From contig JAJYEP010000004.1 in NCBI GenBank assembly GCA_021785735.1, forward strand, positions 1-41,936: 41,936 nucleotides of DNA, in the 5' to 3' direction. A program made the position numbers and the translations under genes. Origin of the DNA: Thermoplasmata archaeon. GTDB taxonomy: Archaea > Thermoplasmatota > Thermoplasmata > Thermoplasmatales > Thermoplasmataceae. Shown piece by piece: positions 1 through 41,936 of this stretch (position 1 is its first letter; each line of letters begins with the position of its first letter). The notes below the pieces were generated by a model. It did not search any database. It was not told where the DNA came from and worked only from the letters and a program-made list of their open reading frames with translations.

Positions 1-630
1 GGGAAAGTGTATTCTCCAGATACTGTCATGAAGCTTGCCGAATTTGTATCAAGAAATGACCTTTATCTTATTTCGGATGAGATATACGATGAAATACTGT
101 ATGAGGGGACGCTGCTTTCTCCCGGCTCGTTACCGGAGATTGCAGACAGGACGATCACGCTGAATGGATTCTCAAAAAGTCATGCTATGACAGGATGGCG
201 GGTCGGGTATATGGCAGCATCCAAGGACATCATTGATCTGGCAGACAAGATCCAGCAAGCCACCATCACTTGTGATCCTTCGATTTCGCAATACGCTGCT
301 CTTGCGGCGCTTTCGGATGAGGTTAGTCCGAAGAAGATGAGAGACGAATTTCTCAAGAGAAGGGATCTCGTGGACAGCATTCTCTCCAAATCGAGATCTA
401 TAGAGTATTATAAGCCACAAGGGGCTTTCTATGTTTTTGTGGGCTTCAAAAAAACTGTCGATACTGATGAATTGGCAGTTTCACTCCTACGGGACGAGAG
501 TGTATCCATGACACCTGGAAGCGCGTTTGGTGAACTCGGAAAGGGTCATCTCAGAATATCATTTGCAACTTCAAACGAGGATATCACAGAGGGGCTGAGC
601 AGGTTTGTCAGGTATGTTGATAGAATTTAG
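1..630 (+). CDS. PLP-dependent class I/II aminotransferase, C-terminal part (5' end outside window)
   Basis: Open from base 1 in frame; DEIYDE and PLP-lysine motif NGFSKSHAMTGWRVGY; C-terminal GHLRISFA typical of aspartate-type aminotransferases. Confidence 0.9.
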   Translation, partial: GKVYSPDTVMKLAEFVSRNDLYLISDEIYDEILYEGTLLSPGSLPEIADRTITLNGFSKSHAMTGWRVGYMAASKDIIDLADKIQQATITCDPSISQYAALAALSDEVSPKKMRDEFLKRRDLVDSILSKSRSIEYYKPQGAFYVFVGFKKTVDTDELAVSLLRDESVSMTPGSAFGELGKGHLRISFATSNEDITEGLSRFVRYVDRI

Positions 631-641
631 GGAGGAAGCGG

Positions 642-1388
642 TTGCAGGATATCCAAGTACGTAAGGATATATTTCTATCAGATCTGGGCTGTATTTATTT
701 ATCGGACATAAAAACGATAGTGGTTTCAGATCTGCATCTGGGATTCGAGGCCGAAATGAACTTGCACGGGTTGTTCCTGCCCCATATGCAGAGAGATCAT
801 GTGGAATCGTCCATTGACAAAATGCTGGAGAGATATTCTCCTGAAAACATCGTAATCAATGGGGATTTCAAGCACGAGTTCTCTAAGAATCTTTCACAGG
901 AATGGGATGATATTATTCATTTTATAGACAGATATCAGAATGAGACAGATCTGACGTTTGTCAGGGGTAACCATGACAATTTCCTATTGACCATACTTTC
1001 CAAGAGAAATCTGCCATTGCTGGAAACCTTTGAGACCGATAACTACTACATCTACCATGGAGACAAGGACCGGGGATTGCGAAAAACCACAATACTTGGA
1101 CATGAACATCCTTCTCTTGTATTGCGAGATGAAATTGGAGGCGTTCTCAAAATACCCGCATTTGTCTACAACCCAGACTCTTCAATACTCATAACACCGG
1201 CCTTAAGCTTTTTTTCCTCTGGGACGGATGTTACCCAGTCATTGCTGAGTGAGGAACATTTTACTCCTGTGCTCAAAAAATCAGATGCCAAGAGATTCAG
1301 AGTTTATGGACTGACCGAGGAGTTCGGGCTCGCCGACTTCGGCTTCCTTGGGGATCTTCAGGGGACAAAAGGTGCCTCTTTTCCCTAG
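642..1388 (+). CDS. Archaeal metallophosphoesterase (calcineurin-like, MJ0037-like)
   Basis: SDLHLG, NGDFKHEF, RGNHD, GHEHP motifs; probable TTG start. Confidence 0.85.
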   Translation: MQDIQVRKDIFLSDLGCIYLSDIKTIVVSDLHLGFEAEMNLHGLFLPHMQRDHVESSIDKMLERYSPENIVINGDFKHEFSKNLSQEWDDIIHFIDRYQNETDLTFVRGNHDNFLLTILSKRNLPLLETFETDNYYIYHGDKDRGLRKTTILGHEHPSLVLRDEIGGVLKIPAFVYNPDSSILITPALSFFSSGTDVTQSLLSEEHFTPVLKKSDAKRFRVYGLTEEFGLADFGFLGDLQGTKGASFP

Positions 1389-2604
1389 AAATCTCATCGT
1401 AAAGATTATTGAGGAAACCGTTAATCACTGAATCCCTGCTGCTCTTCACCATATTCTTTAAAGCAAAGGTCTGGAGTGATAGCAGCTTATTCATGGAGGA
1501 TTCCACCATTTTTCGTGCAGACAGTTCCAGATCTTCTCCCTTCACAATGTTTCTGTGAAATTCCTCGATTTCGTCCCTTTCTATCATTCTTGAGGTTGTA
1601 TACATCTCACTGATTACATCCTCTGCGAGGAGATCAAGGAGTTTTCCCTTAATGTTTTCAAGTTCTTCCAGAATCAATATATCTGCTCTCTCTACTTCAC
1701 CTTTCTTTTTGATCTGGTTTTCATGGAGTATTCTGTTCAGATTCTCAAGCCTGAGAATTCTTATCGAGGGAATTTCATCCACAGAATAATCAATATTGGG
1801 CGGAAATGAGATATCGACAAAGAATTTTCCTCCAATGTTGCCGTTCAGGATATCACCATTGATTATCGGGATTTTTGAGGAAGTCGCAGTAATAATGATA
1901 TCCGAATCATTTATCACACCGGGAAGATCTGCCGGGGTGCGGTATTCCACTTCATAATCCGCCATTATTTTCTTTCCGGGATGTGTAACCACAATAAGCT
2001 TGCCAGGCGACTCCTTCTCAATATATTTCACAAGGTCAGTGCCCATCTTTCCGGCACCCACAACACTGACAGTCAGTCCTTCAATTCCAATTTCTCGGTG
2101 GAGTATGTCTGTTACCAGAGATGGTATGGAAACCTTTCCTTCTGATATGGCGGTTTTCTCCCTTACAAGTTTCCCTACACTTATGGATTTCCTGAAAATC
2201 AGGGAGAGAAATTTTCCCACGTATCCCTTACGGGTGTAAAGATCGAATGCGTCTTTGACCTGACCCAGAATTTCACCTTCTCCGACGGACATGGACTCAA
2301 GCCCGGACGAGACCCTGAAAAGATGCTCAATTGCACTTTCTCCATATAGAATCTGATGCGGAGGGATCACCGTTTTGATCTGGATACCTGATGTGTTCAC
2401 AAAATATATTTCAAGGCGGTTGCATGTTGAGAGAACCACAAACTGGGTGATTCCAGCATCAATCATTATACGTTCCCAGGAATCGGTCCCAAGAAGCAGG
2501 ACAGAGTGAAGCTCCTCCTGACTTCTTTTAAAATCCCAAGCCAAAAGACCCAATTCGTTCATTAAACCGCCATTAACGAGCGTCTGAAATGCTCTAATTC
2601 CCAA
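1297..2604 (-). CDS. hemA: Glutamyl-tRNA reductase
   Basis: STCNRLEIY, SGLESMSVGEGEILGQVKDAF, VVGAGKMG motifs; true start may be the internal Met (MNELGLLAWDFKRSQEEL) at about 2562. Confidence 0.93.
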   Translation of the reverse strand: MGIRAFQTLVNGGLMNELGLLAWDFKRSQEELHSVLLLGTDSWERIMIDAGITQFVVLSTCNRLEIYFVNTSGIQIKTVIPPHQILYGESAIEHLFRVSSGLESMSVGEGEILGQVKDAFDLYTRKGYVGKFLSLIFRKSISVGKLVREKTAISEGKVSIPSLVTDILHREIGIEGLTVSVVGAGKMGTDLVKYIEKESPGKLIVVTHPGKKIMADYEVEYRTPADLPGVINDSDIIITATSSKIPIINGDILNGNIGGKFFVDISFPPNIDYSVDEIPSIRILRLENLNRILHENQIKKKGEVERADILILEELENIKGKLLDLLAEDVISEMYTTSRMIERDEIEEFHRNIVKGEDLELSARKMVESSMNKLLSLQTFALKNMVKSSRDSVINGFLNNLYDEISREKRHLLSPEDPQGSRSRRARTPRSVHKL

Positions 2605-2752
2605 AGTGGGGCGTGATATTTAACACTTGTGAGCGTGGAATTGGTCCCCCTGCGTGTGGTATAATATCAAAATGTTTCATCTTTTATTAGCCTATTCCCT
2701 GCGATCAGATCTCATCCGTATTTATACATCAGGGGTCAGAAAAATGCTCGGA

Positions 2753-3499
2753 TCATATCAGATTCACTGCGAGACCGATGAAGAAACCTATGAATACGAA
2801 ACCATATAGGGATTTAGTTCCAGTGCGTTCACTACTTGTGAAAACGCTTTTAAGCATTGGCAATAAAATGTAAAGAATGGATCCTATTGCAAGTCCATCG
2901 AATACCAGGCTGAACACTCTGGAACTGTAATAGAATCCTACTGCCCCACCGACGATGGTCGGTATTCCTCCAATCAGAAAAAACAAAAGGATCAATGCAT
3001 TATTATTCTCTGGATGGCCGAAAAAAGGCGATCCTATGGGAAATCCCTCAGTTACGTTCTGGATTATGAATCCCACAAGAATGACCAGTGCTACTCCAGA
3101 TAAACCGATTCCAACTGCTGCCGCGCCAAAAACAAGACCTTCCGTCAGATTTTGAAGCCCTATTCCAACCGCAATCAGCAGGGAAATCTTCATCCTGCTC
3201 ATTCCATGCTTCGATCTTAATTCGATTCCGAACAGTATGAAGAAACCAGCAAAGAGAGACAGTCCAAATATCACATCATAGGACGGAGAGGAACCGTATC
3301 CATACAGCGATCCGTTGTACATTAACTGTGATGCGTCGGAAAAGACGTCGGCGATGAGGAATATGAGAATTCCCAGAGCCAAACCGGTCAATGAAAGAAC
3401 CATCTTTTGGTCCAAATTTCTCTTCATAACCACAGGATATGAGATGTAAATTGAAAGACCCATTACCGCTGAGAGAACAAGAATCTCATAGAACTGCAT
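2753..3499 (-). CDS. ZIP-family metal transporter with variant TM4/TM5 motifs
   Basis: Multiple TM segments; QNLTEG and QNVTEG at positions of the ZIP HNxxEG/HExPEG motifs. Confidence 0.75.
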   Translation of the reverse strand: MQFYEILVLSAVMGLSIYISYPVVMKRNLDQKMVLSLTGLALGILIFLIADVFSDASQLMYNGSLYGYGSSPSYDVIFGLSLFAGFFILFGIELRSKHGMSRMKISLLIAVGIGLQNLTEGLVFGAAAVGIGLSGVALVILVGFIIQNVTEGFPIGSPFFGHPENNNALILLFFLIGGIPTIVGGAVGFYYSSRVFSLVFDGLAIGSILYILLPMLKSVFTSSERTGTKSLYGFVFIGFFIGLAVNLI

Positions 3500-3612
3500 T
3501 AAGGAATATTAGGCTGACCTAAAAAATGCTTTTGTAGGCAAAGGAGTTACGGTCTTATCAAGTACGAATAAGATGCCTGGAATAATTTATGGTTAAAGCA
3601 ATCCATTAAAAA

Positions 3613-4029
3613 CTATTCCACCTTCAGTTCCCTGAGCCCGGATGTTGGATTTTCAGTTCTTTTCATTACAATGCGATCCAGCCTTTTAATATGAATCTCA
3701 AGTAGTGGGTCGGCGATGCCTGAGAAAAGATGTCCTCCCTTTACGCTGTGGTCTGGAAGTGCAACGGATGCGTGCACATGCAATTTGGGCGTATCATCAG
3801 CTATTGATCCGTGAAACGAGACAACCTCAGCTCTCTCTTTAATTATCACCTTGTCATATTGCGGGGAGACGAAATATCCAAGCTCAGCTCTCCTCATCAT
3901 TCCAACTGCCCAGAGTACGACGCCGGACTTCACGCTGTACTGTTTGCATATCGTTTCTATGGAACTAATAACATCCTCGCCACTGTCGAGTTTTACTATA
4001 ATATCACTGCCTTCGATAGATGATTGCAT
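3613..4029 (-). CDS. PPC/DUF296-domain protein
   Basis: SGVVLWAVGMMRRAELGYF, LHVHASVALPDHSVKGGHL pattern typical of PPC-domain proteins. Confidence 0.75.
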   Translation of the reverse strand: MQSSIEGSDIIVKLDSGEDVISSIETICKQYSVKSGVVLWAVGMMRRAELGYFVSPQYDKVIIKERAEVVSFHGSIADDTPKLHVHASVALPDHSVKGGHLFSGIADPLLEIHIKRLDRIVMKRTENPTSGLRELKVE

Positions 4030-4059
4030 GTGCAGGTATCATGTCACTGTATAAATTTG

Positions 4060-4554
4060 CTACCCAAGAATATCCAGTAGTATTCTGTATGTCATACCCC
4101 AGATCCTGTAATTACCATATAGATAAGAGTCTGAATTCTTTATGAGGTCCCGCACGGGAACCCAGAAAGCTTCACTGATTTCGTTTCCAGCCAACGGCTT
4201 TACCGATGATGGGACCCCAGAGATGAACGCCTTTACCTCCACCTCCTTTACCTTTGACGTGTAAACTCCGACATAGTAAAGTTGATCTAAAATTACACCG
4301 ACTTCCTCATATGCTTCCCGTTTCGCGGCAGCCAGTGAGGTCTCTCCTCTTTTTCTGTATCCTCCCGGCAAAGCCATCTGTCCACTCCATGGATCATCGG
4401 ATCTCTCATTGCGCTTGATCAGTATAAAACGGGATCTGTCTGTAATGAAGGTTACCGAGGCCTCGCCTTTGCCAGGGGTCGGGTCTTCCCTTTTCTCATC
4501 CAGTAATGATCGCATGATTCGCAAAACCGGTTGATCTGAATCTATCTGTGCCAT
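4060..4554 (-). CDS. NUDIX hydrolase
   Basis: Nudix box GGYRKRGETSLAAAKREAYEEVGV. Confidence 0.9.
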   Translation of the reverse strand: MAQIDSDQPVLRIMRSLLDEKREDPTPGKGEASVTFITDRSRFILIKRNERSDDPWSGQMALPGGYRKRGETSLAAAKREAYEEVGVILDQLYYVGVYTSKVKEVEVKAFISGVPSSVKPLAGNEISEAFWVPVRDLIKNSDSYLYGNYRIWGMTYRILLDILG

Positions 4555-5684
4555 GATTCCATGTAATGAGTGTCCTGAATTAACCTTGCTTCAGGTGTGG
4601 TCTTCACAGGATCGTATGCCTCTATCATGACCGCAACCTCATCCGTTTCCTCCTTACCAATGGCATTCTCCACCATTCCGGGTTGAGGACCATGAATTAA
4701 CCCCCTTACGTGAACTGTGATCGATCCCTCTGAAATCCCCTTCCTGCTCATGAATGAGCCGCTTGAATAGAATAGGATCTCATCTGTATCGATATTGCTG
4801 TGGTAGTATGAAATGGGAATAGCCTTGGGATGAAAATCGAACTTTCTGGGAAGAAATGTGCCCAGCATGAAAGACTTCCCTGAAAATGTTTCATGGACTG
4901 GGGGTGGCATGTGAAGTTTACCTACAATGGGCGCAATGTTTTCTATATTTAACGCGAAGGGATAGAGATAACCGTCCCAACCCACGACATCGAACGGATC
5001 CTTGTCGCGGTGTTCCAGAACATAGTGATCACCGAAATCTACCATGACATCACTGTACCCCGGAACTGAGTCGAAGTACGGCAAATATGGCACCCTGATA
5101 TCCCGTGTATAATAAGGAGAACCCTCTCTTAATTGGCCATAGGCATTAAGATACCTCTGAGGTATGGATATTCTATCCCTTGACTCCAGGAAGAGGAATT
5201 CACTCCCGCGCGCGTATTCCGGGTAATAGGTCGTACCCTTCGGTATATATACATAATCCCCTTTTCTGAAATGGAGATTTCCAAAGATGCTCTTGATAGA
5301 ACCTGTACCCTTGTGAACATAAAACAACTGTTCTGAGACCGCATGGCGGAATAATGTGCTGGCATCTTTTTCGGGCTTCATAATCCCAATAACGATGCGA
5401 TCGTTGAAAATCAACGGAATCCTCGCAGAATAAAAATCTCCGGACGGTTTGAGTTCAAACGCCTTGAAATGCCTGTGGCCATCCTCAGAGGCATCGCGTG
5501 CTACGTTCTTCTTCTCAACCCTTGACAGGGAGACCACATCCGTAGGCTCTTCACTGTGATAAATGAGCGAATAAGGCCCTTCAAAACTTTCCTCTCCAAA
5601 TAACTCCTCTCTCAGGAGATGATCTTTCTCCATATACGTGTGCCTGGAATCAGGCATAATTCCCTGTTTCACATAATAAACCAT
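4542..5684 (-). CDS. hmgA: Homogentisate 1,2-dioxygenase
   Basis: Cupin-like fold; MPPPVHETFSGKSFMLGTFLPRKFDFHPKAIPISYYHSNIDTDEILFYSSG and HVRGLIHGPQPG; sits with hppD and fah homologues. Confidence 0.88.
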   Translation of the reverse strand: MVYYVKQGIMPDSRHTYMEKDHLLREELFGEESFEGPYSLIYHSEEPTDVVSLSRVEKKNVARDASEDGHRHFKAFELKPSGDFYSARIPLIFNDRIVIGIMKPEKDASTLFRHAVSEQLFYVHKGTGSIKSIFGNLHFRKGDYVYIPKGTTYYPEYARGSEFLFLESRDRISIPQRYLNAYGQLREGSPYYTRDIRVPYLPYFDSVPGYSDVMVDFGDHYVLEHRDKDPFDVVGWDGYLYPFALNIENIAPIVGKLHMPPPVHETFSGKSFMLGTFLPRKFDFHPKAIPISYYHSNIDTDEILFYSSGSFMSRKGISEGSITVHVRGLIHGPQPGMVENAIGKEETDEVAVMIEAYDPVKTTPEARLIQDTHYMESWHR

Positions 5685-5693
5685 TTTTACACC

Positions 5694-6584
5694 TCATGAT
5701 ATTCTGTTGATGAGTTTTCCGATGGGTTCGGATGAAATTTCAATTTCATCACCAGTTTCCAGCCAGCCATCTTCTCCAGGCCCGTTCTCAAACAGGCATC
5801 CATGTCCAACTGTTCCCGTCATGATTATGTCGCCTTTTCTCAACCACGAATCCTTTGATGCTCTCTCAACCAGCTTCCCGATATCCCAGTAGATAGTGTT
5901 TAGGTTATTCGTAGCAAAAACTTTTCCATTTCTCTTTATTTTGATCGGCAGATCTATCTTTCCGTTACTGTCTCTCCTTTTCAGAATTTCATCGGCAGTG
6001 AGAAGGAATGGCCCGATAGATGTTGCAAAATCCTTTGCTTTGGCTGGTCCCAGCCCTATTTTATATTCTTCAAGCTGTACGTCTCTTGCACTCCAATCGT
6101 TAGCCAGTGTAACTCCTATAATATAATCCCATACATGTTCAGCGGGAATATTCTTTCCATCCTTCCCGATCACAAATGCAAACTCTGCCTCAAAATCAAG
6201 CTGTTTTGTGTAGGACGGTTTGGGCACTAAATCTCCCGAAACAAAGAGATTGGATGTGTTGCTGTAATAGAACGCCGGAAATTCATACCACTCCTTGACG
6301 ACTTCAAGCCCTCTGTGCGTTCTGGAATTCTTCACATGCTCTTCGAAGGCAAAAAAATCCCTTATGCTCGTAACCGCAGGGACAGGAATCCCAAGTATGA
6401 AATCGGTAATGGGTTCGTTGTCGTACTGGCCTGAATTGCCATGATCTATGATTTTCCACAAAATTTCATAAAAAATTGAATTATCATGTTCCTCGTTCGA
6501 TTCCTTCAGGATGGGAAATATCTTACCTTCTCTCTCAGAAACAATAAGAGTCCCGGTTGCTGTTTTAACCCTGCCTACTTTCAT
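5694..6584 (-). CDS. Fumarylacetoacetate hydrolase family protein
   Basis: DFFAFEEHV, DFEAEFAFVIGKDGKNI, NDWSARDVQ, GPAKAKDFATSIGP motifs. Confidence 0.92.
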   Translation of the reverse strand: MKVGRVKTATGTLIVSEREGKIFPILKESNEEHDNSIFYEILWKIIDHGNSGQYDNEPITDFILGIPVPAVTSIRDFFAFEEHVKNSRTHRGLEVVKEWYEFPAFYYSNTSNLFVSGDLVPKPSYTKQLDFEAEFAFVIGKDGKNIPAEHVWDYIIGVTLANDWSARDVQLEEYKIGLGPAKAKDFATSIGPFLLTADEILKRRDSNGKIDLPIKIKRNGKVFATNNLNTIYWDIGKLVERASKDSWLRKGDIIMTGTVGHGCLFENGPGEDGWLETGDEIEISSEPIGKLINRIS

Positions 6585-6590
6585 GGAGAA

Positions 6591-7676
6591 TCACAGATTA
6601 CCTCTGCGACCCTGTTCCTTCTCAATGGATTCAAAAAGTGCCTTGAAGTTGCCTTTACCGAAGGATGTCCCTCCTTTTCTCTGTATAATTTCGTAAAAGA
6701 AAGTTGGGCGATCTCCTATGGGCTTTGTAAATATCTGAAGAAGATATCCGTCGTTATCCCTGTCAACCAGGATGTCCAGTTTTCTGATCTTTTCTAGGTC
6801 CTCATCAATTTTCCCGACCCTGTCTTCGAGGCTTTCATAATAGCTATCTGGAGTTGATAAAAATTCCACACCATTAGCCTTCAGCGTCGATACTGTCTGA
6901 ATTATATTGTCAGTAAGAAGAGCAATGTGCTGAACGCCAGGAGAGTTGTAATAATCAAGATATTCCTGGATCTGTGATTTCTTCAAGCCAAGCGCCGGTT
7001 CGTTGATTGGGAAAATGATTTTCCTGTTGTTGTACTGCACAACTTTCGATCTCAAGGCAGAATATTCTGTGCTTATATCCTTGTCATCAAAACTAATCAG
7101 TTGTTTGAAATCCAGTCCTTTTATGTAGTAGTTGGCCCAATCATCCATTTTTCTGTCCTCAACATTCCCGACAATGTGATCGATCTTTCTCAGCCCAACT
7201 GACTTCCCCTTCTGATCCGTGTACTCAAACCCCGGTGGGAGTTCTCCGGAATAGTCTGAGTAATCTGTCAGTGTGTGCATGGTTTCTCCGTATGTTCTGA
7301 TACTGCTTGTCCTGATCTTTCCGTCACCGCCCTTCACATCAACCACGTTCGAGGGCCTGATAACCCCGCGTTTATTAATTTCGGAGACCGAGAAGTCTAT
7401 GTCATCAACCTTGAGTGATATGTCCCTCACGCCGTCACCATGGATTCTGAAGTGATCGCCAATTGGAGATTCTGGCTTAAGAAAACTTGTGAACTTCAGT
7501 TTGACATCTCCTTGCTGCATAAGATAGGAGACCCTGTCACGAACACCTGTTTCAGGTCCGCTGTATCCAAGAAGGTTGAAACCCATGGCATTTCGATGAA
7601 AATATGCCCAATGGCGGGCTGATCCCACGTAAAATTCTATAGTATCCACACTGTCCAAGAAAGGCTGATCATTCAT
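6591..7676 (-). CDS. hppD: 4-hydroxyphenylpyruvate dioxygenase
   Basis: Two vicinal-oxygen-chelate domains; GVQHIALLTDNI, C-terminal FTKPIGDRPTFFYEIIQRKG...FGKGNFKALFESIE; ORF extends to 7694, but Met at 7676 follows a TATA-like box (gataaatatta) by about the usual archaeal spacing. Confidence 0.93.
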   Translation of the reverse strand: MNDQPFLDSVDTIEFYVGSARHWAYFHRNAMGFNLLGYSGPETGVRDRVSYLMQQGDVKLKFTSFLKPESPIGDHFRIHGDGVRDISLKVDDIDFSVSEINKRGVIRPSNVVDVKGGDGKIRTSSIRTYGETMHTLTDYSDYSGELPPGFEYTDQKGKSVGLRKIDHIVGNVEDRKMDDWANYYIKGLDFKQLISFDDKDISTEYSALRSKVVQYNNRKIIFPINEPALGLKKSQIQEYLDYYNSPGVQHIALLTDNIIQTVSTLKANGVEFLSTPDSYYESLEDRVGKIDEDLEKIRKLDILVDRDNDGYLLQIFTKPIGDRPTFFYEIIQRKGGTSFGKGNFKALFESIEKEQGRRGNL

Positions 7677-7781
7677 GTATATGTAATTACACAAATCTAA
7701 TAATATTTATCATATCATCACAAATCATGCCTGTCAACTTGACTTATTATATTCATAGCAATAACAATGAAATAGTAATTA

Positions 7782-8465
7782 TTGACGAAGCAATATTCCC
7801 TCATGTCATCACCATTGTTTATGGCGGTGCAGGTAGAGAGGTTTACACCTGTTTACTGGTACCTGGAACCTGATGAGAGAACTTTACTGAACAAGGATCT
7901 GAACTTACTGAAAGAGAAGTTTGGGGACAAGCTTGTCAGTCTCAACATGTATCTCTCTGCCAGATCTGACTCTGATCTGATATTCTGGTTTTCCTCTACA
8001 GACATCGAAACTCTTGATCATTTCAAACGATCCATAAGGTCCTTATTTAAGGAGTTTTCAGAGCCCATTTATGGAATGATATCACTTTACGAGGATTCTC
8101 CATACCTCAAAGAGAGCGGTGATCTGGCTTCAACACTCAGGCACCCACCATCAAAATATTTTGTATCCTATCCCATGATCAAATCACCTGACTGGTACCT
8201 GATGGACTATGAAACCAGAAAGAGGATAATGGCAGAGCACATCGGGATGGCACTTTCGCATCCGGAAAACAAGGGGATCAGATCATATACGACATACTCT
8301 TTCGGTCTTGGTGATCAGGAATTCGTGGTGCTCTATGAAACAGATTCACTGATTGGGTGGAGCCACGTTACAGCGAAGCTGAGGGAGGCGGAGGCGCATA
8401 AGTGGGTAACCAGGGAGAATCCCATTTTCATAGGGATACTAACAGAATCCCTGCCATTGGACTAA
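7782..8465 (+). CDS. Chlorite dismutase-like/HemQ-family heme protein
   Basis: KYFVSYPMIKSPDWYLMDYETRKRIMAEH (candidate proximal His) and YTTYSFGLGDQEFVVLYETD pattern of the Cld/HemQ superfamily. Confidence 0.85.
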   Translation: MTKQYSLMSSPLFMAVQVERFTPVYWYLEPDERTLLNKDLNLLKEKFGDKLVSLNMYLSARSDSDLIFWFSSTDIETLDHFKRSIRSLFKEFSEPIYGMISLYEDSPYLKESGDLASTLRHPPSKYFVSYPMIKSPDWYLMDYETRKRIMAEHIGMALSHPENKGIRSYTTYSFGLGDQEFVVLYETDSLIGWSHVTAKLREAEAHKWVTRENPIFIGILTESLPLD

Positions 8466-9475
8466 AACCTGATTAGTACCCTTCCAATGTTCTTCTTGGA
8501 TCTGATCTCCCTGTAGGCATCTTCAACACTATCCAGATCAACCGTTCTGTCTATTATGGGTTTCAGCTTTCCCTGAAGCTCAAGGTTGAAGACTTGTGAG
8601 ATATCACTCCTCGTGGAACTTATGCTCCCGGTAATAGAATTCCCTTTTAGTATTATTAATCCAAGAGGAAGTTCCACCGGATCCGGGACCACATTGCCGA
8701 CTACAACCATTCTGCCTCCCGGTTTCAGGGAACGAAGTGCTTTACTGAATGTGTATATACCAACACATTCAAGAACCAGGTCGACACCCAGTCCCGTTAT
8801 CTTTTTCACTGACTTTTCAAAATCCTCACTGGCTGACACCACATGATCCGCACCCAACTCAAGGAGCTTCTCTCTCTTCCATTCAGAGGACGTCTCGGCT
8901 ATCACTCTGGCGCCAAGAGCCTTTGATATCACTACCGCGTGAGCACCGATTCCCCCGCCGGCCCCTGTAATCAGTACAGTTTGGCCGGGCTGAAGTTTAC
9001 CCTCAATTGCGAGTGCATGGTAGAGCATTCCGGTAACACACGCTGCAATTACGGATCCCTCCTCTGACACGCCTTCAGGTACCTTCACCAGACTTCGCTG
9101 ATTTACCTTCACGTAGGGTGCATATGCACCCTCTATGCTCTCACCGAAGGTTTTCTTATCTCTGCAAAGGTTTTCCCGCCCTGACAGACAGTATTCACAT
9201 TTACCGCATGGTTCGTAGATAAGACTGGCAACTCTGTCGCCGACCTTAAAATTATTCACTTCAGAACCCACTGCGGAAATTGTGCCAGAAATCTCATGGC
9301 CTGGAATTATGGGCAACTTTACTCTCGGCAGATAGCCGTCCTGTGTTAAAATGTCCCTGTAGCAGATTCCTGTCATTTTCTGCTTTATTACAACGTCGCC
9401 AGGTCCAGGTTCAGGAATTGGAGCTTCAAAGGTTTCGACGGGGGATTTTATGGCCTTAAGACGTACAGCCTTCAT
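8462..9475 (-). CDS. Zinc-dependent medium-chain alcohol dehydrogenase
   Basis: GHEISGTI, structural zinc CGKCEYCLSGRENLC, GAGGGIGAHAV Rossmann motif. Confidence 0.92.
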   Translation of the reverse strand: MKAVRLKAIKSPVETFEAPIPEPGPGDVVIKQKMTGICYRDILTQDGYLPRVKLPIIPGHEISGTISAVGSEVNNFKVGDRVASLIYEPCGKCEYCLSGRENLCRDKKTFGESIEGAYAPYVKVNQRSLVKVPEGVSEEGSVIAACVTGMLYHALAIEGKLQPGQTVLITGAGGGIGAHAVVISKALGARVIAETSSEWKREKLLELGADHVVSASEDFEKSVKKITGLGVDLVLECVGIYTFSKALRSLKPGGRMVVVGNVVPDPVELPLGLIILKGNSITGSISSTRSDISQVFNLELQGKLKPIIDRTVDLDSVEDAYREIRSKKNIGRVLIRF

Positions 9476-9567
9476 GGGACTTTATTTTTAATCTGTATAA
9501 ATTTATGTCGCAAATATCTGTTTTCTCCATCTGGCATTTTTTTATAAAATGGAGCGATACTGTCCCG

Positions 9568-10185
9568 TTGATAAAGGGATTAATCTCGGACCTCGATGGG
9601 ACCTTACTTGATTCCATGGAAGCCAGAATAGACGCATGGATTGGTGCGTTCGCAAAATATGGTGTTGAAATACCTAGAAGCCAGTTGAGGCCACTTATAG
9701 GGCTGCCGGGCGTGGATCTCGCGGGGAGATATTACAACAATCCCAGTATTATTGAAGAAACCGAGGAAAATATCTTTAGTAAAAACCTTCCGCAAATCGA
9801 TCTTTTCCCGGACGTTTTTCCTACCTTTAACCTTCTTCTGAAGAAGGGAATGAAAATTGTGATTGTAACCTCCGGTAGGAAGCAGGCCGTGTCCATGATA
9901 AAGCTTCCGGTGAGCGATGTGGTGACCATAGACGACGTGATCAGAGGTAAACCGGATACCGAACCGTATGAAAAGGCCCTGAAACTTATGCAACTGAAGC
10001 CACGGGATGTTCTTGTAGTTGGAGACTCTGAAAACGACATGATCCCCGCTAAAACAATGGGTTCACTCTCTGTACTTGTTAAGCATGGAAACAATATAAT
10101 ATCACAGTATGCAGACTATATGATTGATGAAATTGGGGAGCTCCCGAAGTTAATCGATCACGTTAACCGCAGTTCACCACATTAG
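9568..10185 (+). CDS. HAD-superfamily hydrolase (phosphoglycolate phosphatase-like)
   Basis: DLDGTLLDS, VTSGRKQA, GDSENDMIPAK motifs; ORF track starts at 9505, but a TATA box near 9540-9549 and the conserved N-terminus favour the TTG at 9568. Confidence 0.85.
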   Translation: MIKGLISDLDGTLLDSMEARIDAWIGAFAKYGVEIPRSQLRPLIGLPGVDLAGRYYNNPSIIEETEENIFSKNLPQIDLFPDVFPTFNLLLKKGMKIVIVTSGRKQAVSMIKLPVSDVVTIDDVIRGKPDTEPYEKALKLMQLKPRDVLVVGDSENDMIPAKTMGSLSVLVKHGNNIISQYADYMIDEIGELPKLIDHVNRSSPH

Positions 10186-10875
10186 CTGCGAGTTGACCTG
10201 CCAGGTAAAGACTCCTGCCTTAAAGGTCAAATTTACCGGCCCTTTCTGATCTACCACATTATTCACAACGAAACTGGCCGTTGTATGAGGGCCCTGTTGC
10301 ATGATTCCGGACATGTTGAAATTTCCAATAATAGTCGAACCCAGAAGCACAGTTATGCTGGTCAGGTTGAGGAAACCAGGCACTAGATCAATAAAAGATG
10401 TATTGAGAAGATAACTGCCGTTTCCCCTAGACATGATATTCATTAAAGTGAAATTTTCCAGTGGAGCAAGAATTTTGATCCCCTTGAGCGTGAGTGGTAC
10501 CATCACAGAAAATACATACGACGCCATGTGCAGGAGCAGACTCACATTCATTATGACATTCTTGACCGGGAAAGATCCATTCAATAAGGCAGAAGTGTTC
10601 AAGGGAAATGATATTTTCATCAGACCGTTAGAGTTTCCCGGTATGCTTAAAGACTGATTAACGAACTGCAGGTTTGCCGGAAGGAAACCATTGTTGGATG
10701 CACTCAAAACAGCATTGAGAGTGACTCCGGAAGGGGAATATGTGACATTCTCATTGACAACATTGATGCTGCCGGAACTCCCGTACGTGGCCTCATACAT
10801 TGACCCGACAGAGATCAGCATTATCACCACAATAACAGAAAGGACTGCAATGCTGATCGCAGATGTTATTCGCAT
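10174..10875 (-). CDS. Secreted/membrane-anchored protein of unknown function
   Basis: N-terminal TM segment, many N-x-S/T sequons, no recognised family. Confidence 0.65.
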   Translation of the reverse strand: MRITSAISIAVLSVIVVIMLISVGSMYEATYGSSGSINVVNENVTYSPSGVTLNAVLSASNNGFLPANLQFVNQSLSIPGNSNGLMKISFPLNTSALLNGSFPVKNVIMNVSLLLHMASYVFSVMVPLTLKGIKILAPLENFTLMNIMSRGNGSYLLNTSFIDLVPGFLNLTSITVLLGSTIIGNFNMSGIMQQGPHTTASFVVNNVVDQKGPVNLTFKAGVFTWQVNSQLMW

Positions 10876-10938
10876 TCGATCATGATCAAATATTATTTAC
10901 AAATATAAATATTGTCATACAATTGTCTGATCAACCGA

Positions 10939-11478
10939 TCAGATTGAAAATGAAGTCATAGAATCTATTGTAACGTTAAGGACAGCAGAAGTTGTATGCA
11001 CAGATAACCCGGTACAAAGGACAAACACAAGGAACTTACCCGAAAATGATATTGCGACAGAATCGACAAGAAGATTTATGGATGTATAAGTGAATCCTTT
11101 ATACGTCAGATTGGTAGAGCTGGAAAAGAACCCTGCGACATTGAATGAAATATAGGTGTTGTAATCGCTTTTGGCAGCAGTTGTATTTGAAAATTCAAAT
11201 TCATATATATCTATGGTCGATCCTGATGCAGAACTGTATGTCGCGGAATCGGCTGAACTTGCACCAGTACCGGAAATTCCGTGGCTACCAGTAGATGTTG
11301 AATGAGATGTCGATGTCTGATTGTAAGAATTACCGGTGGCAGAATCGACCTGATTGGTTGTGGGCGCCTGCAAGTGAGGCTGATTGATCAAACCACCATA
11401 TAGAAGCATTCCGGCAATTATGACTATGACCACAGCAACAACAATGACGACTCCTCTTTTACTCTTACCCCTGGCCAT
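10939..11478 (-). CDS. Membrane-anchored surface protein with Ser/Thr/Gly-rich linker, unknown function
   Basis: MARGKSKRGVVIVVAVVIVIIAGMLL anchor, low-complexity STSHSTSTGSHG linker, then a hydrophobic/polar C-terminal domain. Confidence 0.65.
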   Translation of the reverse strand: MARGKSKRGVVIVVAVVIVIIAGMLLYGGLINQPHLQAPTTNQVDSATGNSYNQTSTSHSTSTGSHGISGTGASSADSATYSSASGSTIDIYEFEFSNTTAAKSDYNTYISFNVAGFFSSSTNLTYKGFTYTSINLLVDSVAISFSGKFLVFVLCTGLSVHTTSAVLNVTIDSMTSFSI

Positions 11479-11535
11479 CGTATCTCTATGATCCGGATAT
11501 ACTTAAATTATGTGTTAATAATTATAATTGTTTAA

Positions 11536-14500
11536 TCATTTCTTCCTTCTGGAACTGATAATTCCTATACCTATGAAAACAAGGCCAACGGAGAAAATTG
11601 ATATTCCGTATATCAGATCTATAGTCTGCTGGGTGGTGCTGTAGGTTAGATTTACATAGATGGTAACCGATGATCCTGATATTACAAATGAACCCGACGA
11701 AACCGGGGTCGAATTGCCATTCCCAAGTATCAGCATGTAAGTGTACGAACCTGAGGGAAGCGGTATGGTAAGATTTGATGAATTTGCATTGAAATCACCC
11801 TCCACAGATCCGTTTATCTCAACATGCCACGGTATCGATGCACCATAATTCAACAGAACAAAATTTACTCCCGTAACCACAGCTCTAAAAGTGACATTGA
11901 TCGAAACATTCCGACCCATAACGTTAATTGTGCCGCCAGCTGTGGAACTCTTGAAACCTGAAAGTATACCGACAATATATGAGTATGTGCCATTTGGGAC
12001 AATATCTGTTATCACAGAGTCACTGCTCGAAAATTTAGTGCCATTAACGTATACACTCCATTTAAGGCCTGATGGCAATCCCTGCTCGTAAAAGTTCACG
12101 TCATATTCTGAAGGATCCTTGAAGTATACGTTTATGCTGACTGCTGACCCTGCAATTGAGAAATTTCCAGGCGACTTCAAAGGATAGTAACTGGAAGATC
12201 CAATCGGATAAAAGGTGTAGCTTCCATTTCTCTCCTCAGTTATGATACTCGCATTTCTGCTGTATATGGTGCTGTTCAGAAGATGGATTCCCCAAGTGGT
12301 GCCAGACCCCAGTCCTATAGAAACGAATGTCACATTATAAGCGGGATACCATGTAAGAAACACGCTGGCTGCACTGCCTGATATGGTTACGGTTCCGTTC
12401 GTTATGTTCGAAACGTAACCATCAAGACCGGAAACATAAAATTTGTAAGTCCCGTTGGTCAGCTTCACTATCAGTTCATTGTGGTTTGTATATGCAGTGC
12501 TGCCTGAAAGGCTGATCCCCCAGAAAGTTCCGTTCTTTAGTCCCGTAGAAACAAATGTAACGTTATAAATTCTCTCGAAGATTATGCTGATTGAAACACT
12601 GCTGTTTAATATGGTTATATAACCGTTTCCCATGGATGGAATGAATTGATTCAGGGCTGGGATGGTAAAATTATATTCCCCGATGTAACTTGTGAAATTA
12701 ATTATACTCCCGGTGGAAGTGTTCTGAGACCCATTAAATGAGACGTACCATGGTGTACCAATAGTGAGTCCCACCTCCTCAAACGATACATTGTATTTCT
12801 TTGAACTGAAATATCCAGTAAGATTATAATAGGGACTGGAAAGATCCATCTTACCGGATGATGGAAACTCATGATAGGATAGAGCATTTCCAACGTTATA
12901 GGAATAGTTGCCATATGGAAGAATTTCACTAATATAGGTACCACTTGTACTCAGGTTACGGCCTGATACATTAACATACCATTCTGTTCCTGTTGGAAGA
13001 CCTGATTCTGTGAAGTTGAGGGCAGCTTTACCCATTTGCAAATAATCCATCATGAAATTATAGGCATTCACGGATCCCCAACCGGTCACAAGGTTGTAAC
13101 CATTCAATGCTGGGAAGTCATGATTTGATCCATTATGAACAAAATAAAATGGTCCGCGACTGCTGTACGTCCCATTATACTGAGCATTTCCAATCTGATA
13201 CAAAGCAGGGTCCACAAATCCAACCCTTTCTCCGGATGAATGGTCAATGACAGCAAACTCGGCAGCCACAAGCGGTGACGCTATGCTTGTTCCGTCTACT
13301 GTATAATAGCCGGTGGTACCTGCAAGACTCAAATATATGGTCATGTTTGCACCGTCTGCCGAAATATCTGGAGTCCCTCGTCCCGTCGACAGCCCAGTTA
13401 TAGAAGAACTGGACGCTATCACCCCGGAAGCATCAGGGCTGTTGATCTGCCAAGAGGGTTCAGAATAATTTTCGCTAACTCCACCCTGCGTGCCATTTCC
13501 CTGATGCGGTAGATTATACCACACCGACTGCGTTAAAATAGCAGTGGTACCAGATCCATTCAGAGATGAAGATCCAGAAAGAGTTGTGAACGTGCCACCC
13601 ACAGCAACAGTACCATAACCGTCAAATGCAGAAGAAGCCGGAAAGCTGGGATATTGGGAAGGTGTATTACCATTATCTCCGGAGGATGCAAAAACGGTGA
13701 TGCCCCTTGCGGCAGCCTCTGCCTCATACTGACTCCAGAGGGTGTTGTTCATATCGCTTGTGCCCCATGAGTTTGAAATGACGGATACATTTTTTAAGGC
13801 AGAATTTACCGTTGAGTTATAACTGGGGTTGAGTATGTTCGCTAATGCCTGATCAAGATAAGCAAGGCTCGGCTCAGGGCCATAAACCTCAACGATGGAT
13901 GAGCCTGGGGCAAGGGAAGCTGCCATCTCAATGTCAAGTGTGCTTTCCACATTAGCCCCAGTTGTATCATTGGCGGCATTGGGACCCGGAGCCGGCGCTT
14001 TGGAAAAATTGTAGTACAAAATCTTTGCCCTGGGTTCATTTGAAGGTGTATTGTTTCTGATATATGTTTGAATATTTGAAGGAACATAGGGGCCGACGCT
14101 CTGACCAGCAGAGTTCGTGCCGGACCACAGTATGGTTGCGATGGTTTCATTGATTGGATAGCCGTAATTTTTGTATAGTTCAGACAGATGATATGCAGCC
14201 TGAAAATCTGCGCCATAGAGAGTCTGGGTCGATCCCGATCCCTCAAACAGAGGCGAAATCGATGCCTTAAATTGATCACTCAGCCCAACCACTGCTGATA
14301 TTTTCCCGTAGTAAACCGGCAGAGATATCTCAGAAACAGGCGCGTAGAATTTACCATGAGTGCCGGCATAAACACCAAGGGTTGCCCCGAATAGGTCTTC
14401 AAACTGTCCTACACTTCCAGAAAGTCCAATTGAGACACGGTCTTCATATGTTGTCACATAGAACCCTCTCGCCGTAAAGTATTCGACATACCTGTAGTAT

Positions 14501-14883
14501 TCACCCGCAGACGGGGAATAAAGATTCGCGAACTGACTCACTGATAGATAACGATGAAAGTATGGCGATGAGGGACTCTGAAGGTTGTCAAGATATTCAT
14601 TAAGCTGTCTCTGGTTTCTGTACTGGAGCGAAACCATGACGCTGAGTAGTTGACTCTGGTTTACAGAACCAATGATGTGGGCATCCGGTGATGCGCCTGT
14701 TTCAGAATTCTGGATGAGGTATGGGAGCGGAGTATGAACCTGGTAAGAATTGTGTGACGAGAATTCTGGCATCGATAGAAACAATGCTGTAACTGTCACC
14801 AGAAGGACAAGCACGGTCCTTTTTTTAAGGTGTGTCTTCAAGGCAAAAGTTTTATTTTTTCTCACCCTACGGATCACCAGCAT
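11536..14883 (-). CDS. Sedolisin/pro-kumamolisin (S53) secreted protease with C-terminal repeats and TM anchor
   Basis: Activation propeptide region; VESTLDIEMAAS (ExxxD), FASSGDNG, GGVSE, DGTSIASP motifs; repeats of the xNxTFxExGLPxGTxWxVxVxG type; C-terminal TM plus RRKK. Confidence 0.93.
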   Translation of the reverse strand: MLVIRRVRKNKTFALKTHLKKRTVLVLLVTVTALFLSMPEFSSHNSYQVHTPLPYLIQNSETGASPDAHIIGSVNQSQLLSVMVSLQYRNQRQLNEYLDNLQSPSSPYFHRYLSVSQFANLYSPSAGEYYRYVEYFTARGFYVTTYEDRVSIGLSGSVGQFEDLFGATLGVYAGTHGKFYAPVSEISLPVYYGKISAVVGLSDQFKASISPLFEGSGSTQTLYGADFQAAYHLSELYKNYGYPINETIATILWSGTNSAGQSVGPYVPSNIQTYIRNNTPSNEPRAKILYYNFSKAPAPGPNAANDTTGANVESTLDIEMAASLAPGSSIVEVYGPEPSLAYLDQALANILNPSYNSTVNSALKNVSVISNSWGTSDMNNTLWSQYEAEAAARGITVFASSGDNGNTPSQYPSFPASSAFDGYGTVAVGGTFTTLSGSSSLNGSGTTAILTQSVWYNLPHQGNGTQGGVSENYSEPSWQINSPDASGVIASSSSITGLSTGRGTPDISADGANMTIYLSLAGTTGYYTVDGTSIASPLVAAEFAVIDHSSGERVGFVDPALYQIGNAQYNGTYSSRGPFYFVHNGSNHDFPALNGYNLVTGWGSVNAYNFMMDYLQMGKAALNFTESGLPTGTEWYVNVSGRNLSTSGTYISEILPYGNYSYNVGNALSYHEFPSSGKMDLSSPYYNLTGYFSSKKYNVSFEEVGLTIGTPWYVSFNGSQNTSTGSIINFTSYIGEYNFTIPALNQFIPSMGNGYITILNSSVSISIIFERIYNVTFVSTGLKNGTFWGISLSGSTAYTNHNELIVKLTNGTYKFYVSGLDGYVSNITNGTVTISGSAASVFLTWYPAYNVTFVSIGLGSGTTWGIHLLNSTIYSRNASIITEERNGSYTFYPIGSSSYYPLKSPGNFSIAGSAVSINVYFKDPSEYDVNFYEQGLPSGLKWSVYVNGTKFSSSDSVITDIVPNGTYSYIVGILSGFKSSTAGGTINVMGRNVSINVTFRAVVTGVNFVLLNYGASIPWHVEINGSVEGDFNANSSNLTIPLPSGSYTYMLILGNGNSTPVSSGSFVISGSSVTIYVNLTYSTTQQTIDLIYGISIFSVGLVFIGIGIISSRRKK
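11640..13036 (-). repeat. About six tandem degenerate protein repeats (about 75 aa each) in the S53 protease C-terminal region
   Basis: Successive units ALNFTESGLPTGTEWYVNVSG / YNVSFEEVGLTIGTPWYVSFNG / YNVTFVSTGLKNGTFWGISLSG / YNVTFVSIGLGSGTTWGIHLLN / YDVNFYEQGLPSGLKWSVYVNG / VTGVNFVLLNYGASIPWHVEING. Confidence 0.85.
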
Positions 14884-16101
14884 TCATAGTTCCTGTTCAA
14901 GTCTCAATCTCTGCGGGCGAGAGTGAATCTCAACTAGTGTTCTGTCCCGTATATCCTTGGGATTTGGATATATATTCAGAATTTTGCCCTCAACCAGCAT
15001 GGAAGTGCTGAGGCATTCAAGCTCAGTGCCGCAAGCGCATATGAGTGGAGAATCGCTATTATGCTTTACATAGATGTTCCTGCACTTGGGACAGCGATAA
15101 ACTTTCTTTCTTCCTGAAAATTTACCTCTCTTGGAAAGTGACCTAGTATCCATCTCAACTATATCCATGGCGAAATCAACCGGCTTGGCGGAGGCAATAG
15201 AGGTTCCGACACCAAATGCTGCTGCTCCAGCCTTTCTGAGTTTCAAAACGGAATTATGATCCAGTCCCCCGGAGACCATGATCTTAACGTTTCTGAAGCC
15301 GTTTATGTCCAGTTCCCATCTGACTTCTCTGACTATATTGGAAAAATCCCCCCTCCTCGAGGATGGTGTATCCAGCCTGACAAAATCAAGATCCTTGACT
15401 ATTCTTGCTGCATGGACAGCCGCAAATTTCTCGTCCTCGAACGTATCAATGAGTGCCACTTTTGGACGCTTATTTCCTGATAAGCCCAGTTTCCAGGCGT
15501 TATCGTCACCGAGTATGATAGACACGGCATGCGGCATTGTTCCTGTGGGCTCTATTCCGATTATCTCTGCCCCCATAATTCCTGAGACACCGTCTGCTCC
15601 GCCGATGTATGTCGCCCTGTCAATCATCGGGGATATGGCGGGATGCATCCTCCTTATTCCAAACGAAAAGAATGGGAGATCACCTGCCGCGACTCTAACC
15701 ATTGAGGAATAGGTAGATATGCCGGTGGATTGGCAGATGAAGCCCAGAATGGCAGTCTCAAATATTGCAAAATCCCTGTATTTTCCCGTTATTGTCATCA
15801 CGGGCACAGGAACGCCCTCTATGTCTCTGGCTTCTATTATGGTTCCCTCCGGAACAGCCTCAACATTAACCCTTCTGCCCTCAAGCAGGTGGATCACTTC
15901 TTGAATCCCTGATATCAGTATCCATGGATAGGTTGAACCGGATACCGTTACTTCCATCGTTACCGATCCATCAAACCCATATTCTTCTAAAGTTTTCAAA
16001 GCGTTTTCAAAATAAACATCTGCCGTCCTTCCCGATTTTATGTCTTCGGCTTCGGCAATATTGAAGATCGAGTTACTGTTTCTCAAGGTTTCTGATTTCA
16101 T
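14884..16101 (-). CDS. pncB: Nicotinate phosphoribosyltransferase
   Basis: FGIRRMHPAISPMIDRATYIGGADGVSGIMGAE, SGGLDHNSVLKLRKAGAAAFGVGTSI, C-terminal zinc-ribbon-like CPKC...CACG. Confidence 0.93.
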   Translation of the reverse strand: MKSETLRNSNSIFNIAEAEDIKSGRTADVYFENALKTLEEYGFDGSVTMEVTVSGSTYPWILISGIQEVIHLLEGRRVNVEAVPEGTIIEARDIEGVPVPVMTITGKYRDFAIFETAILGFICQSTGISTYSSMVRVAAGDLPFFSFGIRRMHPAISPMIDRATYIGGADGVSGIMGAEIIGIEPTGTMPHAVSIILGDDNAWKLGLSGNKRPKVALIDTFEDEKFAAVHAARIVKDLDFVRLDTPSSRRGDFSNIVREVRWELDINGFRNVKIMVSGGLDHNSVLKLRKAGAAAFGVGTSIASAKPVDFAMDIVEMDTRSLSKRGKFSGRKKVYRCPKCRNIYVKHNSDSPLICACGTELECLSTSMLVEGKILNIYPNPKDIRDRTLVEIHSRPQRLRLEQEL

Positions 16102-16636
16102 TTAATGCTTCCTCTGATTGCATGATCATCGCCCCATAATTAGTTTTTATGAATTCAAGAGCGGACATGTGCCTTGATTGATCAATGGAAGTGCACAAGT
16201 CTTCGATAACTTTCACATCGTAGTTCCTGTAAAAGGCGCCGGCAACAGTGTGCTGTACGCATATATCTGTGCTTATACCAAAGATGTACAATGTCTTAAC
16301 ATCCCAGGCTCTTAAGAGTCCATCAAGATCAGAATCATAAAAAGAATCGTAATGTCTCTTCCTGATCCTGCTTGCAGCAATATGTTCCAGATCAGGAGAA
16401 ATTTGAGATCCCCAGGTACCTTCAAGGCAGTGCTCGCCCCATATCCTGAATTCCGGGTCATTCTTTATGTGTGTATCCATCGTGAATATCACAGGTAATT
16501 TACCGGCAATTCTGTCCAGAAAATCAGCTGACTTCTTTGAAACGATTTTTGATCTCTCACTCCCAAATTTTCCACTCACAAAATCGTTGACCAGATCAAC
16601 AACAATTACTGCGGATTTCGTTAATTGTGATCTCAT
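16073..16636 (-). CDS. pncA: Nicotinamidase/isochorismatase-family cysteine hydrolase
   Basis: VVDLVNDFV, TMDTH, GISTDICVQHTVAGAF motifs; overlaps pncB by 29 nt. Confidence 0.9.
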   Translation of the reverse strand: MRSQLTKSAVIVVDLVNDFVSGKFGSERSKIVSKKSADFLDRIAGKLPVIFTMDTHIKNDPEFRIWGEHCLEGTWGSQISPDLEHIAASRIRKRHYDSFYDSDLDGLLRAWDVKTLYIFGISTDICVQHTVAGAFYRNYDVKVIEDLCTSIDQSRHMSALEFIKTNYGAMIMQSEEALNEIRNLEKQ

Positions 16637-16639
16637 CTG

Positions 16640-18013
16640 TTATTCGATCCTCCATCTCACACTGTCTCCGGAATCTTCTATATGTATGCCCGAATCCTCA
16701 AGCATCTTCCTGATCATGTCAGAGTGCTGAAAATCCTTCTCTTTTCTAAATGTCTGCCTGAGCTCAATAATCGATTCTATCAATTTTGAAATATGATACT
16801 CTGATTCATCTGTTTTAAGTATAGCGAATATCCTGTCGATGAAGTGGAAAATCTCCAGAATATCTTTTGCGGATTCTCTTGAGATGTCCCCGATATTCCT
16901 GTTTATTTCTGTCACTTTCTCCATGAGGAGCGAAAACACGCTTCTGGTATCAAAATTATTATCCAGGAGATTTCTGAACTCAGCAATCATCTTTTTTGAA
17001 TCCAGTTTGAAACTCCCAGTATCAGAGGAAATGTTGCGAAGGTTCATGAATGCATTCTGTATTCTTGAAAGTGCCTCATTGGACGAGATCATCAATTCAT
17101 CACTGTACGCTAGATCGGATGAATACTTCGAATTGAGGAAGAAGAACCTTAACTGTTCACCGGTGTACCTGGTCAAGGCCTCACGGACCTTCACAAAGTT
17201 ACCCAGGGACTTTGACATCTTTTCGCTTCCCATCTTCAACAGGCCGGAATGCATCCAGTAATGCGAAAGGAATTTCTTTCCGGATATGGATCTCATCTGC
17301 GCAATCTCCGCTTCATGATGCGGAAATATGAGGTCTACCGCCCCGCCGTGAATATCATATTCGTCTCCGAAGAGACTTGATGTTATTGCTGTATCCTCAA
17401 TATGCCACCCGGGCCTCCCGGGACCCCATGGTGAATCCCAGTAAGGTTCACCCTCCCTGTGCTTCTTCCAAAGTACGAAGTCCTCCGGGTCTCTTTTGCT
17501 TTCGCTGAGATCGATTCTGACGCCATGTCTGATCTGAGACATATCCTGCCCTGAAAGTTTCCCGAAGTCGCTGAATTTCTTTACGGAGAAGTAGATTCCG
17601 TCGTCCGAATCATATGCAAACCCTTTCCTGTAAAGTACTTCTATCTGGCTGATTATTTCCTTGATATAAAGAGTGGATTTTGCGTAGAGGCTGATGCTGT
17701 CAACTCTAAGCGCCGTCATATCTTTCCTGAATTCTCTGTAGAATCTGTCCGATAATTCCTCTGGTTCAATACCTATCTCCCTGGCCCTGTTTATTATTTT
17801 ATCGTCTATATCGGTTATATTCTGCAGGTAAAAAACCTCAAAACCGGATTCCTCAAGATACTTCGCAAACGAATCAAAAATTATGAAAGTTCTTGCGTTT
17901 CCCACATGAATAAAGTCGTATACGGTGGGACCGCATACGAACATTCTAATCCTTCCAGCGTTCAGAGGCTTGAATTCCTCAAGACTGCGAGAATAAGTGT
18001 TGAAAATTTTCAT
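16640..18013 (-). CDS. cysS: Cysteinyl-tRNA synthetase
   Basis: FVCGPTVYDFIHVGNARTF, GRPGWHIEDTAI, GGAVDLIFPHHEAEIAQ, KMSKSLGN. Confidence 0.97.
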   Translation of the reverse strand: MKIFNTYSRSLEEFKPLNAGRIRMFVCGPTVYDFIHVGNARTFIIFDSFAKYLEESGFEVFYLQNITDIDDKIINRAREIGIEPEELSDRFYREFRKDMTALRVDSISLYAKSTLYIKEIISQIEVLYRKGFAYDSDDGIYFSVKKFSDFGKLSGQDMSQIRHGVRIDLSESKRDPEDFVLWKKHREGEPYWDSPWGPGRPGWHIEDTAITSSLFGDEYDIHGGAVDLIFPHHEAEIAQMRSISGKKFLSHYWMHSGLLKMGSEKMSKSLGNFVKVREALTRYTGEQLRFFFLNSKYSSDLAYSDELMISSNEALSRIQNAFMNLRNISSDTGSFKLDSKKMIAEFRNLLDNNFDTRSVFSLLMEKVTEINRNIGDISRESAKDILEIFHFIDRIFAILKTDESEYHISKLIESIIELRQTFRKEKDFQHSDMIRKMLEDSGIHIEDSGDSVRWRIE

Positions 18014-18149
18014 GTACAGCGCTTGATTTTAATCCAGCATTTATATTTTATCAGGTTCTTCTTTTATTATTTTACTGCGAAATTCTATTCTTGAATATTC
18101 TTGCAAAACCAGAAACAAATATTTTTTATTCCATCAACTATGGAGCATC

Positions 18150-18602
18150 ATGGACCAAAAACTCAAAGAAACATTTCTTAAGTCGATCGAATCCTACACT
18201 AATATGGACAAAAAGGCGGCTTTTCAAGGAATTTGCGCACAGCTTGCCAGGATAAACAGTGCATATAACTGGGTGGGAATTTACGTTCTCAGAAATGATA
18301 AACTGGTGCTTGATGCCTATGTTGGCGAGAAGACTGAACATGAACAGATAGCGCTTGGTGATGGTCTCTGCAGTCTTGCCATAGTAAAAAACGAAATTAT
18401 AAATGAAGCAGATGTGCTTGCAAACAAGAAATATCTTGCCTGTTTTCCAGAAACCAAGTCGGAGCTGGTCGTACCAATAAGATCAGGAGAGAAACCTGTT
18501 GGCGAGATCGATATAGACTCTGATAACAAGGGCGCTTTTGGGATCGAGGATGAGGAATTTATCCAGAAAATTGCGGATTTTATTGGCGACCATTTCTTCT
18601 GA
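18150..18602 (+). CDS. GAF-domain protein similar to free methionine-(R)-sulfoxide reductase
   Basis: NWVGIYVL, GDGLCSLAIV, YLACFPETKSELVVPI, GEIDIDSDNKGAFG. Confidence 0.85.
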   Translation: MDQKLKETFLKSIESYTNMDKKAAFQGICAQLARINSAYNWVGIYVLRNDKLVLDAYVGEKTEHEQIALGDGLCSLAIVKNEIINEADVLANKKYLACFPETKSELVVPIRSGEKPVGEIDIDSDNKGAFGIEDEEFIQKIADFIGDHFF

Positions 18603-18604
18603 AT

Positions 18605-19195
18605 TCACGAAAAGATATTCCTTATCCTATCGCTTATGAGAAAGTTCCCTACTGAATAGAGCCTGTTGCTGTCAGCATCAACCGTGGTCATAGAACTGGG
18701 ACGTATGAATATGCCGTTGAAATCTTCCATCTCAAGCCCAAGAACTTTTCCTACTATTGTTCTTATAACGAGACCGTGTGTGACCACCAGAGATCTGTCT
18801 TCCATTTTCAGCAGTGCCGTTTCCAGTCTCTTCCTGTGAGATTCCCATGATTCTATTCCGTGTTCTCTCCTCACATTTTCCGGAAGATCTACCACTCTTC
18901 CCGCAAGTTTTGTGTCCGAAAGCGTCCCAAAATCGGTCTCCCTCAACTCCTCTATTATTCTTATTTCCGTGTTCGTTTTCTTGCTAAGAATGCCTGCAGT
19001 CTGTCTCGCTCTCAACAAGGGACTCGAATAAATGTTGTTTATTCTCAGCGCTGAGATCTGACCTGCGACGAACCCGACCTGTTCTTCACCCTTTGGTGTA
19101 AGGGGATACAAATTAATGTCGCTGGAAATTATATCTTTCGCATTAGCGCTACTTTCGCCGTGTCTTATAAATATCAGTCTCTTCAAAAATATCAT
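18605..19195 (-). CDS. Histidine phosphatase (phosphoglycerate mutase-like)
   Basis: FIRHGESSANA, SSPLLRARQTA, VVTHGLVIR. Confidence 0.9.
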   Translation of the reverse strand: MIFLKRLIFIRHGESSANAKDIISSDINLYPLTPKGEEQVGFVAGQISALRINNIYSSPLLRARQTAGILSKKTNTEIRIIEELRETDFGTLSDTKLAGRVVDLPENVRREHGIESWESHRKRLETALLKMEDRSLVVTHGLVIRTIVGKVLGLEMEDFNGIFIRPSSMTTVDADSNRLYSVGNFLISDRIRNIFS

Positions 19196-19785
19196 CCCGA
19201 TTTGGATTCCGAATTCCGTTTTAAGAATTCCCTTACGGCCGGAGTTATGGTTCTGGATCCGATAGACCTGATCTTCATGTTATCAAAATCTATCGTGGTA
19301 AAAGAAGCGTATCCCACTTCTACCCCAAAGGATTCGATCTCATTCATTCCGATTATTGAAGATATCAGCGCTCTTATGGGCAGACTGTGACTTACAGCAA
19401 TAGTATTTCCGCTTGAATGTTCTGCAAATTCTCTCATTCTGGAAACTATGGAAGACCAGGGTTCCATTCCTAACGCTTCTCTGTTGCTGCTTCTGAGATA
19501 TTCGATGCTTTTATTATTGTACGCGCCGAATCCTGATTCTCGTATTCTGTTCTCAACATTGATACTCTTTCCGGTCATTTTACCGATGATTTCCGCAGTA
19601 TGGACAGCTCTCCTGACAGGGCTGGTGTAAATATGATCAATATTGATTCCGTTGAGCTCCTTCCCTGCTAATTTAGCCTGTTCAATTCCAATTTCTGTCA
19701 GGGGGAATCGATCAATGTCTTCTGAGATGATTGAGCTGGTGTTGGCTTCGCTCTCACCGTGTCTGATCAGAACTATCCATCCCAT
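19192..19785 (-). CDS. Histidine phosphatase (phosphoglycerate mutase-like), tandem paralogue
   Basis: LIRHGESEANT, TSPVRRAVHTAE, AVSHSLPIR; 4-nt overlap with downstream paralogue. Confidence 0.9.
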   Translation of the reverse strand: MGWIVLIRHGESEANTSSIISEDIDRFPLTEIGIEQAKLAGKELNGINIDHIYTSPVRRAVHTAEIIGKMTGKSINVENRIRESGFGAYNNKSIEYLRSSNREALGMEPWSSIVSRMREFAEHSSGNTIAVSHSLPIRALISSIIGMNEIESFGVEVGYASFTTIDFDNMKIRSIGSRTITPAVREFLKRNSESKSG

Positions 19786-19821
19786 GACACTGTATCAAAC
19801 AATGCGATAAAAACCAATACC

Positions 19822-21108
19822 CTATAGATAAAGTATCAGCGATAGTGCAAGGAGGGTGACCAGAAGAACCGGAACTGTAAGAATGAATCCCACTTTCATA
19901 TAGTACCTCTTGCTAATCCTGATTTCTCCTTTCCTTTCGAGAGAGTATATCCAGAGGAGTGTAGCAAGGGATCCTATGGGAGTGAATTTTGGGCCTATGT
20001 CATTGCCTATCACATTTGCAAAAGCAAGATTCACACCAAGGTGCGATCCACGTATGGCAAGATTTCCAATCATGACTGAGGGGAGATTGTTGAGAAGACC
20101 TGCCATCATTGAGAACAGGAAGCCCGAAAGAACTGTTGAAAAGGTGCCACCAAGGTAGGAAATTTTTATAAGAAGATATGAAAGATCAAAAGTTAGACCT
20201 TCCCTTCCCATGCCGAAGACAATGACAAACATACCCAGAGAAAAATATACCACCTGCCACGGCGCCTGTATCAGGATCTTCCGGGTATTTATTTTCCTGT
20301 TCATGTGGGCATAGATAAACAGAGCGGATACTGCAGGGACAGCTATGAAGGCGATGGGGATGCCAAATATACCAGTCACTGCATATACTGCTATTAGAAA
20401 TAGTGTCATGGGCATTGCAATTCTAAATATTTCCTCGTCCTTAATGACAGATCTTGGATTGGGTACTGCTGAAATATCCAAGCTGCCGACAAGGCTCTTT
20501 CTATAGTAAAGAAACAGGAACGTAAGACTTGCCAGTGCTGAAACAAATGCGGGGAACATCATTATTAGAGCATACTCTATGAACGAGATTGAAAAGAAAC
20601 TGGTGGTAATTATGTTCACAAGATTACTTATGATAAATGGGGAACTGGCCGTATCTGCAATGAAACCAACTGCCATGATGAATGGCATTATTACCTTGCT
20701 CTCTGCCTTTGTGCGTTTCAGGATTGAATAGACCACCGGAGTGAGCACGAGTATCGCACCGTCGTTTGCAAATAATGCGGATACAATTGCACCGAAGATG
20801 ATTATTAGAACAAACAGCAACTTCGTATTGCCCCCTGAAAAAATAGTAAATCTAATTGCCAGATATTCAAAGAATCCAGCCTCGTCAAGTGTAAGCGAAA
20901 AAATTACAATTGCAACAAAGGTGAATGTCGAATTCCATACTATGTCCCATATTGTTATAAGATCTGAGAATGGTGTGATACCCAGAGCAATGCACAAAAC
21001 TGCACCTATTATAGCAGGATATCCTATTCCCATCCCTCTTGGATTCCTCTCCACGAAGTAAAGTGTTGAAGCAAATATGGCAATTGAAATGAGGTAGAGA
21101 TAAATCAT
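19822..21108 (-). CDS. ArsB/NhaD-type (ion transporter superfamily) permease
   Basis: About 11-12 TM segments; LFANDGAILVLTPVVYSIL and GLLNNLPSVMIGNLA repeats characteristic of ArsB/CitM-like permeases. Confidence 0.85.
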   Translation of the reverse strand: MIYLYLISIAIFASTLYFVERNPRGMGIGYPAIIGAVLCIALGITPFSDLITIWDIVWNSTFTFVAIVIFSLTLDEAGFFEYLAIRFTIFSGGNTKLLFVLIIIFGAIVSALFANDGAILVLTPVVYSILKRTKAESKVIMPFIMAVGFIADTASSPFIISNLVNIITTSFFSISFIEYALIMMFPAFVSALASLTFLFLYYRKSLVGSLDISAVPNPRSVIKDEEIFRIAMPMTLFLIAVYAVTGIFGIPIAFIAVPAVSALFIYAHMNRKINTRKILIQAPWQVVYFSLGMFVIVFGMGREGLTFDLSYLLIKISYLGGTFSTVLSGFLFSMMAGLLNNLPSVMIGNLAIRGSHLGVNLAFANVIGNDIGPKFTPIGSLATLLWIYSLERKGEIRISKRYYMKVGFILTVPVLLVTLLALSLILYL

Positions 21109-21244
21109 GATTTTGTCAGTTATCGCAAACCAGATAAAAAGGTAAGAGCAACAGTATGACTAATCATTCCTTTTGACAAATTGTTGAAATATGTGCTCAA
21201 TATATTCATAGTCTGTACAAATTTGTGATCCGGTGTAATCTAAG

Positions 21245-23272
21245 ATGGTAGAGAATAGACTTTCAGGTGAAAAGAGTCCATATCTAGTTCAACATGCACG
21301 AAACCCAGTGGCCTGGTATCCCTGGGGCGAGGAAGCGTTCAAAAGATCAAAAGAGGAAAACAAACCGGTATTCCTCAGCATAGGCTATTCCACTTGTCAT
21401 TGGTGCCATGTCATGGAGAAGGAAAGTTTCGAGGATCATGAAGTTGCTGAAATCCTTAACAAAATTTTTGTGTGCATTAAAGTGGACCGTGAAGAGAGAC
21501 CGGACATCGACAAATTCTACATGGAAGTGAGCCAGACCCTGACCGGCGGGGGTGGGTGGCCATTAAATCTTATACTTCTTCCTGATAAAAGACCGGTTTT
21601 TGCCACAACTTATCTGCCAAAGAGAAGCAGAAAAGGTGTTATGGGACTTATTGAGCTCGCTGAGTCTGTGGGGGAGCTTTGGAATTCCGATAGAAAACAG
21701 ATGATTGATCAGGCTGAAAAAATTATAGATCACCTTAAGGAGATTCAGTCAAGTAAGGACGTCAAGATCGATTATGATAAAGTTATTTCAACTGCATTCA
21801 ATCAACTCAAATCCAATTATGATGGTACAAATGGCGGCATTGGGGTCAGACCTAAGTTCCCGACTTCACACAATTATGCATTCCTTCTCAGATACTACCT
21901 GCTCACAAAGGATAAGTCTGCTCTTCAGATGGTGGAAAAAACACTTACCAATATGAGGCTTGGTGGAATCTTCGATCAGGTTGGACTTGGTTTTCACAGA
22001 TACTCCACGGATCCTTCATGGACCATACCGCATTTTGAAAAAATGCTTTACGACCAAGCTATGCTCCTAATTTCCTACGCCGAGGCTTACAGGATTACCA
22101 AATTAGCATTCTACAAGTCTGTATGCGAAGAAATAATAAGTTTCATGAACAGTGATCTGCTCAGCCCAGAAGGATTATATTATACAGCCCTGGATGCGGA
22201 CAGTGAAGGACAGGAAGGTAAGTTTTACACGTTTACCTACAACGAGATAGAATCCGTTCTCGGAAAAGATGCGGAGAATTTTTGTGCGTTCTATGAGTGT
22301 GAAAAACAGGGAAACTTCGTAGACGAAATAACAGGGAGACGGAACGGGAGAAATATACTTCATATAAATCCTGACTCGTATTCGCCACAAAAAGACGGTG
22401 TCCTCCCGGAAAATATTGATAGATTGAGAAAAAAACTTCACGGATTCAGGAGTTCAAGAATCAGCCCCGGAAAGGATCGGAAAATCCTGACAGATATAAA
22501 TGCACTGGTTATTTGGGGACTGCTGGAATACCATAAAGGAACTGGAAACGAACAGGCGCTGGCCACCGCAAGGAGAATAGCCGAATTTATTGTTGAGAAT
22601 TCATTCTCCTCTGAAGGATCACTGAGACACTCCTATCTCGAAGGATACACAATTTCTGGGTTCCTGGATGATTATGCATTCTTCGGTTACTCCCTTCTCC
22701 TCTTGTATGAGGCAACTCTGAACGCGAAATATTTAGATTATGCCGATAAAATCGCCAACTATGCAATTAAACACTTTTCTGATGGGAGGGGGTTCTTCTA
22801 TACTGATGATCGGACCGAGGAAGTGGTCTTGAGAAGAAAGGAAGGCTCTGACATGGCTGTTCCCTCAGGAAATTCAGTAATGGCAATGCTGCTAATCAGA
22901 CTCGGATATATCAAGGATGACATCAAAATGCTTGAGATTGCCGAATCTATTTTCGACCAATTTTCAGCCCAGCTCGAATCATCTCCCATGTTTTTCACGC
23001 AGATGCTATGTGCAATGACAATGCTTGAAGGCAGATCATCTATTGTTGAAATTAGGGGAAGATGGTCTGATAATTCCATCTCTGAAATAAGAAGAATTCT
23101 TGATGGAGTATTCCTTCCGTATCACTTTATCAAAAGGACGGATGGAGTAGAGAATGGAGAAATTCTTGCATGCGGTATTGGAAAATGCAATGCAAACCTC
23201 AAGACTGTTGATGATTTGAGTCGATATATATCTACAGAGAATGCAAGAAACTCCGGTGCTTTATTAAGATAG
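21245..23272 (+). CDS. Thioredoxin-domain/six-hairpin glycosidase-like protein (YyaL/SSP411 family)
   Basis: [65 protein letters not shown]. Confidence 0.95.
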
Positions 23273-23797
23273 ATCCTGAATTTTGCCCGATCTTTCGTAT
23301 CTCTTAAATTTTCCAAATATTCTCACAGCCTGTCCAATTATCATTCCTGTTACTATTACCAATAGGACAGAGAGAATAACCGGATAATAATACTGAGGAT
23401 AGTAGAGCGGGGAAAGTAAATTGACTCCAAAGATGACGGTCCACAGCGTCGAGACCGACAAGGACCTCTTGTAATATATTCTTCCTTTTTTCTCAAATAC
23501 TTTGGCCTTTTTTGAAAGAAGTACACCCAATAGAATCCCAATTATGGCCAGTGCAAGACTGAAATAAATCTGAAATAGCGAAGTCGTGTAATAAGTTATT
23601 ACAAGGAACAGTGAATATATAGCTGGCATCAGGAAAATACGCGTCTCTGAAAATTTCTCCCCGTGCAGGGCTAAAATAACACGAATCAAATACATAACGC
23701 CAATGAGAAAAAGCAGGGAATATTCAGTGGAACCAAAAGGCAGAAATGTAAGATAAGCGTCAAGTTTCAATATTATGCTGGTTCCAGGAGAGGTCAC
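23264..23797 (-). CDS. Membrane protein of unknown function
   Basis: About 5 hydrophobic segments; GTG start near a TATA-like box (ttaattatatg). Confidence 0.6.
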
Positions 23798-23907
23798 AAA
23801 AGTGAATGGCCAGACATATAATTAAAACTTTGTGAATGCAGGATAAACTTCCAAAGATTCTCTGACTAAAAAAGTAATATATAGAGTGGGCTTTACGGGA
23901 TGATCTC

Positions 23908-24069
23908 ATGCAAGAACGAATGGCAGAAGTTGAAATTTCCAAGGAAGGGGATGTATATTATGCGAAGGTAACTCTTCCTACAGGCGAAGTGATCAGTCTA
24001 GAAAATGAGGACTTCGAAGAGGTTCTTGAACAGATCGCAAATGATCTGCAGGAAAGATTTGGAAGCTAG
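23908..24069 (+). CDS. Small protein of unknown function (MQERMAEVEISKEGDVYYAKVTLPTGEVISLENEDFEEVLEQIANDLQERFGS)
   Basis: Not in the supplied ORF track (under 60 aa); ATG about 25-30 nt after a TATA-like stretch (gtaatatataga); acidic, beta-strand-then-helix pattern; stop codon overlaps tRNA-Ser position 1. Confidence 0.65.
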   Translation: MQERMAEVEISKEGDVYYAKVTLPTGEVISLENEDFEEVLEQIANDLQERFGS

Positions 24070-24149
24070 CGGGGATGGCCCAGTGGTACGGCGGCAGCCT
24101 GCTAAGCTGTTTCTCTTCGAGAGCGAGGGTTCGAATCCCTCTCCCCGCG
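24069..24149 (+). tRNA. tRNA-Ser(GCT)
   Basis: GCGGGGA/TCCCCGC acceptor, anticodon arm GCAGC-CTGCTAA-GCTGT, long variable arm CTCT-TCG-AGAG, T-arm GAGGG-TTCGAAT-CCCTC, discriminator G. Confidence 0.96.
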
Positions 24150-24250
24150 TGATATCTGGATTTCTATAGTCGTACCAAAAGATTGGAAGCATAACTGTTT
24201 CATACATACCGGAAACTTCGACGAGATGATATTCATGGATAAGTCGATGC

Positions 24251-24859
24251 CTAACTTATGACTTCTCCTTCGAAGTAATAAATCTCTGTCTGGCCATCGC
24301 TGAGATAGCGTGGATTGACACCAGCTTTTATTGCTGTCTCCTTAAGAAATTCTTCCTTTGTTAAGGACATCTCAACTGCAACCTGTGGCAATAAAAGCCC
24401 AGACTGGTAACCTCTTCTGACAACAAGCCCATGCTTTCCTATTGTTACACTTGAAAGTTGCAATCTGTCATTAAGTGGTAACGGGATAAGTTTCCCCAGT
24501 ATGGTTAGCTCAATCTCTGCTTTCGCTATCTCCTCTCTGGTCATGGGATTAAATCGAGGGTCATCTGTCGCTGCATACTGGGCCGATTTCCAAATGGCTT
24601 CCCAAAGAGGATATATTGGTTCGATGAATCCAATACATCCACGCAACCGTCCTTCTGATTTGATCGTTGTGAACGCTCCTGACCTTTCGCTGAACTTTTC
24701 TTTCAGAGGTGGATCAATCATTTCGGAATGAGTTGAATGAATAGATTCAAGTGACCTTCTTGCTATGCTGAGGAGTTCTTCCCTGGTTTTTTCATCTTTG
24801 AGATTTACTCGCACAACCCAACAAAGTTCTAGCTCATATTCAAATATTATGAATCCCAA
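24251..24859 (-). CDS. AMMECR1-domain protein
   Basis: LRGCIGFIEPIYPLWEAIWKSAQYAATDDPRFNPMTREEI; true start may be GTG at about 24814 (VRVNLKDEKTREELL). Confidence 0.92.
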   Translation of the reverse strand: MGFIIFEYELELCWVVRVNLKDEKTREELLSIARRSLESIHSTHSEMIDPPLKEKFSERSGAFTTIKSEGRLRGCIGFIEPIYPLWEAIWKSAQYAATDDPRFNPMTREEIAKAEIELTILGKLIPLPLNDRLQLSSVTIGKHGLVVRRGYQSGLLLPQVAVEMSLTKEEFLKETAIKAGVNPRYLSDGQTEIYYFEGEVIS

Positions 24860-25003
24860 CTATAGATTTCCAAAAATGTAACAAATCTCTCTATTATAAT
24901 TTCAGTGACAAGTTATCCGAATCGTCATGGAACTCTTATAAATGGCCAACTTTTCCAAAGCCAGCTGTTTACTCTAATAAAGTAAATGTAAATAAGTAAT
25001 TAG

Positions 25004-25076
25004 GGCCGGGTCCGGGAATTGAACCCGGGTCCGGGGATCCACAGTCCCCAAGGATATCCACTACCCCACCCCGGCC
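25004..25076 (-). tRNA. tRNA-His(GTG), including encoded G-1
   Basis: Minus strand GGCCGGGGTGGGGTAGTGG...GGGGA-CTGTGGA-TCCCC...CCGGG-TTCAATT-CCCGG-ACCCGGCC; extra 5' G opposite discriminator C. Confidence 0.95.
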
Positions 25077-25271
25077 ATTTTTTGAGGGAAATAGGATTTC
25101 ATTTAATACCTTTATGCTTGCAGAATGATTTCCATCTTGATTTTCAAATATTTGGAAAAAATTCAGGGTAATTATTCACAAAAGGCAAGAGCGCAAGTCG
25201 ATATCGTTGAGAGTATTTGATCTTATGAAATTGTTTAATTAAGGGTTTATCATTAGAAATTCATTATCGGA

Positions 25272-25886
25272 TTACGGTTTTTCTGCATCGACGCAGTAAA
25301 TTATTCCCGAGACAGCCACAGATTTTTTCGTATGGTGAGAGTATATCTGCGGAACATCAATTGAAACCAGGATTTTCTTCCTGACGAACCCAATTTTCCC
25401 GTAAATCTTGTCAAGAAATTCTTCAGTAATACTGTTGTGTATTGAATATATGTGATCTGCAACCTGTCCGGCCTTTTCTATAAAAGGCAGGTCTGCGTGA
25501 GTTTTGTAGGCCCCCCAGGGAGGGTTCATGATAACAGTGTCAAAATGCCCGCTGATTTCACTTATGTCGGTCTGGTACAGCTGAACATGGTAAGTACCAG
25601 TATTTTCAGCTGCTACTCGGAGCATTTCATCATCTATCTCATAAGCCGAAACCGATTTTGCGCCAAGGAGTGCTGCAGCCACAGATAGAATACCATTACC
25701 GCAGCCCAAATCTACGACTGACTTCCCAGAAATAAATCCATCCAAAAAAGCCTCATAGACCATTCTGGCAGCTATATCGGGTGAGGTGATGTACTGCTCA
25801 TACTGAATTGAATAAAAATCAGGCTTTTTCAACCTGGACAGTGCCATTGAGATATGTTTCAGATCCACTGTTTGGTTTTTCATCAA
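25272..25886 (-). CDS. METTL5-like SAM-dependent N6-adenine methyltransferase
   Basis: VVDLGCGNGILSVAAALLGA, MNPPWGAYKTHADLPFIEKA (NPPF/W-type catalytic motif). Confidence 0.88.
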   Translation of the reverse strand: MMKNQTVDLKHISMALSRLKKPDFYSIQYEQYITSPDIAARMVYEAFLDGFISGKSVVDLGCGNGILSVAAALLGAKSVSAYEIDDEMLRVAAENTGTYHVQLYQTDISEISGHFDTVIMNPPWGAYKTHADLPFIEKAGQVADHIYSIHNSITEEFLDKIYGKIGFVRKKILVSIDVPQIYSHHTKKSVAVSGIIYCVDAEKP

Positions 25887-25888
25887 AA

Positions 25889-26200
25889 TTAGTAGTTGAC
25901 CCCTACAGAGATTTCAACAATTTCCCTGGCCAGCCTTGAGGATCTATCTTTAGTTTCGCCCCTTGCCCTCAGAAGCTCTTCAATTCTTTTGATGGCTCTG
26001 TGGCGTTTCCAGGTACCCTGCTCGTGGGCTGCCATTACTACGTACGAAGCTATTTCTCTATCAACGTTAATGCCAAATCTCTCTCTTAGTTTAATCTGCC
26101 AGACAGGAATGAGGACTTCAGGGATAGTTTTCATTTCATAAACTCTTCTCTTTTCCTGAATAATTTTGTCTAGATTCTTTCCCCTCTCTGCAGACTTCAT
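25889..26200 (-). CDS. Conserved-looking 103-aa basic helical protein of unknown function
   Basis: ORF ending 2 nt upstream of the METTL5-like gene, same strand; no recognised domain. Confidence 0.55.
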   Translation of the reverse strand: MKSAERGKNLDKIIQEKRRVYEMKTIPEVLIPVWQIKLRERFGINVDREIASYVVMAAHEQGTWKRHRAIKRIEELLRARGETKDRSSRLAREIVEISVGVNY

Positions 26201-26302
26201 TGCATGTTATAACGAAATGTCCATTAAAAAGATTTTCATAGCATTATCGATAAATCAACAATCATAGATAGTAGATAAAAATTGATGATGAAAAAAAGTT
26301 AT

Positions 26303-27220
26303 TCATTGAAGTGAAAGAAGGCGCACAAGCAATGCCTTTTCTGTATGCAATCTGTTCTCCGCCTCATCGAACACCACGCTTCTTACACCGTCGATTACGC
26401 CTGGTGTAACCTCAAGATTGCGATGTGCCGGAAGGCAGTGAAGAAATACAGCACGATCGGATGCCTGAGCCATGAGTTTCTCGTTCACCTGGTATTTGAT
26501 GAATAGCTTTTCCTTCTCCTGTCTCTGGTTCTCCTCACCCATTGAAATCCACACGTCTGTATAGACAGCGTCTGCTCCCTTGGCTGCTTTCAATGGGTCA
26601 TTCAATATCTCTACACTTGATCCATACCTGGACGCAAGCTCCGTTGCCTTTGACACATATTCCTTTTTTGGTTCGTAACCTTCAGGAGTTGCCACTCTAA
26701 TGTTGACACCCGTCAGTGCAGATGCATAAAGTAAGGAATTGGCTACATTGTTGCCATCGCCGACATAGGTCAGGTTGAGCCCTTTGAGATTCCCAAATTT
26801 TTCATATAATGTCATAAAGTCAGCCAGCATCTGTACCGGATGCTCTGAATCATCAAGGGCATTGATAACAGGAATTGTTGCGTTCCTGGCCAGTTCCATC
26901 ATCTTTGTATGTTCGAATGCCCTGTATGCAATGACATCCACCATTCTGGAAAGAACCTTTGCGGTATCCGAAATTGTCTCGCCTCTTCCCAGCTGCATAT
27001 CATTGGGATTGAGGTAGAGAGAGTGCCCACCTATCTGCCTCATGGCAGATTCAAATGATACTCTTGTTCTAGTACTCGGTTTCTCGAATATCATGGCAAG
27101 AACCCTGTTCTTTGCCGAGCTCACTTCCTCGTACCTGCTTCTCTTGAGTTTTAAAGATAGCCCAATCAGATCTTCGAAATCCTCCTTCATGTCCAAAACA
27201 GACAGTATATCTCTTTTCAT
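26303..27220 (-). CDS. argF: Ornithine carbamoyltransferase
   Basis: FEKPSTRTRVSFESAMRQIGGHSLYL, HPVQMLADFMTL, VFLHCLPAHR. Confidence 0.95.
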   Translation of the reverse strand: MKRDILSVLDMKEDFEDLIGLSLKLKRSRYEEVSSAKNRVLAMIFEKPSTRTRVSFESAMRQIGGHSLYLNPNDMQLGRGETISDTAKVLSRMVDVIAYRAFEHTKMMELARNATIPVINALDDSEHPVQMLADFMTLYEKFGNLKGLNLTYVGDGNNVANSLLYASALTGVNIRVATPEGYEPKKEYVSKATELASRYGSSVEILNDPLKAAKGADAVYTDVWISMGEENQRQEKEKLFIKYQVNEKLMAQASDRAVFLHCLPAHRNLEVTPGVIDGVRSVVFDEAENRLHTEKALLVRLLSLQ

Positions 27221-27224
27221 GCAA

Positions 27225-28079
27225 TCACCTTAAGAGTTTTGGAATATCCACGGGATATTCTGCTACACTAACCCCACTCTCATTAAATGCCTTGATCTTG
27301 GATTCCGCAGTTCCGGTTCCATGCTCAACTATTGCACCGGCATGACCCATCCTCTTGCCTGGAGGCGCACTCCTTCCAGTAATATATGCAACGACCTTCT
27401 TGGTTATATTTTTCTTTATATAGGCAGCCGCAAGTTCCTCGTTGTTACCACCTATTTCACCGACCAGAACTATGTTCTTGGTGTCCTTGTCTTCCTGGAA
27501 TAGCTTAAGTACGTCAATGTAGGTAAGACCAACGACAGGATCGCCCCCTAGACCTATCACAGTACTCTCTCCGAAACCGGCGTTTGTGAGGGATCCAACA
27601 ATTTCATAGGTCAGCGTTCCGCTTCTGGAGGCCACTGCAACATCTCCCTTCTTGAAAATGTGATTTGGCATGATTCCTATTTTTGCATATCCAGGTCTGG
27701 TAATTCCAGGGCCATTTGGACCCAGCATCACGATATCCTTCCGTTTTGCCTCATAGAGTATCTCCATGGTATCGTGGAACGGCACATGCTCTGTCAGAAT
27801 ATAAATCAGTTTAATACCGGCATCGATGGCTTCAAATGCCGCATCCCTCACATATGGAGCAGCAACTGAAATCATGGTAGCATTCGGTTTCACGGACATT
27901 GTGTCTGCAACTGTCTCAAATATTGGGATTCCGTTTACACTCTGCCCTTTTTTTCCCGGCGAAGTACCGCCAACAACTTTTGTTCCAAACTTTACCATTT
28001 CACCAGAATGGAATTTACCCTGATGGCCCGTAATTCCCTGAACTATAACTTTTGTGTTTTCATCAACCAATCCACTCAT
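27225..28079 (-). CDS. sucD: Succinate-CoA ligase subunit alpha
   Basis: VQGITGHQGKFHSGEMVKFGTKVVGGTSPGKKG, MGHAGAIVE. Confidence 0.96.
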   Translation of the reverse strand: MSGLVDENTKVIVQGITGHQGKFHSGEMVKFGTKVVGGTSPGKKGQSVNGIPIFETVADTMSVKPNATMISVAAPYVRDAAFEAIDAGIKLIYILTEHVPFHDTMEILYEAKRKDIVMLGPNGPGITRPGYAKIGIMPNHIFKKGDVAVASRSGTLTYEIVGSLTNAGFGESTVIGLGGDPVVGLTYIDVLKLFQEDKDTKNIVLVGEIGGNNEELAAAYIKKNITKKVVAYITGRSAPPGKRMGHAGAIVEHGTGTAESKIKAFNESGVSVAEYPVDIPKLLR

Positions 28080-29185
28080 TGTGATCCACTCCCCAATTTA
28101 ACCACAGTCTCAATTGCGCTCATCATATCTGAAAAGGCATCAATTCCATTGTCCTTTAGAATCTGCCTTCCCTCAACTTCATGAATTCCGCTGAGTCTCA
28201 CCACTATATGCTGTTTTATGTTGAATTTCTTCTTTGCCTCAACTATTCCATTGGCGACTGTATCACATTTTGTCACGCCGCCAAAGATATTCACAAGAAT
28301 TGCCTTTGGATTGGCTTTTAGAACCAGATCAAATGCCGTGACCACGATATCGACAGAATCAGTACCGCCAAGGTCCAGGAAATTCCTTGGCTTACCTTTA
28401 TGCAGTGTGAGTGCGTCCAGTGTCGCCATGGTGAGACCTGCTCCATTGGCAATCACACCAATATGGCCGTCCATCTCTACGAAACTGTAACCTTTTGATT
28501 GGGCCTCCAATTCGAGCTTCGTCTTTTCCGGATCAACCACATTGAATTCCTTGTGCCTGAACAGCGAATCAGAATCGATCACAACCTTTGCATCTGCGGC
28601 TATGAGACTGCCACTGCCTGTTACAACCAGAGGATTAATCTCTGCAAGTTCACAGTCATATTTGACAAAGATCTTGTAAAGATTGGAGACTATTGATCTG
28701 AACTGGCTCGATATTTCGGGTGAGAGATTCATAAATGAACTTGCCTCTCTTCCTATATAATCCGAATATCCCATTAGTGGATCAATGAGCCTGAGGAAAA
28801 TCTTCTCATGCGGCAAGGATTCAATTTCTACCCCGCCCTCTGTCGTGGCCATAAGCATTGGTTTTCTCTCGGTCCTGTTCAGCGAGATACTAACATACAT
28901 TTCCTTCTTTATGTCAATCATATCTTCAACGAGCAGTTTGGTTACTTTGAGTCCTCGGATCTCTGATCCGAGCAGTTCTCGCACTCCATTCTTCAATTCA
29001 TCATCTGATCTGGCGAATTTTATTCCGCCGGATTTTCCTCTCCCACCAAGAAGTATCTGGGATTTTACAACTACTGGTTTGATATACTTCCTCACATCCT
29101 CAGGCTTCTCAACAAGATAACCATCCGGGACCGGGATGCCATTTTGCCTGAAAATATCTTTTCCTAAGTATTCATAAAGATTCAA
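28076..29185 (-). CDS. sucC: Succinate-CoA ligase subunit beta
   Basis: ATP-grasp; GGRGKSGGIK, AEINPLVV, NFLDLGGTDS, VNIFGGVTKCD. Confidence 0.96.
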   Translation of the reverse strand: MNLYEYLGKDIFRQNGIPVPDGYLVEKPEDVRKYIKPVVVKSQILLGGRGKSGGIKFARSDDELKNGVRELLGSEIRGLKVTKLLVEDMIDIKKEMYVSISLNRTERKPMLMATTEGGVEIESLPHEKIFLRLIDPLMGYSDYIGREASSFMNLSPEISSQFRSIVSNLYKIFVKYDCELAEINPLVVTGSGSLIAADAKVVIDSDSLFRHKEFNVVDPEKTKLELEAQSKGYSFVEMDGHIGVIANGAGLTMATLDALTLHKGKPRNFLDLGGTDSVDIVVTAFDLVLKANPKAILVNIFGGVTKCDTVANGIVEAKKKFNIKQHIVVRLSGIHEVEGRQILKDNGIDAFSDMMSAIETVVKLGSGSQ

Positions 29186-29309
29186 TTAGTCACCGCGCCG
29201 TTATATTCGGAAATAATAAGAATGTTTGCAGGTATATTACAGATTAATCAAACAAAAAGGCAGAAATAGGTTAGATTCGCCTTTACCCGTCCTTTCTATT
29301 TATCCGGTA

Positions 29310-30278
29310 CTATCTCTTTCCGTTTTTCAATAGATCAGAGTACAATGTCATTGATACCCTGCAGCCATCACCAACTGCAGTGGCAATCTGTGCCTCAGTT
29401 CCGGTGACATCACCGGATGCATAAATTCCATTCACTGAAGTTCTGCCCTTCTGATCCACGTTGATATAGCCCCTGTCGTTCAAATTGACTCCGGAATCCT
29501 TTAGGAAACCTGTTTGAGGCAAAAGCCCAACGTAGATAAATACACCATCGGTTTCCACCACATCCTCCTTACCAGTTTCCCTGTTCTTGTACCTTACCTC
29601 TGTAACCTTCTTTCCATTTCCAACAATTTCAAGCACCTGTGAGTTCATCAAATACGGAATCTTCCTGTTTCTGATTGTATTAATGTAAGCCTCTTCACAC
29701 ATGTACCTTGGCATGAATTCCAGAATTCTCATTTCACTGGTATATTCGCTCATGGATATAGCCGCAATGGCACCTGAATTCCCGCCACCTATGACAACAA
29801 CCTTCCTGTCCTTGTAAAGATAACCATCACATGTAGAACAGTAAGATACCCCCTTTCCATAATATTCTTTCTCACCGGGCACATTCAGATGCTTGTGTGT
29901 GGTACCTGTCGCTACAATGACCGATGATCCGGTATAATTTCCCTTGTTAGTTTCAACTGTAAATTTTTCTGCACCCTTTTTGATTGAATAGACCTCTGTG
30001 TATTCATTTATAGGAGCATACTCTGAGGCATGGTTTGCAAATTCGCGGGCCAGATCAACCCCAGGGATAGCCTTAAAACCGAGATAGTTTTCGACAAGGG
30101 GGGCCTCTGCAGTCAGACCGCCGGATACCGACTTATCCAGGATTATGGCCGAAAGCCCAGATCTTACCGCATAAATCGCCGCGGAGAACCCAGAAGCGCC
30201 AGCGCCTATAATTATAACGTCAAAGTCCCGTCGTGTCTCCTCTTCTGTAGAGTGAGTTATGTTAAGTTCCATAAGCAA
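29310..30278 (-). CDS. trxB: Thioredoxin reductase-like FAD protein
   Basis: DVIIIGAGASGFSAAIYAVRSGL, CSTCDGYLYK, VIGGGNSG, YASGDVTG. Confidence 0.93.
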   Translation of the reverse strand: MLMELNITHSTEEETRRDFDVIIIGAGASGFSAAIYAVRSGLSAIILDKSVSGGLTAEAPLVENYLGFKAIPGVDLAREFANHASEYAPINEYTEVYSIKKGAEKFTVETNKGNYTGSSVIVATGTTHKHLNVPGEKEYYGKGVSYCSTCDGYLYKDRKVVVIGGGNSGAIAAISMSEYTSEMRILEFMPRYMCEEAYINTIRNRKIPYLMNSQVLEIVGNGKKVTEVRYKNRETGKEDVVETDGVFIYVGLLPQTGFLKDSGVNLNDRGYINVDQKGRTSVNGIYASGDVTGTEAQIATAVGDGCRVSMTLYSDLLKNGKR

Positions 30279-30317
30279 CGATTGATGATTGTGAAAAAAT
30301 ATAAATTATTATGGTAA

Positions 30318-31964
30318 TTAATAGGGAGGCATTCCGCCGCCCATACCACCCATTCCGCCCATGCCTCCGCCGGCAGGGTTCTCAGAAGCGCTGGATTTCC
30401 TGGAGGCTATCACATCATCTATTCTGAGTATCATCGTCGATACTTCCACCGCAGACTCAAGAGCGTGCTTCTTGACCCTAACGGGATCATAGACGCCAGC
30501 CTTGGTCATGTCACCGACGGAATTGTCGGCTATGCTAATTCCATAGCTGCTGTGTCCTTTCTCATGCTCTGCTTTTAATTTGATAAGTGTATTAATCGGA
30601 TCCATTCCTGCGTTCTCTGCAAGTGTTCTTGGTATAATCTCCAGGGCTTTTGCAAAAGCCTCTATTGCCAACTGTTCTCTTCCTCCAACTGAGTTAGCGA
30701 AATTTCTCATTCTCATGGAGAGTTCAGATTCTATGGCACCTCCACCTGGCAGGTAGCTACCGTCCTCCTTTGTGATGGCAACAACTCTGATCGCATCATT
30801 GAGAGATCTCTCAATTTCAGACACAACATGATCAGTGGCTCCCCTGATCAGGATATTCACCGCCTTGGGATTTGCACATCCGGTGATAAAAGTCATTCTG
30901 TCGTCCCCAATCTTTTTCTCTTCCACCCTTTCGGCTTTTCCGAGAACGCTGTGGCTCAGATCATCCAAGTTGGTAACAATCTTGGCACCTGTGGCCTTTG
31001 CAAGCTTCTCCATATCACTCTTCTTAACTCTTCTTACAGCGTAAATTCCGTCTTTGGCAAGGTAGTGCTGTGCAAGGTCGTCAATTCCTTTCTGGCACAG
31101 TATCACGTTAGCTCCGCTGTTTTTGATTTTTTCAACCATCTTTTTGAAGGTCTCAGATTCCTGTCCAAGGAAATCCTGAATTCTAGACGGATCAGTTATC
31201 TGTACCTTAGCCTCTATCTCAGTTTTCTTGATTTCCAGAGCCGAATCGATGAGTCCGATCTTGGCATCCTTTACTACTGAGGGCATCTTTGCATGAACCT
31301 TCTCCTTATCTATGATAAGACCGTTGATGAACTGGGTGTCGTTAACACTGCCACCATTTTTCTTGTCAACCTTGATGTTGGAGGGATCCACAACTACCTT
31401 TCCATTCCTCTCTTCCGCAACTGCATTAACCGCCTTTACCACAAGATCAGAAAGGAAATCGTATGAAGTTCCAGTGTTCTTACCTGCTAGTGCAGTCAGG
31501 GCGACGTTTCTAAGCGTATTGTCGTCGGAAGACTTCAATGCGATGCTGTCCAGAAGCTTCTTTGTTTCATTCATTGCAAGCCTGTAACCGTTTGCAATGA
31601 CAGTTGAGTGAACTCCCTGATCGAGGAGTACTTCTGCCTGTTTAAGGAACTCTCCTGCAAGTATCACTGCTGAAGTTGTACCGTCACCAACAGAAGAATC
31701 CTGAGACTTTGCGACTTCGACAATCATTTTAGCAGTCGGATGGTCGACATCCATTTCCTTCAGAATTGTGGCACCATCATTTGAAATTACGATATCACCA
31801 ATGGAGTCCACCAGCATCTTGTCCATACCTTTTGGACCAAGAGTTGTCCTGACCGCATCTGCTATTGCCTTTGCAGCTTCTATGTTGGCCTTTTGGGCAT
31901 TTTTACCCTGTTCTCTGCTTGTGCCTTCTTTAAGAATTAGTATTGGCATCTGTCCTGACATCAT
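30318..31964 (-). CDS. Thermosome subunit (group II chaperonin)
   Basis: [57 protein letters not shown]-terminal [16 protein letters not shown]. Confidence 0.98.
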
Positions 31965-31980
31965 TTCATTTACACCTCTA

Positions 31981-31995
31981 ATTTACTGAGTAAAT
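31981..31995. promoter_or_regulatory. Perfect 15-bp palindrome ATTTACTgAGTAAAT near predicted thermosome transcription start
   Basis: Read directly; about 20-25 nt downstream of minus-strand TATA (aatatttatataga, 32003-32018). Confidence 0.55.
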
Positions 31996-32002
31996 ATGTT
32001 CT

Positions 32003-32018
32003 TCTATATAAATATTAT
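32003..32018 (-). promoter_or_regulatory. TATA box of the thermosome gene
   Basis: Minus-strand aatatttatataga about 40-50 nt upstream of the start codon. Confidence 0.6.
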
Positions 32019-32154
32019 TCACTTACTTCTCTGTTGTCCACATTGGCGCGGTAAAGAAAAGTATAGCAGGGTACATAATTATCATGTCGGAGATAAAGTT
32101 TCAAACGGATTCTAACAAAGAAAATAAATATATTAACCATTCATTACTCTTTCA

Positions 32155-33084
32155 ATGTTAATAAACGAAGTAAATCTTTACTTGGATAAACGTGGCAGAA
32201 TATCGTTCAACTTTGAAATAGACAACCAACCAATATGGAACGCTGCCGATCTTACTTCTATTGCAAAAATCAGAATTACAAAAAATGGTGGTTTCATCAT
32301 TGTGAACAATAAATCAGATGTCTCTAATCAGGACGTTATTAGCGAGTTCCAGAGAAGAAATGCGATCCATATAGGGGATTCGTGGTCACTGAATCTCGAT
32401 ATCTCAAACACGACGCTCCTCTCCTTTTTCAAAGATTTGATATCGATCCCATCCGTTGTTGTCGACTCGATCATAATTAGGGGAACGAAATTCTTTGTTG
32501 ATTTCAGGTATCACCATAATGATCATTCAGCTTTTTCTACCCTTGCATCTATGCATATCAATAAGCTAAAGGATTTTGCTTTTCCATTTCTTGGTAATTC
32601 AGGCGGCCTGATTCAGAGCCTGAAGGAACTATCCAATGAGATACCGTTGCAATACATGGAGGTTGAATCTACAGTCCCTCCAAACTTTATGGAAATCTCC
32701 AAAGACCCGGTCATAGCTACATTTGGCAACAACTGGCTCCGCGAGATAAAGTATCTCCAGGAGGAGAAGACGTATGCAGTCTATTACGAAAAGAACCAGC
32801 TTTTAAAGGAAGGAATGGACACAAAGGAAATATCAAGAAGTGAAAAGATCTACGAAACAACCTTTTCCAACCCGATTATAACATTTATATACAACAAATG
32901 TTCTGATGGATCTATCGCCCCTCTTGGGATGGCTCAAAAATTATTTGGCAGGACTTTCAGCTATTATGTCATAGTCCCGAGAATGCATCTTGAGGGATTC
33001 ACGAAAATTCTGATGGAAGCCTTCTCAACGATGAAAGAATGGAAGATGAGTCTGACATATAGTATGCGAATTGATCGGCTTTAA
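32155..33084 (+). CDS. Protein of unknown function (309 aa)
   Basis: Long ORF, TATA-like aaataaatatatta about 25-30 nt upstream of ATG; no recognised family. Confidence 0.75.
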   Translation: MLINEVNLYLDKRGRISFNFEIDNQPIWNAADLTSIAKIRITKNGGFIIVNNKSDVSNQDVISEFQRRNAIHIGDSWSLNLDISNTTLLSFFKDLISIPSVVVDSIIIRGTKFFVDFRYHHNDHSAFSTLASMHINKLKDFAFPFLGNSGGLIQSLKELSNEIPLQYMEVESTVPPNFMEISKDPVIATFGNNWLREIKYLQEEKTYAVYYEKNQLLKEGMDTKEISRSEKIYETTFSNPIITFIYNKCSDGSIAPLGMAQKLFGRTFSYYVIVPRMHLEGFTKILMEAFSTMKEWKMSLTYSMRIDRL

Positions 33085-34682
33085 TTTTTTTCATCATTTT
33101 TAATTTCATTTATTTTTCTCTCTTTGTTCTTTTCAGCTGAAAATCTTCCCAAAGGATAATCTCCTGTGTCAACGAATTTCACAATTTTTCCAAGAATCGG
33201 ATGAATTTTCATCACAATATCGTACATCTCCAGCGCAATTTTTCTGATCTCGGGGTGTGCCGAACTCCCGGATCTGAGTTCAATGAAATAGCATAATTCT
33301 TGAAGATTAATCTTCACGATGAAAACCTGATAGCATGCAAAAGGAACCACATACTGAGCTAAACTCTCGCCGGAGATTTTTCTGACTTTCTCCCACAGTT
33401 CAAATGCCCCCTTCATTCTCTCTGTGTATTGGTCCAGAATTTCAGGAAAATCTATTAGCAATGGTGGTACATAAAATCCAGAAACAGGTGTGATGTCTCT
33501 TTTTATAATTGTTAGAATTCTATGCCTCTGGAACTCCCTGAATGTTCCAAGAGAACAGGTTACCTGGAACAAGTACTCGGGTATCTCGAAGAATCTTCCG
33601 CCCTTCTCCCTGCGGTTATTCCTGGCGTTGCCTATCTTATCTATGTAGGAGTCGACATATGCTCTTTCCGCATCCTTATCTGTGCTAGAGGGTATTTTTC
33701 CTGTCTCATCAAATTTAAGTGCAGAATAAATTCTGTGCATCTCGTCCTCCTCACTTCTAAAATCGATGATCTTTACACCTGTGAAACTCTCTGAAGGGCT
33801 GAAAGTTCGAGGCCTTTCGTTGCGCTCGGTAATGTATTCGGTCATTCTGGAGCCGTAAATATTCGTGGCGTTTTCCATCAGGTTAGGAAATTCCACATCA
33901 AGTTCATTATATAGATCAGACGATATTCTCTGAAATTCCGGGATTTTCACGGCGTTCAATTTTTGAATGAGATATATGAAAGATCGTGCATTACCGGAAA
34001 TTCCAAGATTAGTAATCGTGCTGACCGGCAAACAGGCTCTCGCCTCATCAAGTGCCCTCGCTCTGACAGATCTATTATAAACATTCTTAGCGGACCTGAT
34101 GCTCTTTTCATCCTTCAAAAATGGAAACATTACTTCCTCGGAAGAAAGTGCATCCTTGAAACTGAACCCCTCAATAGGAAACCGTGACCTGTAATATTGT
34201 TCGGCAACAGAAAGAACCTTTTCATAAAGGTCAAACAATCCTCTGCAATGTGAATCATATTCCGATGCTAATGGATCGGCAATACCAATATATGCGGCGT
34301 GCAGAAACATACCTTCGAAGTTTTCATATTTCACGTATCTTGAAGACTTTTCAAGAAACGAGAGTCCTATCCTGCTTCCCTCAATGTACCAAGTGATGAG
34401 GTTCGATATGTTTTGCAACCCAACTTGGGCCGTGACAAGTTCAGAAACAGACTCGTCACCATATTCAAGGAATACCTTCCTATAGAACTCCTCACCTCTT
34501 TTATCATCGTTCAGAAACTCCTTCCTGTAAACGTTTCTTATATCAAGTTCAGAAGTTCTGCTGTATCTTGACATAAGTGCTCCCCTGTCAATCATTTTGC
34601 TTAATTTTATTATGAACACATTTTTTTCAGTGTTTGAAAAACCTTCCATTGAGATACCTTTCCCGATGAAGCATGATAACAT
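33081..34682 (-). CDS. Two-domain ThyX-like protein (FAD-dependent thymidylate synthase family)
   Basis: N-half YGDESVSELVTAQVGLQNISNLITWYIEGSRIGLSFLEKSSRYVKYE; C-half LFQVTCSLGTFREFQRHRILTIIKRDITPVSGFYVPP resembles the ThyX RHR region. Confidence 0.78.
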   Translation of the reverse strand: MLSCFIGKGISMEGFSNTEKNVFIIKLSKMIDRGALMSRYSRTSELDIRNVYRKEFLNDDKRGEEFYRKVFLEYGDESVSELVTAQVGLQNISNLITWYIEGSRIGLSFLEKSSRYVKYENFEGMFLHAAYIGIADPLASEYDSHCRGLFDLYEKVLSVAEQYYRSRFPIEGFSFKDALSSEEVMFPFLKDEKSIRSAKNVYNRSVRARALDEARACLPVSTITNLGISGNARSFIYLIQKLNAVKIPEFQRISSDLYNELDVEFPNLMENATNIYGSRMTEYITERNERPRTFSPSESFTGVKIIDFRSEEDEMHRIYSALKFDETGKIPSSTDKDAERAYVDSYIDKIGNARNNRREKGGRFFEIPEYLFQVTCSLGTFREFQRHRILTIIKRDITPVSGFYVPPLLIDFPEILDQYTERMKGAFELWEKVRKISGESLAQYVVPFACYQVFIVKINLQELCYFIELRSGSSAHPEIRKIALEMYDIVMKIHPILGKIVKFVDTGDYPLGRFSAEKNKERKINEIKNDEKN

Positions 34683-34724
34683 TTCCCGGAATTAATGTTT
34701 ATGATTTGAACCTTCATTTCGGCC

Positions 34725-35714
34725 TCAGTTAATGTGATATGTCCTTTTATAATTGAAATAGTAAACGGATCTTGCGATTCCAATAGAAAATCCCGAAATG
34801 AATGAAAGAACCGCCCATGAAAGAGATGCATCGTTTCCGATCCTCCTGTGATAACGCAACAGCTGCAAGAAGTCATGAAAGCCGATCTTTTTACCTTTGG
34901 TGAAAAACCTTGCCAGCAGATCAGCGTGATAAACATTGTAAGAAAGAATCTCGTTCAGTTCAGGGTGATTGGAAGATTCGAGAATCTGTTTCATTGTATC
35001 AAATGATCTGGTGTAAAAAGACGATTTGTTCTGGAAAAAATTCATCTTTGAGAGATTGACAGTGGTAAGACTTTCGTGTATCCTGTAATACGTTAACTTG
35101 TTATGAATAACTGCTATTGTTTGACCTCTGATCAATGACATGTAGAAAAGAAACTTGTCTATGCTTCTCTCGATGTTCCACAATTCATTATCAAAGCTCT
35201 TAAAAACTTCTTTTCTGAACGACATGCAGCTGATATACCAATCACCCTTGTAAGACAGTGCCTTTCCAATTTCCCTAATAGAAGATTTTCTGTTAATGTA
35301 TAAATCAGTTCCAAAGGTTACCACAGCCCTCGAATCCAGTGGATTTCCATAATCATCAATGGCGGTGTTGTTGTCGTGCACCATCGACACCTCCTTCCTC
35401 GTTTTGAATATCTCACTCACAACTGAAATTTTATCGTTTGAAAATAAATCATCGTCATCCAGAAAAAACAGCAATTCCCCTGAACTCGATCTTGCACCAG
35501 TGACCATTTTTCTGGAAATGTACTTTTCATCAGTATATATCGATATAACTCCGTTTTCTTTCAGATAATCATCCACATGATCATCCTGAAAATTCTTGAC
35601 AACGATTATTTCCAGTTCAGACCTGTCGCAGTTTTGCGCCAAAACAGATTCAACAGCTCTTAATAGATACTGCCTTCTGTCGTGTGCCGAAATGATGACT
35701 GAAATCAAGGGCAT
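34725..35714 (-). CDS. Family 2 glycosyltransferase
   Basis: PLISVIISAHDRRQYLLRAVESVLAQ, GELLFFLDDDDLFSNDKI. Confidence 0.92.
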   Translation of the reverse strand: MPLISVIISAHDRRQYLLRAVESVLAQNCDRSELEIIVVKNFQDDHVDDYLKENGVISIYTDEKYISRKMVTGARSSSGELLFFLDDDDLFSNDKISVVSEIFKTRKEVSMVHDNNTAIDDYGNPLDSRAVVTFGTDLYINRKSSIREIGKALSYKGDWYISCMSFRKEVFKSFDNELWNIERSIDKFLFYMSLIRGQTIAVIHNKLTYYRIHESLTTVNLSKMNFFQNKSSFYTRSFDTMKQILESSNHPELNEILSYNVYHADLLARFFTKGKKIGFHDFLQLLRYHRRIGNDASLSWAVLSFISGFSIGIARSVYYFNYKRTYHIN

Positions 35715-35812
35715 TCTGAATGGATATTGGAATTGGTAAATTAGTTTATGCGTTGCTTCCCTCTACTGGCTAATTCTTTTAGCCCTGACTGTTCATCCTC
35801 ATAAGTCGCAGC

Positions 35813-36256
35813 TCATCTGTGAAGTATAATACTCTTTATACCAAGTTTTCTGGCAAGTTCACCCTCAATATCGTCCCTGTCGCCCATTACAACTGAATTC
35901 TCAAGGTCAATATCAAAGTCCTTCATAGCCTGTCTTATCAAACCGTCTCCAGGTTTCCTGCAGGTGCAGTTATCGCCCGGGTGATGCGGGCAGAAATATA
36001 TTCCATCAACTCCAGCTCCCTTTTCTCTTAACTTTTCAAGGAGTGCATTGTTGAATTCTTCCATCTCTCGAACCGTGAAAAAACCCCTGGCTATACCCGA
36101 CTGATTTGTGATGATTATTATTAGATACCCTTTGCTTTTGTAATCCCTGATTATATTCACGGCGTCGTCGAAAATAAAGAGATCGGCAGGATCATGACAG
36201 TAGGGGCAGTCTCGGTTGATTGTCCCATCGCGATCCGTGAAGAGCGCAGGTTTCAT
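35813..36256 (-). CDS. GmhB/histidinol-phosphatase-like HAD phosphatase
   Basis: FTDRDGTINRD, IITNQSGIARGFF, zinc-binding CPHHPGDNCTCRKP, VMGDRDDIEGELARKLGI. Confidence 0.9.
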   Translation of the reverse strand: MKPALFTDRDGTINRDCPYCHDPADLFIFDDAVNIIRDYKSKGYLIIIITNQSGIARGFFTVREMEEFNNALLEKLREKGAGVDGIYFCPHHPGDNCTCRKPGDGLIRQAMKDFDIDLENSVVMGDRDDIEGELARKLGIKSIILHR

Positions 36257-36279
36257 TGTGGAGATCGTATCGTAAACCC

Positions 36280-39069
36280 TTATTTTATCTTCTTCCTTTG
36301 AAAATGAAACCCTTTGTGCAGGGGGCTGAAAAAAACGGATCTTGCCCTCCCGTACTCCACCACGACCAAAACTGAAAATAAGATTATAAGTATTGAACGG
36401 TAGCTTGCATCTAAAAAGACCAAAGCTGGATAAAGTGGTCCATGGTTGTCGCTTGAGTAAACCAATATTACAGTTGTATTTCCGCTCAATTTGACAGTTA
36501 GTGGTATACCGCTTGTTGAAAATCCTGCTATTCTAACGCCCGAAATAGTATATTGACCCATAGGTTCGATAAGAGTTATCTGCGATAATCCTGACAGAGA
36601 GACATTCCCTGAAACATTAACCCCCCAAATTACCCCCTCAGGCAAGCCGCTGCTTTTTATCACGAGACTAGCTGTCTTGGGTATATAATCGACTTTGACA
36701 TTTATTAGTATCTCTGACACATTAACTGTCTTGCCGGGGAGATCGCTAAGATAGGTGCCCGTGTTCATGAAGGAAACATAGTAACTTCCTGCTGGGAGAC
36801 TTATGTTTATCTGGTGCATGGTGGTCGAATATTCCTTACCGTCTATAATCACCCCCCAGGAGTAGTTTTCCGGCAATCCTGATTCCGTGAGACGCAGGTC
36901 ACCGTAATGCACTTCTGGTGCTATGGAGAGTGTTGATGTGTTTGACAATGTGTTAAAATAGTAATATGGCAGTATCAGTTTTCCGGAGAAATTTGCAGAA
37001 TTATCAGGCTGTACATAAAAGCTCGTTGCAAAAGACTGCATGGGCTTCAGATCAATTCCTGTGAAGTTTCTATTCGAAAAGATAGACCCGTATTCTGATT
37101 CCTGGACAGTTATATCGTCTATTGAGGAGTTCCCAAAATTTGTAACGTTCAGAAAAACAAGTTTATTGTTTGCAGAATAGGTGAAATTGATAGAGGCAGA
37201 GACTGATTTAATAAAATCAACCGGAAAAGTGAACGTTTGGGCAGTCCCATTCAGAATCTGGATATTCGATTTCAGTACCAGGCTAATATTAGAGTTGCCG
37301 GGTCTTATTCTGTTATATCCGGAAACCGAAAGATTGAGCATGGATCGATTGTTATCAATAGTGGTGTTTCCCGAAGTGATCAGTGTGCCGTTGTCAAGGA
37401 ATAACAGTTCATACGATACAGCTAATCTATAGGGGTAATTTGTATACACTATTGCTGAAATTACGCTGCTAGGACCCATTATAACAGATGTTGTGAGCGG
37501 TATAACCTTCAACGCTGGCAATGTTGGAGTAACATTGAGATATATTCTTGATGAATTTTTGAACGGAAAACTGGGAACCGAGAAATAAAAGAGCTGAGTA
37601 TTAATGGACAGAGCGTAATCACCTAAATACAGCGAATTGTTCGCGCCCGTTAACACATTGCTGATAACCGGGAGTTTACAGGAACCGTTTGTGAATGTGA
37701 GTCCACCAAACAGGCCATATCCGGTGAGCGCATGGTATTGAGTGTCTATTATGTTTTGAGAAATGGCGTAATCAGTGGTGTTCATTTCACTCGGGCCAAG
37801 TTGAAAATAAACCTTATTCAAGGGCGTTCCGTCGTCGTAAGCGAGAATCCTGATGATTCTGCCCAGTAGCAGGGATGAATTATCTGACACCATGAAGGCT
37901 GACTGATTATTTTCTGATGATAACATATCGTAGCTGATTCCGTAATCGTAAACTTTGCTGTTGTTAGTTACGAGTGCATAATCTTTACGCCCGTTGGGAT
38001 TGCCGTATGAGTTTCGGAATGGCATATTGTTTATTCCCAGTTGTGAATCTTCGATGTACGCAGATGAATTTGAGAATAGATCACGGAAATACTCAATGCC
38101 TATCCTGTCAACGCTGTCGTTAGATGTGATTCTGATTGAGACGTTCCAAATGGTCGTGTTGGAATATTTTGCAGGGTCATAATGGTAATACACTGTCGTT
38201 CTGGACTCCATGGACGATCCATTCAACTGGAGCCTTTCGACCGGAACGCTCACATTCAACCAGGAATACTGCGTGACAGATCCAGTATTGTTGAAATTAA
38301 GTTTTTTTATGGTATTTCCAGATACATTCATCAGGAGGTAGTTTCCGTTGAAGGGATTATTGCCAGAGTATTCAATGCTGAGATTTACAATTCCCGAGAT
38401 GGCAGACTTAGAATGCAGGAACTCGGGTGACATGGTTATGTTTCCAGATTTGAATACCGGCGAATACTTGTTGTATTCAGCTAGTGTTTCGAAAGTCGTT
38501 GCGTTCCCTGAACTTTCAAGACCGGTGAGGCTAGATTTGAATAAAATTACTTGTGAATGAATGAATATAAAAGTGGATCCATGATGGACAGACTGGTTTT
38601 CACCAAATGTGGAATTGTACCCATAGAGGCTTGCATTGGTGCTCTTCATAATTCCTGCAAAGTAAATTCTCGAATTGTAAGTCGTTAGGGACGCACGAGA
38701 ATCGTTGTACCCATACAGTGAAAGGGAAGTGACATTTCGTAATTCATTTCCAATGAATACGGTGCTGTTGTAAAGATACACAGAACCGCTTACATTAACC
38801 ATCGATTCCGTACCCTCGACATACAGTCTCACATTGACAACTGATAGCATCTCTCCCTTTTTAACATCAAGATTTCCATTTAAATAATAATCAGAAAACG
38901 ATAGATTACTGCCTATATGAAAGACTACGTTTTGCGATTGGACACTGTGATACAAAGTAGTGGTCTCATCTGAAAGTGGAGACCAAGAACCGTTACTGCT
39001 GCATGGAAGAAACACAATCAGCAGCATAGCTGAAAGAATTATCGCAGTAATAACGTATACCAATCTCAC
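36280..39069 (-). CDS. Large secreted, membrane-anchored surface protein
   Basis: N-terminal signal/TM, many N-x-S/T sequons, two C-terminal repeats (LTESGLPENYSWGVIIDG; IKSSGLPEGVIWGVNVSG), C-terminal TM. Confidence 0.82.
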   Translation of the reverse strand: MRLVYVITAIILSAMLLIVFLPCSSNGSWSPLSDETTTLYHSVQSQNVVFHIGSNLSFSDYYLNGNLDVKKGEMLSVVNVRLYVEGTESMVNVSGSVYLYNSTVFIGNELRNVTSLSLYGYNDSRASLTTYNSRIYFAGIMKSTNASLYGYNSTFGENQSVHHGSTFIFIHSQVILFKSSLTGLESSGNATTFETLAEYNKYSPVFKSGNITMSPEFLHSKSAISGIVNLSIEYSGNNPFNGNYLLMNVSGNTIKKLNFNNTGSVTQYSWLNVSVPVERLQLNGSSMESRTTVYYHYDPAKYSNTTIWNVSIRITSNDSVDRIGIEYFRDLFSNSSAYIEDSQLGINNMPFRNSYGNPNGRKDYALVTNNSKVYDYGISYDMLSSENNQSAFMVSDNSSLLLGRIIRILAYDDGTPLNKVYFQLGPSEMNTTDYAISQNIIDTQYHALTGYGLFGGLTFTNGSCKLPVISNVLTGANNSLYLGDYALSINTQLFYFSVPSFPFKNSSRIYLNVTPTLPALKVIPLTTSVIMGPSSVISAIVYTNYPYRLAVSYELLFLDNGTLITSGNTTIDNNRSMLNLSVSGYNRIRPGNSNISLVLKSNIQILNGTAQTFTFPVDFIKSVSASINFTYSANNKLVFLNVTNFGNSSIDDITVQESEYGSIFSNRNFTGIDLKPMQSFATSFYVQPDNSANFSGKLILPYYYFNTLSNTSTLSIAPEVHYGDLRLTESGLPENYSWGVIIDGKEYSTTMHQINISLPAGSYYVSFMNTGTYLSDLPGKTVNVSEILINVKVDYIPKTASLVIKSSGLPEGVIWGVNVSGNVSLSGLSQITLIEPMGQYTISGVRIAGFSTSGIPLTVKLSGNTTVILVYSSDNHGPLYPALVFLDASYRSILIILFSVLVVVEYGRARSVFFSPLHKGFHFQRKKIK

Positions 39070-39165
39070 GAACCAGAAACTATCGGAACTATAATAATTT
39101 CGTCATGATAACAGAATACAATAAATAGCATTATTGTAGTTATACCGAAATCGGTATTCTTCCAA

Positions 39166-40194
39166 TCACTTCAAGGGTCTCTTTATCTCCCTGTTCTTCA
39201 TCTCCATTTCCACCAGATAATCCCTGAAATTGACCTTCGACCATAATTCGCTCTTTCGTTTCAGGTACTCCATGTCGCCTGCGTTTATGTAAATCCTCGT
39301 TTCTTCCCCTGAAAGTTTGTACCGTTCATATTCTTTGAAAATTATGGATTCAATCATTGATTCCACGAACTGCACGTACCTGTTCTGAGAGCTCACACTA
39401 TTTCCTGACTTCTTAGCAGTGCGGAGGATGGAGGCTGCAAAGAGTGTTATTCCAAGAAGGACTTTTCTAGGAAACTTTTCAAGCTTGATTCTGAGCAGTA
39501 TGTCCCTATAAGTAAAATTGCAGCCGATAATGCAGTCCCTGAAGGACAGTATATTGGTTAGTGTTGGTATGATTTCTGCAACCTTGCTATAATAAACGGA
39601 ATTCACGATATTGTTTCCAGAGAAGAGGTACGAAGGTGGGATAATGGTCTTCAACACGGGAAAAACCAAGATTCCAAAGTTTAGACTTATTCTTCCCAGA
39701 ACGTCAATTTCCGAGCACTGTCGTAAATTTTTCCACCCTCCGATCTCGTTGACGAGTGACCTTGGTATTATCAGCATGGATGTGAATACCGCTTTCTTCT
39801 CGTTATTGGCAAGAAATACTGATATTGTGTCTGCAAGTTGCAGGTCATAGATAGTTGATGATTCAAAAATAATGATATAGTTTCCCGTGCTCTTATTTAT
39901 GAGGTTTGAATAATCCTCACCAACATTGCCGGTTGATCTAATAATCGATACGTTTTCGTATTTGCCGCGGATATCAAAGGCAACCAATGATGAGCGTACT
40001 GAACCTGGTTTAATGCATAAAATGATCTCATAATCTCTACCAATTTCCTCTGCTATAGCTTCTATACTGCTTATGGACTGTTCCAACCTGAAGGCGGTGT
40101 CATTTACTGTAGACAGGAATGAAATTTTAGTTATAACTGCATTTTCGGGTGAAAAGAAAGAAGGTATTTTTACAAAATCTGCCAGATCTTTCAA
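39166..40194 (-). CDS. Divergent GT-A/family 2 glycosyltransferase-like protein
   Basis: FLSTVNDTAFRLEQSISSIEAIAEEIGRDYEIILC, GNVGEDYSNLINKSTGNYIIIFESST arrangement resembles GT2, without a clear DXD. Confidence 0.65.
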   Translation of the reverse strand: MKDLADFVKIPSFFSPENAVITKISFLSTVNDTAFRLEQSISSIEAIAEEIGRDYEIILCIKPGSVRSSLVAFDIRGKYENVSIIRSTGNVGEDYSNLINKSTGNYIIIFESSTIYDLQLADTISVFLANNEKKAVFTSMLIIPRSLVNEIGGWKNLRQCSEIDVLGRISLNFGILVFPVLKTIIPPSYLFSGNNIVNSVYYSKVAEIIPTLTNILSFRDCIIGCNFTYRDILLRIKLEKFPRKVLLGITLFAASILRTAKKSGNSVSSQNRYVQFVESMIESIIFKEYERYKLSGEETRIYINAGDMEYLKRKSELWSKVNFRDYLVEMEMKNREIKRPLK

Positions 40195-40353
40195 TGCTTA
40201 TACATATAATTACCGCATAAAATCCTTTTCAATCAATTTCCACACAGGTCATTGGCCATTCGGATTCAATCGATACATGGTATTGAATACGCCATGTCTA
40301 AAGCTTGCCCCCGATTTCAAAGTGGAATTCATCAACTGATAGCGTACCGCACT

Positions 40354-41697
40354 TCATGATAGGTGATTTCTCGCGAGAGCTTCCTTAATTTCCTTCTTCG
40401 CAGTTTCCCTCAGCCAGGGATGGTAGATTTCAATTCCAGCACGCCTCATCAGATCTTCTTCGGTCATAGCACATTCCTTCATAATGTGCATATCATAGTT
40501 GTCAAAGCTGAAATCCCTTTTATAAAGTATTTCTGGTTTACCCCTGAGAGAAGCACTTTTTCCCATATCCTTCAGTATGATTTTTGCAACCTTCCTTGCA
40601 ACCTTTCCATAGTCTGTAATCTTTCCACCGAGGATCTCGATTATATTGTTTATCATGGCGAGTTTGAAGTCCCGGGATACCTTTCCAGGATCAGAGCCGG
40701 CACCATAAAGTGGTCTTATTCCCCAGTAAGTGGAAAGTACGCTGCCTCTTGAAATAGAAGGATAGATACGGGCTACACTCTTTACGATGTAGTCAATTTC
40801 TTCCTCCGGGGCAACAGTATCCTCAGGTGATTTCACAAATACATCGGTTGTCCCAATGATAATCACTTCTTCCCTTGGGATTACAAACATCTGTCTACCA
40901 TCAATGTGCGACCTGAACACTATGGCATTAGTAATAGGCTTGTCGAACTGTTTTATAACTATGTGGGTCCCCCTGCTCAGAAGAAACTTTTCATCCTTCT
41001 TCAGATTGAGAGCCACTGAAACTTCATTAACCCAAGGCCCGGCCGCGTTGATAATGTACTTCGATCTCACTGAAAACGGCTCATTTTTTATCGTGTCCAC
41101 CACATGAAGTTCCTTCACATTTTTGTCGTCCCTGAGCCCCACCACTTCGGCATGGTTGATGCAGATGCCCCCCTTCATGACTGCAGACATTATATTGTGC
41201 ATGACGAGAGTTGTGTCGTCCGTCATAGCATCCAGATAATCAAAGTATCCCCTGATTGACTTGTCAAATTCCCCATGATTCTTCACCATGTGAGGTATCT
41301 TGAAGTGACCGCCCAGAACATTATACATAAACAGGCCAAGAGAGAGCTCAAAGCGATTCCATGAATAGTCATCCACAAGTATCCTGAAGTTTACGGGCTT
41401 TACCAGGAAATCATACCTGAGAAGAAAATTTCTCTCTCTGAGCAAGTCCCTTGTGAGTTTAATGTGCATCTGAGCAAGATATCTTAACCCACCATGTATC
41501 AACTTTGATGATCCGGAGCTCGTACCTGCAGCAAAATCATTCTTCTCAAGAAGTATCGCCCTTATACCGATCTGCGACAACAGATTGATAATACCCGCGC
41601 CCACGATACCTCCACCTATAACAGCGACATCATAATCTGAATTTTTAGTTCCATCAATGAAAGATTTTCTTGAAGCATATGAGAAATTGTTTTCCAT
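40354..41697 (-). CDS. glpD: FAD-dependent glycerol-3-phosphate dehydrogenase
   Basis: DVAVIGGGIVGAGIINLLSQIGIRAILLEKNDFAAGTSSGSSKLIHGGLRYL, GTTDVF, YWGIRPLYG. Confidence 0.93.
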   Translation of the reverse strand: MENNFSYASRKSFIDGTKNSDYDVAVIGGGIVGAGIINLLSQIGIRAILLEKNDFAAGTSSGSSKLIHGGLRYLAQMHIKLTRDLLRERNFLLRYDFLVKPVNFRILVDDYSWNRFELSLGLFMYNVLGGHFKIPHMVKNHGEFDKSIRGYFDYLDAMTDDTTLVMHNIMSAVMKGGICINHAEVVGLRDDKNVKELHVVDTIKNEPFSVRSKYIINAAGPWVNEVSVALNLKKDEKFLLSRGTHIVIKQFDKPITNAIVFRSHIDGRQMFVIPREEVIIIGTTDVFVKSPEDTVAPEEEIDYIVKSVARIYPSISRGSVLSTYWGIRPLYGAGSDPGKVSRDFKLAMINNIIEILGGKITDYGKVARKVAKIILKDMGKSASLRGKPEILYKRDFSFDNYDMHIMKECAMTEEDLMRRAGIEIYHPWLRETAKKEIKEALARNHLS

Positions 41698-41760
41698 CCA
41701 TTCTCATCTCCTCCCCTATAATCGTCAATAAATATTAATAAAGATGCCTTACTCCTTCGA

Positions 41761-41936
41761 ATGCAACTTTACATAATCTTCGCACTCAGTTCAGCACTTT
41801 TCCTGTTTTTATCAATCTCCCTTGGTTTTGCTGTTTTTAGAGTTACTGTAATTCGGAACTTTCTGAATAGACTCAAAACTGAAACTGAGTATTCCTCCAC
41901 TGCCTATCTACTGAGGCTTTCTATAAGGTATTCAAG
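41761..41936 (+). CDS. N-terminal fragment of a membrane protein (MQLYIIFALSSALFLFLSISLGFAVFRVTVIRNFLNRL..., truncated by window end)
   Basis: Open ATG ORF to window end, one N-terminal TM. Confidence 0.5.
   Translation, partial: MQLYIIFALSSALFLFLSISLGFAVFRVTVIRNFLNRLKTETEYSSTAYLLRLSIRYS

Follow-up and report, generated by a model that had tools for sequence, protein, structure and literature searches.

A double-domain protein encoded in the 41,936-nt stretch of Thermoplasmata archaeon DNA that was analysed (the window) is very likely a flavin-dependent thymidylate synthase (ThyX) made as a fused pseudo-dimer, which retains one of the two active sites of the ThyX dimer. Thy1 (PF02511; curated cut-off 24.8 bits) was the sole significant Pfam match of the whole 533-aa protein (147.1 bits), and each half alone exceeded the cut-off (scores in the table), consistent with the first-pass annotation, which had read the protein as two ThyX domains. 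Against the NCBIfam ThyX equivalog model TIGR02170, the window protein scored 80.7 bits, just under the 87.9-bit cut-off; all 59 members of the alignment of doubles (A2) matched this model at E <= 0.001. The profile matches to ThyX entries in the PDB were located in the C-half, which matched a single-domain ThyX profile with an E value of 2.4e-22. The AF2 model of the full chain, built with 59 aligned relatives, had a mean pLDDT of 90.9 and a pTM of 0.89, and its helix/strand order is repeated twice (e.g., E85-93/H94-101/E107-111 and E369-377/H378-385/E391-394). Foldseek matched this model to ThyX crystal structures with a probability of 1.00 (TM0449, TM-score about 0.7 by target). When the N-half, the weaker of the two, was modelled alone (residues 1-292; pLDDT 89.0), Foldseek again gave a probability of 1.00 and matched it best to Mycobacterium tuberculosis ThyX, with an E value of 9.5e-8 and a TM-score by target of 0.66, so that structure prediction yields two ThyX domains and not one.

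A frameshift or an assembly fusion of two genes was ruled out by the presence of the same open frame in more than 100 independent sequences. It is possible that the true start is Met12, at position 34649, because residues 1-11 are of low confidence in the model and conservation in the family starts only at F15. The neighbourhood of the gene in the window is ordinary and gave no additional hint of function. A Ta1207-family gene at 32155-33084 (+) converges on the ThyX gene, the 3' ends of the two sharing 4 bases. Two long ORFs, at 36280-39069 (-; 929 aa) and 39166-40194 (-; 342 aa), had no Pfam match at E 0.001.

Table. Features of the double ThyX gene and their window coordinates; canonical residues are numbered by Thermotoga maritima TM0449.
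Feature	Coordinates	Strand	Basis and correspondence
Double-domain ThyX gene, 533 aa	33081..34682	-	ORF with ATG start; two Thy1 domains; AF2 model
N-terminal ThyX domain, residues 1-292	33807..34682	-	Pfam Thy1 63.1 bits; would supply "monomer B" residues
C-terminal ThyX domain, residues 293-533	33084..33806	-	Pfam Thy1 88.5 bits; would supply "monomer A" residues
D76, where canonical ThyX has H53	34455..34457	-	Residue alignment of doubles
N-half half-motif EGSRIGLSFLEKSSRY, residues 101-116	34335..34382	-	E111=E86, S113=S88, R115=R90, Y116=Y91; R78 lost
R215 = R147 (dUMP phosphate)	34038..34040	-	N-half only; cf. PolB Arg166'
N231-A-R233 = N163-A-R165	33984..33992	-	N-half; alignment
C-half half-motif REFQRHR, residues 382-388	33519..33539	-	R382=R74, E383 at Q75, R386=R78, H387=H79, R388=R80
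R470 = R174 (activates dUMP N3)	33273..33275	-	C-half only; cf. PolB Arg193, PBCV-1 Arg182 of monomer A

The ThyX motif had been described in the first-pass annotation as split between the halves, and both half-motifs were confirmed at their positions. The N-half keeps E-K-S-S-R-Y and has no RHR; the C-half has RHR and has lost the downstream E-x-S-x-R. Across the two halves, the dUMP-contact residues stand in the correct monomer roles, with R78 and R174 in the C-half and E86, S88, R90, and R147 in the N-half, and the only one not retained in the clade of the window protein is Q75. N231 and R233 of the N-half correspond to N163 and R165, which we take to lie on the FAD side of the ThyX site.

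In the crystal structure of the PolB UMP/dUMP methylase (4p5a/4p5b), which assigns contact residues to monomers, one monomer contacts dUMP through Arg82, His83, and Arg86, the next does so through Glu94', Ser96', Arg98', and Arg166', and Arg193, printed without a prime, contacts the pyrimidine O2 (PMC5003785). By the fixed spacing of the motif, PolB Arg82, His83, and Arg86 correspond to TM0449 positions 74, 75, and 78, and Glu94', Ser96', and Arg98' to 86', 88', and 90'; the equivalence of Arg166 and Arg193 with 147 and 174 is our own mapping. In PBCV-1 ThyX, monomer A flanks the ligand with Gln75 and Arg182, and monomer B with Ser88 and Gln89 (PMC3498832). Each half of the double retains the residues that one of two canonical monomers contributes to a shared dUMP site, which strongly supports duplication and complementary degeneration to a single composite site, as had been proposed from the window sequence. 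In the doubles, the C-half would have taken over role A and the N-half role B, leaving one dimer site whole and the mirror site without substrate residues. Since R174 activates dUMP and catalytic help has been proposed for Ser88 and Tyr91 (PMC8316439), the kept site has the catalytic set.

The residue table covered 118 distinct doubles (111 in earlier counts) from Thermoplasmatales, Thaumarchaeota, other Thermoplasmata, bacterial plasmids, and phages. The N-half carries E86, S88, R90, Y91, and R147 in 118/118 doubles, and the C-half has them in practically none. All 118 have R78 and H79 in the C-half; R174 also lies there in 117/117 (one further row is cut short by the end of its contig), and no N-half has it. 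R80 is also carried by the C-half, except in Bacillus and Paenibacillus, which have RHNR, and so is R74, except in Bacillus, Paenibacillus, and the Thermoplasmata families f15, f24, and f29. A continuous RHRxxSxxxxSxRY in one chain was found in 0/111 distinct doubles versus 40 of 41 single-domain ThyX proteins of the same class; the full motif is in neither half, and one intact canonical half is ruled out. Around R78/H79 the N-half can be aligned only to within one residue; the conserved N-half R104 probably corresponds to R80, and the Arg at the N-half R78 column in Thaumarchaeota may be the neighbouring residue. If the R74/R78, E86-R90, R147, and R174 blocks had been lost at random, the correct partition would be expected by chance about 1 time in 8, so the partition amounts to a passed consistency test, and the weight comes from conservation: being conserved throughout the doubles, the split is not a product of chance or decay.

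Relatives were identified by an alignment-based search of genome contigs (333 found); a single-sequence pattern search of genome contigs found none, and the phage protein, used as a pattern query against viral contigs, gave no match. In the GTDB family of the window genome, Thy1 is encoded by 69 of 77 genomes and by all 35 good genomes, the latter with a pair of Thy1 matches in a single open frame of about 500-590 aa. Among the sister families of the order, two encode a single canonical ThyX and a third (f4) the double. Double ThyX proteins are encoded in named loci of Acidiplasma, Thermoplasma sp., E-plasma, and I-plasma; in Nitrosopumilus, Nitrososphaera, and other Thaumarchaeota (ammonia-oxidising archaea); on plasmids of Euzebya, Miltoncostaea, Bacillus, and Paenibacillus; in a record labelled Parabacteroides; and in the phages Tunturi_5, Vibrio XC31, BONAISHI, and Microcystis LMM01. 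The Vibrio phage match carries two annotated features, and its reading as two half-genes was rejected because it is a single 461-aa ORF. In a tree of the doubles, the Thaumarchaeota adjoin the Thermoplasmatales and the bacterial forms lie outside, the phage branches being too long to place. A less diverged double with the same split is found in f15, f24, and f29 (L226-L229, L232, L233, L235) and may represent an earlier stage of divergence. One genome (G032; 86% complete, 3% contamination) has two different double-ThyX genes, at C51:2187-3482 and C43:18204-19544 (L080, L081), either a second copy or a mixed bin. Family f13 of the class (L230, L231, L234, L236, L237) encodes a canonical-type ThyX with an intein-like insert directly after RHRTA, inside the catalytic motif; in L230 the insert starts with CLAEGT and ends with THN, ahead of SVNEYSARY.

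Judging from gene content, the double ThyX is very probably a working thymidylate synthase. In the genome that encodes the window protein (77% complete), the searches turned up neither a second Thy1 nor a ThyA, and neither ThyA nor canonical ThyX was detected in any of the 77 family genomes; the search for a canonical thyA or thyX that the first-pass annotation had put forward thus found none, and a separate synthase of either type elsewhere was rejected. ThyA is likewise absent from 15 genomes of Thaumarchaeota and 6 of f4, and the double is their sole Thy1. Thymidine kinase of the TK1 type, the type covered by the search, is encoded in 15 of the 35 good family genomes and 3 of 19 genera, so most family members are unable to rely on TK1 salvage. 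The genus carries thymidylate kinase and FolD-type genes. The copy in the jumbo phage Tunturi_5 (L205) adjoins dCMP deaminase and is near dUTPase, both of them enzymes that make dUMP, and the locus would constitute a dUMP-to-dTMP cassette. The Euzebya double ThyX is near dCTP deaminase, and that labelled Parabacteroides is near dihydrofolate reductase. Together, the lack of another synthase, the limited TK1, the thymidylate kinase and FolD-type genes, and the neighbouring dUMP and folate genes make thymidylate synthesis the likely job of the protein.

Two canonical residues are replaced in the archaeal doubles, at positions predicted by alignment to fall in the active site. H53, which in canonical ThyX stacks on folate or flavin (PMC11940539), is Asp in 99 of 99 doubles from Thermoplasmatales and Thaumarchaeota and His in 15 of the 19 others; Q75 is Asp or Glu in the same 99 (Glu in the window protein). 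His at H53 is found in the f15/f24/f29 and the Bacillus and Paenibacillus doubles, with Gln at Q75 in all but one (6 of 7 in f15/f24/f29). Crystal structures exist for TM0449 carrying H53D, in complex with FAD and with dUMP (4kar, 4kas); a literature search of open-licence papers found no activity data for this mutant. With H53 and Q75 changed, the archaeal clade may have a chemistry that is altered in detail, as raised in the first-pass annotation.

We propose that tandem duplication of a ThyX domain gave rise to the double gene. The canonical dUMP site is formed between chains, by R78 and R174 of one and E86, S88, R90, and R147 of its partner; after duplication, the C-half would have kept only the R78/R174 role and the N-half only the other, with the site between N-half and C-half remaining and its mirror lost. 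FAD and dUMP would bind at this composite site, and dTMP would be made as in ThyX. Each chain would have one site, formed within the chain rather than between two, and chains would pair further, completing the FAD/folate pocket. The composite site might instead be formed between chains, by the N-half of one and the C-half of another, in an obligate dimer of domain-swapped doubles. We consider this less likely, as the confident single-chain model over both domains (pTM 0.89) suggests that the halves are packed in a fixed manner within the chain.

The replacement of H53 by Asp and of Q75 by Asp or Glu, at the flavin, folate, and dUMP pocket, could mean that the double of Thermoplasmatales and Thaumarchaeota is a pseudo-dimer that has also acquired a changed chemistry, either drawing its one-carbon unit from a different donor (a modified archaeal pterin or free formaldehyde) or running the steps in a different order, which we judge quite improbable. 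The same replacements, together with the example of PolB, a ThyX fold that serves UMP (PMC5003785), could be read as signs of a flavin-dependent methylase or oxidase acting on a substrate other than dUMP, thymidylate being obtained through an unrecognised enzyme or salvage. That is very unlikely given the 77 family genomes without ThyA or canonical ThyX, the lack of TK1 in 20 of the 35 good ones, the retention of every dUMP contact besides Q75 in the clade of the window protein, and the phage copy beside dUMP-making genes; non-thymidylate chemistry, an early suggestion for this protein, is disfavoured because no thymidylate-synthase gene other than the double was found in its lineage. Each half alone is without part of the motif, the score is under the equivalog cut-off, and Corynebacterium glutamicum has an atypical ThyX that is dispensable for thymidylate, according to the title of PDB entry 3ge9; still, a decayed, inactive ThyX with a structural or regulatory role is scarcely credible when the catalytic residues never vary across 118 archaeal, bacterial, and phage sequences and the search of the lineage yielded no other thymidylate synthase.

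The fused pseudo-dimer shares with canonical ThyX (PF02511; TM0449) the fold of both halves, and R78, R174, E86, S88, R90, R147, and N163/R165 are all present in its chain. It differs in having two fused domains, a split motif, a predicted single dUMP site instead of the two of the dimer, and, in the clade of the window protein, replacements of H53 and Q75; canonical ThyX is a homotetramer with four sites, from which the double is expected to differ. PolB, a close homologue of ThyX, also has the ThyX fold but is a single-domain homotetramer and accepts UMP as well as dUMP. Valas and Bourne (2009) described most Chloroflexi as having a domain-duplicated ThyX that "has not been characterized" (PMC3224940). 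By that description there are two ThyX domains per chain, as in the window protein; the paper's passages on this protein contain no motif analysis. The thymidylate synthase family phrog_36506 (Microcystis phage LMM01 MAP_020) spans the whole of a 491-aa double-domain phage protein that has the same split, and is very distant from the window protein in sequence (a weak match of 41.9 bits). We found no solved structure of a double ThyX in the PDB and, among open-licence papers, nothing on a complementary split and no activity or biochemistry for any double ThyX. The duplication has therefore been in print since 2009 for Chloroflexi, and for the complementary split we found no description.

Annotation pipelines score the double ThyX below the ThyX cut-off, and it is thus easily misread as missing or degenerate. 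Because one site is expected per chain, it would lend itself to work on the disputed ThyX mechanism, as a simple system where any residue could be altered at a single place. If the proposal is correct, nature would here offer a clear example of the tandem fusion of a homo-oligomeric enzyme followed by its residue-by-residue partition into complementary halves with one composite site, and this protein is apparently the only thymidylate synthase of the Thermoplasmatales and of the ammonia-oxidising archaea examined.
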